The translations under genes were made by a program, and so were the position numbers. From assembly GCF_000146325.1 (NCBI RefSeq), contig NZ_GL397067.1:726919-790918 (forward strand): 64,000 bases of DNA, read 5' to 3'. The notes beneath the pieces are model-generated. The model was not told where the DNA came from and did no database searches. It saw only the letters and a program-made list of their open reading frames with translations. Positions 1-64,000 of the stretch are shown piece after piece (the first letter of the stretch is position 1; each line of letters starts with the position of its first letter). Source of the DNA: Pediococcus acidilactici DSM 20284. GTDB taxonomy: Bacteria > Bacillota > Bacilli > Lactobacillales > Lactobacillaceae.

Positions 1-1034
1 ATCAGGAGTGCTTCCATAAGTGCATCGTCGGGAATGAAGTACGGAGTCTCAATCCAAATCGAGTGTTTGGCTCCCATAATCATTTTAATGTAGCCCTGCT
101 TAATCTTTTGGATGTCATTTTCTGGACCGCTGCTTACAATTTGCATAGGCAACTTCTTTTCCAACGCGGTTTGCGGGAAATAATTCAAACTAAACGTTAA
201 CTTAGGATCGGTAACCGACGCGTTCCAATCCATAAAGAACCGACTTTGTAATTGTAACACGACCGAGCCGACCAACCGCAAGTGGGTATCACGCCAATTG
301 CCAAAACGACGATTTTTGCCTAAGTACTGGTCTCCCACGTTAAACCCGCCAATGTACCCGATTGAACCGTCAATTACGACGATTTTGCGGTGATTACGAA
401 AATTAATTCGAAAACTATAATAGCCAAATTTAGAGCGCATAAACGGGGTAACTTCTCCACCGGCAGCAATCAACGGCCGAAAGAACTTTTGCTTAGCTCC
501 TTTTGAACCAAATAAATCGTACAGCACCCGGACCCGCACCCCTTCGCGCGCTTTTTTCACGAGAATCTCCCGTAACTGGTGCCCTAAATCATCATCGTAA
601 ATGGTGAAGTATTCGATATTAATGTGATGTTGGGCACCCCTTAAATCTTGAAAAAGTTTTTTAAACTTAGCCTGGCCGTCGGTTAAAATTTGTAAATCAT
701 TTTGACTGGTCAAAATCGCGTCGTCCGTGTTTAAAAACATGGTTACTAAGTCATTTTCGAGGGTCGTAGACAACGAAACCCGATTTTGGGCGCTTTGCTT
801 TTGGTGATCCGCCATGTCACTAATTCCCAAATGCTTTTGCGCTTTTAAATTAAAAATTTGTCGCTGACTTAATTTCCAGCCAAAGAACAAATAAATAATC
901 AAGCCAATTCCCGGTAACAACACAATTACCAGTAACCAGGCCCACGCGGCTGAAATGTCCCGTTTTTCCATTAACGCAATCCCAAAGGCAAACAATAAGT
1001 TCAATAAATATCCCACTACACTAGCTAAAAGCAT
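1..1034 (-). CDS. cls: Cardiolipin synthase (3' end cut by window edge)
   Basis: Phospholipase D-superfamily enzyme that condenses phosphatidylglycerol to cardiolipin at the membrane. The reading frame is open from the ATG at 1034 to the window edge, so about 344 residues are seen of a family length near 480-500. The N-terminus has two hydrophobic segments (residues about 1-18 and 29-50), typical of bacterial Cls. The first HKD motif is visible as HRKIVVIDG followed by IGGFN. The second HKD motif lies beyond the window. The start is supported by GGGAGGAAGCGCC just upstream of the ATG. The gene is monocistronic as far as can be seen, and the neighbouring amino-acid transporter ends in its own terminator. 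Confidence 0.93.
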   Translation of the reverse strand, partial: MLLASVVGYLLNLLFAFGIALMEKRDISAAWAWLLVIVLLPGIGLIIYLFFGWKLSQRQIFNLKAQKHLGISDMADHQKQSAQNRVSLSTTLENDLVTMFLNTDDAILTSQNDLQILTDGQAKFKKLFQDLRGAQHHINIEYFTIYDDDLGHQLREILVKKAREGVRVRVLYDLFGSKGAKQKFFRPLIAAGGEVTPFMRSKFGYYSFRINFRNHRKIVVIDGSIGYIGGFNVGDQYLGKNRRFGNWRDTHLRLVGSVVLQLQSRFFMDWNASVTDPKLTFSLNYFPQTALEKKLPMQIVSSGPENDIQKIKQGYIKMIMGAKHSIWIETPYFIPDDALMEALL

Positions 1035-1077
1035 GGCGCTTCCTCCCTTAACCCCTCTTTGTTCTTTCAGTGTATCA

Positions 1078-1111
1078 AAAAGGCTGGAAATCGCTAAATT
1101 TCCAGCCTGAA
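1078..1111 (-). terminator. Rho-independent terminator of the amino-acid ABC operon
   Basis: Read on the minus strand, a perfect GGCTGGAAAT / ATTTCCAGCC stem with a short loop is followed by TTTTT. It lies just after the stop of the substrate-binding protein gene. The stem sequence resembles the terminators after valS and ezrA. Confidence 0.85.
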
Positions 1112-1116
1112 TGCCA

Positions 1117-1935
1117 TTACTTACCGAACCATTTCTGGTTAATTCGTTGTAACTCACCCGTTTTACGTAAGTGTTCAATTCCTTGGTCAATTTTTTGTTT
1201 GACCTCTTGATTGCCTTTTTTAATGCCCACCGCAAAATATTCGTTAGGCATGCCACTCTTAATCACCCGGTAGTCACCTGGATTTGGTAAATGCTGCAGG
1301 TAGTAATTTGCATAGACACTATCAATCAGCAAGCCCTGAATCCGGTCGGCCTTCAAATCAATAAAAGCGTTGTTAAACGTATCATAAAGTACGGGAGTAT
1401 GCTTTTTAATTCGCTGTTTCAAAAGTTTTGGGTAACGGTCAATGTCCTGGGCCCCAGACGAGCCGCTTTGAACCCCTAGTGTTTTACCAGTCATATCCTG
1501 TGGTGAGTGAATATGCTGACTCTTTTTCACCACCAATACCTGTTGGTTGACCAAGTAGGGCTCGCTAAAGGTCATTGCCCGTTGCCGTTCATCGGTAATC
1601 GTCAGTCCGTTCCAAATCAAATCAACGGTTTGGTTACGCAATTCAGTAACGTTCATCGACCAGTCGATGGTTTGAAAATCGACCTTAATTCCATATTGCT
1701 TAAAAACGGCGCGGGCTAAATCGATATCGTATCCCGCCAGCTTCCCATTTTTTTGGCGAAAGCCCATCGGCACGAAGCTATCATCCAAGCCAATTACCAC
1801 ATGGTGTTTAGCTTGAATACTTTTCCAGCTGCTTGGCTGGGGATTATTTTGGGCAGTTTTTCCGCACCCTGCTAGTCCTGGAATTAATAGCGCACAGGCC
1901 ATCACGAGTAAGCTAAATTTTACTAACTTTTTCAT
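1117..1935 (-). CDS. Amino-acid ABC transporter substrate-binding lipoprotein
   Basis: Extracellular solute receptor of a polar amino-acid importer (SBP_bac_3 family), 272 aa, usual length. It has a lipoprotein signal peptide with lipobox LAGC at about residues 21-24, so it should be lipid-anchored on the outer face of the membrane. The typical family blocks are present: GYDIDLARAV near residue 70, GLTITDERQRAM near 112 and GVQSGSSGA near 155. It is the last gene of a permease-ATPase-receptor operon and starts directly at the ATPase stop. The operon leader is a T-box with a His specifier, so histidine is the likely ligand, but this is inferred from the leader and not from the binding pocket. 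Confidence 0.92.
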   Translation of the reverse strand: MKKLVKFSLLVMACALLIPGLAGCGKTAQNNPQPSSWKSIQAKHHVVIGLDDSFVPMGFRQKNGKLAGYDIDLARAVFKQYGIKVDFQTIDWSMNVTELRNQTVDLIWNGLTITDERQRAMTFSEPYLVNQQVLVVKKSQHIHSPQDMTGKTLGVQSGSSGAQDIDRYPKLLKQRIKKHTPVLYDTFNNAFIDLKADRIQGLLIDSVYANYYLQHLPNPGDYRVIKSGMPNEYFAVGIKKGNQEVKQKIDQGIEHLRKTGELQRINQKWFGK

Positions 1936-2571
1936 TTAATTCACCGGCTTTACAGTCAAAGTTTCGTCAGCAATTTTTTCAGCAAATTCAATGTCATGCG
2001 TGATGATGACTTGCGTAATTTGATTTTGTTTCAGGTCTAGAATCATCCGGCTAACTTCATCCCGAAGTTCTGGATCAAGCGCTGAAGTTGGTTCATCGTA
2101 GCAAAGGATCCGGGGATTCATCGCCAATGCGCGGGCAATTGCCACCCGTTGCTTTTGGCCCCCCGAAAGCTGGTAGGGGTATTGATTAATAATTTTAGCT
2201 AAGCTTAGTCGATCGATAATTTCTTCCACCCGTTGTAAAGCTTCTCGTTCACTAAGGTGCAACACGTTCATGGGTGCCAACGTAATGTTTTCAATTACCG
2301 ATAAATTAGGAAATAGTTGAAAATCTTGGAAAACCACCCCGATGACGCTCTCACTGTCCCGCGTTTCAAACGGGTTAAACGGCTTACCGTCTAATAGAAA
2401 TGACCCTGAATCAATCTTTTCAAGCCCACTGATACACCTCAATAAAGTGGTCTTTCCCGCTCCTGACGGTCCCACAATCGTTAAAATATGGCCATCTTGG
2501 ATCTGCAGGTTTAAATTATCAATAATTGTCCGTCCGTTATAACTTTTAGAAATATTTTTTAATTCAAGCAT
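1936..2571 (-). CDS. Amino-acid ABC transporter ATP-binding protein
   Basis: Cytoplasmic ATPase of the same importer, 211 aa, slightly short for the polar amino-acid family (about 240). Walker A GPSGAGKT, signature LSGGQKQR and Walker B ILCYDEPTSALD are all present, followed by the switch His in VIITHD. The ATG at 2571 is preferred because GGGGGAA lies seven bases before it. An in-frame TTG at 2586 would overlap that ribosome-binding site. It sits between permease and receptor genes with gaps of 17 and 0 bases, so it is co-transcribed. Confidence 0.93.
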   Translation of the reverse strand: MLELKNISKSYNGRTIIDNLNLQIQDGHILTIVGPSGAGKTTLLRCISGLEKIDSGSFLLDGKPFNPFETRDSESVIGVVFQDFQLFPNLSVIENITLAPMNVLHLSEREALQRVEEIIDRLSLAKIINQYPYQLSGGQKQRVAIARALAMNPRILCYDEPTSALDPELRDEVSRMILDLKQNQITQVIITHDIEFAEKIADETLTVKPVN

Positions 2572-2588
2572 ATTGATTTCCCCCAATC

Positions 2589-3239
2589 CTAGCGAAAGTA
2601 CGAATAGTGTTTTTCAACTTTACGTAAAAAGAAAGTGCAAATTCCGGTTAAAATCAAGTACATAATCCCGACCAGGATAAACGGAACCAAGGTAACGTCA
2701 CGGGCCGCCGCTACGTTTCCTGCCCGGAGCAGGTCTCCAATCCCGATTACGTAAACTAGTGAAGAATCCTTAACCAGGTTAATTACTTCGTTACCAATCG
2801 ATGGGAGGACAATTTTGGCTACCTGAGGCAAAACCACCTTTTTAGTTGTTTGCCAGTAGGTCATTTGCAAGACCCGGCCTGCTTCATACTGTCCCTTATC
2901 TACCGACTGCAACCCGCCCCGGAAAATTTCCGCAAAGTACGCTGCGTAATTTAGGATAAAGGCAAACAACGCCGCTTCGTAACGCGGAAAGACAATTCCT
3001 ACGGTTGGTAGACCGTAAAAGACAAAAATTAATTGCAACAATAACGGAGTCCCCCGCATTAGCCAAACGTACGCGCTAATTATGTATTGCAACGGTTTGA
3101 ATTTCGAAACCAGTCCTAGCGCTAAAAATACTCCCAAAATTAAAGAACCGATAATTGTCCAAATAAAAACTTGTAACGTCATCGCCGCTCCGGAAAGCAG
3201 CGAAGGCAATATTTCGCTAATGTATTGAATATTAAACAT
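2589..3239 (-). CDS. Amino-acid ABC transporter permease
   Basis: Membrane subunit of the importer (HisM/GlnP type), 216 aa with about five hydrophobic segments. The EAA loop is visible as QYEAGRVLQMTYWQTTKKVVLPQ. The start is set at ATG 3239, which has AAGGGAG eight bases upstream; longer in-frame extensions run back into the T-box terminator and are not credible. It is the first gene after the tandem T-box leader, so expression should rise when the cognate tRNA is uncharged. Homodimeric assembly is usual in this family. Confidence 0.92.
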   Translation of the reverse strand: MFNIQYISEILPSLLSGAAMTLQVFIWTIIGSLILGVFLALGLVSKFKPLQYIISAYVWLMRGTPLLLQLIFVFYGLPTVGIVFPRYEAALFAFILNYAAYFAEIFRGGLQSVDKGQYEAGRVLQMTYWQTTKKVVLPQVAKIVLPSIGNEVINLVKDSSLVYVIGIGDLLRAGNVAAARDVTLVPFILVGIMYLILTGICTFFLRKVEKHYSYFR

Positions 3240-3244
3240 CTTTT

Positions 3245-3440
3245 CAACTCCCTTAGTATTAAAAAATCCCCTTAGACTAAATTGTCTAAGAGGACGAGTT
3301 AATCGCGGTTCCACCCCATTTTCGTTACTCGCTCGCGCAAAGTAACCTCACTAAGTTAAACACCCTTTATTGGTAAATGAGCTGTAACTACCCACGTTAC
3401 TGTCTCCAGTACAGTGGGAAGCAAAATCTACCGCGAAAAT
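3245..3440 (-). promoter_or_regulatory. Second T-box unit of a tandem leader (reduced Stem I)
   Basis: The conserved T-box GGTGGAACCGCGA lies at 3303-3315 (minus strand), followed by a terminator (CCTCTTAGAC / GTCTAAGGGG with a T-run, 3261-3295). A Stem III-like hairpin with GTTACT / AGTAAC precedes it. The expected Stem I is replaced by a shorter element: GGTAGAT pairs with ATTTACC, enclosing the hairpin CCCAC-TACTG-GAGA-CAGTA-GTGGG. I find no AGTA/GAA specifier loop, no apical T-loop motif and no clear specifier codon. The terminator and antiterminator closely copy those of the upstream unit. Confidence 0.8.
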
Positions 3441-3697
3441 AAAAAAATCCCCTTAGGCCGTAGCCTAAGAGGACGAATTATCGCGGTTCCACCTCATATT
3501 TATCAACTGCTCGCGCAGTCAACCTCAGAAAGTTGCATTAACTTAAATGATAACGGAATTACCGGATAACCCTAGTTATTTTTCAGGCTATCAACTCACA
3601 GATGTGGTTCATCTACGGCTTCGCCTAGGCTTGCACCATTCCCTAGGTCGCTTTTCGAAGTAACGTAGACTACTCTTCTGATCATTGTCAAACATAA
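3441..3697 (-). promoter_or_regulatory. First T-box riboswitch of the tandem leader, predicted His specifier
   Basis: Complete T-box leader on the minus strand. The Stem I base is followed by AGTA; the helix GTCTACG/CGTAGAT lies above the specifier loop; the apical region carries GGTGCAAGCC. The 3' side of the loop reads GAAC-CAC-A, putting CAC (His) at 3604-3606. The same register gives ATG in the metNIQ T-box of this window, which supports the reading. Stem III, the T-box GGTGGAACCGCGA (3481-3493) and a terminator (CCTCTTAGGC-TACG-GCCTAAGGGG plus seven T) follow. Confidence 0.88.
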
Positions 3698-3702
3698 GTA
3701 AA

Positions 3703-3730
3703 ATAATAGCAATTATTCTTTAAATGTCAA
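3703..3730 (-). promoter_or_regulatory. Promoter of the tandem T-box/ABC operon
   Basis: TTGACA (3725-3730) and TATTAT (3703-3708) are 16 bases apart, with an extended -10 TG one base upstream. Transcription should start near 3696, giving a leader of about 455 bases. Confidence 0.8.
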
Positions 3731-3737
3731 GCACTCC

Positions 3738-4283
3738 TTAACCAAAACTCCGATAATTAGTTCCCCGGGTCCGCCGAAAGAAGGTCTTGATTGGGTAATA
3801 TAAAACCACGAAGAGTGCCAAATTTAAAATAATGGTTGGGAAAAACGAATACCCAATAAAAAAGCTTGCCGACACGTTTGCCAAATGAATCGCTTGGAAA
3901 ACTGCGTAGAATAGCACGTTGTACAATGCCATTGCAAGCGTATCAAGCACCATCACGATCAAAAACGATGTATTGACGTATAAGCGAACTTCCCGCACAA
4001 ACATGACCACTAACGGGATAATGAAGGTATTTACCCCAAAGACCCCCGTATAGTACCAGTCAAAGACGATTCCAATCACGAACGCCCATAACGTAAAATT
4101 AATCTGGGACTCTCCTTCAAAAAAGATTCCCATCACAAACCACATCAGCGTTAGGTTGCAAATCATCGAGTACGGATATTGAAATAGAACCGCCGAAAAT
4201 ATTTGGTTTAAGGCGCCGTCCAAAAAGAAGGTCCCAAATAAAATAATTGGAAAAAGATATTTAAGTTTTGCCGATTGTAACAT
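3738..4283 (-). CDS. mreD: Rod shape-determining protein MreD
   Basis: Integral membrane protein of the elongasome, 181 aa with about five hydrophobic segments and few charged residues, the usual MreD layout. It follows mreC with a nine-base gap. No minC/minD gene follows: the next gene is the amino-acid transporter behind its own promoter. MreD is normally a partner of MreC and the RodA-PBP2 synthase. It is assigned by size, hydropathy and position, because the sequence itself is poorly conserved. Confidence 0.87.
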   Translation of the reverse strand: MLQSAKLKYLFPIILFGTFFLDGALNQIFSAVLFQYPYSMICNLTLMWFVMGIFFEGESQINFTLWAFVIGIVFDWYYTGVFGVNTFIIPLVVMFVREVRLYVNTSFLIVMVLDTLAMALYNVLFYAVFQAIHLANVSASFFIGYSFFPTIILNLALFVVLYYPIKTFFRRTRGTNYRSFG

Positions 4284-4292
4284 ACTTTCACC

Positions 4293-5138
4293 CTAATCTA
4301 GCTTAGCAATATAAACATCGTTAACGTTGCTCAACTTTGCAGCTGGCTTAATACGAATTTCATTTGCTAACCCATAATCTTCTTTTGAAACTTTTGCTAC
4401 CTTCCCAACGTAGAGTCCCTTCGGGGTTACGCCTCCCAGACCGGAAGTAATTACCTGACTACCAACCGCCACATCTTTATCTTCAGTAACTTGTCCCATA
4501 ATGATTTCGTTGGTCTTTTTGTCATAGCCAGTAATAATTCCATTAACGTAATTTCCGTCTTTAGCCTGGACTTGGATCGCAAACCGGTTAGCCGATTCAT
4601 TATTGTCGCTGATCAATTCTACTTTACTGGTTGAATAGTTAGCTTCCACTACCCGGCCAACTAAGCCATTTCCGGCAAGCACTGGTTGATTTTTCTTAAC
4701 TCCATTAGCCGTTCCCTTATTGACGGTTACTAGGTCCTGCCACGAACTTGGTGAACGGGTCAGCACGATTGCTGGGGTTAAAGAATAATCCGTCATGGAG
4801 TTCTTCAACCCCACTAGTTGCTTTAATTCCCGATTTTCTTCCTTGAGGCTCTTGTTTTCAGCATGAGTCGCGCTTAATTTATCAATGTCTTGGCGCAATC
4901 GTTCATTTTCTTCGTAAGTTGCAACAAAGTTATTTAAGTTAGTCGATAACGTCTGCATACCGTGGGCAGGGATGGCGATCACCCGGCTAACGGCGCCAAA
5001 AAGGTCGTTTCCCAATTTTTGGACGGCCGGTGTCTTATCTTTCTTTCCCAATGCCAACGATCCCGTAATTAACCCTGCAGCAATAATTGCACAAATTACC
5101 GTTAACACTAGCTTTCGATTAGAAAAAAATTTATGCAT
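4293..5138 (-). CDS. mreC: Cell-shape protein MreC
   Basis: Bitopic membrane protein that scaffolds the peripheral peptidoglycan synthase, 281 aa, usual length. It has one N-terminal membrane segment (about residues 9-30), a coiled coil (about 65-110, containing ENERLRQDIDKL and ENRELKQLV) and the C-terminal beta domain with NQPVLAGNGLVGRVVE and TSGLGGVTPKGLYVG. AAGGGG lies 12 bases before the ATG. In rod-shaped lactobacilli mreB normally sits between radC and mreC. Here the 88-base gap holds only a promoter. Confidence 0.93.
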   Translation of the reverse strand: MHKFFSNRKLVLTVICAIIAAGLITGSLALGKKDKTPAVQKLGNDLFGAVSRVIAIPAHGMQTLSTNLNNFVATYEENERLRQDIDKLSATHAENKSLKEENRELKQLVGLKNSMTDYSLTPAIVLTRSPSSWQDLVTVNKGTANGVKKNQPVLAGNGLVGRVVEANYSTSKVELISDNNESANRFAIQVQAKDGNYVNGIITGYDKKTNEIIMGQVTEDKDVAVGSQVITSGLGGVTPKGLYVGKVAKVSKEDYGLANEIRIKPAAKLSNVNDVYIAKLD

Positions 5139-5179
5139 GAGCTTTGAACCCCTTAATTAATCTCATTAAAATGACTTCA

Positions 5180-5200
5180 TAAATTATAACACACAAAACG
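5180..5200 (-). promoter_or_regulatory. Extended -10 promoter of mreCD
   Basis: On the minus strand TGTTATAAT matches an extended -10 (TGnTATAAT) in the radC-mreC gap. No good -35 box is seen at 17 bases. It would let mreCD be transcribed apart from radC. Confidence 0.5.
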
Positions 5201-5226
5201 GCCAAACTAGCGCTAATTGAGATTGT

Positions 5227-5895
5227 TTAACAATCATTAAGAACTCGATTTTCCGCCGCACTCCAATAGGTTTGGTCACCCACAATCAGATGATCAATTA
5301 GCCGAATCCCCATTAAATCGCCAATTTTTTTCATCTTTTTAGTAAACGCCACGTCGTTCATGGAAGGCTCTACGTTTCCACTCGGATGATTGTGTACCAA
5401 AATAAAACCGTTCGAGCTATACCGTAAAACTTCCGCCATAATTTCTCGCGGATGCACTTCGGCAGAGTTTAACCCGCCTTTAAAAATTACCCGTTCCTGT
5501 TTAATTTGGTTTTTTGTGTCCAAACAAAGCAACACCAAGTGTTCTTGCGGATTTTTTTGAAAACGAGCTACCATCAAGTTCCCAATCTGCGCACTGCCCA
5601 ACACCTTGCCTAATAGATGGATTGGTTGGCGTTGGACGCGGCGTCCTAACTCGATTGCGGCTTCTAGAGCTAACGACTCCGCTGGTAATTGCGAAAAAAT
5701 CGTTTGCCGTTCTCGTTGGGTCAATAAACTATACCCCACTATATCGCCCACCTGATCCCAAAATTCTTGGGATAGCCGGTTAACCGCCTGCTCTTGACCG
5801 CAACAACTTAAAAACGCCCGCAATAATTCCGCGTTGGTCAAATTTTCTGCGCCAATTTTTGTAAGTTTTTCACGTGCGCCATCTTTTAATAACAT
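5227..5895 (-). CDS. radC: RadC-family JAB1/MPN domain protein
   Basis: 222 aa, full family length. An N-terminal helix-hairpin-helix-like region (LTNAELLRAFLSCC) precedes the C-terminal metal-binding JAB1/MPN domain with HNHPSGNVEPSMND, where the two His and the Asp should bind zinc. The cellular role of RadC is uncertain despite its old DNA-repair name. The ATG at 5895 is chosen because AGAGGTGG lies five bases upstream; the earlier in-frame GTG is part of that site. It follows folC by 42 bases and is probably co-transcribed with it. Confidence 0.93.
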   Translation of the reverse strand: MLLKDGAREKLTKIGAENLTNAELLRAFLSCCGQEQAVNRLSQEFWDQVGDIVGYSLLTQRERQTIFSQLPAESLALEAAIELGRRVQRQPIHLLGKVLGSAQIGNLMVARFQKNPQEHLVLLCLDTKNQIKQERVIFKGGLNSAEVHPREIMAEVLRYSSNGFILVHNHPSGNVEPSMNDVAFTKKMKKIGDLMGIRLIDHLIVGDQTYWSAAENRVLNDC

Positions 5896-5937
5896 TTTTA
5901 CCACCTCTTAGATACAAAGTACCTAAAAAGCAGCTAA

Positions 5938-7212
5938 TTATTTCTTAAACAACGGGCGAACTTCGGAAACGAAGTACAAGGATCCGGTGATGATCACGAC
6001 GTCCCTTGGGTTGGCCTGCTTAATCAATTGCCGTAACGCCGTTCGCCAGTTCGCTTCATAATTAATTTGCCGCGCTTCATTGGCTACGAGTTCCGCGGGT
6101 TGCACCACTTGCCGATGGAGCAGATTTTGAAAATTAGTTAACGTTAGTTGGGCGTTCGGAATCGTTAACAATTCATCAATCATCGGCTGAAATAGCTTAT
6201 CATCAAGAATTGCCGCTAAGATATGGATGGGACGATCCTGCCAATAGGTTTGTAGCGACTGCTTTAACGCTTGTACCCCTGGTAGATTATGTGCTCCGTC
6301 AAGGACCACTAGCGGCGCTTGTTGCATGATTTCCATCCGACCCGGCCAGCGAGCCTGCAAGCTGGCTCTGCGAATCTGATCAGCGCTAAGTTTCCACCCC
6401 CGCTGTCGACTCAAGACTACCGCAGCTTGGATTGCTACGGCTAAATTTTTAAGTTGATAAACACCTAATAATCCGCTTTTTATATTTGAAACGTGGCAAT
6501 CGTTGCTTTCGAAATCTGCAGGATCACCAGTCAACTTAAAATCATCATCCAGTACCATTAACGGTGCATGCTGCTCGTTAGCAACCCGTTTAATTACTGT
6601 TAACGCTTCTGGCACTTGTACGCCAGTAACCACCGGAACGTGCGGTTTGATGATTCCCGCCTTTTGTTGGGCAATTTCCGGTAAAGTATTCCCTAAAAGT
6701 GCCATGTGGTCCCAGCCCACGTTTGTAATCACCGATACCAACGGGGTAAAGACGTTTGTGGAATCATACAATCCCCCAATTCCTACTTCTACCAAAACCA
6801 CGTCAACCGGATGTTGCGCAAAGTATAAAAACATCATCGCGGTGACAATTTCAAACTCTAACGGGCCGCCCAATTCAGTTTGGTCCATTTTTTCCACCAC
6901 CGGCCGTACTTGGGTAACTAAATTTGCCACCGCTTCATCGCTAATTGGCTGGCCATTAACCGCGATCCGCTCGTTAAAACGGGTAATAAATGGCGACGTA
7001 AAAGTCCCTACTTGACGACCTTCTTGGCCCAATAAACTAGTTAGAAAGGCGATCGTGGAACCTTTACCATTGGTTCCAGCAACGTGGACCGCCTGGATTT
7101 TAGTTTGGGGATTTCCTAATTCGGTTAAAAATTGTCGCATCCTTTTTAAAGTGGGCGCCTTTCTTAACCGGGGCCGCCCGTGAACAAATGCCAGCGCCTC
7201 TTCATAGTTCAT
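5938..7212 (-). CDS. folC: Bifunctional folylpolyglutamate synthase/dihydrofolate synthase
   Basis: Mur-ligase-family enzyme that adds glutamate to dihydropteroate and to reduced folates in the cytoplasm, 424 aa, usual length. The ATP-binding loop is HVAGTNGKGST near residue 44; the Mur ligase block DVVLVEVGIGGLYDSTN is near 139, and VVLDGAHNLPG opens the C-terminal glutamate-ligase domain. AAGGAGGAGAGCGG precedes the ATG. It is separated from valS by a terminator, so it probably has its own promoter, although it lies only 160 bases downstream. Confidence 0.95.
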   Translation of the reverse strand: MNYEEALAFVHGRPRLRKAPTLKRMRQFLTELGNPQTKIQAVHVAGTNGKGSTIAFLTSLLGQEGRQVGTFTSPFITRFNERIAVNGQPISDEAVANLVTQVRPVVEKMDQTELGGPLEFEIVTAMMFLYFAQHPVDVVLVEVGIGGLYDSTNVFTPLVSVITNVGWDHMALLGNTLPEIAQQKAGIIKPHVPVVTGVQVPEALTVIKRVANEQHAPLMVLDDDFKLTGDPADFESNDCHVSNIKSGLLGVYQLKNLAVAIQAAVVLSRQRGWKLSADQIRRASLQARWPGRMEIMQQAPLVVLDGAHNLPGVQALKQSLQTYWQDRPIHILAAILDDKLFQPMIDELLTIPNAQLTLTNFQNLLHRQVVQPAELVANEARQINYEANWRTALRQLIKQANPRDVVIITGSLYFVSEVRPLFKK

Positions 7213-7240
7213 CCGCTCTCCTCCTTATCACGGTGCCATT

Positions 7241-7280
7241 AAAAAAGGCCGAGAAAAATCGCGTAATTTTCCTCAGCCCC
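7241..7280 (-). terminator. Terminator after valS
   Basis: Minus strand: GGGGCTGAGGAAAAT / ATTTTTCTCGGCC hairpin with a small loop, followed by six T. It closes the valS transcript before folC. Confidence 0.8.
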
Positions 7281-7370
7281 TATTTTTCAAGTACTAACGG
7301 TTCTAATCGCTAATCCTAACGAGGTTGGGAAAGTTGGTTCCCCATAACCTTAAAGTACTAATTTTTATTA

Positions 7371-10034
7371 TTATTTTCCGGAACGGATATCTGCCAAACG
7401 ACGACGAGTAGCCGCAAGCTTACCTTCGTAATCGGTCTTCTTGGTTCGCTGTTCTTCAACGACGGCTGCCGGAGCGTTATTAACAAATTTTTCGTTTTGA
7501 AGCTTCTTAACCACCCGGTTAACTTCTTGTTCGTACTTTTGCTCTTCTTTTTCCAGACGAGCAATTTCTTCGTCTAGGTCAACTAGTTCAGCTAGTGGAA
7601 TGTAAATTTCACCATCGGTAATTACTGCCGACATGGAAAGCTTTGGCGCTTCGACAGTTGCCCCTAGTTCAAATTCTGCTGGATGGCAGAAGCGGTCAAT
7701 GTAATCGCGGTTTTCGTTAAACAACTTAACCAACGCTTCGTTATCCGTCTTGATTAAGAGGTCTACAGGACTAGACATTGGAGCTCCCGCTTCAGAACGA
7801 ATGTTTCGAACCGCCTTAATCAATTCGATTAAGTGGCTTATTCCTTCTTCAGCAGCTTCGTCAGTTAATTCTGGATGACTAACTGGGTAAGCCGCTGTTA
7901 CCAACGATTCACCTTCGTGTGGCATCGATAACCAAATCTTTTCAGTTACAAACGGCATTACTGGATGTAAAAGCCGCAAAGTTTGGTCTAGGACGTATGC
8001 CAATACGTTTTGGGTATTTACTTGAGCAGTTTGATCGTCACCGTTGAGAATTTCCTTACTCATTTCGATGTACCAATCACAGAAATCATCCCAAATGAAG
8101 GTGTACAATGCCCGACCGGCTTCCCCGAAGTCGTAAACGTCAAAGAAGTGGGTAACTTGTTCCACCGTGTGGTTTAGACGACTTAAAATCCAGCGGTCAG
8201 CAAGGTTAAGTTCGTTCAATGCTGGTAACTGTGGCTTATCAACTTGGTCTAAGTTCATAATTACGTAGCGGCTTGCGTTCCAAATCTTATTAATAAAGTT
8301 CCAAGCTGCATCCATCTTAGTGTAGCTAAACCGTAAATCTTGTCCTGCAGTAGAACCGTTAGAAAGGAACCAACGCAGTGCATCCGCACCATATTTATCA
8401 ATTACGTCCATTGGGTCGATTCCGTTTCCTAGCGATTTACTCATCTTACGACCCTGTTCGTCACGAATTAATCCGTGCAACAATACGTCTTTAAACGGCC
8501 GCTTGCCGGTAAACTTCAAGCTTTGGAAGATCATCCGAGCAACCCAGAAGAAGATGATGTCATAGCCGGTTACCAACGTGCTAGTTGGGAAGTAGCGCTT
8601 AAAGTCCGCCGCGTTTTCGTCCGGCCAGCCCATCGTGGTAAATGGCCACAATGCACTAGAGAACCAAGTGTCTAGTACGTCGGGATCTTGTTCCCAGTTT
8701 TCAACGTCTTTAGGAGCTTCTTCGCCTACGTAAACTTCGCCAGTTTCCTTGTGATACCAAGCTGGGATTTGGTGTCCCCACCACAATTGCCGGGAAATTA
8801 CCCAATCGTGAGCATTTTCCATCCACTGCTTGAAGGTGTGTTCAAAACGTTCGGGGATGAAATTAACCTTGTCATCCGTATCTTGATTTGCTAAAGACAT
8901 CTTGGCAAGTTTATCCATTTTAACAAACCATTGCGTCGACAAACGGGATTCCACTTGTACACCCGTCCGTTCCGAATGACCCACACTGTGAACAATTGGG
9001 TCAATCTTAATCATGTAGCCCTGGTCTTCGAGGTCCTTAACCATCGCCTTGCGTGCTTCAAACCGGTCTAAGCCTTCGTACTTGCCCGCGTTCTCGTTCA
9101 TTGAAGCATCGTCATTCATCGTGTTGATCCGTTCAAGGTTATGCCGGTTACCCACTTGGAAATCGTTAGGGTCGTGCGCAGGCGTAATCTTCACCATTCC
9201 AGTCCCAAACTCAGGATCCACGTACTGGTCAGCAATGATTGGGAGATGACGGCCTTGAAGCGGCAAAATAACTTCCTTGCCTACCAAGTCTTGGTAACGT
9301 TCGTCGCTTGGGTGAACGGCAATGGCAACGTCCCCGAACATCGTTTCTGGCCGGGTTGTCGCAATTTCAATATAATTTTTCCCGTTAAAAGTAAAATCAG
9401 GATCTGCGAAGAAGTACTTCACGTGGTAGAAAGCGCCTTGGTCGTCTTGGTGCTCTACTTCGATATCTGAAAGTGCCGTCCGCGCCTGCGGATCCCAGTT
9501 AATAATGTATTCACCACGATAAATCAACCCTTCGTTATATAAAGTAACGAATACTTTCCGAACGGCCTTGGAAAGTCCTTCGTCAAGGGTAAAACGTTCC
9601 CGACCGTAGTCGAGCGAAAGTCCCATTTTAGCCCATTGTTGATGGATGGTGTCGGCATATTCATCTTTCCATTCCCATACCTTATCAATGAACTTGTCCC
9701 GTCCAAGATCATAACGGGAAACTCCTTGTTCACGCAGTTTAGCTTCCACCTTTGCTTGGGTAGCGATTCCGGCATGGTCCATTCCTGGTACCCAAACCGT
9801 ATCATATCCTTGCATCCGTTTTTGCCGGATCAACATATCTTGTAACGTAGTATCCCAAGCATGACCTAAATGCAATTTCCCGGTAACGTTAGGAGGCGGA
9901 ATTACAATTGAATATGGTTTTGCTTTTTTATCTCCATTAGGCTTAAATAAACCCTTTTCGACCCACTCTTGGTAGCGGCCCTGTTCGACCTTTTGAGGTT
10001 CGTACTTTGTCGACATCTCAACTTCTTTGGTCAT
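7371..10034 (-). CDS. valS: Valyl-tRNA synthetase
   Basis: Class I aminoacyl-tRNA synthetase that charges tRNA-Val, 887 aa, usual length. The HIGH-type motif is HLGHAWD near residue 56 and the KMSKS loop is [11 protein letters not shown] near residue 524. The large editing domain lies between them, with [14 protein letters not shown]-terminal coiled coil ([18 protein letters not shown] region) is typical of ValRS. The ATG at 10034 is chosen over the TTG one codon before it; AAGGGAAG lies about nine bases upstream. It is preceded by a Val-type T-box. Confidence 0.97.
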
Positions 10035-10049
10035 CAAACTTCACTTCCC

Positions 10050-10289
10050 TTTCCAAAATAAAAAGCACTTTCTTCCTAAGAAATAGGACGAAAGTGCTTC
10101 GCGGTACCACCTAAATTGGGCATAACTGCCCCGCTTTGTCTTTGATAACGAACGTACTGTTCGATCTTTAAGTTCTGTGCCTTAAAGATTGGTTCATAAG
10201 CAACCCGATCTTCCGTGTTTAGAGACTTGCAGCCCCGTCCCCTCTCTGAAAAACACTGATGGAAAATCTCCTCTTAATCATCACCGTCA
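10050..10289 (-). promoter_or_regulatory. T-box riboswitch controlling valS (Val specifier GTT)
   Basis: The T-box GGTGGTACCGCG is at 10100-10111 on the minus strand, followed by the terminator GCACTTTCGTCC...AAGAAAGTGCTTTTT. Stem I has GATTTTCC/GGAAGATC above the specifier loop and an apical GGGCTGCAAG. The 3' side of the loop reads GG-GTT-GC, so GTT (Val) lies at 10202-10204, in agreement with the gene. The AGTA motif on the 5' side is replaced by AGGA. Confidence 0.9.
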
Positions 10290-10295
10290 AAAATA

Positions 10296-10324
10296 ATAAT
10301 AAAGAATAAATCTTGGTACGTCAA
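10296..10324 (-). promoter_or_regulatory. valS promoter
   Basis: TTGACG (10319-10324) and TATTAT (10296-10301) on the minus strand, exactly 17 bases apart, placing the start of the T-box leader near 10289. Confidence 0.75.
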
Positions 10325-10332
10325 TTAAGTTT

Positions 10333-10824
10333 TTACATTTGTTTAATTACTTCTAGCGCAGCTTCGTAGTTTGGCTCAGAATGTAATTCAGGAACGATTT
10401 CCCGGTAAACGATTTTACCAGATGCATCAGCAATGAAAATACTCCGTGCTAAGTAACCAGCATTCGGAATGTATAATTTCATTTCATAACCAAACGACAA
10501 TTCGTGATCTGAAAGAACTTCTAGGTTATTAACCCCTTCGGCAGCACACCAATTTGCTTGATCTTGCGGTAAATTATTAGAAATCGTGACAAACCGAACT
10601 TCCGGATAGTTATCCGCCTGCTGGTTAAAGGCCTTTGTTTGAATGCTGCAAACTCGCGTATTCAAATCAGGCACCACGCTTAATAACAACGGTTTGCCAA
10701 GTAAATCACGTGTTTTTACTTTCGCGCCCTTTGCCGTAAAGACTTTAAACTTTGGTAGTTGGTCGCCCACTTCTGGCGGGTTACCAACTAGTTCAACCTT
10801 TTGTCCACCACGTAATATTTCCAT
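10333..10824 (-). CDS. tpx: Thiol peroxidase (Tpx, atypical 2-Cys peroxiredoxin)
   Basis: Cytoplasmic peroxide-reducing enzyme, 163 aa, usual length. The peroxidatic Cys is in DLNTRVCSIQT near residue 59, in place of the more common TPVC form. The second Cys expected near residue 93 is present in ANWCAAEGVNNL. SDHELSFGYEMKLY matches the family block around the resolving region. Hydroperoxides are reduced with electrons from thioredoxin. The gene lies 170 bases downstream of thiI on the same strand. Confidence 0.93.
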   Translation of the reverse strand: MEILRGGQKVELVGNPPEVGDQLPKFKVFTAKGAKVKTRDLLGKPLLLSVVPDLNTRVCSIQTKAFNQQADNYPEVRFVTISNNLPQDQANWCAAEGVNNLEVLSDHELSFGYEMKLYIPNAGYLARSIFIADASGKIVYREIVPELHSEPNYEAALEVIKQM

Positions 10825-10993
10825 GACCTTACGCTCCTTTATTCTAACGACTAGTCAAAATGGATTGTTCTCCACTAACTTTGTCAGATAACTTAATTAG
10901 CCAACTAATCGAGGACTAAATTTCTCAATATCCACCGATATTTACGTTAACCTTATCCCAAAACACCCCAAATAGCAACTAATCAATTTAAGC

Positions 10994-12211
10994 TTAAAGA
11001 AGTTCTGCAAAAACTTCTTCATTCTGGTTCAAAAATTCTTCGCCAGCGTGGATGTTAGTAACTTGCACTCCGTCAAGAGCACGCTTCATCAAGCCTTCCA
11101 CGTCAATCTTACTTTCGTAATAGCGGGCTTTTTCTAAATCCGGACGCGTCTTTGGAGCTGGCGGAGCGAAAATGGTACAACAGTCCTCAAATGGCATAAT
11201 TGATAAATCGTAGGTATCAATTTCCTTGGCAATTTCAATGATTTCGTTTTTATCCATCGAAACTACCGGTCGGATAATTGGCATGGTAGTTACGTCGTTT
11301 ATCGCCATCATGCTTTCCATTGTTTGAGAAGCCACTTGGCCGAGCGACTCGCCGTTAAAAATAGCTAAGCCACCCCGCTTTTGTGCTAACGCCACGGTCA
11401 AACGAAGCATCATCCGCCGTTGGATCGTCATTAAGTAACCTTCCGGACACTTCTCCTTAATGGTTTCTTGAATTTCAGCAAACGGAACTTGCAAAAACTG
11501 AACGTTCCCGGAGTAAGCAGCTAATTTACCGCTTAGCTCCTTAGCTTTTGCAAGGGCTTGTTCACTCGTGTATGGCGGGCTAAAGAAATGAACCATTTCC
11601 ATCTCAACGCCCCGTTTCATACCTAGATATGCGGCAACTGGCGAATCAATCCCCCCAGAAAGCATCATCATTCCCTTACCAGCCGTTCCCACTGGCAAGC
11701 CGCCAGCTCCATTAATCACTTCGCTAGTTAGGAAGATTCCGTTTGAACGAATCTCCACTCGTAAAGTGATGTCAGGATTCTTCATTTTAACCTGACTTTC
11801 GGGAAAGTTTTCTAAAATGAATCCGCCTAGTTCCCGGTTCATCGTATCGGTATTGATGGGGAAGTCCTTATCTGAACGACGGGTGTTAATCTTAAAAGTC
11901 ATCTGGGGCTTTAACTGTTCTTTCATCATTGCTAGCGCGCCTTCTTGAACAGCTTCCATTGATTTTTCAACTTTTAACATTGGTGATAAATTTTGAATTC
12001 CAAAAACCCGTTTCAAGCGGGCAATTACTGCCGCACTGCTCGCCCCGTTTAAAGTAACGTGGGTGCGGTCCCGATTAGGGTGGACCACCACTTGTTCAAA
12101 GTCTTTTAAACTTTTACGAATGTTACCGCCTAAGCGGGCAATAAAATCTTTTCGGTTTTTTCCCTTTGTAGATAGCTCGCCGTAGCGAACCATAATTTCC
12201 GTATATTCCAT
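10994..12211 (-). CDS. thiI: tRNA 4-thiouridine synthetase ThiI
   Basis: Adenylates U8 of tRNA and inserts sulfur, and in some bacteria feeds thiazole synthesis. 405 aa, the Gram-positive length without a rhodanese domain. An N-terminal ferredoxin-like/THUMP region (residues about 1-165) precedes the PP-loop SGGIDSPVA near residue 185. [17 protein letters not shown] near residue 343 is characteristic. It starts 12 bases after the cysteine desulfurase gene, a conserved pairing in which the desulfurase donates persulfide sulfur. Confidence 0.96.
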
Positions 12212-12223
12212 AAAAACTCCTAT

Positions 12224-13378
12224 CTAAGCATTTTGATTAATTTTAGAAAAGTCTTGGTACAACTGGTCGAAAACTTTATTAAAGTGTTCAGCTTCTTCCA
12301 TAGTGTTAGCACTGTCTAAACTGACCCGCACCGCACTAGTGGAAATCTGTTGATCAACGTTCATGGCCGTCAAGGTACTAGAAGCTTGTTGTTTTTTAGA
12401 AGAGCAAGCACTTGTCGTCGAGATGTAAATGTCGTGGCTTTCAAACGCGTGAACAATTGTTTCCCCTCGGACTCCCTTAATCGCAAAGCACAGGATGTGG
12501 GGCGCAAAACCAGCATCACATTTCGAAAAGGCGACTACTTTGTCAAAGCTAGTGACGTGATCATAAATAGCCTGTTTTACTTGAGCTTGGTGCGCAACTT
12601 TTTGCTTTTCGTCAGTTAGTAACAACCGCAAAGCCTTGGCCATCGCTGCAATTGCTGGTAAATTTTCGGTACCGCTGCGTAAATTCTTTTCTTGTCCGCC
12701 ACCAGTCATTAACGGCGCAATTCGCCGACCTTGCCGCGCGTAGATAAAGCCAACGCCTCGCGGAGCGTGGAATTTATGTCCCGAGAAAGTGACAAAGTCT
12801 ACCCGGTCGTTCATGATGGCCGATTGAATTCCCTTACCGATTCCTTGGACTGCATCCACATGAAAATGAATTTTAGGGTAATCCTTCAACACTTCGGCAA
12901 CTTCGGTGAGCGGTTGTACCGTACCAATTTCATTGTTAACCGCCATGATTGAAACCAAAATTGTATCTGGCCGAATCGCATCCTTCAAATCTTGGATACT
13001 AATCCGCCCTTCGTCATCTACGGGTAAATAAGTAACGTCAAAGCCGAGTTGCTCTAATTGAGCCATCGTATTTTGGACCGCCGGATGTTCCACCGTAGTG
13101 GTAATCAGGTGTTTTCCGTAAGCACGTTTTTCGATTGCCGTTCCCTTAATCACCCAGTTGTCGCCTTCCGTACCTCCGCTGGTAAAGAAGATCTCGTGTG
13201 GCTGCACGTTTAACAAGTCCGCAATTTGTTTACGTGATTGTTCAAGCAAATTAAACGCAGTTTCACCCATGTTGTGTAAACTAGAGGGGTTTCCCCAAAT
13301 CTGATTGCTAACCTTTTGGTAAGTTTCTAAGACTGTTTTATCAACTTGCGTAGTTGCACTATTGTCAAAGTAAATCAT
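12224..13378 (-). CDS. Cysteine desulfurase (NifS/IscS-like, ThiI partner)
   Basis: PLP enzyme that converts cysteine to alanine and loads a persulfide on its active-site Cys. 384 aa from the chosen ATG at 13378 (MIYFDNSATT). The PLP Lys is in SGHKFHAPRG near residue 200 and the catalytic Cys loop is TTSACSSKK near residue 325. The HVDAVQG block binds the cofactor. In-frame ATGs 9 and 36 bases upstream are possible, but the protein family begins at IYFDNSATT. It is co-transcribed with thiI, so tRNA thiolation is its probable job. Confidence 0.94.
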   Translation of the reverse strand: MIYFDNSATTQVDKTVLETYQKVSNQIWGNPSSLHNMGETAFNLLEQSRKQIADLLNVQPHEIFFTSGGTEGDNWVIKGTAIEKRAYGKHLITTTVEHPAVQNTMAQLEQLGFDVTYLPVDDEGRISIQDLKDAIRPDTILVSIMAVNNEIGTVQPLTEVAEVLKDYPKIHFHVDAVQGIGKGIQSAIMNDRVDFVTFSGHKFHAPRGVGFIYARQGRRIAPLMTGGGQEKNLRSGTENLPAIAAMAKALRLLLTDEKQKVAHQAQVKQAIYDHVTSFDKVVAFSKCDAGFAPHILCFAIKGVRGETIVHAFESHDIYISTTSACSSKKQQASSTLTAMNVDQQISTSAVRVSLDSANTMEEAEHFNKVFDQLYQDFSKINQNA

Positions 13379-13520
13379 TTTCCTCATCCCTAACTTAAAA
13401 TCCCGCTTAATCACATTCCATTATTCTACTTACAAATGGGAAGCGTGTCAAAATTTTACCATTTTCAAAACCAGTTAAAATTCTACCTAATTTTGAAAAA
13501 AATTCCATCCCCATTACATA

Positions 13521-13553
13521 AAACAGAGGCCGAGAAAAAATTTCCCAGCCTCC
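13521..13553 (-). terminator. Terminator after ezrA
   Basis: Minus strand: GGAGGCTGGGAAA / TTTCTCGGCCTC imperfect stem followed by TGTTTTAT. It lies about 60 bases after the ezrA stop. Confidence 0.6.
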
Positions 13554-13613
13554 GTTGCCGCTTTTTAATTGTGGAACCTTGATCCCTATATCAGTTAACC
13601 TAATATTTCTAGA

Positions 13614-15323
13614 TTAATATTCCGTTTTCTTTTGTTGGTAGTAGTTTTCCGTAATGTTCTCGATTGCTCCCGGTTCAACCTTGTCCAACGCCTTCGAAAT
13701 TACTGAAAGGCTTTCGTTGTAACGGTGGTCTTTATCAAAAAGCTTTTGCGCTTGTTGACTGGCTGCCGCAACCTCTTCATCAGTATGCCGGTAACGGTTA
13801 GCGTATTGGATGGCCGCCTCACTAATTGCAGCATCATCGGTTAAATCAGAAGTCTTCTTAATCAAGGTTTGGATGTCGGTGCTAACCATGTCTAATTCGC
13901 GGTTAATCATCCCCATATTGATCCGGACTTGATTCATATCACTGCCAACTTTTTCGATTTCGTCGCTAACCACAAAGAAGTAATCCATGTAGCCTTCTGG
14001 AATACCAGGTAAGTTGAGCGTTTCGACGTGCCGTTTAATGTTATGAATTTCATTGTCGTATTGTTGCAAACGCGTCCGTGCGTCCTTTTCACTATCGACC
14101 ATTTCCTGTAATTCACTATTCAAGGCTGCCTGCCGGTCTTCAATTTCAGTTAGCTGTTCATTTTCTTCCTTTAGCCGTTCTACGATTTCGGAATAAACCA
14201 CCGGTTGGTTAGTAATGCGTTCCGTGTCCCGGTCGTGTTCATTGCGAATGTCGTTTAATTGGCCCTCTAGAACTTGACCAAGGTTTAGCTGATCATCGTT
14301 TAAAACGTAGCTTTGGTCTAGCCGAGCAATTTCAGAAAGGAGCACTTTATTTTGTTTTTCAGCATGATCAAGGAATCGAGTAATTACGTTGAAGTTGTGC
14401 TCTACAGATTTACGAGCGTCAATTTCGGTTTGTAAAATGTCATATAATTCATCAATTCGAATTTCAATCGCCTTGTTATTAGCTCGCACAGCATCCAGCC
14501 GTAAATTGCTAAGGGTTTCTAAATTATCATTAATCTTGGCTTTAATTGCCTTGATTTCGTCCTTAACCGTGTCATTTTCAAAAGCGTAGTTATGATTAAT
14601 TAACTGGTCATAGCCATCGCGAACTTCTTCGATTTGTGAAGGAAATAAGTTGGTTAATTCATCGTATAACGAAGGAATTGCCTTAATTTCTGCTTCAATT
14701 TCAGAAGTGCTTGCCTTTAATTTCTTAAGCTGACCTTCGGCTTTTTCGTGATCCCCAGCATCCACGGTCTGGTTAAACGTATCGAAATCGTCGTTTAACC
14801 GGGATAACTTTTCTTCAAGCAAATCAATGCTTGGTCCCAGAGATAGGTTTTGGTCAAGCAGTTGCTTGCCAATCTCTTGGTACTTCATCCGGAGGACCTT
14901 AACCGCATCACGTTGTTCTTGATCAATTCGTTGGATATTATCCAATTGGTCATTCAAACGCTTGGTTTCTTCTTCAATCGCATCGAGAGTCTCACTAACC
15001 GTCGTAATATCTTTCCGCGCCTCAAATATCTTCATATCATTAATATTTTGACGTGAATGGTTAGCGATATCTTCAACTTCGGGCAAGCGGTGATCAATGA
15101 TTTCTTGGTAGTCATTGCGGATGTTATCTAAGCCGACCGCAGACGATCCGGTTAAGTTCATTGAAGATACTTCCATTAACTTCTGGCGGATCGGTGATTC
15201 GCTAATATCCGCCTTGCGGTTTAACAGTTCATCGACCTGTTTTAGTAAATAACGTTGATATGCAACAATCCCGAGGTAAACTAAAATCGCTACCACGATG
15301 ACTGAAATCAATACTATGATCAT
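13614..15323 (-). CDS. ezrA: Septation ring formation regulator EzrA
   Basis: Membrane-anchored negative regulator of FtsZ ring assembly, also linked to wall-synthesis switching in cocci. 569 aa, usual length. A single N-terminal membrane segment (residues about 2-22) with its N-terminus outside is followed by a long series of coiled-coil helices rich in Glu, Lys and Asn, with no enzymatic motif. It is transcribed away from the methionine sulfoxide reductase gene and appears monocistronic. Confidence 0.94.
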   Translation of the reverse strand: MIIVLISVIVVAILVYLGIVAYQRYLLKQVDELLNRKADISESPIRQKLMEVSSMNLTGSSAVGLDNIRNDYQEIIDHRLPEVEDIANHSRQNINDMKIFEARKDITTVSETLDAIEEETKRLNDQLDNIQRIDQEQRDAVKVLRMKYQEIGKQLLDQNLSLGPSIDLLEEKLSRLNDDFDTFNQTVDAGDHEKAEGQLKKLKASTSEIEAEIKAIPSLYDELTNLFPSQIEEVRDGYDQLINHNYAFENDTVKDEIKAIKAKINDNLETLSNLRLDAVRANNKAIEIRIDELYDILQTEIDARKSVEHNFNVITRFLDHAEKQNKVLLSEIARLDQSYVLNDDQLNLGQVLEGQLNDIRNEHDRDTERITNQPVVYSEIVERLKEENEQLTEIEDRQAALNSELQEMVDSEKDARTRLQQYDNEIHNIKRHVETLNLPGIPEGYMDYFFVVSDEIEKVGSDMNQVRINMGMINRELDMVSTDIQTLIKKTSDLTDDAAISEAAIQYANRYRHTDEEVAAASQQAQKLFDKDHRYNESLSVISKALDKVEPGAIENITENYYQQKKTEY

Positions 15324-15486
15324 ATCTAAAATCCCATCCTTCTTGCTTCACTCAATTCCTTTATGAAAAACTTGCTTTTTAAGATTCTTCAATTTAGAAT
15401 TTAATCCATTATAAATTATAGCATACCCTATCTACTGTTAAAGCAGTGATTTTAATTAAACTACTTAAAATTAGGAAGTGACCACC

Positions 15487-15972
15487 ATGTCCAAGACAAT
15501 TGCTCCAATTATCATTGACCAAATTGACGCCCTTTTAACTGACGAACCACACCCGATTGCTAACCTAGCTAACGCAGCGGCGTTGTTGTATAGCGAAATT
15601 AGCGACCTCAACTGGGCAGGTTTCTACCTATACGATGCTAATGCTGACGAACTCATCTTAGGTCCCTTCCAAGGCAAAGTTGCCTGCATGCATATTCAAA
15701 ACGGCCGCGGCGTTTGTGGCACCGCTCTAAAACAGCAAAGTACTTTGCGCGTTGCTAACGTTCACGAATTTCCAGACCACATTGCTTGCGATAGTGCATC
15801 TAACTCTGAAATTGTAATTCCTTTAATGGTAGAAAAGCAACCAATAGGCGTTTTAGATATTGATTCGCCTAGTTTAAACCGGTTCAGCGCAACGGATGAA
15901 CAGGTTCTTAATGATTTTGTTGCTACTTTAATGAAACACATTGACAAGTCCGTTTTGCGTGCGTTAAACTAG
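15487..15972 (+). CDS. Free methionine-(R)-sulfoxide reductase (GAF domain)
   Basis: 161 aa single GAF-domain protein of the fRMsr (YebR-like) family that reduces free methionine-R-sulfoxide in the cytoplasm. The expected Cys residues are visible in ACMHIQNGRGVCG and DHIACD, and EIVIPL completes the family pattern. The ATG at 15487 is chosen because AGGAAG lies eight bases upstream; a GTG nine bases earlier is also in frame. Divergent from ezrA. In this family activity depends on the paired Cys, all of which are retained. Confidence 0.92.
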   Translation: MSKTIAPIIIDQIDALLTDEPHPIANLANAAALLYSEISDLNWAGFYLYDANADELILGPFQGKVACMHIQNGRGVCGTALKQQSTLRVANVHEFPDHIACDSASNSEIVIPLMVEKQPIGVLDIDSPSLNRFSATDEQVLNDFVATLMKHIDKSVLRALN

Positions 15973-15988
15973 CTAGAGTGTAAAATAA

Positions 15989-16063
15989 TGCAGCGGTGGG
16001 CGGTAAGCTCGTCAACAGATTGTTGCCTTTTTAAATGGTTAATTAGTACCCTTAGCGGCTGCA
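15989..16063 (+). promoter_or_regulatory. Structured leader upstream of rpsD, possible S4 autoregulatory site
   Basis: TGCAGC at 15989-15994 can pair with GCTGCA at 16058-16063, closing a region with further internal complementarity, about 90 bases before the rpsD start. Ribosomal protein S4 represses its own mRNA through a leader structure in Firmicutes. I see only the closing helix and position, so the assignment is tentative. Confidence 0.35.
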
Positions 16064-16154
16064 AAGGTGAAAATTACAGAGCAATCTGCACGAATACTAA
16101 ACCCACATTTGTTTATTTTACTCCAACAAAAATAATTTATTGGAGGATTTTTTA

Positions 16155-16763
16155 ATGTCTAGATATACAGGTCCAAGTTGGAAAGTTTCTCGTCGTCTTG
16201 GTATTTCATTGTCAGGTACTGGTAAGGAATTGGCTCGCCGTCCTTACGCACCTGGTGACCACGGTCAAAACAACCGTCGTAAGATTTCTGAATACGGTAT
16301 GCAACTTCGCGAAAAGCAAAAGTTACGGATGATGTACGGTTTAACTGAACGTCAATTCGCAAACCTTTTTGATCGTGCTAGCAAGATGCGCGAAGGTGTT
16401 CCAGGTACTAACTTCATGATCTTACTTGAACGTCGTTTGGACAACATGGTTTACCGTTTAGGTTTGGCAACTACTCGTCGTCAAGCTCGTCAATTAGTAA
16501 ACCACGGCCACATCACTGTGGATGGCAAGCGCGTTGATATTCCATCATATGAAGTTGAAATTGGTCAAGTAATCGGCGTTCGTGAAAAATCAAAAGATCT
16601 TAAGATCATTAACGAAGCTGTTGAAGCAGTCGTTGGACGTCCTCAATTCGTTCAATTCGATGCTGACAAGCTTGAAGGTTCACTTGTTCGCCTTCCAGAA
16701 CGTGACGAGCTTGAAGCAGAAATCGACGACTCACTTATCGTTGAATACTACAACAAGCTATAA
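16155..16763 (+). CDS. rpsD: 30S ribosomal protein S4
   Basis: Primary 16S rRNA-binding protein of the small subunit body, 202 aa. The start [16 protein letters not shown] and the S4 RNA-binding domain ([28 protein letters not shown], about residues 93-120) are diagnostic. It lacks the zinc-binding Cys residues of some S4 proteins. The ATG at 16155 has TGGAGG eight bases upstream, and an earlier in-frame ATG (16140) precedes that site. Monocistronic, with its own terminator. Confidence 0.98.
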
Positions 16764-16764
16764 T

Positions 16765-16793
16765 AGGAAAACGGCTACGGCCGTTTTTTTATT
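16765..16793 (+). terminator. rpsD terminator
   Basis: AAAACGGC-TACG-GCCGTTTTTTT hairpin two bases after the stop codon region. Confidence 0.85.
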
Positions 16794-16820
16794 TACTTTC
16801 ATTTATTTTGAGGAGGAAAA

Positions 16821-18098
16821 ATGCAACCATTAGCATATCGGATGCGTCCCCGAACCCTTGAAGAAGTGGTTGGGCAAAAGCACTTAGTTGGCCCGGGAAA
16901 AATCATTAGCCGAATGGTCAAGGCCAAACGGTTATCTTCCATGATTTTATACGGTCCCCCTGGAACCGGAAAGACTAGTATCGCTAGTGCGATTGCTGGT
17001 TCAACCAAATACGCGTTTCGCATGTTAAATGCAGCTACGGATTCTAAAAAACAACTCCAGATTGTTGCCGAAGAAGCTAAAATGAGCGGGACGGTCGTCC
17101 TCTTGCTCGATGAAATTCATCGACTAGACAAGACTAAGCAGGACTTTTTGCTTCCCCACTTGGAAAGCGGGCAGATTATTTTAATTGGGGCCACTACGGA
17201 AAATCCATACATTAATATCAACCCGGCGATTCGTAGTCGTACTCAAATTTTTGAGGTTAAGCCCCTTACTCCCGCTGACATTAAGGAAGCCGTTGAAATG
17301 GCACTCCAGGATTCTCAACGTGGGTTGGGTGACCTTCCCCTCCAAATGGATGAAAACGCGTTGCAATTTGTTAGCAAAGCAACCGGGGGCGATCTCCGCA
17401 GCGCCTTAAACGCGGTAGAATTGGCCGCTCGTTCCACCTCACCAAGTGACGACGATAAAATCCACCTCACTTTGGAAATTCTTCAGGAATGTCTCCAAAA
17501 ACGGGCACTCACCCAGGATAAGGACGGAGACGCCCATTACGACGTGATTTCAGCGTTTCAAAAATCAATTCGGGGCAGCGATACGGATGCCGCGCTGCAT
17601 TACATGGCCCGTTTATTAGAAAGCGGTGACTTAAAGAGCGTAATTCGCCGTCTGCTTGTAATCGCTTATGAAGACATAGGTCTTGCAAATCCTCCCGTAT
17701 GTCAACGAACGGTCGCTGCGGTTACCGCGGCCGAACACATTGGCTTACCCGAAGCCCGGATTCCCCTTGCTAACGCCGTAATTGAATTATGTGTTTCTCC
17801 CAAATCAAATGCTGCAATTACGGCAATTGATAACGCACTCGGTGACATTCGCGATGGCAAAATCGGTGAAGTCCCTGATCACCTGCGTGATGCCCACTAT
17901 CAAGGAGCAAAAGCATTGGGTCGGGGAACCGACTATCTTTACCCGCATAATTATCAAAACGACTGGGTTCCCCAGCAATATTTGCCTGATCAATTAAAGA
18001 ATGCTACCTACCTTGAGGCTAAGGGAAATAGTCCTTTTGAATCTAAAATTTACGAACAGTACCAAAACCTGAAAAAATCACAAAAATCAGGACTTTAA
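16821..18098 (+). CDS. rarA: Replication-associated recombination protein RarA (MgsA) AAA ATPase
   Basis: Clamp-loader-like AAA+ ATPase that acts at stalled replication forks. 425 aa, usual length. Walker A GPPGTGKT near residue 49, Walker B LLLDEIHR near 94, sensor 1 IGATTENP near 119 and the C-terminal tetramerization block (YEDIGLANP, HYQGAKALGRG) are all visible. GAGGAGG lies six bases before the ATG. It is followed immediately by a 6S-like RNA gene, an arrangement also known near yrvN in Bacillus. Confidence 0.95.
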   Translation: MQPLAYRMRPRTLEEVVGQKHLVGPGKIISRMVKAKRLSSMILYGPPGTGKTSIASAIAGSTKYAFRMLNAATDSKKQLQIVAEEAKMSGTVVLLLDEIHRLDKTKQDFLLPHLESGQIILIGATTENPYININPAIRSRTQIFEVKPLTPADIKEAVEMALQDSQRGLGDLPLQMDENALQFVSKATGGDLRSALNAVELAARSTSPSDDDKIHLTLEILQECLQKRALTQDKDGDAHYDVISAFQKSIRGSDTDAALHYMARLLESGDLKSVIRRLLVIAYEDIGLANPPVCQRTVAAVTAAEHIGLPEARIPLANAVIELCVSPKSNAAITAIDNALGDIRDGKIGEVPDHLRDAHYQGAKALGRGTDYLYPHNYQNDWVPQQYLPDQLKNATYLEAKGNSPFESKIYEQYQNLKKSQKSGL

Positions 18099-18100
18099 TA

Positions 18101-18130
18101 TTGTCTTTTAGGTAAAAATTATAGTACTAT
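18101..18130 (+). promoter_or_regulatory. Promoter of the 6S-like RNA
   Basis: TTGTCT (18101-18106) and TACTAT (18125-18130) are 18 bases apart. The predicted start at 18137 is exactly where the RNA closing stem begins. Confidence 0.65.
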
Positions 18131-18136
18131 GAATGT

Positions 18137-18341
18137 GAAGAAACCGAGGCATGCGAGAGGATTGGTTTCATATTCTTCCAACAAACATCTAACCGGGAAC
18201 CCGGATCGTACGTGAATTGTAGGCTCGTAAGCGAGAAACGTGCAGCGTAGGTATGGGTACCCACCTTGCCTTTTGGGTTAGATCCTGGCCAATCTGAACG
18301 GTGTCGTTAGTTCTTCCCCCACGTTAGGTGGGGCTTTTTTT
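18137..18341 (+). ncRNA. ssrS: 6S RNA (candidate)
   Basis: A non-coding stretch of about 180-200 bases with its own promoter and terminator right after rarA. The 5' end GAAGAA (from 18137) pairs with TTCTTC at 18311-18316, closing a long rod-like fold. An inner helix ATCTAACC / GGTTAGAT flanks a central region, and CTCG-TAAG-CGAG forms a hairpin, as expected of an RNA that mimics an open promoter and binds RNA polymerase. Size, closing stem and the rarA neighbourhood fit 6S RNA. No SRP, tmRNA or RNase P motif is present. Confidence 0.65.
18316..18341 (+). terminator. Terminator of the 6S-like RNA
   Basis: CCCCAC-GTTAG-GTGGGG followed by C and seven T. It ends 24 bases before the next gene. 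Confidence 0.9.
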
Positions 18342-18364
18342 ATATCATGAAAGTAGGTTATTTT

Positions 18365-18643
18365 ATGTTAATACCAGGCTTAATGGTTATTTTTTCACTT
18401 ATTATTTTTTACATCGGCAATTATTTATATCGCCATCAGCACCGAGATTTTATGTTATTTAAACCAACTTCTAATTCACTTTTAAGCAGTAGTCTACGAA
18501 TTATCGGTATTTTACTTATGATCGTTAGCATGCTGACTTTAATTGCGGGAATTAGTAGCAGTACTCCCCTAATTGTGGCTGGGTTGGTACTTGGAATTGT
18601 GTCAACCACGGGCACGCTGCTATTTTTATTAAAATTTTTATAG
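18365..18643 (+). CDS. Small membrane protein of unknown function
   Basis: 92 aa. Three hydrophobic segments are visible (about residues 1-22, 42-62 and 65-88) with a short basic loop, YRHQHRDF, after the first. No family is recognised. The ATG at 18365 is preferred because GTAGG lies eight bases upstream; an ATG at 18347 abuts the terminator T-run and has no ribosome-binding site. No promoter of its own is evident, so it may depend on read-through from the 6S-like RNA. Codon use looks like that of its neighbours. Confidence 0.7.
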   Translation: MLIPGLMVIFSLIIFYIGNYLYRHQHRDFMLFKPTSNSLLSSSLRIIGILLMIVSMLTLIAGISSSTPLIVAGLVLGIVSTTGTLLFLLKFL

Positions 18644-18709
18644 CAAATTCCTTTTTATTTTCTAATTTTTAACGTACAATTAGTGTAAATAGATAGGGGT
18701 GGTTATGTT

Positions 18710-19165
18710 ATGGCTCAACAATACAAGCATATTCTCGTGCCAGTAGATGGTTCTAAGGAAGCAGAATTAGCCTTTCGCAAGGCGGTCGCGGTAGCTAAAC
18801 GTAATGATGGAGCTGAATTGCATCTCCTTCACGTAATTGATACCCGTGCCTTTCAAAATATTTCTAACTTTGACAACGCAATGGTGGAACAAGTTACGGA
18901 AACTGCCAAAAAGACGTTAGACCGTTACGTTGAGGAAGCTAAAAACGATGGTTTAGAAAACATCGCCTATTCAATCGAATACGGTACGCCAAAAGCAGTG
19001 ATTTCTCAGGACGTCCCCAAAGAATTGCACACGGACTTAATCATGATCGGTGCGACCGGTTTGAATGCTGTTGAACGCTTATTAATCGGTTCAGTAACCG
19101 AATACGTCACCCGGACAGCAACTTGCGACGTGTTAGTTGTTCGTACTAGTCTAGAAAACAACTAA
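18710..19165 (+). CDS. Universal stress protein, UspA family
   Basis: 151 aa single Usp domain. The N-terminal strand KHILVPVDGS and the C-terminal nucleotide-binding pattern GATGLNAVERLLIGSVTEYV (G-2x-G-9x-G-S type) suggest an ATP-binding member. Cytoplasmic, with an unknown specific role in stress survival. AGGGGTGG lies upstream of the ATG. It is followed by a convergent region containing a dispersed repeat. Confidence 0.93.
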   Translation: MAQQYKHILVPVDGSKEAELAFRKAVAVAKRNDGAELHLLHVIDTRAFQNISNFDNAMVEQVTETAKKTLDRYVEEAKNDGLENIAYSIEYGTPKAVISQDVPKELHTDLIMIGATGLNAVERLLIGSVTEYVTRTATCDVLVVRTSLENN

Positions 19166-19256
19166 ATTGTTAGTATAGAGTAACTAAAAGTCGAGCTTTT
19201 TACGCAACTAACGCTGGAAACTCATCAAATTGATAAATTAAAGCGGCTGGAAAAAA

Positions 19257-19437
19257 TTAAACAACTTTTCAAGGATGCAAAGGTCCTCGAAAAGTTGTTT
19301 TGGTGATTTGACTTCAATAGAGCCAAAAGTCAGTTTGTTCCGCTTAACCAAAAATTGACCATGATGCCAAATTTAGGCATCATGGTCAATTTTCAGTTAA
19401 TGCTCGCAAACTACCAACTTTTGTCCCACTCTCTTTT
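19257..19437 (-). repeat. Dispersed long-hairpin repeat, copy A
   Basis: One of four related intergenic elements, here in minus orientation between convergent usp and tag. It holds a conserved long imperfect hairpin (about 19329-19423) whose apex is GACCATGATGCC / GGCATCATGGTC. Next to it are the conserved linker ATAGAGCC and a copy-specific hairpin (ACAACTTTTC / GAAAAGTTGT, 19261-19299). The edge carries TTTTGTCCCACTCTC. The T-runs suggest a terminator role for both convergent genes. The rest of the usp-tag gap shows nothing else. Confidence 0.8.
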
Positions 19438-19464
19438 TAATTTTCCAACTTAAGGATTAATTAC

Positions 19465-20028
19465 CTAATTCCACTTTTGATAATACTCGCAGTTGACCCA
19501 GTGCCCGTTAAGTAATCCTGCATCTTGTAGAAAAAAGCTGACGTTTCGGGGACCAACAAATTCAAACCCCTGCGCCTTCATTTCCTGGCAAACTCGTTTA
19601 GCAACCGGATGCTGAACCAGCACCTTTGTGTTAGTCCGTTGCTGTAAGTCTAGGGGAACGAAACCTACTTGTGCCCATAACCAGTCGCTGAAGGATTGCT
19701 TATGCTGGGCCATTTGCTGGATTATCCGCGCATTATGGATTACTGAGCGAACCTTACGTTCATTTTTAATCATCAGTGGGTCTTGTAAAAGCTGTTGGAT
19801 CTTAGCTTCTGAATACCGGCTGACCGCCTCAATTTGCCAGTCGTCCATTACAGGCGCCATCTCAGGAAGTTTAGCTAACACCATTTGCATTTTGAGCCCG
19901 GATTGAAAAACCTGACGAGTTAAACTTTCAAATAGCGCTTGGTCAGTAAACACGGGCCTTCCCCAAACTTGATCATGATACTTTTTTAATACTGGGCTAA
20001 CCGTGGCCCATTGACAACTTTCTCGCAT
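19465..20028 (-). CDS. tag: DNA-3-methyladenine glycosylase I (divergent Tag)
   Basis: Base-excision repair glycosylase family that removes 3-methyladenine, 187 aa, usual length. The zinc ligands appear conserved: Cys in ESCQWA, His in KYHDQVWG, and His and Cys in GHWVNCEYY near the C-terminus. The block normally reading LE-x-FQAGLSW is LTRQVFQSGLKM, so the positions of the E. coli base-contacting Glu38 and stacking Trp46 appear to be Gln and Met. The ribosome-binding site AAAGGAGG is the 3' arm of the ddl terminator. Substrate range may differ from classical Tag. Confidence 0.85.
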   Translation of the reverse strand: MRESCQWATVSPVLKKYHDQVWGRPVFTDQALFESLTRQVFQSGLKMQMVLAKLPEMAPVMDDWQIEAVSRYSEAKIQQLLQDPLMIKNERKVRSVIHNARIIQQMAQHKQSFSDWLWAQVGFVPLDLQQRTNTKVLVQHPVAKRVCQEMKAQGFEFVGPRNVSFFLQDAGLLNGHWVNCEYYQKWN

Positions 20029-20030
20029 AA

Positions 20031-20072
20031 AAAAACCTCCTTTAGATGTAGTTACTCTAAGGGAGGTTTCTT
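20031..20072 (-). terminator. ddl terminator overlapping the tag ribosome-binding site
   Basis: Minus strand: ACCTCCCTTAGA pairs with TCTAAAGGAGGT (one mismatch), followed by seven T. The 3' arm AAAGGAGG is also the Shine-Dalgarno sequence of tag, seven bases before its ATG. Confidence 0.85.
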
Positions 20073-20075
20073 TAT

Positions 20076-21131
20076 TTATTTTTCTGCTTCTTGATAAAGT
20101 TTTTGCTTGCCTAGAATGATGCTTTCACAGAGGTCCTCATAACTGATTCCCGCTGCTTCTGCCTCTTGTGGCAATAGTGATAGCGGCGTCATGCCCGGTA
20201 AGTTATTTGCTTCGATTACGTAAACTCCCTGGTCATTAACCAAGAAATCCACCCGGCCATAGTTAGTCATTCCCAATACCTTCATGGTTTTTACCGCAAC
20301 CCGCTTCATTTCGTCATGGACTTCTTCATCGATGTCCGGTGGCGTGATAAATTGGGTTGTTGTACCAGTCTTAAACTTATGCTCGTAGTCATACCAACCA
20401 TCGTTAACCACAATTTCAATTGCGGGCATGGCTTGTTCATTAACTACCCCAAGCGAAAATTCCCGGCCAGTAATGAACTCTTCCACAATGATTTCATCGT
20501 CAAATCGGTAAGCATCACGTAACGAATCAGCCAATTCTTCTTCGTCGTGAACAATCATCGTTCCTACACTAGATCCCCCGCTATTAGGTTTAACCACTAC
20601 TGGAAAACCAAAATCTAACTGAGGATGAATTCCGTCTTCTTCATGGAGAACCACAAAGCGCGCCGTCTTAATATCGTTATAAAGCATAATTTCCTTTGAA
20701 ATCGCCTTATCCATTGCAATTCCCGATGCTAAAGTTCCGCTTCCCGTATACTTAATATCGTTCAGGTCTAAAACAGCTTGTACCTTACCATTTTCGCCAT
20801 CACCACCGTGTAATGCGAGAAAAACAAAGTCGGCAGCCCGGAGGATTTCCAAAACATTTTTCCCAAATAATCCAACCGTGCCATCCGTCCGAAGTTTTTC
20901 GATATCAGCATCCGTTAAAACGTCCGTCTGAATTTCGTAGTCCGAATCCGTATTACTAGTCTCAAAAACATCTTCAACAGTCTGCCCTTCTTGTAGATCA
21001 TATCCCAAGAATAGGTCGATCATCGTTGCCTCATGGCCTTTAGCACGCAAAGCATCGGTGATTTTTGAACCAGAGGAAAGTGAAACGTTTCGTTCCGTAC
21101 TCTTTCCACCAGCAAGCACTGCAATTTTCAT
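20076..21131 (-). CDS. ddl: D-alanine-D-alanine/D-lactate ligase
   Basis: ATP-grasp ligase that makes the terminal dipeptide or depsipeptide of peptidoglycan precursors, 351 aa. LHGGDGENG near residue 100, the ATP-grasp region [12 protein letters not shown] near 180, and [16 protein letters not shown] near 310 are present. In the omega loop YDYEHKF, the residue that is Tyr in D-Ala-D-Ala ligases is Phe. This matches the Leuconostoc-type enzymes that make D-Ala-D-Lac and confer intrinsic vancomycin resistance. The ATG at 21131 follows GAGGTG by six bases; longer starts lack this. Confidence 0.94.
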
Positions 21132-21258
21132 TTTTTTCACCTCATGTGTAAGATAATTACAAACTTCAGTTTGCTCCGCCAATTATCAAACGTTTTTTGA
21201 AACTCAAGTATACCACAAAACAACTTCAAGAATGAGATGAAAATTAAAAATATCACGC

Positions 21259-22233
21259 TTAAATTGTAAAATCATTCGAATCTTCTAAATATTCCACCAC
21301 TGCCTTAGCCATGTTGGAGTTTAGCATCATGGCTTGTAGTAATCGCTGCCGGTTAAAAATCGCATTCCACATTGCTTGGGTTTCCCGGACTTGGGTTGAT
21401 GCCAGGGCGCGACGCCATTCGCGAAGTTCGATTAATAAAAACTGCTGGTAGACGTCATCTTCCAATAATTGATCAGCAAAATAAACCGCTAAACGCGTTG
21501 GTTCACCGTATATTAAAGGGGTGGTGAGTCGGCGGAATTTTTCAATGACCGTTGCCATTAATAAAATTTTATCAGCGCGTAACAGTTCTTCATCACTAGC
21601 TAGCTCATCCAAAACGTTGCCAATGTGGGTATATGCGTGGACCCATCCTTGGTTAGCCACAAATCCCCTAGTATCATTTTCCAACATTATATATATGGCT
21701 AGTTGCTCGACTAGCTTATTTTTTCGCGCATGGTCGATAAACGCTGCCCCGGCTCGGTCAATATAAATTAACGATGCCAGCATCATCACTGCAAAGGAAC
21801 GCAAAAAGGCTGCGTCATTTTCTTTTTCATTGATGTGTGCAAATAACACTTGGTCGCTAGTTAGTCGATCAAACGTCCGCACCATCTGCGCCTTAGTTAA
21901 AACTTGGTTTTGAATAAGATCGTTAAAAAGGTAAAAAACCCCCTTATCCCGAATAATTGGGTTGGGCGATCCCAAATGTTGCAACATTAAGTCTAAATCA
22001 GCGTCACTAAGCTCTTCTAGTTTTCCCTTCCCCAAGGCTGCCCGAATTCGCTGGAGCAACTCTTCAATGCCGTCCTGATCATCAGGCAATGCCACTGGTT
22101 TAACCGCTTGATTCTCGTTAGCAGCGTCAATAATTGCCCCTACCGAACGACCTAAAGAGGCAAAAATTTTGCCCTGTTGCAGCCTAACGCGTAATTGTCT
22201 TAGCTTCTGGCGGGTCGTTTCGATTGCATCCAT
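21259..22233 (-). CDS. DUF2785 domain protein
   Basis: 324 aa, no signal peptide or membrane segment. The central block GWVHAYTHIGNVLDELA resembles the conserved GW-x-H-x3-H pattern of DUF2785 proteins common in Firmicutes. The N-terminal about 50 residues are rich in Lys, Arg and Gln. Otherwise it is predicted largely helical. Function unknown. AAGAGGAG lies upstream of the ATG. It stands alone, divergent from the amino-acid permease. Confidence 0.8.
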   Translation of the reverse strand: MDAIETTRQKLRQLRVRLQQGKIFASLGRSVGAIIDAANENQAVKPVALPDDQDGIEELLQRIRAALGKGKLEELSDADLDLMLQHLGSPNPIIRDKGVFYLFNDLIQNQVLTKAQMVRTFDRLTSDQVLFAHINEKENDAAFLRSFAVMMLASLIYIDRAGAAFIDHARKNKLVEQLAIYIMLENDTRGFVANQGWVHAYTHIGNVLDELASDEELLRADKILLMATVIEKFRRLTTPLIYGEPTRLAVYFADQLLEDDVYQQFLLIELREWRRALASTQVRETQAMWNAIFNRQRLLQAMMLNSNMAKAVVEYLEDSNDFTI

Positions 22234-22365
22234 TTTTTCGTACTCCTCTTCTTTTTACTACTTTGATTCTAACACTTTCCATAACCTACACGAAGAAACT
22301 TGCCGTTACGATTTCCTACAAAAACTTTCCTTAAATTAACATCAGATTAAAAAATGATGATAATT

Positions 22366-22376
22366 TATGGTATGAT
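22366..22376 (+). promoter_or_regulatory. Extended -10 promoter of the amino-acid permease
   Basis: TGGTATGAT (TGnTATGAT, -10 at 22371-22376) 36 bases before the start codon. No clear -35 box. Confidence 0.55.
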
Positions 22377-22411
22377 ATTTAAATCAGATACTTTTACGAG
22401 GGGGAAAGCTG

Positions 22412-23836
22412 ATGAGTTCATTCATTAAAAAGTTTATTCATAAAGAGGATCCTTCCCAATACGAAGATAAGGACGCCAACCTGGTGCGCACGTTGACTGT
22501 CAAAGATTTTCTATCTTTAGGGGTGGGAACCATTGTTTCGACCACTATTTTTACACTACCTGGAGTGGTGGCTGCGGAACACGCTGGTCCGGCGGTAGTT
22601 CTATCATTTCTAGCTGCAGCGGTAGTTGCTGGTTTAGTAGCCTTTGCTTACGCTGAAATGGCTTCGGCAATGCCGTTCGCCGGTTCGGCATATTCCTGGA
22701 TCAACGTAATTTTTGGGGAAGGCTTTGGTTGGATTGCTGGCTGGGCTCTTCTAGCCGAGTATTTCATCGCAGTAGCCTTTGTAGCTTCCGGGCTTTCGGC
22801 TAATTTCCGGGGGTTAATTTCTACGGTAGGCTTAAAACTGCCGGCTGCCCTAGCCAATCCCCTAGGAACCAACGGCGGCATCATTGACATTGTCGCCTTG
22901 ATTGTCATCCTACTGGTTGCCATTCTACTAGCCTGTGGAACTTCTGAGGCCGCACGGATCGAAAACGCCCTCGTGGTATTAAAGGTTTTGGCCATTATTT
23001 TATTTATCATCGTAGGCGTTACTTCGGTTCATTTATCTAATTACGTTCCCTTTATTCCACATCCGCGCGTGTTACCCGACGGTAGTCATTTTGGCGGCTG
23101 GAGCGGAATTTACGCTGGAGTTTCGATGATTTTCTTATCCTACATTGGTTTTGATTCGATCGCTGCCAACGCTGGTGAAGCTAAGGATCCCCAAAAAACG
23201 ATGCCGCGTGGGATTTTGGGATCCCTAGCAATTGCGGTAACCCTTTTTGTGGCGGTTGCCCTTGTGCTAGTCGGGATGTTTCATTACTCTAATTACGCAA
23301 ATAATGCGGAACCGGTCGGCTGGGCATTACGCACTGCCGGACATCCTGCAGTAGCTAGCTTAGTACAAGCAATCGCGGTAATCGGAATGTTTACCGCCCT
23401 GATTGGAATGATGATGGCTGGTTCCCGGTTGCTGTATTCATTTGGCCGGGACGGCATGCTGCCTAAGTGGCTTGGTAAATTAAATCGTCATCAATTGCCT
23501 AACCAAGCGTTGCTATTTTTAACCGTCACCGGAATTATTATTGGGTCGCTGTTCCCGTTTGCCTTTTTGGCACAATTAATTTCAGCAGGGACGTTAATTG
23601 CCTTCATGTTTGTTACGTTAGGAATTTACGCCCTTCGTCCGCGTGAAGGAAAGGATATCGCGGTGCCAAGCTTCAAGATGCCATTTTACCCAGTTTTACC
23701 TGCGTTAGCCTTTTTAGGAACGTTGGCAGTGTTCTGGGGACTAGATTACCAAGCTAAGTTGTACTCGTTGATCTGGTTTGCAATTGGCTTGGTAGTATAC
23801 TTGGCATACGGGGCGAGAAATTCGAGGATTAAATAA
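22412..23836 (+). CDS. APC-family amino-acid permease
   Basis: Secondary amino-acid transporter of the cationic-amino-acid-transporter-like APC group, 474 aa with about 12 membrane segments. The first segment carries the family's LGVGTIVSTTIFTLPG pattern, where the usual GIGTG-like unwound helix binds the substrate. FLSYIGFDSIAANAGEAKDPQKTMPRGI is the family signature of segment 6 and its following loop. AGGGGGAAA precedes the ATG. The exact substrate cannot be told from sequence. Confidence 0.93.
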   Translation: MSSFIKKFIHKEDPSQYEDKDANLVRTLTVKDFLSLGVGTIVSTTIFTLPGVVAAEHAGPAVVLSFLAAAVVAGLVAFAYAEMASAMPFAGSAYSWINVIFGEGFGWIAGWALLAEYFIAVAFVASGLSANFRGLISTVGLKLPAALANPLGTNGGIIDIVALIVILLVAILLACGTSEAARIENALVVLKVLAIILFIIVGVTSVHLSNYVPFIPHPRVLPDGSHFGGWSGIYAGVSMIFLSYIGFDSIAANAGEAKDPQKTMPRGILGSLAIAVTLFVAVALVLVGMFHYSNYANNAEPVGWALRTAGHPAVASLVQAIAVIGMFTALIGMMMAGSRLLYSFGRDGMLPKWLGKLNRHQLPNQALLFLTVTGIIIGSLFPFAFLAQLISAGTLIAFMFVTLGIYALRPREGKDIAVPSFKMPFYPVLPALAFLGTLAVFWGLDYQAKLYSLIWFAIGLVVYLAYGARNSRIK

Positions 23837-23875
23837 AGAGAACGGAAGCCACCGGGTAATCTTCGAGGATTAAAT
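23821..23875 (+). repeat. 14-base direct repeat at the permease 3' end
   Basis: TTCGAGGATTAAAT occurs at 23821-23834, including the permease stop codon, and again at 23862-23875. It looks like a small local duplication of the gene end. The remaining gap to 24151 holds only the two terminators listed and a repeated AGTTCATTTCAAC. Confidence 0.8.
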
Positions 23876-23948
23876 TAATCGAATGATTGGGGCTAAACGG
23901 AAAAGATTGGTGGCTGGAGTTCATTTCAACCATATTGCAGAGAATACT

Positions 23949-23984
23949 AAAAGGACTAACCACGAAATTCGTGGTTAGTCCTTT
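23949..23984. terminator. Bidirectional terminator after the amino-acid permease
   Basis: AAAGGACTAACCACGAA / TTCGTGGTTAGTCCTTT is a near-perfect palindrome with A- and T-rich flanks on both sides. Confidence 0.85.
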
Positions 23985-24060
23985 AATTTAGTTAACCGGA
24001 AGAAGCTAGGTTGCACAGTTCATTTCAACTCCGCAACAAGCAACCACACTTAACAAACCA

Positions 24061-24118
24061 AAAAATTCCTTCTACGATTGGAACCCTTGAGGCGCTCCCG
24101 TTCTTAGAAGGAATTTTT
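24061..24118 (-). terminator. Terminator after the DUF975 gene
   Basis: AAAAATTCCTTCTA and TAGAAGGAATTTTT form a strong stem around a 30-base loop. Convergent with the permease terminator. Confidence 0.7.
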
Positions 24119-24150
24119 AATATTTTTAGATAGCAAGTTTTATCTTAGCT

Positions 24151-24915
24151 TTATGCAAAAATTTCTGGCACCACTTGCTTACCCCGTTTTTCAACTAAAT
24201 CTTCGTAAAAGGCGGTGTACACTCCGTTACGGTACGGAATGTACCATAGGAAGCCAATTCCAAAGGTTAATACGCTTAGGATAAACCAGCCCAACAACGA
24301 TAATTGAAGCAGTAAGAAGCGAGCTTTGTAGCCGTTCATCAAGCGACGACTAAACGTAATAAAGGTGACAAATTCAAATTGGTCCGTCAATTGCCGTTCT
24401 TGTGCGTCCTTGTACAGCAAATACGACTGCGAATAAGAGTAAAACTTAATAATCGCGGGAATTAAGAACAAAAAGGACCACAGCGTTAAGAAAATAAACT
24501 CAAATAAAAAGATGGCCAACGTGGACGTAAAGTATTTCCGAGTAAACGTTTGAAATGGCGCTCCCCACGAAGGAATCCGGGTCCGATTGCGCAACCAATC
24601 TAACGTACCGTATTGAATTCCTACCATAAAGAAGGTCGCGATTGCCATTGATAGAAAATCACGCGCCATCCCCGTTCCGGAATATGCAGAATTAACACTC
24701 GCTGCTTGATCATAATTTGTAGCCTGACGCAACGCCGCTGGGTCAGTTTGGGTAAATACTACTACGGCAATCCCAATAAAAGTCATAATCATAAAACTAG
24801 TAAACGCGGCACTTATAATTGGTAAGATATTGGCTTTAATGGCCGCCATCCAATTTCCTTGATACGTATCCAAAGTACGTTTCTTTAGTGCTTTAATACT
24901 TGTAAAATCATTCAT
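24151..24915 (-). CDS. DUF975 family membrane protein
   Basis: 254 aa with about five hydrophobic segments. The N-terminal LKKRTLDTYQGNWMAAI block and WDRPGxS-free C-terminus fit the DUF975 family of Firmicute integral membrane proteins of unknown role. GAGGAG lies upstream of the ATG. It is the last gene of a GntR-ABC ATPase-permease cluster, seven bases after the permease, so it is probably co-regulated with that transporter. Confidence 0.8.
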   Translation of the reverse strand: MNDFTSIKALKKRTLDTYQGNWMAAIKANILPIISAAFTSFMIMTFIGIAVVVFTQTDPAALRQATNYDQAASVNSAYSGTGMARDFLSMAIATFFMVGIQYGTLDWLRNRTRIPSWGAPFQTFTRKYFTSTLAIFLFEFIFLTLWSFLFLIPAIIKFYSYSQSYLLYKDAQERQLTDQFEFVTFITFSRRLMNGYKARFLLLQLSLLGWFILSVLTFGIGFLWYIPYRNGVYTAFYEDLVEKRGKQVVPEIFA

Positions 24916-24922
24916 TAAACGG

Positions 24923-25711
24923 CTATTCTCCTCGTTTCAGTCTTAAGCGCACGTTTAACCATCGCGAAATTGCTAAACATGCTAACATTAATACTAACAT
25001 AATTATGGAAGGAACTACCGGGTTAAGATGCCCCATTGGCCCTGTATCACCCATAACAAATCTAATGAAATTATCAATTCTTTCCCACGTAATTACTTTT
25101 TCACTAACCATTCGTCCAATAATCGTGAAAATAACAATCAGCACTAGCGGAATCCCCACTAGGATTGCCCGCTGCTGCCGCCGGTTAAGCAGTGCAAAGA
25201 GTGCTCCTAACATCATTCCACCCGCTGCCACTAGGAGCAGAAAAATTAAGTTAGTTAGAATCATTGAAAGGATGTTGAGGACGCCATTCTTATAAAAATG
25301 TCCGTAAAGTGACCAGTAAAAGGAAACATTCTTGCTCTGGTCACCCATTAAGGAAAGCATGTTAGCTAATAAGCCATAAATAATGGCTACCCCAGCTAAA
25401 ACTAAGAGCGAAATTAATTTAGCAATCCACCCCGTTCGCCGAGAAACCCCATTTTGGATTAAAAATGCAAATCGTTCGTAAGTTAGGAAACCACAATAAA
25501 ATATCAGCACGAGGTTAACGAAAATTGCGCCAAACGATAGCGTCGTTAATTGGGCCCCAATTGTCTCGGCAGTTCCCGTAAAGCCTTTGCCAATTACGTG
25601 AATAATCGTTGGCACCCCCAGCATTAACCCGATAATCCACGCGTACGCGATTAGCACGAGGCGTAAATAATTGCTTAAATCATATTTAACCACCGCCGCA
25701 ATTTTATTCAT
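24923..25711 (-). CDS. ABC transporter permease (GntR-linked)
   Basis: 262 aa membrane protein with six hydrophobic segments (first at about residues 19-40). It is the membrane partner of the ATPase just upstream. The ATG at 25711 is preferred: GGGGGAG lies six bases upstream, and the gene then overlaps the ATPase end by eight bases (ATGAATAA), a sign of translational coupling. The substrate is unknown. Similar GntR/YtrA-linked exporters respond to cell-wall stress in Bacillus, but that is only an analogy. Confidence 0.82.
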   Translation of the reverse strand: MNKIAAVVKYDLSNYLRLVLIAYAWIIGLMLGVPTIIHVIGKGFTGTAETIGAQLTTLSFGAIFVNLVLIFYCGFLTYERFAFLIQNGVSRRTGWIAKLISLLVLAGVAIIYGLLANMLSLMGDQSKNVSFYWSLYGHFYKNGVLNILSMILTNLIFLLLVAAGGMMLGALFALLNRRQQRAILVGIPLVLIVIFTIIGRMVSEKVITWERIDNFIRFVMGDTGPMGHLNPVVPSIIMLVLMLACLAISRWLNVRLRLKRGE

Positions 25712-26570
25712 GAGTTTCTCCCCCATTTGTTAAATTAATAAAAAGCGTCTGTAAATCCATTGGATCGATATTGATCTCATCTGGAATCGGTCGATCATTT
25801 AGTGGCCCATACACGTAATTAGCCTTAATCCGTGCTAGTCGATCACTGCCAATGACGTTTAACCCCGCGGTGTACTGATCAACTGCTTGAACAGGCCCGC
25901 TGATGGTGTATGCGTTCGCCAAGACCGTTTCCGTTTCGTCGTCAACCACGATCCGCCCCTGGTCCATAACCATTACGTGCTCAATTAATTTGGCAAATTC
26001 TTCAATTAAATGAGTAGCAATCACAAAAGTTCGGGGCTTTTCCGCGTAACTTTCTACTAATGCATTGTAAAAAAGTTCCCGGTGGTTAGCATCCAAACCT
26101 AAAACTGGTTCATCTAAAAAAACATACTCAGCCGGGACAGATAGCGCCACGATTAACTTGGTAATCGTTCGGTATCCCGTAGAGAGATGGTGAAAAAGCA
26201 TGGACTCTTTTAGACCGAATTGTTTACTCAACGAATGTGCCAACTCACTATCAAAGCTACCATAAAAATTGGCAGACCATTTAAAAATGTCCTTAACCCG
26301 AATATTTTTGGGATAAAGATCCACTTCGCTCATTAAGAATAGCTTTCCCAGTTGCCGATCATTATCACCAATCAATTCGTTATCCAGCTTAATTTCGCCT
26401 TCATCGGGCCTAATTCGGTTAACCAGCAAATTCAAAAGCGTACTTTTTCCAGCCCCGTTTCGCCCTAGTAAACCGTATATCTTGTTCGGTTCTAGAGTTA
26501 ATCCAATTCCATTTAAAACTAAGTGGTGGTCAAAAGTTTTCGTTACTTGCCTTACTTCGATACCTTTCAT
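25704..26570 (-). CDS. ABC transporter ATP-binding protein (GntR-linked)
   Basis: 288 aa. Walker A GRNGAGKST near residue 36 and Walker B VFLDEPVLGLDAN near 152 are clear. The signature region reads HLSTGYRT, in place of the usual LSGGQ, a form found in YtrB-type ATPases. The His of VIATHLIEE is present. It overlaps the upstream GntR gene by four bases. The C-terminal about 70 residues form an extra domain. Confidence 0.9.
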   Translation of the reverse strand: MKGIEVRQVTKTFDHHLVLNGIGLTLEPNKIYGLLGRNGAGKSTLLNLLVNRIRPDEGEIKLDNELIGDNDRQLGKLFLMSEVDLYPKNIRVKDIFKWSANFYGSFDSELAHSLSKQFGLKESMLFHHLSTGYRTITKLIVALSVPAEYVFLDEPVLGLDANHRELFYNALVESYAEKPRTFVIATHLIEEFAKLIEHVMVMDQGRIVVDDETETVLANAYTISGPVQAVDQYTAGLNVIGSDRLARIKANYVYGPLNDRPIPDEINIDPMDLQTLFINLTNGGETHE

Positions 26571-26938
26571 AACGATTGATACCCCTGTTCAATTAATTTT
26601 TTTAACTCTGTTTCGGTGATGTTTAAGCGAATCGCTTCCTTAACGACGCCCACCACGTACTTTTGGTAAAAATTCTGTTGCCGGTCTAAAGTAATTTGTT
26701 TACTCGCCCCGGGCACCACAAACATGCCGACTCCCCGATGTTTTTCTAAGAGGTTCCGCGCTACCAACTGGTTCATTCCTTTTAAAACCGTTGCCGGATT
26801 GATGTGAAACTCCTTAGAAATTTCCGTTGTTGAGGGGATTTGTTCTCCTTCTTTAAAACCGCCCGTGAAAATTGCATCTTCGATTTGTTGGGCGACTTGG
26901 AGATAGATTGGTTCGCTGCTATTAAAGTTAAAATGCAT
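26567..26938 (-). CDS. GntR-family transcriptional regulator (YtrA subfamily)
   Basis: 123 aa. An N-terminal winged helix (residues about 8-75) with PIYLQVAQQIEDAI and the recognition segment STTEISKEFHINPATVLKGMNQL is followed by a short C-terminal helical part, as in the small YtrA subgroup. The ATG at 26938 has GAAGGTGG five bases upstream. It heads an operon with the ABC transporter and DUF975 genes. A palindrome in the promoter is a likely autoregulatory site. Confidence 0.92.
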   Translation of the reverse strand: MHFNFNSSEPIYLQVAQQIEDAIFTGGFKEGEQIPSTTEISKEFHINPATVLKGMNQLVARNLLEKHRGVGMFVVPGASKQITLDRQQNFYQKYVVGVVKEAIRLNITETELKKLIEQGYQSL

Positions 26939-26946
26939 AAAATCCA

Positions 26947-26990
26947 CCTTCAAATTATATTATTTACTAACCTAATTACTCACGTAACTA
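26947..26990 (-). promoter_or_regulatory. Promoter and candidate operator of the GntR operon
   Basis: On the minus strand TATAAT lies about 15 bases before the gntR ATG. Upstream, over the -35 area, is the inverted repeat TTAgTTAC-gtga-GTAAtTA. Its position suits repression by the GntR protein. The short distance from TATAAT to the start codon implies a leader of only about ten bases. Confidence 0.5.
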
Positions 26991-27077
26991 ACTATATGGG
27001 TTCTCAGCCTAAAAGTCAATTGCCGCCCATCGTCTAAACAATTAATTCCCTTACGAGTTGGTCCTTTTTCCATAAAA

Positions 27078-27285
27078 AAGAGTGGGACCAAAGTCGGGTA
27101 GTTTGTGAGCATTAACCGAAAATTGACCATTATGCAAAATTCAAGCATAATGGTCAATTTTTGGTTAAGCGGAACCAACTGACTTTTGACACACGTTTTG
27201 GCTCTATTAAAGTCAAAAAACTAAAACCACTTTTTAAAGACCCTTTCATCTTTGAAAAGCATTTTTTAGTTTTGTCCCACTATCC
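27078..27285 (+). repeat. Dispersed long-hairpin repeat, copy B
   Basis: The most complete copy, plus orientation. It begins AGAGTGGGACCAAAGTCGG and ends TTTTGTCCCACT, giving inverted termini. Positions about 27088-27190 fold as one long hairpin: AAAGTC / GACTTTTG at the base, GC-TTAACC / GGTTAA-GC in the middle, and AATTGACCATTATGC / GCATAATGGTCAATT at the apex. The linker TTGGCTCTATTAAAGTC follows, then a copy-specific hairpin (AAAACTAAAA / TTTTTTAGTTTT). It lies between metQ and the GntR operon. Confidence 0.8.
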
Positions 27286-27321
27286 TTACTAGCATTTAGT
27301 CATAGCAATGGAAAAGTTCTC

Positions 27322-28137
27322 CTATTCAACAGGAGCAACCGCACCCTTGAAATGTTTTTTAATCCATTTCTGAGTTGACTTGGACTTTAATTCCTTCATG
27401 AGTTTTTTAATGGCTGGCCGATTTTTTTCATCCGGCCGAATAGCAACAATATTACTATAAGGAGAGGCGGAGTTTTCCGTTGCAATCGCGTCCTTTTGTG
27501 GATTTAAATGCGCTTGCACCGCATAATTAGAATTAATTACTTCCGCACTGCCCTGTTTATTTTTAAGCAGCTGGGGCATAATTTTTGGTTCGTAACCCGT
27601 CTTAAATTGCAATTGCTTAGGATTCTTTGCGATGTCACTAAATTTTGCCTTGGTTAGGTCGGTACCCTTCTTTAAGGTAATTAATCCGGCATCCCGAAAA
27701 ATTTGTAGCACCCGGCCATAATCCGAAACGTTATTGCTAACCAAAATTTTAGCATGCTTAGGCAATTCCTTTAAAGAATTATATTTTTTAGAATAAACCG
27801 CAATCGGCTCCAAGTGGACCGCCCCAGCGCTCACCAAGTGCCCGTGATTCTTTTCATTCCATTCTTTTAAAAAGGGGCCATGTTGAAAATAGTTGGCATC
27901 AATGTTGCCGCTCGCGAGGGCTTTATTAGGTAAAACGTAATCCTGAAAAGTTTTGATATCTAATTCGACACCCTCTTTTTTTAATGCGGGTTGGATATGT
28001 TTTAGAATTTCCGTGTGGGGAACCGCCGAAGCACCAATCGTGATTTTTTGAGTATTCGCGGATTTTTTTCCGCACCCTGCTAAAAGCAAGATGATTGCTA
28101 AGCCACTAACTAAAAAAATTAATTTATTTCTTTTCAT
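27322..28137 (-). CDS. metQ: Methionine ABC transporter substrate-binding lipoprotein MetQ
   Basis: 271 aa NlpA-family receptor. The lipobox LLAGC lies at about residues 18-22. The family blocks are KITIGASAVPHTEIL, QDYVLPNKALASGNIDANYFQH and the C-terminal PEKNRPAIKKL-type region. It binds methionine outside the membrane. It is last in the metN-metI-metQ operon behind a Met T-box. It is followed by repeat copy B, whose hairpin may end the transcript. Confidence 0.95.
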   Translation of the reverse strand: MKRNKLIFLVSGLAIILLLAGCGKKSANTQKITIGASAVPHTEILKHIQPALKKEGVELDIKTFQDYVLPNKALASGNIDANYFQHGPFLKEWNEKNHGHLVSAGAVHLEPIAVYSKKYNSLKELPKHAKILVSNNVSDYGRVLQIFRDAGLITLKKGTDLTKAKFSDIAKNPKQLQFKTGYEPKIMPQLLKNKQGSAEVINSNYAVQAHLNPQKDAIATENSASPYSNIVAIRPDEKNRPAIKKLMKELKSKSTQKWIKKHFKGAVAPVE

Positions 28138-28147
28138 TTAACCACTC

Positions 28148-28828
28148 CTAAACTAACCGCTTATCGATTTTCTTAACTAACCAATCGCCAGTCCACTGTA
28201 ATGCAAAAACAAAAAGTACGATCAAAACGGTGGCAACTAAGATAATGGCTCCGTTATATTGCAAAAAACCATTATTGTAAGCCAACGCACCCAGACCGCC
28301 GGCCCCGATTGCCCCCGCCATAGCGGTGTATCCCACTAACGAAATGGCGGTAACCGTTAAGCCGGAAACTAGCGCAGGCATGCTTTCCGGAAGCAATACT
28401 TTGAAAATGATGGTCGATTTTTTGGCACCCATGGCGGCAGCGGCTTCCAAAACTCCGGAATCAATTTCTCGAAATGCAATTTCCACCAATCGCCCAAAAA
28501 ATGGTGCCGCGGCTAAAATCAGCGATGGCAACGCCGCGGTTGGCCCCACAATGGTATGCACCAACACGTTAGTTACCGGGATTAAAATTACAATCAAAAT
28601 AATATATGGAATCGAGCGAAATACGTTTACCAAGAAGGATACCAGCCAATTGATTAGGCGAATCCCCCAATTTTTACTATTTCGGGTTTCAAAAAGCAGT
28701 AGGCCGATTAGTAGTCCCAAGACAGCAGTAAAAATGACCGCCACCAGCGTTACCCAAATCGTTTCCCAAGTTGCTTGACCCATTTCATTCCAATCTACGG
28801 TACTAAAGTCTAAGATACTACTGTTCAT
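28148..28828 (-). CDS. metI: Methionine ABC transporter permease MetI
   Basis: 226 aa membrane subunit with five hydrophobic segments. The EAA loop reads EIDSGVLEAAAAMGAKKSTIIFKVLLPES, and GAIGAGGLGALAYNNG near residue 180 is typical of MetI. The ATG at 28828 has GGAGG nine bases upstream. The gene overlaps the end of metN by 11 bases, which points to translational coupling. Confidence 0.95.
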   Translation of the reverse strand: MNSSILDFSTVDWNEMGQATWETIWVTLVAVIFTAVLGLLIGLLLFETRNSKNWGIRLINWLVSFLVNVFRSIPYIILIVILIPVTNVLVHTIVGPTAALPSLILAAAPFFGRLVEIAFREIDSGVLEAAAAMGAKKSTIIFKVLLPESMPALVSGLTVTAISLVGYTAMAGAIGAGGLGALAYNNGFLQYNGAIILVATVLIVLFVFALQWTGDWLVKKIDKRLV

Positions 28829-29855
28829 CACTAACTACCTCCGTTTCCACCCTTAACTTACGTAGAAAACTTACCGCGCCATCCAACTGACTTTGGGGCC
28901 CGGTTAATTGCACATACAAGCTTCCAATTGAACCTTCCTGAGTCTGCTTGATATTTCCCGCGATGATGTTTAGCGCCACCTCTGGAAATTCATGAACCAT
29001 TTCAGAAACGATTGGCAATTTAGCTTGATCACCGTGGAAAGTTAACCGCACCACCCGTCCGTTTGGATTCTGGTCAACTAATTCATCCAAAATTATTTCG
29101 GTATCTTGCGGAGTTGGATCGGTTTCTGCGGTAATAAATCGTTTGGTTAATGCTTGCTGTGGGTGTTTAAAAACGTCTAATACCGCTCCATCTTCAATGA
29201 TTTTTCCGCCGTCGAGAACCGCCACTTGGTCACAAATTTTACGGATTACGTGCATTTCATGAGTAATCAAGACAATTGTAATTTTTCGCTTACGCTTAAT
29301 TTCTAATAACAAATCTAAAACTTCATCCGTAGTTTCGGGGTCTAGTGCACTAGTTGCCTCGTCTGATAAAAGAATTTCCGGGTCGTTCGCCAACGCACGG
29401 GCGATGCCCACCCGTTGTTTTTGTCCGCCAGACAGCTCACTAGGGTAACGATCTTCCTTTCCAGTAAGCCCCACTAGTTCGATTAGTTCACGTACTTTTT
29501 GCTCCCGTTGCGGGCGACTAACTCCCGCAATTTCTAGCGGAAACATGATGTTAGCCTTTACCGTTCGGGACCATAATAGGTTAAAATGCTGGAAAATCAT
29601 CCCAATTTTATGCCGCTGTTGCGCTAGTGCCGCGCCCGTTAGTTGATTAATGACCACATCATTGATTTTAACTTCACCCGTGGTCGGCTTTTCTAGTCCG
29701 TTTAACATCCGGATCAAAGTTGTTTTTCCCGCACCGGAATAACCAATGATGCCAAAAATTTGACCATTTGGAATCGCTAAATTAACATCCTCAATTGCGG
29801 TTACTGGCCCCGTCTTGGTCGAGAAAGTTTTGGACACGTTCTTAAATTCAATCAT
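28818..29855 (-). CDS. metN: Methionine ABC transporter ATP-binding protein MetN
   Basis: 345 aa. Walker A GYSGAGKT, signature LSGGQKQR and Walker B ILLSDEATSALD are present. The C-terminal about 90 residues match the NIL regulatory domain that binds methionine and inhibits transport (the region around VVRLTFHGDQAKLPIVSEM). The ATG at 29855 has GAAGGAGG seven bases upstream; longer starts would lie inside the T-box terminator. Confidence 0.96.
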   Translation of the reverse strand: MIEFKNVSKTFSTKTGPVTAIEDVNLAIPNGQIFGIIGYSGAGKTTLIRMLNGLEKPTTGEVKINDVVINQLTGAALAQQRHKIGMIFQHFNLLWSRTVKANIMFPLEIAGVSRPQREQKVRELIELVGLTGKEDRYPSELSGGQKQRVGIARALANDPEILLSDEATSALDPETTDEVLDLLLEIKRKRKITIVLITHEMHVIRKICDQVAVLDGGKIIEDGAVLDVFKHPQQALTKRFITAETDPTPQDTEIILDELVDQNPNGRVVRLTFHGDQAKLPIVSEMVHEFPEVALNIIAGNIKQTQEGSIGSLYVQLTGPQSQLDGAVSFLRKLRVETEVVSDEQ

Positions 29856-29859
29856 TTCA

Positions 29860-30161
29860 GTTCCTCCTTCAAACAAAAAAACTTCCGTCCGAGAATAATG
29901 ACTAAGCACCATTCCCAAGGACGAAAGTTTATCGCGTTACCACCTTGTTTTTCCACCCTCCTCACGAAGGGCAGACTCTGCGGGTCCATCAACCCGTGCG
30001 CTATATTGGGCGCTCCCATGATTTGCTAGCACCGGGCTCACAAATCGCTGAAAATAACCAAAGACCATCTTCGATAACGTTCTCGTTCCTTTTTCACCAC
30101 CCAAGGACTCTCTAAGCGTAGAACCGTAATCTACTCATCTTTTTTTAGTAATTTGTTAATA
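29860..30161 (-). promoter_or_regulatory. T-box riboswitch controlling metNIQ (Met specifier ATG)
   Basis: Minus strand: Stem I has GAGTA followed by GATTACG, which pairs with CGTTATC. The specifier loop reads GAAG-ATG-G, placing ATG (Met) at 30066-30068. The T-box GGTGGTAACGCGAT lies at 29931-29944, and the terminator uses AACTTTCGTCC / GGACGGAAGTTTTTTT around a long loop. It senses uncharged tRNA-Met and matches the transported amino acid. Confidence 0.92.
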
Positions 30162-30167
30162 CGCTAA

Positions 30168-30197
30168 AGTATACCTTCCAATATCAAGCCTTGTCAA
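30168..30197 (-). promoter_or_regulatory. metNIQ promoter
   Basis: TTGACA (30192-30197) and TATACT (30168-30173) on the minus strand with an 18-base spacer. Confidence 0.78.
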
Positions 30198-30209
30198 CAA
30201 CTAAATCAC

Positions 30210-30272
30210 TAAAAAAGAACCCTTCCGGTGAAGTACCTCAGTGCGAGCACTTCCCCCGGTGCGGATTCTTTC
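30210..30272 (-). terminator. Terminator after rodA
   Basis: Minus strand: AAAGAATCCGCACCGGGGGAAGTGC pairs with the later GCACTGAGGTACTTCACCGGAAGGGTTCTTTTTT arm in a long imperfect stem ending in six T. It lies just upstream of the metNIQ promoter. Confidence 0.75.
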
Positions 30273-30282
30273 AATGGCTTAA

Positions 30283-31497
30283 TTAAAAATCGGCGTTTTC
30301 TTCGATGCTTGCCTTACTATACGAATAGTAATGGTAGCGCATCGACATTATCAATCCAATTCCAATCATGTTTCCAATTAACGCGGAACCACCGGCACTA
30401 ACAAATGGTAGTGGGATCCCGGTCAACGGCAAAAGTCCGATATTCATTCCGATGTTTTCAAAAACGTGGAATAAAATCATCATGATGACTCCGGTAGCTA
30501 CGTAAGCGTAAAACTCGTTTTTGGTGTCAAAAATTACTTGTAAAATTTTGTAAATCAATAAAAAGTACAAACCAATCAGAACAATACTTCCAATGAATCC
30601 AAAGTTTTCGCCAATTACGGAAAAAATCATATCGGATTCCCGGACCGGCACGTTAACGTTAGAGACGTTGAAGCCCTTGCCAAATAATTGACCCGAACCA
30701 ATCGCCTTCATGCTTTGCCAAAGTTGATATCCGGAATTGGTAGTATCCGAAGACGGATGCAACCAGTTATCTACCCGAGCAAATTGGTAACTTTCAAAGC
30801 CGATCTTTTGCAATAGGGCTTGCCCCCAAGGAAGCGCCACTAACATAAGCGTCGTACTACCTAAAACTACCATTCCTACGAAGGATGGGATTAAGATCCG
30901 CCAGGTTACCCCAGAAACAACTACCAGCCCAATAAAGATTGCAATAAACACCAACATGGTTCCAAAGTCATGCTGAAGCAGCAACAGGATTGGAATCGGC
31001 AAAGTCCAAAGGGCCATGGTTCCAATTAACCGCCAATCTGATTGAATTGTACGATTTTTTACCCGGTGGTTATAAACCGTAATCACCCGCGCCATCATCA
31101 AAATGTACGCAGGCTTCATTACCTCGGACGGCTGAAAGGTAAAGCCCCCAAAGGCAAACCAACTCTTAGCTCCGGTATTTGCGGCGTACGAGCGACTGTA
31201 CAAGAAGAGCACCAGGATGAGCAAAACGATCCCTGCTCCGTACGCAATTGGTGCTAACCACCAAAGCTGGTCTGCATCAAATTGCATAAGTACCACCACG
31301 ATGCCGACTCCCAAAAGGTACCAAATTAGTTGGGAGAACACTTGGCGAAATACGCTGGTAGCACTAGTATCGTGCGTAGCAGCTACATAGATCGATGCTA
31401 GCCCAATAATGGCCAACATAAGTACCGGAAAGATAATTCCATAGTCAATGCGAGAGCTGTCGTCTTTACGCGCTACTCGAGAATCATTTCTTTCCAT
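30283..31497 (-). CDS. rodA: SEDS-family peptidoglycan glycosyltransferase RodA
   Basis: 404 aa polytopic membrane protein with about ten segments. GFTFQPSEVMKPAYILMMAR near residue 118 and the C-terminal GIPLPFVSAGGSALIGNMIGIG near residue 360 are SEDS signatures. It polymerises lipid II with a class B penicillin-binding protein. AAAGGAG lies nine bases before the ATG. It follows yidD and DUF2969 in one operon, the usual rodA (not ftsW) setting in lactobacilli, but murA and mreB, normally part of this locus, are missing. Confidence 0.93.
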   Translation of the reverse strand: MERNDSRVARKDDSSRIDYGIIFPVLMLAIIGLASIYVAATHDTSATSVFRQVFSQLIWYLLGVGIVVVLMQFDADQLWWLAPIAYGAGIVLLILVLFLYSRSYAANTGAKSWFAFGGFTFQPSEVMKPAYILMMARVITVYNHRVKNRTIQSDWRLIGTMALWTLPIPILLLLQHDFGTMLVFIAIFIGLVVVSGVTWRILIPSFVGMVVLGSTTLMLVALPWGQALLQKIGFESYQFARVDNWLHPSSDTTNSGYQLWQSMKAIGSGQLFGKGFNVSNVNVPVRESDMIFSVIGENFGFIGSIVLIGLYFLLIYKILQVIFDTKNEFYAYVATGVIMMILFHVFENIGMNIGLLPLTGIPLPFVSAGGSALIGNMIGIGLIMSMRYHYYSYSKASIEENADF

Positions 31498-31512
31498 CGA
31501 AGTAGCTCCTTT

Positions 31513-31734
31513 CTATAGCGAATGTAAATTAAATTCAGCGATAATCCACTGAATCCCCTCATCAATTGATTTTACTCGCATTTCTCCGCTTTGGTTGGAA
31601 GCTACCCAATTCTTATCATTTACTTGAGATATTTGTCCAATCATCCGTTGGTTAACGTAAACTTCGTTAACCGTAGTACCGTTATTGTTAGTTTCTTTGA
31701 CTTCAATAGCAAACTTTTTTTCTTTTCGTGACAT
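31513..31734 (-). CDS. DUF2969 family small protein
   Basis: 73 aa soluble protein, charged N-terminus (MSRKEKKFAIEVKE) and a conserved C-terminal half ending EGIQWIIAEFNLH. DUF2969 proteins are almost confined to Lactobacillales and commonly precede rodA, as here. The function is unknown. TAGGAG lies before the ATG. Confidence 0.87.
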   Translation of the reverse strand: MSRKEKKFAIEVKETNNNGTTVNEVYVNQRMIGQISQVNDKNWVASNQSGEMRVKSIDEGIQWIIAEFNLHSL

Positions 31735-31742
31735 TTTAACTC

Positions 31743-32000
31743 CTATTTTCTTTCTGCACTATTTTTTGAATTTCTTTTTAAAGAAAATTGATCAGGCACG
31801 GGGTCGTAACCACCCCGTACGAACGGATTACACCGCAGAATCCGGGCAATTCCCATTAAAGTGCCCTGCAACGCACCAAAGCGCTTGAGCGCCCCCACCA
31901 TGTAATTAGAACACGTTGGATAGTAACGGCACGAAGGGGGAAATAAAGGTGAGATCACCCTTTGATATCCGCGAACCAGCATTAATAAGAAGCTCTTCAT
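31743..32000 (-). CDS. yidD: Membrane protein insertion efficiency factor YidD
   Basis: 85 aa with an N-terminal amphipathic/hydrophobic helix. The diagnostic block is [15 protein letters not shown] followed by [13 protein letters not shown], with the three conserved Cys. It is peripheral to the membrane and helps YidC-dependent insertion. It lies between DUF1146 and DUF2969 with gaps of 13 and 8 bases. Confidence 0.95.
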
Positions 32001-32013
32001 TATCGCTAACCTT

Positions 32014-32235
32014 CTAACGCACTAAAAAAGTTAAGTTCTGAATTGCCGTAATCAAACCTAAGAAAAAACTAGCAACGGTGTAGCCTAACGCAATTGAAAG
32101 CAAAACAATTAACATTTTTGCCTGACTTTCAAACCGGCCCATAAACTTATGAAACGGAATTGCTTGAATACACCAAAAAGCCAGTAAAATAAAGAATAAA
32201 TAACTAATTAACGTAATTATGGCTTGAATTCCCAA
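32014..32235 (-). CDS. DUF1146 family (YwzB-like) membrane protein
   Basis: 73 aa with two hydrophobic segments (about residues 6-25 and 43-65). It is placed after the ATP synthase genes, as in many lactobacilli and Bacillus. The start is probably TTG at 32235, with GGAGG eight bases upstream; the earlier in-frame TTG at 32250 lies inside that ribosome-binding site. The function is unknown. murA and mreB normally follow it but here yidD does. Confidence 0.85.
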
Positions 32236-32371
32236 TCGCTTTCCCTCCAAAATTCATACATATAGTATTGTACCAGAAAATTAAGCTAAGAATAACTTTT
32301 TACTCACAAAAACAGTGGTTAATTCGCTCCGCAATTCTGCTCAATTTGTGAAAATTTACCGGCCCATTCCC

Positions 32372-32419
32372 AAAAAAAACGTTCAGTTGTGAGGAAAAAT
32401 TCCTCATAAACTGAACGTT
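32372..32419 (-). terminator. ATP synthase operon terminator
   Basis: Minus strand: AACGTTCAGTTTATGAGGAAT / TTCCTCACAACTGAACGTT strong hairpin, then eight T, just after atpC. Confidence 0.9.
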
Positions 32420-32442
32420 ATCAATAATAATATTAACTAGCT

Positions 32443-32862
32443 TTAATGTTTTGAAACGTTGATTCGGTTAATCGCCCGCCGCAAATGAATTTGCGCACGC
32501 CGAAGCTCGCTATTATCGTGAGCTTGTTGTGCTTTACGGATCGTTGCCTCAGCACGTTTCTTAGCACTTTCAGCTCGCGCTACGTCAATGTCAGCTTGAT
32601 TTTCAGCAGTATCCGCAACAATCGTTGCCGTGTTATCTGAAAACTCAACAAAACCACCGTTCACCGCCACTACATCTTCAGCTTTGTCATGCTTAATGCG
32701 CACTTCGTCAATCGCTAAAGTTGCAATTACTGGAACGTGATTAGGTAAGATTCCCAATTCACCTTCTCTGGTATTGACTACCAGCATAGTAACTTGGTCA
32801 TCATTATAAATCTGACCATCAGGAGTAACAATACTAACTGTTAATACTGAATTTTCAGCCAA
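32443..32862 (-). CDS. atpC: ATP synthase epsilon subunit
   Basis: 139 aa. An N-terminal beta sandwich (LTVSIVTPDGQIYND, LGILPNHVPVIATL) is followed by the two-helix C-terminal domain (RAESAKKRAEATIRKA). It is a central-stalk subunit that can inhibit ATP hydrolysis. Last gene of the atp operon, 11 bases after atpD. Confidence 0.97.
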   Translation of the reverse strand: MAENSVLTVSIVTPDGQIYNDDQVTMLVVNTREGELGILPNHVPVIATLAIDEVRIKHDKAEDVVAVNGGFVEFSDNTATIVADTAENQADIDVARAESAKKRAEATIRKAQQAHDNSELRRAQIHLRRAINRINVSKH

Positions 32863-32873
32863 TTAGATCCCTC

Positions 32874-34301
<1,428 letters not shown>

Positions 34302-34306
34302 TTAAT

Positions 34307-35230
34307 TTATTCAAGTGCGGCTTGACCACCGGTAATTTCGGTGATTTCAGTCGTAATAGCACTTTGTCTAGCGCGATTATACTGTAGCTCTAAATCTGCA
34401 ATTAAATCACTTGCATTATCAGAAGCGGTGCGCATAGCTGAAGAACTAGCGGCGTGTTCCGCCGTCTTAGCATCTAAAATGGCACCGTAAACCAAACTCT
34501 CAGCATACTGTGGCAAGATTTCTTGCAACAATACTTCGGGAGATGGTTCGGTTTCATATTCAGCAGTGATCGTTTCGTGCTTACCATCGTTTACCAATTC
34601 TTCGCCGCCAATTGGCAACAATTTAGTAACGTGGAAGCTGTTCGAAAGTCGATTTACAAAGTGATTGTAGCAAACGTATAATTCATCGAATTCACCGTCT
34701 TTGTACATCTTGGTGACGGTAGTGACGATTTCCCGAACTTCGTTAAAAGTAGGCACGTCGCTAACCCCGCGGTATTCGTAGCCGACCTTTTGTGGGCGAT
34801 TCTTGTAAAAATCAGCCCCGGTACTACCTACCGCAAGAATTATGGCATCATCACCGCCATCATGACCGTGTTCTTTCATGAAATCGTTAGTTTGCTTAAT
34901 CACACTACTGTTATATGAGCCCACTAACCCGCGATCAGACGTAATAACTAAGTATCCGGTCTTCTTCACTGGCCGTTGAACTAATAAATCAGCTGCTGAT
35001 ATAGCCTGATCAGAGCTAGCTTTGCCAGCCACTCCCGCATTCATTAAATGCGATTTAGCCAGGTGAGCAACAATACTCTCAACTTTCTGCGCGTACACTT
35101 GATATCCAACTGTATGTTTCTGAATCTGGCTTAACTTAGCCGTTGAAACCATTTGCATAGCAGTCGTAATCTGACTAGTTTTCTTAGTCGAATCAATTCG
35201 CCGCTTAACATCTTGTTCAGATATTGCCAT
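34307..35230 (-). CDS. atpG: ATP synthase gamma subunit
   Basis: 307 aa rotor shaft of F1. N-terminal coiled-coil helix with [20 protein letters not shown] and C-terminal helix with [25 protein letters not shown]. Slightly longer than average owing to a central insertion, common in lactobacilli. Between atpA and atpD. Confidence 0.98.
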
Positions 35231-35267
35231 TAATTCTCACCACTTTTCCTCTCGTTAGCTGATATCC

Positions 35268-36800
<1,533 letters not shown>

Positions 36801-36814
36801 TTACAAATTTCGAG

Positions 36815-37357
36815 CTAACCAACGAGGCGCTGTCTAATTTGATTAATTTGGGTTTGAATACTACCGTCGTAGATCAAACCATCTGTTTTAATGATTGCAC
36901 CGCCGATAATCGAATTATCGACTTCACTATCCAAAATAACCTTGCTAACTTTCAAACGTTTAGCAAAGTTTTCAGCCATTTTTTGAAGTTGTTCATCACT
37001 TAATGGAATGGCGGAAATAACTTTAGCACGAACGACTGAAGCATCAGCATCGCATAAGCGGTTAAACTCAGCGATGATTGCGGTCAAATCATCCATTCGA
37101 CCGTAATCAAAAGCCATTTTAATTAAGTTGCCAACGTACTTTGAAGCATCCTTGGTCAAAAGCGCCATAATTGAACGTTTTTGATCATCCTTCAAACCCT
37201 TATCGGTCAACATTTTGCCTAATCCTTCATTATCATCAAAGATCTGTTGAATTTGCTTTAATTCATCTCGAACTTGATCAATTTGGTTTTGTTCAGCGAC
37301 CACGTCAAACAAAGCTTTGGAGTAGCGCTTAGCAATTGTAGTTTTATCTAAACTCAT
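36815..37357 (-). CDS. atpH: ATP synthase delta subunit
   Basis: 180 aa peripheral-stalk subunit, OSCP/delta family. [16 protein letters not shown] at the N-terminus and [24 protein letters not shown] at the C-terminus are typical. It overlaps atpF by four bases (ATGA), a translational coupling signal. Confidence 0.97.
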
Positions 37358-37875
37358 TTACTCTCACCTAAACCTTCAATGTACGAATCAATCAATTCTT
37401 TTTGACTATTTTCATCAAGTTCTTTTTTGATAACTTTGGAAGCAATCTCAATAGATAATGACGCAATATCGTCTTGTGCACTCTTGAGTGCGTCAGCACG
37501 TTCTTGTTCAATATCTTGTTTAGCTTTGTCCTTCAATGACTTCGCTTCGGCTTGAGCATTGCCGACAATTAGTTCACGTTCCTTAGCACCACTATTCTTA
37601 GCATTGTTAATAATGGTGGTTGCTTCGGCGTGAGAGTTGTCTAAGGCTTCCTTGCGTTGTTCAGCAAGTTTTTGGGCTTCCTTTTTAGCTTGTTCAGCTG
37701 ATTCGATATCATTAGAAATCCGATCCGCACGTTCTTTTAACATTGCATTGACCGGACCCCAAGCAAACTTAGCAATTAATGCCATTAAGACCACAAAAAG
37801 GATCGCATAAAACAACATATCGCCAACGTACAAAGTACTACCTTGTGCCGCTCCTAATATCATGTGCGAAAACAT
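37354..37875 (-). CDS. atpF: ATP synthase subunit b
   Basis: 173 aa. One N-terminal membrane segment (about residues 17-38) and a long coiled coil rich in Ala, Lys and Glu ([18 protein letters not shown]). It links F0 to F1. AAGGAGGTG precedes the ATG. Confidence 0.97.
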
Positions 37876-37920
37876 CTATTGACACCTCCTTCTTTCGATA
37901 AATTGCTTAATTTATCACGC

Positions 37921-38151
<231 letters not shown>

Positions 38152-38165
38152 CTAAAAATATAATA

Positions 38166-38882
38166 TTATTCGTCTTCGACCTTATGAGAAATATAAACGG
38201 TTGTCAACGTAACGAATACGAACGCTTGAATACTACCTAAGAATACGGAAAATCCTTGCCAAATCAAGGCAAGTGGAATGGCGATTACCATATTTAAGAT
38301 GCCACCAGAGAACGCAATTCCCCCGATCATCTTAAGTAACATTTCACCAGCGAAAATAACACCGAAGATACGTAACCCAAGGGTCAAGAAATCAATGAAT
38401 TCTGTAAAAACACCAATCGGTAACCAAACTTTAAATGGCGACAAGTACGTTCTTTCGAAGTACGATTTGAAGCCAAATTTTGCCACACCAGAATAGTGCG
38501 CTATCATCATTGTGATCAACGATAATGTTAAAGTGACAATCGGATCAGCTGTCGGGCTTCTTAGATACGTAACATCGTTCCACGCAATTTGTAGAAACAG
38601 CCCAAGCTGATTGGCAACAAAAATGAATAAGAACAATGTAAATGCATACAAGCCGAAGTTACGGGTTTCCGTTTCGTCAACTGAGCTCCGCAAAATTCCA
38701 TTTGTAAAATCAATTACCCACTCTAAGGCATTTTGTTTACCAGTCGGCTTTAGTTTTAAATTTCGAGAAAATGCAAACACAACTGCAAATACAATTATGG
38801 CCGCAACCAATCCCGAAATGACGTTTGCCGTACTAAATGTTAGACCAAGAAACTGAAAAGTTGAAATTGATTCACCACCCAC
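38166..38882 (-). CDS. atpB: ATP synthase subunit a
   Basis: 238 aa F0 membrane subunit. The essential Arg is in LGLRIFGVIFAGEML near residue 170. Five or six hydrophobic segments. The start codon is GTG at 38882, with GAGGTG seven bases upstream. First gene of the operon; atpI is not present between promoter and atpB. Confidence 0.96.
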   Translation of the reverse strand: MGGESISTFQFLGLTFSTANVISGLVAAIIVFAVVFAFSRNLKLKPTGKQNALEWVIDFTNGILRSSVDETETRNFGLYAFTLFLFIFVANQLGLFLQIAWNDVTYLRSPTADPIVTLTLSLITMMIAHYSGVAKFGFKSYFERTYLSPFKVWLPIGVFTEFIDFLTLGLRIFGVIFAGEMLLKMIGGIAFSGGILNMVIAIPLALIWQGFSVFLGSIQAFVFVTLTTVYISHKVEDE

Positions 38883-38967
38883 AGAATATCACCTCTTTTC
38901 TACCTAAGTGTACCTAAATTTACCATCCAAAAATGATAAAAATTAAGTCAAAAACTTGAACAAAAGA

Positions 38968-38988
38968 CAGTATTTTCCGTCCGAAAAT
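38968..38988 (-). promoter_or_regulatory. 5'-terminal hairpin of the atp mRNA
   Basis: GTATTTTC-GGACG-GAAAATAC is a perfect eight-base-pair hairpin that begins within a few bases of the predicted transcription start. It has no T-run, so it is not a terminator. Confidence 0.5.
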
Positions 38989-38997
38989 ACAATTGAA

Positions 38998-39026
38998 ATG
39001 ATACCACCAATTTTGACAAAAGACAA
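38998..39026 (-). promoter_or_regulatory. ATP synthase operon promoter
   Basis: TTGTCT (39021-39026) and TATCAT (38998-39003) on the minus strand are 17 bases apart, with an extended -10 TGG. The leader to atpB is about 110 bases. Confidence 0.7.
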
Positions 39027-39122
39027 AGCAATGATTACCGATATCTACGACTTTTTTTATATGGTACCGCTTCAATTTTTAAACACACTTTTTTATCGTT
39101 GAATTCTTGTCAAATTCTCACC

Positions 39123-41735
39123 CTAATCGTTGGACTTCAATGCCGCTACCATGTCGATTTTTTGGAGTTTTCGGTGGGTAATATAAACTACGACTAGGTT
39201 AAAGATGACCATTAACAAAACCGCCACCAAATAAGCGAATGGTTTGATAGTTAGCGGAAAAATTACGTTATTAGTTTCGGCTTGTCTGATCACGTAACCA
39301 GTTAAAAAGTTGCCCAAGCCAAAACCAGCTAAAATACCAATTATCGCTAGAATAATACTTTCCCGAGCTACGTAAAGCGTCACCTCTCGATTATAAAACC
39401 CTAAAACTTTAATAGTAGAAAGTTCGTATAATCGCTCCGCAATATTGATATTGTTTAAATTGTAAAGTACTACAAACGACAGGATGGCTGAAAGTCCAAT
39501 AAAAATCATTACAATCGGTCCTAACTGCTTGGTCATTTTTTGGATCATTTCTGCTTGGTCAGCCATTAAACTAATGCCTAAAATTTTGTCGTTATCCGAC
39601 ATCCACCGTTTTGTAAGCCGCGCTGAAGGCTGGTGATCAGTCTTAACTAAGACGCTCGCAAAATTTGGTGCGTGGCTAAACGCACGTTGATAGGCGCTTG
39701 GTGATGCATAGATAACGTTACCGGCGTAATTTGTCACTACCTTAGCGATTCGAACCCGGACCGTTTTTTGATTAGGCACCCGCATTTTAATTTGGTCGCC
39801 AACCTGTACGTGCAAAATTCGGGCTACCTTAGGTGAAACCACCACTCCCCTAGTTGGTAAACCAATGGAATGATTGCTCTGATAATCACGTAACCGGACA
39901 AACTGGTCAAATTGCCCTGGATTCTTTGGCACGGTCAACGTAACGTCCCGCACGGTCTTTTGTCGTTGATTAACTTGTACTACCGCGGTATAAACTGGCA
40001 GCGTTGCTCGAGTAGCCGCGCTCCGTTCTAAAGAATTTTGGACACTCGTTAAATCTTTCGGTTGCCGAGCTCGTACTACTGCGTCATATCGAAGAACGTT
40101 TTGAAACTGCTGATTTCCAGCCTCTTTGATTGAGCTCGCAATTCCAAATCCGGTCAAAATTAAGGCCGTGCCGCCAGCAATTCCTAAAATGGTCATTAAT
40201 CCTCGTAGCTTAGCGCGTGATAAATTACGGTAGCTAATTTTTTGGAAGAACCGTAGCCGCCGCCATAACCCGGGCACCCGTTCTAAAAGGATTTTATGCG
40301 CCGCACGGGGAGCTCGGGGCCGGAGTAACGCTGCTGGGGAGGTACGCACCTCTCGAAGCGAAACTAAGGTTGCCGCCCCAATAGTTACTAATAGCGTCAG
40401 GAGTGCCGCTAAAGCAATTGCGCGCCAATCCACAGGAATTTTAACGATTTCTACCACATACTCCTGGTACATTGCTAACACGATCCGGGGAATCAACTGG
40501 TTCCCTAGCACTGCTCCCACAGCTGCACCGCTAATTCCGGCTAAACCTGCGTAGGCAACGTATTGGAAAACAATTGCACCTTTCCCATAGCCCAAAGCCT
40601 TAAGCGTCCCCATTTGTCCGCGCTGTTCCTCCACCATTCGCGTTACGGTTGTGAAGGTGATTAAGCCCGCTAATAGGAAGAAAAATAACGGGAAAACGTT
40701 GGCAATTGCTGCAATCCGTTGCGAACTTTCTCCATAGCCCGTAAAACCTGGCAGGTCTTGGCGAGTTTGGTAAAGTAATGACGGTTGCAGCGCTTTTTTA
40801 ATCCGCTGCGCTTGCTGATCAAGCTGCCGACGTTGTTGCTGCAACTTTGCTTCTTGACGTTGTAAGGTGCGCATTGCAGACGCGTCGGTTAAACCTTGCT
40901 GTTTAAGCACTTGTTGGGCAGCTACCAGCTTTTGCCGGCTCTGTGCCAGCCTTTGTTTTCCTTGTTCAATTTGTGTTAGTGCATTTTTTGTCAAACTTTG
41001 CCGGCGTTTTTTAACTGCCGGCGTTAATTGGCGGCGTACTTGAGCAGTTTTTCGTTTTACCGCCCGCTCATACTTGTTAGAAAACATTTTTTGGTTTTGC
41101 AGCTCCGGAAAATATACTTGCATCCCGGAGTACACGGACGAGTGGAAAGCTAAGTGGGATACATAAGCAAAGTAGGTTACTTTCCCAGTACCTAAATTAC
41201 TCGCTCCCCTAGTCGAATGGTCAACATATTGGGGAGAATCCGCAAAGCCCACGATTCGGTATTTTTGATATTTCAGCTGGGGATTTTTCTCTAAATTAAA
41301 GTAGTCCCCAATTTTGTAACCCCCACGTAGCCGGGCCTGCTGGTCTAAAACAATTTCGTGCTGATTGCGGGGAAGCCGACCTTGTTTCAGAATCAACTGA
41401 TTTTGGAGATTATTTTTTTGATAACCATACAAGGCGATTGCGTCCCGATTCTTGCCGCCAAGCACGTTTTGCAATAAAACCCCTTCAACCTGCGCTCCCG
41501 GAACCTGCCGAACTGCTTTAAGTTCGGTTTCGGTGAAGCCTTGGCTAGACAAAATCTCTAAATCACTTAGATGATGCTTTACCACGGTTGCTTGCAGCGA
41601 ATCGTTGAGTGCCGGGCCGGTCGCCTTTACCCCCACAAAAATCAGCGTCCCCAGCATAATGATCAAACTAATTGCAATGAAGCGCCCCAAAGAATTCTTA
41701 ATCGTGCGTAACAATAGTTTTATCATCTCAGCCAC
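39123..41735 (-). CDS. Large FtsX/MacB-like ABC transporter permease
   Basis: 870 aa. An N-terminal membrane segment (about 17-38) is followed by an extracytoplasmic domain containing a long Gln/Arg-rich coiled coil (about 235-310), then three membrane segments, a linker, a further segment near 515, a second extracytoplasmic domain, and three C-terminal segments (about 740-860). This is the two-FtsX-module layout of exporters or mechanotransmitters. It starts directly after the ATPase gene. The substrate is unknown; the coiled-coil domain suggests a surface partner. Confidence 0.9.
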   Translation of the reverse strand: MAEMIKLLLRTIKNSLGRFIAISLIIMLGTLIFVGVKATGPALNDSLQATVVKHHLSDLEILSSQGFTETELKAVRQVPGAQVEGVLLQNVLGGKNRDAIALYGYQKNNLQNQLILKQGRLPRNQHEIVLDQQARLRGGYKIGDYFNLEKNPQLKYQKYRIVGFADSPQYVDHSTRGASNLGTGKVTYFAYVSHLAFHSSVYSGMQVYFPELQNQKMFSNKYERAVKRKTAQVRRQLTPAVKKRRQSLTKNALTQIEQGKQRLAQSRQKLVAAQQVLKQQGLTDASAMRTLQRQEAKLQQQRRQLDQQAQRIKKALQPSLLYQTRQDLPGFTGYGESSQRIAAIANVFPLFFFLLAGLITFTTVTRMVEEQRGQMGTLKALGYGKGAIVFQYVAYAGLAGISGAAVGAVLGNQLIPRIVLAMYQEYVVEIVKIPVDWRAIALAALLTLLVTIGAATLVSLREVRTSPAALLRPRAPRAAHKILLERVPGLWRRLRFFQKISYRNLSRAKLRGLMTILGIAGGTALILTGFGIASSIKEAGNQQFQNVLRYDAVVRARQPKDLTSVQNSLERSAATRATLPVYTAVVQVNQRQKTVRDVTLTVPKNPGQFDQFVRLRDYQSNHSIGLPTRGVVVSPKVARILHVQVGDQIKMRVPNQKTVRVRIAKVVTNYAGNVIYASPSAYQRAFSHAPNFASVLVKTDHQPSARLTKRWMSDNDKILGISLMADQAEMIQKMTKQLGPIVMIFIGLSAILSFVVLYNLNNINIAERLYELSTIKVLGFYNREVTLYVARESIILAIIGILAGFGLGNFLTGYVIRQAETNNVIFPLTIKPFAYLVAVLLMVIFNLVVVYITHRKLQKIDMVAALKSND

Positions 41736-42437
41736 CTACCACTCAATTTCTTCGACCGGAGCAGGCTGAGGATTATCTACGATGCTCCGGACCTGGGCAT
41801 CATTAATTTGAATTACTCGATCCGCCATTTTCGCAATTGCTGAATTATGGGTGATAATGATGACCGTCTTTTTAAATTTTCGGCTAGCATCGTGGAGCAG
41901 TTGTAAAATTTGTTTACCCGTTTGATAATCCAATGCACCAGTCGGTTCGTCACATAGTAATAGCTTCGGATTCTTCGCTAAAGCTCGGGCGATTGCCAGC
42001 CGTTGCTGCTCACCGCCAGATAACTGGGCAGGAAAATTATCCAAACGTTCTACCAGCCCAACGTCTCTTAGGACGGTTACCGGATCTAACCCATCATTGA
42101 CCAGTGCGGTAGCTAATTCTACGTTTTCGGTAGTCGTTAGATTCGGAATTAGATTGTAAAATTGAAAAATAAACCCAACGTCGTTACGCCGATACTTCGT
42201 TAACTGGCGGTCGTTAAATTGCGCAATGTCCGTCCCGGCAACGTTGATGCTCCCCTTCGTCGGGCTGTCCATGCCCCCGAGCATATTTAAAACCGTGGAT
42301 TTTCCCGCCCCGCTTGGTCCTAAAATCACGGCAATCTGCCCTTGCTCAATCGTAAAATTCACGTCCCGGTTCGCGACAATTTGATTGTCTCCCATTTGAT
42401 AAATTTTAAATTCGTGTTGTACTTCGATGTAAGCCAT
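41736..42437 (-). CDS. ABC transporter ATP-binding protein (MacB/LolD type)
   Basis: 233 aa. Walker [11 protein letters not shown]-loop FQFYNLIP, signature LSGGEQQR and Walker [13 protein letters not shown] are all canonical. It drives the large FtsX-like permease encoded immediately downstream with no gap. AGGAGG precedes the ATG. Confidence 0.94.
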
Positions 42438-42539
42438 ACGTTCCTCCTGATTTGTAAGCGTATTCTATTAACCCCATAATAAAACTATTTTTTCTCAATT
42501 GACAAATCTTTTCACTTACCAAACCGCGCAGAAAACAAA

Positions 42540-42668
42540 AAAGAGAGTGGGACAAAAGTCGGGTAGTTTGTTCCACGTTTTGGCTCTATTGAAGTCAAAA
42601 CGCCAAAATAAAAACGATTCATGAGGAAGTTTCACCTCATGAATCGTTTTTTGTTTAATGACTTTTGT
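42540..42668 (+). repeat. Dispersed long-hairpin repeat, copy C (hairpin deleted)
   Basis: Plus orientation. It starts AGAGTGGGACAAAAGTCGG like copy B, but after GTAGTTTG it jumps to CCACGTTTTGGCTCTATTGAAGTC, so the long hairpin arm of the other copies is missing. The copy-specific hairpin is AAAACGATTCATGAGG / CCTCATGAATCGTTTT (42611-42651), with T-runs on both strands, and probably terminates upp. It ends GACTTTTGTCACA. Confidence 0.8.
42609..42655. terminator. Bidirectional terminator after upp (copy-specific hairpin of repeat C)
   Basis: A perfect stem of about 16 base pairs with a short loop and T-rich flanks on both strands, about 60 bases after the upp stop. Confidence 0.85.
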
Positions 42669-42710
42669 CACAGCAGCTTAACCGTTGGTTATAAAATCCA
42701 ACACATCTAT

Positions 42711-43340
42711 TTATTTAGTACCAAACAAGCGGTCACCGGCGTCACCTAGTCCAGGAACGATGTAACCATCTTCATTTAGTTTTTCATCTAATGCAGCTGT
42801 ATAAATATCAATATCTGGATGAGCTTCTTCTAAAGCTTTTACCCCTTCAGGAGCGGCTACTAGACTGCAAAAACGAATGTCCCTTGCGCCACGTTTTTTC
42901 AACGCATCCACCGCCATGATTGCTGAACCACCGGTGGCAAGCATTGGGTCAACTACGAATACTTGGCGTTCGCTAATGTCGCTTGGCAACTTAACAAAGT
43001 ATTCGGTTGGCTTTAAGGTCTCTTCATCGCGATACATCCCGATATGACCAATCCGAGCAACGGGTAGCAATTCAGCCATCCCGTCTACCATTCCTAATCC
43101 CGCACGTAAAATTGGCACGATGGCCACTTTTTTACCCGAGATTTGTTTTTGAATAGATTTTCCGATTGGTGTTTCGATTTCAACATCTTCTAACGGCATA
43201 TCCCGTGAAACTTCATAAGCCATCAATGTTGAAATTTCGTTAACTATTTCACGAAACTCCTTTGTACTGCAATTCTTGTCTCTAATTAACGTCAACTTAT
43301 GTTGAATCAACGGGTGGTCGAGAACTTCAAACTTCCCCAT
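42711..43340 (-). CDS. upp: Uracil phosphoribosyltransferase
   Basis: 209 aa salvage enzyme making UMP from uracil and PRPP. The PRPP loop is [12 protein letters not shown] near residue 129, and [11 protein letters not shown] and the C-terminal [17 protein letters not shown] are diagnostic. The ATG at 43340 ([11 protein letters not shown]) is the family start; GGAG lies 11 bases upstream. Downstream of glyA, as is usual before the atp operon in lactobacilli. Confidence 0.98.
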
Positions 43341-43409
43341 GTCTAAACTCGCTCCTTTCAAATTCCTTATCAATTGTAGCTAAAAAACCGTAAAAAAACT
43401 AGGTTTAAT

Positions 43410-44642
43410 TTAAGATAGTGGATATTGATTCGTTAAATCAAACACTTCTTGTTTAATTTGGGCGAGTACTTCTGGTTCGTCAACGTGGTGAATTGCGCGA
43501 ATGATCAGCTCCGCGACCTTACGACTGTCTGCTTCGTTAAAACCCCGGGTAGTAACGGCGGGGGTCCCAATCCGAATTCCCGAAGTTTTAAATGGGCTTA
43601 ACTTTTCGTCAGGGATTGCCTCTTTATTTAGCGTGATATAAACGGTATCTAATAAGTCTTGAATTTCCTTTCCGTTATGTCCGGTTTGGGTCAGATCAAC
43701 CGTCATTAAGTGATTATCAGTCCCACCGGTAACTACGTGCAGATCTGGTTCGTTTTCAAAAACTTCCGCCATTGCTTGCGCATTTTTGATCACCTGAGCT
43801 TGATAATCCTTAAACTCGGGGCGTAAAGCTTCCCCTAACGCAACTGCTTTAGCAGCAATCACGTGTTCTAACGGACCACCCTGGTTTTGAGGAAAGACTG
43901 CGAAGTTAATTTGTTTTGCGTATTTTGCTTGCGACAAAATCATCCCGCCTCGAGGTCCCCGAAGCGTTTTGTGGGTAGTAGTAGTGACTACGTCAGCAAT
44001 CCCCACTGGTGACGGATGCAATCCGACAGCCACTAGTCCCGCAATATGCGCCATGTCCACCATTAAGAAGGCGCCCACTTCGTCAGCAATTTCTCGGAAC
44101 TTTTGCCAATCGATAATCCGACTATATGCCGAAGCCCCCGCCACGATCATTTGTGGCCGTTCCTTCAAGGCAATCTGCCGGATTTGTTCATAATCTAACC
44201 GTTCGGTCTGCGGATCAATTCCGTAAGTCACCGATTCATAGAATGTACCGCTGAAACTAACCTTGGCACCGTGGGTTAAGTGACCGCCCGCGTTCAGATC
44301 CATTCCAAGGATTTTATCCCCGGGTTTGATAAATGCAGCGTACGCGGCTGCGTTAGCTTGGGAACCGGAGTGGGGCTGCACGTTGGCATATTCCGCGCCA
44401 AACAGTTCTTTAGCCCGATCAATGGCTAATTGTTCTACTTGGTCAATGTACTCGCAACCACCATAATAACGGCGTCCTGGGTAACCTTCCGCATACTTAT
44501 TAGTTAAAACGCTGCCTTGCGCAGCCCGGACCGCTGCCGAAACAATGTTTTCTGAAGCAATCAATTCAATATTATGTTGTTGGCGATCGGCTTCCCGATC
44601 AATCGCTGTCCACAATTGCGGATCCTGTTCTTGGTAGTTCAT
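43410..44642 (-). CDS. glyA: Serine hydroxymethyltransferase
   Basis: 410 aa PLP enzyme that interconverts serine and glycine with tetrahydrofolate. The PLP Lys is in [14 protein letters not shown] near residue 226; ASENIVS and [12 protein letters not shown] are family blocks. The ATG at 44642 follows AGGAGGG by about seven bases, and the TTG six bases earlier is not needed. It is in one operon with tsaC. Confidence 0.98.
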
Positions 44643-44654
44643 TGGCAATCCCTC

Positions 44655-45677
44655 CTAGTTAATTTCGTCGAAGTAAGTATTCCCCGCAGATTTCTGCAAC
44701 CGGTTCATATAAGCTGCCCCAATCCCAGTAGGGTCAAACGCTTGCGCAAAAATCACCTTAATCTGCGGTTTTCCATCAAAGGTACGCAATCCGTCAAAGA
44801 GGTGGTGACTTGCGGTTCGCGCATCTTCTCCTAACGAAATAAAATCAACGTTATCAAAATCAATCAACTTGGTACTATCAAAAATGGCCGACGTTGCTAA
44901 TACCCCAACGGGTTGTTGTGCATGTTGGGCTACCCAATCCGCCACTTTTGACCACTGAGCGTCCTTGACGATGTACACCTGGGCGTTCGGAGCGTAGTGC
45001 TTATACTTCATTCCTGGAGCTTTCGGCACTTCGTCCTTGCCAACTTTATGGTGATCAGTTTGCACTTCTCCTAAGATTGGGGTTAAATCCTCAGGAGTAA
45101 CGGCACCTGGCCGTAAAACGCTTGGTACCGCACCGGACATATCCAATACCGTCGACTCAACCCCAATTTTAGTTTCGCCACCATCTAAAACGCCCGCAAT
45201 TTTGCCATTTAAATCGTGCATAACGTGGGCTGGCTTAGTTGGACTCGGCTTTCCCGAAGTATTTGCAGAAGGCCCCACTAACGGCACACCCGCCTGCTCG
45301 ATTAACTTAAGGGTTAACGGGGTATCTGGGTTACGAAACGCAGCGGTCGTCAAGCCTCCAGTTACTACTGGATCCAATGCGTGCGGTTTGATCGGCAAAA
45401 TAATGGTGAGCGGTCCTGGCCAAAAAGTATCCATCAACTGCTTACTTTGGGCGTCGATTTCGGCAAATTCGGCTACCTGTGCTGGACCCGTAACGTGAAC
45501 AATCAACGGGTTATCTGATGGCCGGCCCTTTGCTTGATAAACTTTCTTTACCGCATCTGGGTTAGTAGCATCCGCTCCTAAGCCGTATACGGTTTCGGTT
45601 GGAAATGCCACCAATTCCCCGCGCTGAATTGCCGCGGCTGCGTCAGCTAAATTTTCACTTTGAAATATTTCACTCAT
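44655..45677 (-). CDS. L-threonylcarbamoyladenylate synthase (Sua5/TsaC)
   Basis: 340 aa. The N-terminal YrdC-like domain (residues about 10-205, FPTETVYGLGADA, KGRPSDNPL, GPSANTSGKPSP) makes threonylcarbamoyl-AMP for tRNA t6A modification. A C-terminal Sua5 domain follows through a linker (KAPGMKYKHYAPNAQV). Its length marks it as the Sua5 form. It starts two bases after prmC ends. Confidence 0.95.
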   Translation of the reverse strand: MSEIFQSENLADAAAAIQRGELVAFPTETVYGLGADATNPDAVKKVYQAKGRPSDNPLIVHVTGPAQVAEFAEIDAQSKQLMDTFWPGPLTIILPIKPHALDPVVTGGLTTAAFRNPDTPLTLKLIEQAGVPLVGPSANTSGKPSPTKPAHVMHDLNGKIAGVLDGGETKIGVESTVLDMSGAVPSVLRPGAVTPEDLTPILGEVQTDHHKVGKDEVPKAPGMKYKHYAPNAQVYIVKDAQWSKVADWVAQHAQQPVGVLATSAIFDSTKLIDFDNVDFISLGEDARTASHHLFDGLRTFDGKPQIKVIFAQAFDPTGIGAAYMNRLQKSAGNTYFDEIN

Positions 45678-45678
45678 T

Positions 45679-46536
45679 CTAAATCACCGATCCTCCCCTT
45701 ACCCAAAGTATCCGGTCATGGCCACTTAAGTCTTGGAGCACGTCCACGTCCTTAACTCCAGGTAATTCACTAAAATATTGTTTTAACTTTGCTCCTTGAT
45801 GATAACCAAATTCACACCATAACTGGCCAGCATTCGTTAAATGATTAGCCAGCTGTCTACCAATTTGTTTATACCAAAACAAACCATCATCCGGTGCAAA
45901 AAGTGCCTTATCTGGTTCGTATTCTATCACGGATTGGTCCATTACGTCCCGCTCATTTTCGGCAATGTACGGCGGATTGCTAACAATGATGTCAAAACGT
46001 TCCCCTTTAACCGCGTCAAATAAGGAACCTTGCCGAAAATCAACCACCGCTTCTTGCTGGTGAGCATTTTGCTGGGCGACCGCTAATGCCTCACTAGCAA
46101 TGTCTACGGCGGTAACTTGCCAATCTGGACGTTCAAGTTTTAAAGTGATGGCAATGTTGCCGCTTCCTGTTCCAATGTCTAAAACCCGGAGCGGTTGGTT
46201 TAATTGAGGGTGCGCATTTAAAATGTGTTCAACTAATTCTTCAGTCTCCACCCGCGGGATTAGCACCCGAGAATCTACGTAAAATTCACGCCCATAAAAA
46301 TTGGCCTTGTTAGTAATGTACTGGACGGGTTCCCCGTTAACCGCTCGTTGAACGTCTTTTTGAAACTGTTGCCACTGGTCAAGACGTAATTGCTGGCGAT
46401 AGTGTACAAGTAATTCCGTCCGATTCCATTCCATCCGGTCCATCATAATCAGTTCAGGAGCATTTTCATCGCCATGATGTTCCTGGATAAGCAAAGAAGC
46501 CCATTTCAGGGCTTCAAAATATGTTGGATTATTCAT
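45679..46536 (-). CDS. prmC: Release-factor glutamine methyltransferase PrmC
   Basis: 285 aa SAM-dependent enzyme that methylates the GGQ glutamine of release factors. The SAM site is [13 protein letters not shown] near residue 118 and the catalytic NPPY is in [13 protein letters not shown] near residue 185. It overlaps prfA, which encodes its substrate, by eight bases. Confidence 0.97.
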
Positions 46537-47608
46537 TTCGTAAAGCTTCCATTTTCTTAGCTTGATCGTCTAGGATTAACGCTTCAATAATTTCATTAAG
46601 CTCCCCATTCATCACCCGGTCCAACTTGTTCAACGTCAAACCAATGCGGTGGTCGGTAACCCGGTTTTGCGGGAAGTTATAAGTCCGGATCCGTTCCGAA
46701 CGGTCCCCCGTTCCGACGGCGTTCTTCCGTTCTTCATTATAAGCATCTTCTTCTTGGGATTGGTAATAGTCGTAAACCCGGGCCTTCAAAATTCGCATAG
46801 CCTTTTCCCGGTTTTGTTGCTGAGAACGTTCATCTTGCATCGCAACCACAATTCCGGTTGGCAAGTGGGTCATCCGCACCGCAGAAGAAGTCTTATTAAT
46901 ATGCTGTCCACCAGCACCTGAAGAACGGTATACGTCGGTACGAATGTCCTTAGGATCAATCTCGATATCCACGTCTTCAGCTTCGGGCATTACCCCCACC
47001 GTGGCGGTAGAAGTGTGCACCCGTCCAGCGGATTCCGTTACCGGCACCCGTTGAACTCGGTGAGCGCCGTTTTCGTACTTCAATTTAGAGTAAACTTTGT
47101 CACCTGAGATCATCAAAACGATTTCCTTGAAACCACCTACATCCGTGGCGTTTTCGTCGACAATTTGTACTTTCCAGCCTTGTGATTCGGCATAGCGAGT
47201 GTACATATTGTATAAATCAGCCGCAAACAAACTGGCTTCATCTCCGCCAGCCGCCCCGTGAATTTCCATAATGATGTTTTTATCGTCGTTAGGGTCCTTA
47301 GGCAACATTAATACTTTAATTTCTTCTTCAAGCTTTTCCTTTTGGTCGCGTAAGTCCGCTAGCTCCGCTTTTACCAAACTATCCATTTCTGGATCAAGCT
47401 TTTCGCGTTGTAGTTCTTCGTTTTCTGCGATTGAATCAACCACTTTGCGGTATTCCCGGTATTTTTCTACCGTTTCACGGATTTCGCCTTCTTCTTTTGA
47501 TAATTCTTGATAACGTTGTGAATCAGCCAACACTTCCGGATCCGCCAACAATTCGCTTAATTCATCGTAGCGATCCGCAACTGCTTGCACTTTATCCATA
47601 ATATCCAT
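46529..47608 (-). CDS. prfA: Peptide chain release factor 1
   Basis: 359 aa factor that ends translation at UAA and UAG. The GGQ loop is [12 protein letters not shown] near residue 230 and the stop-codon-reading PxT-type motif is in domain 2 ([13 protein letters not shown]). GAGG lies nine bases before the ATG. Three bases after tdk. Confidence 0.98.
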
Positions 47609-47611
47609 TAA

Positions 47612-48196
47612 TTAATTCCTCATTTCTTCAATTAGTGGGTTAAAGTAGTGACGCCGGCAAACCGGATAGTAAGATTCATTTCCGCCGATTTGGACCTGTT
47701 CGCCTTCGTAAACTGGTTTACCATTATGCACCCGTAAGTTCATTAGCGCTTTATGTTTGCAGAACCAGCAAATGGTCTTCATTTCGACAATCTTATCCGC
47801 GTATAACAAAAGGTACTTCGAACCTTCAAAAAGTTCGTTGCGGAAGTCGTTTTTTAAGCCAAAAGTCATCACGGGAATCCCTAGTTCATCAACCACCTTG
47901 GCCAATTCTAGTACGTGATGCTTCTTTAAAAACTGGGCTTCATCAATCAGCACGCACGCCGGATTCGTTTCCGCCTGTTTGATTCCCGCGTAAATATCGG
48001 TATCGTCAAAAATTGGAAATGCATCCCGGCGTAACCCAATTCGGCTGGAAATTTCGCCAACTCCAGTACGGGTGTCAATGCCACTAGTCATTAAAACAAC
48101 CTGTTTGTCCTGCTCTTCGTAATTATGAGCAACCTTTAAAATCTCAATCGATTTGCCACTATTCATGGCTCCATAATGGAAAAATAACTGTGCCAT
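47612..48196 (-). CDS. tdk: Thymidine kinase
   Basis: 194 aa type II enzyme. The P-loop is GAMNSGKS near residue 9, the catalytic segment is VLIDEAQFL near residue 85, and the zinc site uses CWFCKHK and CRRHY. It makes dTMP from thymidine. First gene of the tdk-prfA-prmC-tsaC-glyA-upp run. The 327-base gap upstream, to murT, shows no further gene and no convincing promoter. Confidence 0.97.
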
Positions 48197-48522
48197 TTTG
48201 CCCCACTCCTAATTTTATTCTCCAAGAAATAAGTATAGCTGATATAAACTAAAAATTCATCCGCTCAAAAATAAAATGTAGTTTTTTCCTCAAACAGGGG
48301 TAACGCAATGTTTAAACGCCTTTTTCCGGTCCGAAATATTCAAAATCTTCCTATTATTACCTTAACAATCCGGCTTTCAAGATTTAATAACCGCTCCGCT
48401 TGGCTGAATGCCGACCTAAAATAGTTAAGATTTTGCACAGCCCGCTACTCTTTGCTTTTCTTTTTGCCAAAATCAGCTTAAAATATTGTTTTAGATGTTT
48501 GAGAAGAATCGGGAGGAGTAGC

Positions 48523-49869
48523 ATGTCATTTAGAAGTTCAATTGCCAAAATGGCGGGAAAATCATCGTATTGGTTTTTGCATACATTTCGTTCCGGAGGT
48601 AGTTCACTCCCTGGTAAAATCACTACCAAAATCGACCCTACAATTTTAAAAGATCTGGGCCAAAACTATGACGTAATCGTCATCACGGGAACTAACGGGA
48701 AGACCTTAACAACCGCACTTACGGTAAAGGTTTTACGTCAAAAATACGAGCACGTTTTAACCAACCCCACGGGTTCTAATATGGAGCAAGGGATCGTCAC
48801 CACTTTTTTGACCGACCACCGTTCTAAAAACGGGAAAAACATTGCCGTTTTAGAAGTTGACGAGGCTAACGTAATTAAGGTCACCCAGTATATTAAACCG
48901 ATTGCCTTTGTATTTACCAACATTTTCCGGGATCAAATGGACCGGTACGGCGAAATTTACACCACTTACCAAAAAATCTTAGACGGGGTCAAGTTAGCTC
49001 CGGAAGCCACCATCATTGCTAACGGCGACATGCCAATCTTTAATTCGGTGGATTTACCAAACCCTATTTTATATTACGGTTTTAATAACCAAGCGGATGG
49101 CGAAATGAAGGCCGACCCAAATACGGACGGCGTAGTTTGTCCGCGTTGCGAACACATTATTCACTATAAATTCATTAGTTATAGCAACCAGGGTAAGTAC
49201 TACTGCCCTCACTGCGGTTGGCACCGGCCAGAACTTAATTTCCAACTAACGCAGATTACTAAGTTGACACCTAACTATTCTAAGTTTTTCATCGACGCGT
49301 CCAACTTTACTCTGCACATCGGTGGGTTGTACAACGTCTACAACGCCCTTGCGGCTTACTCCGTGGGTAAGTTCATGGGCGTACCCACTTCGCAAATTCA
49401 AAAGGCGCTTAACGATCCTGACGAACGGGTCTTTGGCCGCCAAGAGCAAATTAACGTGGATGGTAAGGAACTAACCATTGTGCTGGTGAAGAATCCGGTA
49501 GGTTTAAACCAAGTCATCGACATGGTGGGTACCGAAACCGAGCCGTTCTCCTTCGTGGGTCTTTTAAATGCCAACTACGCCGACGGAATTGATACAAGCT
49601 GGATTTGGGACGGTAATTTCGAAAAATTAGCACAAATGAACATTCAACAATACATCACCGGTGGCGAGCGGTACAAAGACATTACCTTCCGTTTGAAGGT
49701 GGCTGGCGTCACTGATGACCAACTTTGGACTTACGATAACTTGCCCGACGCGATTGCAAATATTAAACGGCTCCCTACTACCCGGGTTTACGTTTTTGCA
49801 ACCTACACGGCTATGTTACAACTACGTAAACAACTAATTAGTGACGGCTATATTAAGGAGGGGGTTTAA
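48523..49869 (+). CDS. murT: Lipid II isoglutaminyl synthase, MurT subunit
   Basis: 448 aa Mur-ligase-like subunit. The ATP loop is [11 protein letters not shown] near residue 54, a zinc ribbon CPRC...CPHCGW lies near residues 206-229, and the C-terminal DUF1727 domain contains [16 protein letters not shown]. With GatD it amidates the D-Glu of lipid II. The ATG at 48523 has GGGAGGAG upstream; the reading frame stays open further upstream but without a site. Divergent from tdk. Confidence 0.96.
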
Positions 49870-49871
49870 TT

Positions 49872-50576
49872 ATGAAATACGAATTAAAGGTCGCCCATTT
49901 ATATGGTGATTTGCTTAATACCTACGGGGATAACGGCAACTTATTAGCCCTTAACTACTACGCTAAAATGATGGACACTAAGTTAGACATCCAAATCGTT
50001 AGCCTTGACGACCAGTTTGTCGCTAAGGATTGGGACATCGTTTTCTTCGGCGGCGGTCAAGATTACGAACAAACCATCGTTTCCCGAGACTTACAAAATA
50101 AAAAGGCGGAGCTGACCAGCTATATTGAAGATGGCGGTCCCCTTCTAGCAATCTGTGGAGGCTACCAACTCCTTGGTCACTATTACGTAGGCGCAAACGG
50201 TGAAAAAATTAGCGGGATTGGTGCCTTAGATCACTACACATTGAGCCAAGATGATAACCGGTTCATTGGCGATATCGTAATTAAAAACCAGGAAACTGGC
50301 GAAACTTACCATGGTTTTGAAAACCACAACGGTAAAACTTATCTAGGTAAGGACGAACGTCCCCTAGGGAAAGTGGTCACCGGAAACGGAAATAACGGTG
50401 AAGACGAATCGGAAGGCGTTATCTACAAAAATGTTTACGGTTCATATTTCCACGGCCCGATTCTTACCAGAAACGGAAACCTCGCCAAGCGAATTCTCCT
50501 GACAGCGTTACACCGGCGTTACCCTGATGCTGATTTAAGCGCCCAGGAAGCATTAAAAATCGAACCAACCTTTTAA
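49872..50576 (+). CDS. gatD: Lipid II isoglutaminyl synthase, GatD glutaminase subunit
   Basis: 234 aa CobB/CobQ-type glutamine amidotransferase. The nucleophile Cys is in [15 protein letters not shown] near residue 94, and the catalytic His is probably in [11 protein letters not shown] near residue 194. It supplies ammonia to MurT. It starts two bases after murT; GGAGGGGG near the murT end is its ribosome-binding site. Confidence 0.96.
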
Positions 50577-50587
50577 CATCAAATATT

Positions 50588-50635
50588 AAAAGAGTAGGAA
50601 GAGTAACCGCGCGGTCACTTGTCCTACTCTTTTTA
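50588..50635. terminator. Bidirectional terminator between gatD and manA
   Basis: AAAAGAGTAGGA / TCCTACTCTTTTT stem around a GC-rich loop, between convergent genes. Confidence 0.85.
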
Positions 50636-50659
50636 TTTATAGTTCAATACCTATTTTTA

Positions 50660-51628
50660 TTATTCTTCGCCAGGCTCACTAACGATTAATTCTAAGTTAC
50701 CTTGATAGCGCCACTGCTTAACTGGGTTCGGTAAAATGAAGTGTTGCCCCTTCTTAATTGGATAGTCTTGACCATCCACCGTGAGCGTTCCTTCACCGTC
50801 TAACACCGAAACTAAGGTGTACAAACCTTCCCGGTTGAATTCTGCGCTACCATCATGTAGTTCCACCCGTTTAACCGAGAAATACTTCGATACTGGCGGT
50901 TGCACAAAGGTGGTTACTTGAGCATCCCCAACTTGTTCATTGGTAATGTTTAATTGGGGATCGTGATGAGGCACGTTAGTAACGTCGATGGACTGTTGTA
51001 AGTGTAGCTCGCGTTTCTTACCAGTCGTCTTATCCACCCGGTCAAAATCGTACAACCGGTAAGTGGTGTCACTGCTTTGTTGGGTTTCTAGTACCATAAT
51101 GCCCTTGCCCAACGCATGAATGGTTCCGCTAGGTACATAGTAAAATTCGCCCGCCTTAACCGGAACTTTGCGGAATAATTCATCCCATTTACCATGGTTA
51201 ATCCAGTCGGCAAGTTCTTCGCGAGTTTGCGCATTATGTCCGTAGTATAATTCAGCCCCTGGCTCAGCTGAAATAATGTACCAACATTCAGTCTTGCCCA
51301 ATTCATGTTCGTGTTCGGCAGCGTAAGCATCGTCCGGATGGACCTGCACGGACAAGTCTTGGTTAGCATCTAAAATTTTAGTCAATAAAGGAAAAACCTC
51401 GCCCTTGGCATTGCCAAACTGCTCGCGATGCTGGTCCCATAATTGATCGAGGGTCATCCCCTTAAATTCACCGTTCGCAATTGCGGCAGGTCCGTGTGGA
51501 TGGGCAGAAATTGCCCAACATTCTCCGGTATGGTCACTAGGAATATCATAACCAAACTTAGTCTTCAAATGGTCGCCGCCCCAAATTTTCTCATGGAAAA
51601 CCGGGTTCAAAAATAATGGTTCGCTCAT
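50660..51628 (-). CDS. manA: Mannose-6-phosphate isomerase, class I
   Basis: 322 aa cupin enzyme interconverting mannose-6-P and fructose-6-P. Zinc-binding blocks SVQVHPDD near residue 95 and the Glu in LGKTECWYI near residue 113 are visible, and YYVPSGTIHALGKG near residue 165 holds the next His. Monocistronic, 67 bases after the serine hydrolase gene. Confidence 0.95.
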   Translation of the reverse strand: MSEPLFLNPVFHEKIWGGDHLKTKFGYDIPSDHTGECWAISAHPHGPAAIANGEFKGMTLDQLWDQHREQFGNAKGEVFPLLTKILDANQDLSVQVHPDDAYAAEHEHELGKTECWYIISAEPGAELYYGHNAQTREELADWINHGKWDELFRKVPVKAGEFYYVPSGTIHALGKGIMVLETQQSSDTTYRLYDFDRVDKTTGKKRELHLQQSIDVTNVPHHDPQLNITNEQVGDAQVTTFVQPPVSKYFSVKRVELHDGSAEFNREGLYTLVSVLDGEGTLTVDGQDYPIKKGQHFILPNPVKQWRYQGNLELIVSEPGEE

Positions 51629-51695
51629 AGTTTATAAAACCCCTTTCATTCACTCAATAATAAGAATACCATAACCCCTTTTTATCTTTAAGCCC

Positions 51696-52700
51696 TTACT
51701 TTAATTTATCTTCTGCCGCAAAAGTTTGATAAATTTGTTGGCGATAATCCAAAAATTCTAAGTTAGGTTCTGGATAAAGCCGGTTGGACAACAGCACTAA
51801 CGCATTTTGGGTCATTCGGTCCCATAAGATAAACGTCCCGGTAAATCCGCTATGCCGCAACACCACTTGGTCAGCATTGCGGCAAACAAACGCCCAGCCC
51901 CATGAGCGTTGCAACGCCGGACTAGCAGTTTGGTTATTTAAAAAATCCTGCTGCTGGTTAAACCCGAACAGTTCGTTTTGGGGCGCTAGCATTTTTTGGG
52001 TGAATTTAACTACGTCAGCCTTGGTCGCAAACAACCCTGCCGAGGCGGCATGTGCTCCCAGGGAGGCGGCTTTTGGGTCATGAACTTGTCCGCGTAATAA
52101 GATGCCATTCCGAATTCCCGTCGGCACTGTTTGGAACGGATCCGGGTTGAACGTGCTCTGGGTGAGCTGCCACGGCATTAAAACTAATTGCTGGATTGCC
52201 TTTTGAACTGGCAGATGGGTTATTTTTTCCGCAATGAAGCCCAGTAAAAGGTAGTTATAATCGTTATATTCAATTTCTTGGTTGAACTTCGTCCCAAAAC
52301 TAACTTGGGCGTATATAGCTTCGCGCAGTTGACTGGCGGACAAGTCATCCCGGTGGTCAATCCACGCGGTGACTCCCGACGTGTGCGTTAATAAGTGCCG
52401 GATGGTAACCCGGGTGTCCTTAATTTCTGGTAAGTATGTACTTACCGATTCATCAAGTTCCAATTGTTTTTCCGCCGCTAACCGCAAAATCAGTGGCACT
52501 GTCCCCATCACCTTGGTCAGTGACGCTAAATCAAAATAACGACCTTCAGTTAACTTTCGCGCACCTGGAGCCCCCGTTTCAGTTCCTTGCGTTACCGTAT
52601 ACTTAACTTTTCCGTGCTGAATTAGCGTATAGTCCACTCCAGGAATGATTTGTCGCTCAAGCATTTCGGCAATTAACGCCCGCGTTTTTTCAAAGCTCAT
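51696..52700 (-). CDS. Class C beta-lactamase-like serine hydrolase
   Basis: 334 aa, no signal peptide, so probably cytoplasmic. SxxK motif SLTKVMG near residue 63, the Tyr motif EYNDYNY near residue 152 and the HSG triad element RHSGFTG near residue 285 mark the beta-lactamase/esterase fold. Members include D-aminopeptidases and esterases; the substrate is unknown. The ATG at 52700 has GGGGGA four bases upstream, and longer starts lack a site. Confidence 0.87.
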   Translation of the reverse strand: MSFEKTRALIAEMLERQIIPGVDYTLIQHGKVKYTVTQGTETGAPGARKLTEGRYFDLASLTKVMGTVPLILRLAAEKQLELDESVSTYLPEIKDTRVTIRHLLTHTSGVTAWIDHRDDLSASQLREAIYAQVSFGTKFNQEIEYNDYNYLLLGFIAEKITHLPVQKAIQQLVLMPWQLTQSTFNPDPFQTVPTGIRNGILLRGQVHDPKAASLGAHAASAGLFATKADVVKFTQKMLAPQNELFGFNQQQDFLNNQTASPALQRSWGWAFVCRNADQVVLRHSGFTGTFILWDRMTQNALVLLSNRLYPEPNLEFLDYRQQIYQTFAAEDKLK

Positions 52701-52804
52701 TTTATCCCCCGCTTTTTTCCAAACTAAATTTCCACTTGAATTATATCCTACTTTCCATAACAAAAACGTTCAGGAAAACAAAAAGGTGTTTTAGTGTTTT
52801 AGTA

Positions 52805-52945
52805 TTTTGACTTTAATAGAGCCGAAACGTGTGTCAAAAGCCAGTTTGTGCCGCTTAACAAAAAATTGACCATTATGCCAAATTCAGGCATAATGGTCAA
52901 TTTCCAGTTAATGCTCGCAAACTCCCCGGCTTTTGTCCCACTCTC
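52805..52945 (-). repeat. Dispersed long-hairpin repeat, copy D
   Basis: Minus orientation, like copy A. It holds the conserved linker TTTGACTTTAATAGAGCC, the long hairpin with apex GACCATTATGCC / GGCATAATGGTC, and the edge TTTTGTCCCACTCTC. No clear copy-specific hairpin is seen. The apical pair that is G-C in copy A is T-A here. The rest of the gap to 53045 shows nothing. Confidence 0.8.
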
Positions 52946-53044
52946 TATAGTCAATTAACGTTAACGAAGTCAAGATATCATCCACACACATCGATGCTGA
53001 TTATACTAAGCTTCGTTCCCGTTTTAATTTTTTAGCCCGGTAAA

Positions 53045-54916
53045 TTAAATCACTTCACCACTGGCAAACTGTGAATTATATAAATCAGCGTAGAAGCCAT
53101 TTTGGGCCATTAAGCCGTCATGGTTACCAGTTTCTACAATCTGTCCATGGTTCATGACCACGATGTTTTGGGCATTTCGGATGGTCGAAAGTCGGTGCGC
53201 AACCACGAAACTGGTCCGGTTCTTCAACAACCGGTTCATCGCCTTTTGAATTAAGACTTCGGTCCGGGTATCTACCGAACTAGTTGCTTCATCCAAAATC
53301 AAGATGTCAGGGTCTGCTAAGAACGCGCGGGCAATCGTTAGTAATTGTCGCTGTCCTTGCGAAATGTTAGATGCCGCCTCATTTAAGACCGTGTCATAGC
53401 CGTCTGGTAATTGGCGGATGAAGCCGTCCGCGTGGGCTGCTTTGGCTGCCGCGTACATTTCTTCGTCAGTAGCCCCTTCCCGACCATACTTAATATTTTC
53501 CCGAATGGTTCCGGTAAACAGCCAGGTATCTTGCAATACCATGGCAATGTGTTTCCGCAGCTCGTTGCGGGACATGTTACGAGTATCTTCTCCATCTAAA
53601 TAAATGGTCCCGGAGTTAACGTCGTAAAAACGTTCTAACAGGTTAATGATGGTGGTTTTTCCAGCCCCAGTTGGTCCAACAATTGCAACCATTTCGCCCG
53701 GTTCAACCCGCAAGTTAAAGTTACGGATCAACGGTTTGTCCGGCACGTAACGGAAATCAACGTCATCAATAATTACCTTAGCACTCGTATCAACCTTGGC
53801 AACGTCCGTATGGGTTTCTTCCATTTCAGGTTGATCCAGCACTTCAAAGACCCGTTCTGCAGACGCCATGGTCATTTGCAAGGTGTTGGCAATGTTGGCC
53901 ACTTGCGTAATCGGCTGGGAAAACTGTTGTGTGTATTGCAGAAATGCTTGTACGTTACCTAATGATAACCTTCCGTGAGCTACCTGAACACCACCTAATA
54001 CGGCAACCATCAAGTAACCCAAGTTCTTAACAAAGTTCATTAACGGCATGATCAGCCCACTGATAAATTGGGCTTTCCAAGCTGACCGATAATACTTAAC
54101 GTTTTCTTTTTCAAAATCTTCAATGGCTTTTTGCTCGTGGTTGTAAGTTTTAATTACCGTGTGTCCGGCATAAGTTTCTTCAACCTGGTCGTTCATCAAT
54201 CCTAGATGCTTTTGTTGGGACTTGAAGTAACGTTGTGACTTAGGAGCAACGATCGTTACCACAATCAAACTTAATGGAACGGTAGCCACGGCTACTAAAG
54301 TCAATTTCCAACTAATCGTCAACATCATGTACAAAACACCGACGAATTGCAAAGCACTCGTGACCAACTGGGTCAAACTTTGTTGCAACGTGGAACTGAT
54401 ATTATCCATATCGTTAGTCATTCGACTCATGATGTCCCCGTTTGAATGGGTATCATAGTATGAAATCGGTAATTTTTGCATCTTGTCTTTAAAATCGCTC
54501 CGCAATTGGGCAACTGCCTTTTGCGAAACCCGGGTCATTACCACTTGTTGAATAAAGCTGAAGGCTGCGGAGAGTCCGTAAAGAATTCCTACCGTAACCA
54601 AGATTTGGAAGACTTTATCAAAATTAACCGGAAAATGATGAACGGGCATCCCCATCTTCATTTTCATAGCGCCCTTCATCACGCCTTTAAAAATTTCGGT
54701 AGTTGCTTCTCCTAAAACTTTCGGTGCCCGAATTTGCAGAAGGGTCGAAAGTGCTGCGAGGATCAACACGACGATAAAGCCAAACATCCAAGGAGATAAA
54801 TACTTTGCTAACCGAACCGCTGATTTCCAAAAGTTCTGCGGTTTTTCAATTACCCCACCGGGGCCGCCATGTCGTCCAGGACGAGGTGCATTTACTGGTT
54901 TTGTTGGTTTAGCCAT
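53045..54916 (-). CDS. Multidrug ABC exporter half-transporter, canonical site subunit
   Basis: 623 aa fusion of six membrane segments (about residues 35-345) and an ATPase domain. Walker A GPTGAGKT, signature NISQGQRQ and Walker B ILILDEATSSVD with the catalytic Glu are intact. A Pro/Gly-rich N-terminal extension of about 30 residues precedes the first segment. It overlaps the partner gene by eight bases. Together they form a heterodimeric LmrCD/BmrCD-like exporter under TetR control. Confidence 0.93.
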   Translation of the reverse strand: MAKPTKPVNAPRPGRHGGPGGVIEKPQNFWKSAVRLAKYLSPWMFGFIVVLILAALSTLLQIRAPKVLGEATTEIFKGVMKGAMKMKMGMPVHHFPVNFDKVFQILVTVGILYGLSAAFSFIQQVVMTRVSQKAVAQLRSDFKDKMQKLPISYYDTHSNGDIMSRMTNDMDNISSTLQQSLTQLVTSALQFVGVLYMMLTISWKLTLVAVATVPLSLIVVTIVAPKSQRYFKSQQKHLGLMNDQVEETYAGHTVIKTYNHEQKAIEDFEKENVKYYRSAWKAQFISGLIMPLMNFVKNLGYLMVAVLGGVQVAHGRLSLGNVQAFLQYTQQFSQPITQVANIANTLQMTMASAERVFEVLDQPEMEETHTDVAKVDTSAKVIIDDVDFRYVPDKPLIRNFNLRVEPGEMVAIVGPTGAGKTTIINLLERFYDVNSGTIYLDGEDTRNMSRNELRKHIAMVLQDTWLFTGTIRENIKYGREGATDEEMYAAAKAAHADGFIRQLPDGYDTVLNEAASNISQGQRQLLTIARAFLADPDILILDEATSSVDTRTEVLIQKAMNRLLKNRTSFVVAHRLSTIRNAQNIVVMNHGQIVETGNHDGLMAQNGFYADLYNSQFASGEVI

Positions 54917-56648
54917 TTGCTTGGTCTCCTTTCTTGATTTGGGAATCGATAATTTCTCTATAGGTTTCGTTGTTAGCCTTCAATTCAGCATGCGTTCCTT
55001 GGCCAACAACCTTTCCGCCGTCCAAGACGAGGATTAAGTCAGCATCCGCAACCGTTGCAATCCGTTGGGCCACGATAATCACAATCCCCTTTTTGATTTC
55101 TGGATCTTCGCGTAACGCCTTCCGTAAGTTAGCGTCGGTCTTAAAATCGAGTGCTGAAAATGAATCATCAAACACGTAAACTTGGGCCTTTTTAACCAAC
55201 GTGCGGGCAATCGACAAGCGTTGCTTTTGCCCACCAGAGAAATTATCCCCGTTTTGTTCTACAAAGGTATCCAATCCATCGCCGTCCCGACTAATAAATT
55301 CGGTTGCTTGGGCCACTTCCAAGGCGTGCCAAATTTCCTCATCGGTTGCCTTAGGGTTACCGTAACGCATGTTTTCACGAATCGTTCCCTTGAAGAGCAC
55401 GGCCTTTTGTTGTGCAAAGGCAATTTGATCGTGCAATACGTGCTGGCTGAGCTGGCGGATATCAACTCCGTCCAGTTCCACCTTTCCTGCCGTCACGTCA
55501 AACAACCGTGGTAGTAAACTAATCAAGGTTGTCTTTCCTGAACCAGTTCCCCCAATGATTGCCACGGTATCACCTGCTTTAGCTTGGAAATTGGCGTTAT
55601 CAATCGAAAGTCGTTCTGCGCCAGGATAGCGGAATTCTACATTCTTATAAGCTAGCGTAGTTGCTGGTTGGGCTGGTAAATCCGTTGTCTTTGCTTGGTC
55701 GTTAACGCTGTTTTGGGTTTCCAAAACTTCGTTGATCCGGGCTGCTGAAGCAGAAGCCCGCGGAATCATTACGAAAACCATCGAAAGCATCATAAAACTC
55801 ATTAAAATTTGAGTTGCGTACGTCATGAAGGCCACTAGGTTACCAACTTCCATCGTCCGATCGGCAATTAAATGCGCCCCGTACCAAACGATTCCAATGT
55901 TAGTTCCGCTCATGATTAACGTCATGATTGGGAACATGAACGAGACGATGGTAAATACCTTAATTCCGGTGCGCATGTAATCATGGTTAGCATCGGCAAA
56001 CCGGTCTTGTTCAAATTGGTCTTGGTTGAACGCCCGGATTACCCGCACACCGGTTAAGCCTTCCCGGAAAACCAAGTTAATCCGGTCAATCTTCTTCTGT
56101 AATCCTTTAAAGAGCGGAACCGCGAAGTACATTACCAAGCCCACAAAAATTGCCAGCACCGGTAACGCAACGAGAAAGACGCCCGTGAGTTCTGATTGTT
56201 TCTGGTAAGCCATGAAGCCGGCACCCACTAACATAATTGGGGACATCAGCATCATTCGCAAAATCATTACCACTACGTTTTGAATTTGAATAACGTCGTT
56301 AGTGGTCCGGGTAATTAATGAAGCTTCCCCAAACCGTTCGAATTCATAGTTAGACATGAAGGAAATCTTTTTAAATAAAGAACTCCGCAACTTATTGCCA
56401 ACCTTTTGTGCTTGGGTTGCGGCAAAATACACGTTCACCGCGGCACCAATTAACCCAATCAAGGAAACGCCTAACATTTTAAATCCTGAGTTCCAAATGT
56501 AGTCGATATTGTTCTTAGCAACCCCGTTATTGATAATGTCCGAGGTGATGTTTGGTAAAATTAAATCGCCAACAATTTGAACGACTAAAAAGACGGTGCC
56601 GATTAAAACAGCTCCCCAGCTTAACCGTTTTTTCAATATTTTCCACAT
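54909..56648 (-). CDS. Multidrug ABC exporter half-transporter, degenerate site subunit
   Basis: 579 aa, six membrane segments followed by an ATPase domain. Walker A GGTGSGKT and signature FSGGQKQR are canonical, but Walker B reads VYVFDDSFSALD, so the catalytic Glu is Asp, the usual degenerate site of heterodimeric exporters. It lies three bases after the tetR gene and is translationally coupled to the partner. Confidence 0.93.
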   Translation of the reverse strand: MWKILKKRLSWGAVLIGTVFLVVQIVGDLILPNITSDIINNGVAKNNIDYIWNSGFKMLGVSLIGLIGAAVNVYFAATQAQKVGNKLRSSLFKKISFMSNYEFERFGEASLITRTTNDVIQIQNVVVMILRMMLMSPIMLVGAGFMAYQKQSELTGVFLVALPVLAIFVGLVMYFAVPLFKGLQKKIDRINLVFREGLTGVRVIRAFNQDQFEQDRFADANHDYMRTGIKVFTIVSFMFPIMTLIMSGTNIGIVWYGAHLIADRTMEVGNLVAFMTYATQILMSFMMLSMVFVMIPRASASAARINEVLETQNSVNDQAKTTDLPAQPATTLAYKNVEFRYPGAERLSIDNANFQAKAGDTVAIIGGTGSGKTTLISLLPRLFDVTAGKVELDGVDIRQLSQHVLHDQIAFAQQKAVLFKGTIRENMRYGNPKATDEEIWHALEVAQATEFISRDGDGLDTFVEQNGDNFSGGQKQRLSIARTLVKKAQVYVFDDSFSALDFKTDANLRKALREDPEIKKGIVIIVAQRIATVADADLILVLDGGKVVGQGTHAELKANNETYREIIDSQIKKGDQANG

Positions 56649-56651
56649 AAA

Positions 56652-57308
56652 CTACTTTTCCTCCGTTCTTCTTACGCCATATTCTAGCCAATCCAAGTTA
56701 TGTTCAATTTCTTTTTGCACCGTAGCAGGTTCTTCATCCGTTTCATCAGCGTGGATAAAATAACTAGCAAATGCATGAAAGAAAATCATCATGATCAACT
56801 GTTGAATCATGGCTTGGTCTTTTTGACTGGTAACTTTCAATTGATCCCAGTCGACTACCTCTCGTAATTGGGAACGCAATTCCCGCATCCGTTTGGAGTG
56901 GAAGACGTTAAATCCGGTGCCCGGGTGATGATTTTCACGGGCGCGAATCGAAGCGTTAGCTCCCAAAAAGAAATTCCGGTAGAAATCGCGGTGCTCGCCC
57001 GCAAGGATCTCTTCCAAAAAAACGCCCGCGTACTTTCGCACCGCAGCAAAAATGTCTCCGTGATTTTGGCGAACCTCGTCAATGAGTCTCGCTTGAATAT
57101 CTTCCAAAATCAAACTAAAATAATAGCCATATAAATCAGCAATATCCTCAAAATATTGGTAAAAACTCCCCCGGGGAATTTTAGCTTCTTTAATGATATT
57201 GTTGATGGAGCTTTCATATAAAGGGTGGTGACTAAATTCACGTCGCGCCGCCGCGATAATTCGGCGCTGCTTTTCATCCTTTAAATTAAAGAAAGTTTGT
57301 TTTGGCAT
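56652..57308 (-). CDS. TetR-family repressor of the multidrug exporter
   Basis: 218 aa. The N-terminal helix-turn-helix (residues about 10-55) includes RRIIAAARREFSHHPLYESSINNI and IPRGSFYQYF. The C-terminal ligand domain is helical and variable. It heads the exporter operon, and a perfect 15-base palindrome just downstream of its -10 box is the likely operator, so autoregulation by an exported compound is expected. Confidence 0.93.
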   Translation of the reverse strand: MPKQTFFNLKDEKQRRIIAAARREFSHHPLYESSINNIIKEAKIPRGSFYQYFEDIADLYGYYFSLILEDIQARLIDEVRQNHGDIFAAVRKYAGVFLEEILAGEHRDFYRNFFLGANASIRARENHHPGTGFNVFHSKRMRELRSQLREVVDWDQLKVTSQKDQAMIQQLIMMIFFHAFASYFIHADETDEEPATVQKEIEHNLDWLEYGVRRTEEK

Positions 57309-57324
57309 GTTGCACCTCCCAAAA

Positions 57325-57339
57325 ATGACAACTTGTCAT
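57325..57339. promoter_or_regulatory. TetR operator (candidate)
   Basis: ATGACAA-C-TTGTCAT is a perfect 15-base palindrome between the -10 box and the tetR start codon, where a bound repressor would block transcription. Confidence 0.7.
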
Positions 57340-57347
57340 AAACAGCT

Positions 57348-57375
57348 ATTATACACTGGTATACACGAATTGCAA
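57348..57375 (-). promoter_or_regulatory. Promoter of the tetR-exporter operon
   Basis: TTGCAA (57370-57375) and TATAAT (57348-57353) on the minus strand with a 16-base spacer. Confidence 0.7.
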
Positions 57376-57418
57376 CAACTTTAAGCCAAAAAATAACCGT
57401 TACAGAAAGGAACTTACC

Positions 57419-57760
57419 ATGGCCACCAATTCTGATTCTTTGTACAATGTTTTATACCGGATCGACAATAAACCTGAAATGGCACGGATCAATCCGCTAG
57501 GCTACCGAAACGTTTTAAACATGACTTTCCCAGATAGCACCCCCGTCGCTAATCCGGAGGTTTATTTCCCGGATAATAGTTTGCTAGTGGACCGCTTTGC
57601 TGACGACTTTGTGGCCAAAAACGGGGCATTATTGGGACGGTTCCTTGCTAAAACTGAAGCACTTGATCACGGACTTGATTCAGTTTGGGTCACCACTTCG
57701 CATATTGTTGACCAACATGAATACATGATTGAACTAACTTTTGAATCTTCACCAATGTAA
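57419..57760 (+). CDS. Small protein of unknown function
   Basis: 113 aa, acidic, soluble, no signal peptide or membrane segment, and no family recognised. It contains no Cys. The N-terminal half has NPLGYRNVLNMTFP and the C-terminal half DSVWVTTSHIVDQHEYMIELTF, which looks like beta strands. GAAAGGAAC precedes the ATG. It ends 13 bases before a GreA-like gene and is probably co-transcribed with it, so the two may act together. Confidence 0.75.
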   Translation: MATNSDSLYNVLYRIDNKPEMARINPLGYRNVLNMTFPDSTPVANPEVYFPDNSLLVDRFADDFVAKNGALLGRFLAKTEALDHGLDSVWVTTSHIVDQHEYMIELTFESSPM

Positions 57761-57773
57761 AGGACCTGAGCAT

Positions 57774-58238
57774 ATGCAACCCCAATTCGTACCGATGACT
57801 AAAACCGGATATCAAAAGATTCAACAAGAGATTGCTGATCTAAAAAAGACCCGCCCCGGCTTGATTAAGGCGTTAGCGGACGCCCGCGCACTGGGTGATT
57901 TATCCGAAAATGCGGAATATAGTGCAGCCAAACGGGATTTACGCCGAATGGAAGGCCGCCTACGCTATCTGGAACGGCAGATTAACTACTCCAAGATTGT
58001 GGAAAACACGGATCGTACTAAAATTGACCTCGGCAGCAACGTCACTCTCCGATTTTTGGATGACGACTTCACCGTCACTTACGAAATTGTGGGTAAACAT
58101 GAAGCCGACGTGGCTCAGCAAAAAGTTTCTTATCAATCTCCGCTAGGCGCTGCCCTACTACACCACCACCTTCATGACGTGGTGACGGTTAACGCCCCCG
58201 ATGAGCAATATCAGGTGGAAATTTTAGCAATTAATTAA
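57774..58238 (+). CDS. GreA/GreB-like transcription elongation factor
   Basis: 154 aa. The N-terminal coiled coil (about residues 6-78) carries the tip motif LGDLSENAEYSAAKRD, with the acidic residues that restart stalled RNA polymerase intact. The C-terminal FKBP-like domain (about 80-154) includes YQSPLGAALL. The sequence is divergent in its C-terminal half, so this may be a paralogue of the housekeeping GreA. The ATG at 57774 has AAAGGA nine bases upstream. Confidence 0.88.
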   Translation: MQPQFVPMTKTGYQKIQQEIADLKKTRPGLIKALADARALGDLSENAEYSAAKRDLRRMEGRLRYLERQINYSKIVENTDRTKIDLGSNVTLRFLDDDFTVTYEIVGKHEADVAQQKVSYQSPLGAALLHHHLHDVVTVNAPDEQYQVEILAIN

Positions 58239-58257
58239 CCATTTTTCGCTTAGTTTA

Positions 58258-58286
58258 TTGACGAAATGCAAAATTTAGTGTAAATT
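58258..58286 (+). promoter_or_regulatory. tRNA operon promoter
   Basis: TTGACG (58258-58263) and TAAATT (58281-58286) 17 bases apart, 12 bases before the first tRNA. Confidence 0.65.
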
Positions 58287-58298
58287 AATATAGTAATT

Positions 58299-58371
58299 TG
58301 CCCGCTGGTCAAATTGGTTAAGACGTCGGCCTCTCAAGCCGGAGTTACGGGTTCGATCCCCGTGCGGGTGA
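58299..58371 (+). tRNA. tRNA-Glu (anticodon CUC)
   Basis: Cloverleaf: acceptor TGCCCGC / GCGGGTG, D-stem GTC/GAC, anticodon stem TCGGC/GCCGG with loop CTCTCAA (anticodon CTC), and T-arm ACGGG-TTCGATC-CCCGT. Discriminator base A. The first acceptor pair is U1-G72 and the second G2-U71, both wobble, which is unusual. No CCA is encoded. It reads GAG. Confidence 0.88.
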
Positions 58372-58376
58372 TTTAT

Positions 58377-58449
58377 TGGCCATTCGCCAAATTGGTAAGG
58401 CAGCGGACTCTGAATCCGTAATTTACTGGTTCGAACCCAGTATGGCCAA
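58377..58449 (+). tRNA. tRNA-Gln (anticodon CUG)
   Basis: Cloverleaf: acceptor TGGCCAT / ATGGCCA, anticodon stem GCGGA/TCCGT with loop CTCTGAA (anticodon CTG), and T-arm ACTGG-TTCGAAC-CCAGT. The U1-A72 pair is typical of tRNA-Gln. No CCA is encoded. Five bases after tRNA-Glu. It reads CAG. Confidence 0.92.
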
Positions 58450-58455
58450 TCATTT

Positions 58456-58498
58456 AAAAAGCTGTCATCCTCAAGATCAGAGGGTGGCAGCTTTTTTG
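58456..58498 (+). terminator. tRNA operon terminator
   Basis: AAAAAGCTGTCATCCTC / GAGGGTGGCAGCTTTTTT hairpin. Confidence 0.88.
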
Positions 58499-58506
58499 TT
58501 TAACCA

Positions 58507-58562
58507 CAAAAAAATCCGTTGGCATTTAGTTTACACGCTTAATACCAACGGATTTTATTTTC
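58507..58562 (-). terminator. Terminator after the class A beta-lactamase-like gene
   Basis: Minus strand: AAAATCCGTTGG / CCAACGGATTTTTTT stem around a 28-base loop, convergent with the tRNA operon terminator. Confidence 0.75.
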
Positions 58563-58567
58563 GCTTC

Positions 58568-59533
58568 CTAAGCCTTCCGTTCAGCTCCCGCAATTTTTAG
58601 CTGAACGCCGACTTGTTGACTTAACTTTTCTAATAATGCCTCCCCGCTTTCCAAAGAAGGGTTATCTTCTGACATGATTGCAATAGTACAACTGTTCTCG
58701 CCCTTGCCTAAGTAACCAACGCTGTTAACAATCCAGTGCCCGTTAGGCATCTGTTTCCAACCATTCTTTAGCCAAGCATACTCGGAACCTGCTGAAATTC
58801 CCCAGTCTTGGTCGTCGGCAACGTTAGCCATCAAATTTTTAGTATAGGCCTTTGACTTATTTGAGATATAGCCGTTCTCGTAAAAAATCTTGTTTAACAC
58901 CTTAATTTGGTCACGGGGGGTGGTGGGTGTCAGCGCCCACCCACTTGCTAACGCAGTCGAGTTAGTCATTTTTAAGTTGTTAAACAATTGCCCTAAACCT
59001 CGCGCGCTGCCGATATCATTGTAGATACTCGTGGCCGCATCGTTGTCACTATTTTCAATCATCTGTACCGTCGCGTTTTGCTCTCCGGTGGTTAAAGCGC
59101 TGGCTTTTTGGTGACGCTGATGTAACAGTTCTACTAAAAAGTCGGTTTTAATAATACTTGCCGAAGGGAAAGTAGTCTGCTTGGTATTGGTTGCCTCATA
59201 AAGCTGATGGTCTCGTTTTGAATACACTGCAACCGCAACCTTTGCATTTGTATTCGCTAAAAACGGACGTAATTGTTCAGCAAATCCCTTAGCGGTCGCT
59301 TTATTGACGGCTTTCTTCATTGGAACTTGTGGGTTTGTCGCGGGTTGATGCTTAGCCGAACCCTTTTTGTTTACTGGGCCGCGTGGCGATTGTGATTGCG
59401 CAACTTCTTGGTGTGCGCTAACCCGTAACATTTCTAAGCCCACTACACTAGTTATCAAGACCAAGATGGTTACCATTGAATAAAATCGCGTCCAATTTAA
59501 TCTTGGGGAAGGCTTTTGCCAATTTTGCTTCAT
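58568..59533 (-). CDS. Class A beta-lactamase-like serine hydrolase, membrane-anchored
   Basis: 321 aa with an N-terminal signal anchor (about residues 17-38) and a Gln/Pro/Lys-rich linker, then a beta-lactamase2-type domain from about residue 85. SxxK is PSASIIK near residue 145, SDN is NSDNDAA near 178, and the KTG-like element is LKNGW near 265. It probably acts on cell-wall peptides or is a low-activity penicillin-binding protein. It is not necessarily a resistance enzyme. The omega-loop Glu cannot be placed with certainty. Confidence 0.87.
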   Translation of the reverse strand: MKQNWQKPSPRLNWTRFYSMVTILVLITSVVGLEMLRVSAHQEVAQSQSPRGPVNKKGSAKHQPATNPQVPMKKAVNKATAKGFAEQLRPFLANTNAKVAVAVYSKRDHQLYEATNTKQTTFPSASIIKTDFLVELLHQRHQKASALTTGEQNATVQMIENSDNDAATSIYNDIGSARGLGQLFNNLKMTNSTALASGWALTPTTPRDQIKVLNKIFYENGYISNKSKAYTKNLMANVADDQDWGISAGSEYAWLKNGWKQMPNGHWIVNSVGYLGKGENSCTIAIMSEDNPSLESGEALLEKLSQQVGVQLKIAGAERKA

Positions 59534-59586
59534 TTAATCTAAACTCCTACTCAATAAACTTTAATACTGGATCCCAAGCGCAACAG

Positions 59587-60130
59587 CTACTCAAGTTGTT
59601 CAATCACCCGCACAAATTTAAGAAACTTTTGCAAAATTTGTTCAAGAAAAGCCACCATTCTTGCATCCCGCAAATCACCGGCTTCATTGAAAGCTGTTTT
59701 TGCACTACTTAGCAAAAACTCATTGCCCGATATAACGATCCCATTGACGTATAAGCGCCTCTAGGATCTGTTTCAAATGCAATTGAGTGCAGGAACCCCC
59801 TTGTCTATACTGTCACCCGGATTGATTTCCCATCGGGTAATTTAAACGAAAACCATTTAATAAGTTTTTTCAGAGCTGCAGGGATAGCATGATTATGTTC
59901 TGGAGCGGCGAAAATTATCCCATCGGTCGCATTATTTTTTGATTTAACTCCTGTAAAACGAGGAGGGCGCTTAGGTCTTGATCCTCGTTAAATAGGTGAA
60001 CTTGCCGAAGATCTAGCACTTCAATTGTCACGTTTTTTGAAAATATTGCCGTAAATGCTCCACTAACATTCGTTTATATGATTGCTCGCCAATCGATCCG
60101 GCAATTACCCCAAATTTTATTTTATCACAC
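59587..60130 (-). pseudogene. NADPH-dependent FMN reductase, frameshifted
   Basis: Three-frame reading of the minus strand gives a full-length flavin-reductase-like protein broken by frameshifts. The N-terminus is KFGVIAGSIGEQSYKRML, then a shift to VTIEVLDLRQVHLFNEDQ, a further shift to DGIIFAAPEHNHAIPAAL, and in later frames QLHLKQILEAL and ISGNEFLLSSAKTAFNEAG, ending with a stop at 59587. No intact start codon is seen (ATA in place of ATG). It follows another decayed copy of the same family. With no other gene here, this accounts for most of the 59534-60171 gap. Confidence 0.82.
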
Positions 60131-60171
60131 GCCCTCTCGAGGGCTATCGCCATTTTGGCGCACAAATTACT

Positions 60172-60459
60172 TTAATTCTGTTTCATAGCTTGATGAGCAT
60201 GGTTTAACTGCTGGACATTTTTAGTTTGATCAATTAAATCACCACGTTCATCAAATACTTGTGGAGAATTCTCCAACAAAAATTCAGTACTAGGCAAAAT
60301 CCGGGCTTTCAGTTCTGATGCGCCTAAAATTTTCCGTAGCTGAGTATACGCTCTTGAAGCGCCCAAATTACCGTAAGCGGCAGCCGTGATTATTAGTGAT
60401 TTATCTAAAATGCGATGAATGCCGTGCGTTAATCCCCATATCGCAACAAGTTGTTTCAT
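60172..60459 (-). pseudogene. NADPH-dependent FMN reductase remnant with internal deletion
   Basis: A 95-residue frame with an ideal GGAGGAGG site before its ATG at 60459. The first residues MKQLVAIWG look like the family start, then the sequence jumps to LIITAAAYGNLGASRAY and continues through the C-terminal block LPSTEFLLENSP. About 90 residues, including most of the flavin-binding region, are missing against the family length near 180. It is therefore probably non-functional, although it is still translatable. Confidence 0.75.
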
Positions 60460-60587
60460 TTCGCTAACCTCCTCCAAATTAGCTTTGTCCATCAAACCGC
60501 TTTACACTTCATTACCATTATACGACTCCTAATGTAAACGCTTAACCTATTTTTTGACGAATTCGATTTTTTATAAAGTTAACCCCA

Positions 60588-60616
60588 TTTACAAAGTTAA
60601 AAAAACGTGGTACCTT
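60588..60616 (+). promoter_or_regulatory. thiW promoter
   Basis: TTTACA (60588-60593) and TACCTT (60611-60616) with a 17-base spacer, 20 bases before the TPP riboswitch. Confidence 0.5.
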
Positions 60617-60634
60617 GATCAACAAATAACTACT

Positions 60635-60713
60635 AACATTGCTGGGGTGCCACGCGGCTGAGATTATACCCATTGAACCTGATCTAATTAGGATTAGCGC
60701 AGGGAGCAGTGCA
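60635..60713 (+). promoter_or_regulatory. TPP riboswitch (THI element)
   Basis: The conserved GGGGTGCC, GGCTGAGATTATACCC, TTGAACCTGATCTAATTAGG and GCGCAGGGA blocks occur in order, closed by the P1 helix CATTGCT / AGCAGTG. It binds thiamine pyrophosphate and should switch off thiW. Confidence 0.96.
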
Positions 60714-60760
60714 TTAGCCAAGCTACGTATAATTGTGTTTTTACTGATTTTATGTAACCA

Positions 60761-60793
60761 GCGGTGTCCTGCTTTGCGGGAGACCGCTTTTTA
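60761..60793 (+). terminator. Expression-platform terminator of the TPP riboswitch
   Basis: GCGGTGTCCTGC-TTTG-CGGGAGACCGC followed by TTTTT, 50 bases before the thiW start, consistent with transcriptional control. Confidence 0.8.
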
Positions 60794-60847
60794 ACTGGGC
60801 TTTTTAGGTAGCATCCCCTAGCTAAAATTAATTTTGGAGGAATTACC

Positions 60848-61363
60848 ATGCAAAATAAAACCACTTTACGACTGGCCATCGCTGCTTTACTGATCGCCAT
60901 CGACGTAGTTACTTCCCCGCTTTTTCGGATCGAAGGAATGGCACCCATGTCGAGCGTGCTAAACGTAATCATTGGCTGTTTGGTCGGCCCCTTTTACGCA
61001 TTCGCGATCACTTTGATGACCGGAATAATTCGGATGCTCATTCTGGGAATTCCCCCGCTCGCCTTAACTGGCGCAGTATTTGGTGGCGTTCTTTCCGCCC
61101 TCTTTTACCGGTGGACTAACCGGGTCGGCGGCGCTTGGCTAGGGGAAATCATCGGTACCGGAATTATTGGCTCCCTGCTAAGCTATCCGGTGATGATTTT
61201 ATTCACCGGCAGTAGTAACGGCTTGTATTGGTTCATTTACACTCCGCGTTTCCTCGCTGCGACCCTTTTTGGCGGCTTAGTGGGCACCATTTTAACTAAG
61301 ATTCTGCTTAAGAGTCCGCGTTTTCTACGATATCAACAGCTGTTTAGCAAATTAAAACTGTAA
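60848..61363 (+). CDS. thiW: ECF transporter S component ThiW (thiazole uptake)
   Basis: 171 aa with about five or six membrane segments. The N-terminal KTTLRLAIAALLIAIDVVTSPLFRIEGMAPMSS block, with its acidic residue and IEGMAP, is typical of ThiW. It gives substrate specificity to an energy-coupling-factor transporter whose EcfAAT module lies elsewhere. The TPP riboswitch upstream supports a thiamine-precursor role. TGGAGGAATTACC precedes the ATG. No other thiamine genes are next to it. Confidence 0.92.
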   Translation: MQNKTTLRLAIAALLIAIDVVTSPLFRIEGMAPMSSVLNVIIGCLVGPFYAFAITLMTGIIRMLILGIPPLALTGAVFGGVLSALFYRWTNRVGGAWLGEIIGTGIIGSLLSYPVMILFTGSSNGLYWFIYTPRFLAATLFGGLVGTILTKILLKSPRFLRYQQLFSKLKL

Positions 61364-61365
61364 AT

Positions 61366-61409
61366 AAAAAATCCTGACCACAATTTTTAAATTGCGATCA
61401 GGATTTTTA
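61366..61409. terminator. Bidirectional terminator between thiW and pgi
   Basis: AAAAAATCCTGACC / GATCAGGATTTTT stem between convergent genes. Confidence 0.8.
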
Positions 61410-61429
61410 AATACTAGCCTAGTTTAAAA

Positions 61430-62782
61430 TTATTTTAAACGAGCATTTAATTCTTCAGTCTTATCTTCGTAACCTGGTTTACCAAGTAAAGCAAACATGT
61501 TGGACTTGTATGCTTCAACACCTGGTTGGTTGAATGGGTTGATTCCGTTCAAGTAACCAGAAACGGCAACGGCTGCTTCAAAGAAGTAAATCATGTAACC
61601 AAGCGTGTAAGCAGTTTGGTCAGGGATGTTAAGCGTCATTACCGGAACGCCACCATCGTTGTGTGCAAGGGTAACCCCTTGGTAAGCTTTCTTATTAACT
61701 TCGTCCATTGTCCGACCTTCTAGGTAACGGAGACCATCAAGGTTTTCTGCTTCCTTAGGAATGTCGATGTCATGGTTTGGCTTTTCAACGTTAATTACAG
61801 TTTCCATCAAGTCGCGACGACCTTCTTGGATGTATTGTCCAAGTGAGTGTAAATCAGTTGAGAAGTTTGCTGATGAAGGGTAAATGCCCTTTTGGTCCTT
61901 ACCTTCGGATTCACCCATCAATTGCTTCCACCATTCGCCAAAGTATTGTAACGTTGGTTCGTAGTTTTCAAGCAATTCGGTAGTGTAACCCTTCCGGTAA
62001 AGGATGTTCCGCAATGCGGCATACTTGTATGCGTCGTTTTTGTTAACGTCAGCATCTGTGTATTCCTTGCTTGCGTCTTCGGCACCCTTCATTAATTGAT
62101 CGATGTCGCCACCAGCTACGGCAATTGGAAGTAAACCAACTGCAGAAAGTACTGAGAAACGTCCCCCGATGTCATCAGGCACAACAAATTCTTCGTAGCC
62201 TTCAGCATCTGCTTCAGTCTTCAAAGCACCTTTTGCACGGTCAGTTGTAGCGTAGATCCGTTTCTTAGCTTCTTCTTCACCGTATTTTGCAATCAATTTT
62301 TCCTTCAAAACGCGGAAAGCAATTGCAGGTTCGGTAGTTGTACCCGACTTAGAAATTACGTTGATCGAGAAGTCACGGTCACCAATCAAGTTCAAAACGT
62401 CTGCAAGGTATGTGGAACTAATTGAGTTACCAGCAAAAATTACTTGAGGTGCACCGTTACGTTGTTCCTTAGTCAACATGTTGTAGAACGTGTTGTTTAA
62501 GAAATCAATTGCGGCACGGGCTCCCAAATATGAGCCACCAATTCCGATTGCAACAAAGACTTCGGAATCTTCGCGAATCTTTTCAGCAGCTTTCTTAATC
62601 CGTGCGAATTCTTCCTTATCGTAGTTAGATGGTAAGTCTAACCAGCCCCGGAAGTCGCTTCCTGCACCAGTACCTTTGCGAACTAATTCGTCGGCAGCGG
62701 TAACCATTGGTTGGATTTCAGCAAGTTCATTTTCATGAACGAAATCAGCCACGTTGGAACTATCAAATGAAATGTGTGCCAT
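61430..62782 (-). CDS. pgi: Glucose-6-phosphate isomerase
   Basis: 450 aa bacterial-type Pgi linking glucose-6-P and fructose-6-P. Family blocks are [16 protein letters not shown] near residue 78, [12 protein letters not shown] near 144 and [19 protein letters not shown] [11 protein letters not shown] near 205. The C-terminal Lys segment is [11 protein letters not shown]. Monocistronic with AAGGGG upstream. Highly biased codons suggest strong expression. Confidence 0.98.
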
Positions 62783-62997
62783 TTTAAATACCCCTTTTAT
62801 TTAGAATTCCCTACTATTATACAATAGTTTGCCAGACTTTGAAGAACTTTGGACAACTTGAAGCGGTTAAATTTTCCTTAAACAAATTAGCGTCCGTCAG
62901 CAAGTCACTTTAAAAATTAAGTTTTTCTAAAGAAAATTGGTCTATATCTTTTGTTGAATTCTACGCAAAAACTCCTCATGTTTTTATATGATTGCAT

Positions 62998-63034
62998 AAA
63001 AAAGACTGAGAATTTTATAATCCCAGTCTTTTTT
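62998..63034 (-). terminator. Terminator of the GRP transporter gene
   Basis: Minus strand: AAAAAAGACTGGGA / TCTCAGTCTTTTTT stem, just after the transporter stop. The gap to the pgi start shows nothing else clear. Confidence 0.8.
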
Positions 63035-63050
63035 CTTCATATTAAGATTT

Positions 63051-63920
63051 CTATTTTAACGTTGCTAGTAACGTTTCACCGATAATAATTAAAATCGAGC
63101 CGATAATCACGAACTGCATTTCGCGATGGGTCTTACGCTCGCCTAGTAACCAAATTGATCCGAAAGTAGAAATTACAATTCCAGCTTGTGCTAAAGAGTA
63201 GCTAATTGCTAGTCCAACTGATGGAATTGCCAAGAACATGAAGATGTTCCCGATTCCCCAAATCAAACCAGTAGTAATGTTTAAGAACGTTGGTTTCTTT
63301 GCAATTTGATCCGTTTCTTTAGCAAAGAAAACAAATAAGAAAGCTCCGAGCAACATTCCAACTGCTTGTGGGAAAATAATTGCCTTCGCATCAACATTTG
63401 CAAAACGCACGATTACCGTATAACCGATGTACCCAATCGTCGAAATTGTCAGCGCTTGAATTCCGGCTGGCATATTTTCGTCATCGTTTTCCGTCGTGGA
63501 ATCGCTCTTATCTTTTAGCGACGTTAATGCCGCACCAACGATTAAAGCGATTACCGCGATGGTACCAACCATAATCATATTACCGGAAGTCCATTCGTGC
63601 CAAATCAGTACCCCTGCAAGGGCGTTCCCTGCCAACTGTAAGCCGGTTGAAATTGGCACTGTCTTAGAAACCCCAATGTGCTTCATTGAACTAAACTGGT
63701 TAAATTGCCCAACTGCCCAAAAAAGGCCGGAAATCAAACCAGCAATCCAAATCTTACCGTTTAACGTTGGCTGGTAAATCACGAGGGTCACTAAGGAGAA
63801 AATCACCGCACCCATCGTCATTCCTAACGTTTGCTGCGACGCACTCCCGCCTAAGCGGCCACTCACTAAACCAATACTTCCCCACATAATTGCGGGAACC
63901 AAAGCGAGTAAAATATTCAT
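63051..63920 (-). CDS. GRP-family sugar transporter (GlcU/RbsU-like)
   Basis: 289 aa with ten hydrophobic segments in the drug/metabolite transporter fold. LALVPAIMWGSIGLVSGRLGGS at the N-terminus and LFWAVGQFNQFSSMKHIGVSKTVPISTGLQL are the glucose/ribose porter family blocks. It probably imports glucose or ribose with protons; which one cannot be told. The ATG at 63920 has AGGAG seven bases upstream, and a longer in-frame ATG at 63962 lacks a site. Upstream on the same strand TGGTACAAT (63976-63984) is an extended -10 promoter. Confidence 0.92.
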   Translation of the reverse strand: MNILLALVPAIMWGSIGLVSGRLGGSASQQTLGMTMGAVIFSLVTLVIYQPTLNGKIWIAGLISGLFWAVGQFNQFSSMKHIGVSKTVPISTGLQLAGNALAGVLIWHEWTSGNMIMVGTIAVIALIVGAALTSLKDKSDSTTENDDENMPAGIQALTISTIGYIGYTVIVRFANVDAKAIIFPQAVGMLLGAFLFVFFAKETDQIAKKPTFLNITTGLIWGIGNIFMFLAIPSVGLAISYSLAQAGIVISTFGSIWLLGERKTHREMQFVIIGSILIIIGETLLATLK

Positions 63921-64000
63921 ATCAATATCTCCTATATATTTATCAATCTCTGTCTCTCTCATAAGACAAAGTATTATTGTACCAGTTATGAAAACGAATT

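Follow-up and report, generated by a model that had tools for sequence, protein, structure and literature searches.

Vitreschak and colleagues reportedly described a class of partially tandem T-boxes in the abstract of their 2008 paper. Leaders of this kind have one specifier hairpin and two terminator/antiterminator units. The class is treated as known in a portion of PMC7583486, where its mode of action is stated to be unknown. According to PMC9413887, hisYZ*X is preceded by His T-boxes in Lactobacillales, and five species of Enterococcus have tandem riboswitches. In a section of PMC12452182, artQ (COG0765) is one of the genes listed with a pair of T-boxes. Double glycine riboswitches and contiguous riboswitches, the latter touched on in the same section of PMC12452182, likewise have two sensing elements in series in one leader.

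Here we describe a leader from Pediococcus acidilactici DSM 20284, found in a 64,000-nucleotide stretch of DNA that was analysed as a whole (hereafter the window). With one Stem I and specifier and two antiterminator/terminator units, it is a partially tandem T-box. Unlike the double glycine and contiguous riboswitches, it has a single decoder, and what is doubled is the charging sensor and the switch. Window-type leaders differ from partially tandem T-boxes as described in having a covarying helix between the units, and in our reading of the two units as sharing one decoder. This helix, as predicted from sequence comparison, is an apparently undescribed element on a known class; no published account of pairing between T-box units was found in a literature search, most subscription papers being outside its reach.

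Anatomy of the leader and its operon

An Rfam covariance-model search matched the first unit over the full length of the T-box model (positions 1–219 of 219) at 114.5 bits, above the cut-off, and unit 1 is a full member of the transcriptional class RF00230 (Table 1). It had been predicted to carry a normal Stem I with a specifier, and it does; the specifier, read by eye, is a putative decoder of tRNA-His. The F-box is part of Stem IIA/B, according to a passage of PMC7583486. The linker hairpin of unit 1 has AAGTT (3544–3540) as its 5' arm and AACTT (3534–3530) as its own 3' arm.

Table 1. Features of the leader and of the downstream operon, in window positions.
Feature	Position	Strand	Basis
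Promoter-like TTGACA - 16 - TATTAT (putative)	3703–3730	minus	sequence read directly
Unit 1, complete T-box (Stem I, II, IIA/B, Stem III, antiterminator)	3466–3694	minus	Rfam RF00230
Putative specifier CAC (His), then A	3604–3606	minus	by eye in GAAC-CAC-A (3610–3599)
Stem IIA/B with F-box (CCGGTAATTCCGTTA)	3551–3565	minus	Rfam alignment; F-box placed by eye
Linker hairpin of unit 1, predicted partner of the unit-2 docking strand	3529–3550	minus	local fold and covariation with unit 2
Stem III of unit 1	3502–3524	minus	Rfam alignment
Antiterminator 1, T-box bulge GTGGAACCGCG	3469–3495	minus	Rfam alignment and sequence
Terminator 1, -21.1 kcal/mol, U run	3441–3475	minus	fold
TCGCGGT, complementary at all seven bases to ACCGCGA of both T-boxes	3430–3436	minus	sequence
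Two-tier hairpin GCUUCCCACUGUACUGGAGACAGUAACGUGGGUAGU	3387–3422	minus	folds at -16.3 kcal/mol
Docking strand of unit 2 (AAAGGGTGTTTAACTTA)	3352–3368	minus	duplex energy and family covariation
Stem III of unit 2, purine string TGAGG before it	3324–3347	minus	Rfam alignment, fold
Antiterminator 2, T-box bulge GTGGAACCGCG	3290–3317	minus	Rfam alignment and sequence
Terminator 2, -17.9 kcal/mol, U run	3261–3296	minus	fold
Gene 1, amino-acid ABC permease (hisY position)	2589–3239	minus	domain search
Gene 2, ABC ATPase	1936–2586	minus	domain search of 1936–2568
Gene 3, substrate-binding protein	1117–1935	minus	domain search

Unit 2 has the charging-sensor part of a T-box, with the T-box bulge, Stem III, and a competing terminator all present, and differs from RF00230 in lacking Stem I, Stem II, and a specifier. 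Searched alone (3445–3200), it yielded no full-length T-box match above the Rfam cut-off; the alignment obtained (3440–3287) scored 35.4 bits (gathering score 93) and replaced 90 Stem I model positions by seven bases. A Stem I, an AGTA/GAA loop, and a specifier are not visible by eye in unit 2, nor did Rfam match a Stem I within 3445–3200. The original prediction thus holds for the architecture, having described two near-identical T-box/terminator modules in series (the bulge is the same at both), of which the second keeps Stem III, T-box, and terminator without a normal Stem I, loop, or specifier; its coordinates were right within ~10 bases. The fold of 3445–3245 is more stable than those of 200 of 200 shuffled sequences (z -4.4).

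The two-tier hairpin of the window exists where it had been predicted. Its proposed role as a reduced and conserved stand-in for Stem I is refuted, as its sequence occurs in none of 10 other Pediococcus leaders and the Rfam alignment deletes Stem I. The spacer between terminator 1 and the unit-2 anchor is 8–36 nt in seven of nine two-unit Pediococcus leaders and 83 nt in the window. In a sister genome (G129) with 87% leader identity, the spacer is 80 nt long, differs in sequence and shape, and folds at -14.6 kcal/mol. Because this spacer is similar in length and also folds, a structured insertion may be common to the window and the G129 species.

The strand TCGCGGT pairs with ACCGCGA of T-box 2 in the MFE structure of unit 2 alone, and with T-box 1 once unit 1 is included in the fold. 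We considered it as a lock on T-box 2 and rejected it as a general mechanism, since among 11 genus leaders it occurs in the window and G129 only; it is kept as a species-level feature. Lying shortly 3' of terminator 1, it could dissolve antiterminator 1 once the polymerase is beyond.

By domain search, the operon downstream encodes an ABC importer of the polar amino-acid type, the permease domain TIGR01726 being the sole match above a curated cut-off among the matches listed. In the terms used in a portion of PMC9413887, the gene order is hisYZ*X. The substrate is probably histidine, as suggested in that portion. Elsewhere in the window lie an ordinary T-box (10081–10290, 95.4 bits) before a gene that by eye resembles valyl-tRNA synthetase, and a TPP riboswitch (60633–60722) and a 6S RNA (18138–18317), both above the Rfam cut-off.

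Occurrence of the second unit

The permease is present in 11 of 12 Pediococcus genomes, and 9 of these 11 leaders have the second unit by eye. The other two, L035 and L036, are single-unit leaders. In L035 (G103), the bulge context of the single unit, GGGGTGG, resembles that of unit 2 in relatives, and this leader possibly arose by deletion through recombination between both units.

Among named Lactobacillaceae loci, the Stem-I-less unit precedes the permease in 73 of 80 (65 by a first pattern and eight Levilactobacillus loci with a variant core) and one unit only occurs in seven; the sample is biased to close relatives because it comprises the best 80 of 488 relatives. One T-box per region is the rule in most genomes covered by PMC9413887, in contrast to this frequency, and the Stem-I-less second unit of the window falls below the Rfam cut-off. 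The T-box bulges lie 101–135 nt apart in the tandem leaders of the 80 loci and 178 nt apart in the window, owing to its longer spacer. Four Levilactobacillus leaders (L059, L064, L084, and L096) have an extra TGGCAYCGCG core ~300–380 nt upstream of unit 1, which may be a third unit or chance.

A strict pattern of two T-boxes 98–128 nt apart matched 65 of 395 Lactobacillales genomes. Twenty-eight of 30 fetched loci precede the permease, all in a second Lactobacillales family (f3, putatively Enterococcaceae), and the remaining two are chance matches in coding sequence. Nineteen of 20 further Lactobacillaceae loci also precede the permease. In the twentieth, L221 (G026), the units are 126 nt apart and precede an APC-type amino-acid permease, as judged by eye. 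A stretch of its unit 2, TTTTTATCGGGATTAA, would pair almost completely with TTAATACCGATAAAA, which lies upstream of unit 1 (one locus, no control), and the locus may represent a third system built in this way.

Across 105 leaders the T-box cores are 101–178 nt apart (median 112 nt), a spacing too short for a second Stem I with its own specifier, as in a fully tandem T-box; for comparison, the unit-1 core sits 203 nt into the 229-nt T-box of the window. The conservation of TGGNACC and of the core letters is not independent evidence, since the search patterns fix them: TGGNACC was required in both units by the order-wide, Bacilli, and family f14 searches, and the patterns used on the 80 named loci demanded most of the T-box core.

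The original prediction had also raised the possibility that unit 2 is a decaying partial duplicate, here taken to be without function. The two single-unit Pediococcus leaders are compatible with decay, as is the helix of the window described below, which is weaker than those of relatives. Retention of unit 2 in most Pediococcus leaders, in the great majority of the 80 best of the 488 Lactobacillaceae relatives, and in a second family argues against it, as do a helix that covaries and a Stem III that is intact (-10.3 versus -5.0 kcal/mol when shuffled, 105 leaders). We regard decay as very improbable.

Pairing between the two units

The strand of unit 2 directly 5' of its Stem III complements the 5' arm and loop of the unit-1 linker hairpin. 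This hairpin sits just 5' of unit-1 Stem III, and its stretch folds below its own shuffle mean in all 105 leaders. The pairing is GAGTTTAGTGATAA with TTATCACTAAACTC in Lactiplantibacillus daowaiensis, GAGTTGCTTGCAAC with GTTGCAAGCAACTC in Levilactobacillus koreensis, and AAGTTTAATCATTAA with TTAATGATTAAACTT in Paucilactobacillus nenjiangensis; P. oligofermentans, a relative of the last, has AAGTTTAATTATTAA with TTAATAATTAAACTT, a compensating change. The L. daowaiensis and L. koreensis helices comprise 12–14 unbroken pairs.

For 99 distinct pairs from the 105 leaders, the duplex energy is -19.8 kcal/mol, as compared with -10.8 ± 0.35 for partners swapped between loci and -9.8 ± 0.27 for shuffled ones, the shuffles here and for MFE and local folds preserving single-base composition only. 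The same holds separately for 71 distinct Lactobacillaceae pairs (-20.4 versus swapped -12.2 ± 0.49) and 28 f3 pairs (-18.2 versus swapped -11.6 ± 0.67). In a fixed register, which 64 of 69 leaders entered (five had no recognised anchor), 7.62 of 10 positions are paired over 53 distinct pairs, versus 4.72 ± 0.24 when swapped between loci (maximum 5.60 in 5000 swaps). We also tried a wide-segment duplex scan, which gave mixed and partly spurious partners in some rows and was replaced by the fixed register and tighter segments.

Covariation was assessed in an alignment of 84 distinct rows (63 Lactobacillaceae and 21 f3), whose register was set by the anchor sequence and whose pairs were not maximised; the other 21 of the 105 leaders were duplicates or had no recognisable anchor. 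Paired cells amount to 81.0%, versus 58.6 ± 1.1% in shuffles (0 of 500 reach 81.0%) and 29.7–48.2% when the strands are slid by 1–3 columns, sliding being the one control that keeps phylogeny, as swaps and shuffles ignore kinship. The covariation score is 0.614 (shuffled 0.218 ± 0.013, slid 0.091–0.212). Thirteen of 15 pairs change on both sides, a count that shuffles match in 339 of 500 cases, and further pair types show no clear excess over shuffles in this count (84 of 500). A separate count covered six positions beyond the 5' arm, namely those in the loop together with, in many rows, the start of the 3' arm that belongs to unit 1 itself. It matters because the unit-2 strand may be an inherited copy of the unit-1 3' arm, which would account for complementarity to the 5' arm and cannot do so for the loop. 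These positions are 74.0% paired (shuffled 45.6 ± 2.0%) and score 0.716 (shuffled 0.239 ± 0.025, slid at most 0.318).

Along the leader as a whole, the unit-2 strand has its most favourable partner within the linker of unit 1 in 78 of 105 cases (13.8 expected). At least eight long-range pairs occur in the MFE structures of 103 of 105 linker-to-unit-2 stretches (median 17; mean 3.1 with the strand shuffled), the exceptions being L095 and L216, and the helix contributes a mean MFE gain of 7.9 kcal/mol (0.75 with the strand shuffled). These gains were obtained with soft constraints, a hard constraint against long-range pairs having been discarded for implausibly large energy gains. Several Levilactobacillus leaders have no long unbroken pairing run. 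At the family level, sequence comparison makes the long-range helix between the units a well-supported prediction. In four f3 leaders (L193, L194, L204, and L210), the unit-2 strand has further partners on the 3' side of the linker hairpin; these extra pairs run towards the purines before unit-1 Stem III and would sequester the unit-1 sensor.

The window is a weak instance of this family helix. Its strands can be aligned as TTAAGTTAA-TGC with GTG-T-TTAACTTA, with further pairs possible, around the core TTAACTT (3359–3353) with AAGTTAA (3544–3538). The duplex energy is -12.5 kcal/mol, a value reached by 30 of 1000 dinucleotide shuffles; that of G129 is -19.9 kcal/mol, reached by 0 of 1000. This duplex of the window has 19 pairs, with one-base interruptions; the fixed register gives five contiguous pairs. 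The fold of the linker-to-unit-2 stretch contains the helix, with a gain of 6.2 kcal/mol; the MFE structure of the whole leader has three pairs between both stretches, none from the TTAACTT core, and the window is one of the 27 leaders missed by the location test. Perhaps the insertion and the TCGCGGT strand assist this weak helix.

A second instance, weaker than that in Lactobacillales, occurs in another Bacilli family (f14). Twenty of 398 Bacilli genomes, and 18 of 41 f14 genomes, matched the pattern, and f14 has 20 partially tandem T-box loci, matches L244, L260, and L263 having been left out by eye as not T-boxes. By eye, the longest open reading frame is DAHP-synthase-like in 12 of the 20 loci, and the specifier is TTC in most and TAC in L257–L259. 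The different family, gene, and specifier suggest that this system is independent. Here a separate Stem III is missing from unit 2 (-5.1 versus shuffled -5.1 kcal/mol; unit 1, -10.9 versus -5.4). Its strand pairs with its own unit-1 Stem III region at -23.4 kcal/mol, versus -19.7 ± 0.87 when swapped (best of 500, -22.3), and this region is the best partner in 13 of 20 loci, with 3.7 expected and seven misses; L270 has almost no pairing.

Possible use of one decoder by two sensors

It is reasonably probable, in our assessment, that the two charging sensors share one decoder, unit 2 docking on unit 1 such that the same tRNA-His is tested twice. Since the polymerase is past terminator 1 before the docking strand exists, the helix can be relevant only to unit 2 or to the finished mRNA. 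We infer co-transcriptional formation of the helix, transfer of the tRNA from one sensor to the next, and an effect on regulation. Uncharged tRNA-His on Stem I would stabilise antiterminator 1, and RNA polymerase would pass terminator 1. The docking strand, made next, would invade the unit-1 linker hairpin with the loop as toehold. The resulting helix would open the hairpin and loop out the whole unit-1 sensor with its Stem III, T-box, and terminator, which would place Stem III and antiterminator of unit 2 directly behind the same Stem I/II–tRNA complex. The 3' end of the tRNA would be tested again by unit 2, and the operon would be on only if the tRNA were uncharged both times. Two small leak values would then multiply, and the joint reliance of both sensors on a single decoder would likely make the response steeper without a second Stem I.

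Alternatively, unit 2 may be an independent sensor that binds a second free uncharged tRNA, tRNA-His or any, by its 3' end, with the helix compacting the spent unit 1. The original prediction had proposed a second switch reading any uncharged tRNA. That unit 2 is a second real switch is supported, and in Lactobacillales, where it retains Stem III and T-box, it might in principle work by itself. Opposite tRNA position 73, all but four of the 105 first units carry A (101), and the base varies among the second ones (69 A, 21 C, 11 U, and 4 G), as expected under relaxed specificity; the variation suggests that the second contact is looser and argues against a simple copy of step one. We rejected this base as a test of reading any tRNA, because the tRNA-His of the window's genome (L174 in G000) has C73 while both bulges carry UGGA, without pairing to C73. 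For His, the usual pairing between bulge and position 73 seems not to apply.

Reading of any uncharged tRNA by an independent unit 2 leaves unexplained the covariation of the linker loop with a distant strand, as well as the f14 leaders, whose second unit is devoid of a Stem III and shows a tendency to pair with that of unit 1. The affinity of a T-box without Stem I for tRNA should be low. According to parts of PMC7583486, Stem III with flanking purines and the antiterminator are necessary and sufficient to sense aminoacylation, as this alternative would need, and an antiterminator without Stem III had no appreciable tRNA binding, as would apply to an f14 unit 2 on its own. We consider the independent sensor quite unlikely.

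Unit 2 might instead be mainly a backstop terminator that lowers leak, with the helix serving RNA stability or processing, for example as an RNase site or by protecting the 5' end of the read-through mRNA. Across the 105 leaders, the regions of terminators 1 and 2 have similar stabilities (-22.7 and -21.5 kcal/mol, respectively), and the helix, at its median length in MFE structures, would suffice for a double-strand nuclease. An antiterminator is superfluous in a backstop; yet two bases of the unit-2 A1 helix just before the bulge are G in 97% and 100% of the 105 leaders, although no search pattern fixed them among the Lactobacillaceae. The strand also lies immediately before the sensor in both systems, a placement unneeded for a processing site. 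We consider a role mainly as a backstop unlikely.

The shared-decoder reading can be extended, more tentatively, to both systems. Partially tandem T-boxes may be two-step checkpoints for one bound tRNA, in which strand invasion displaces the first sensor from the decoder, a single round of transcription includes two examinations of the tRNA 3' end, and the switch performs kinetic proofreading, having arisen independently in his-transport leaders of Lactobacillales and aromatic-pathway leaders of another Bacilli family; we hold this as possible and somewhat short of probable.

The covarying helix suggests a concrete answer to how partially tandem T-boxes act, namely one decoder with two sensors. 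It also gives reason to re-annotate leaders whose second unit falls under the Rfam cut-off. If the reading is true, these leaders would be a case of natural RNA strand displacement that swaps expression platforms.
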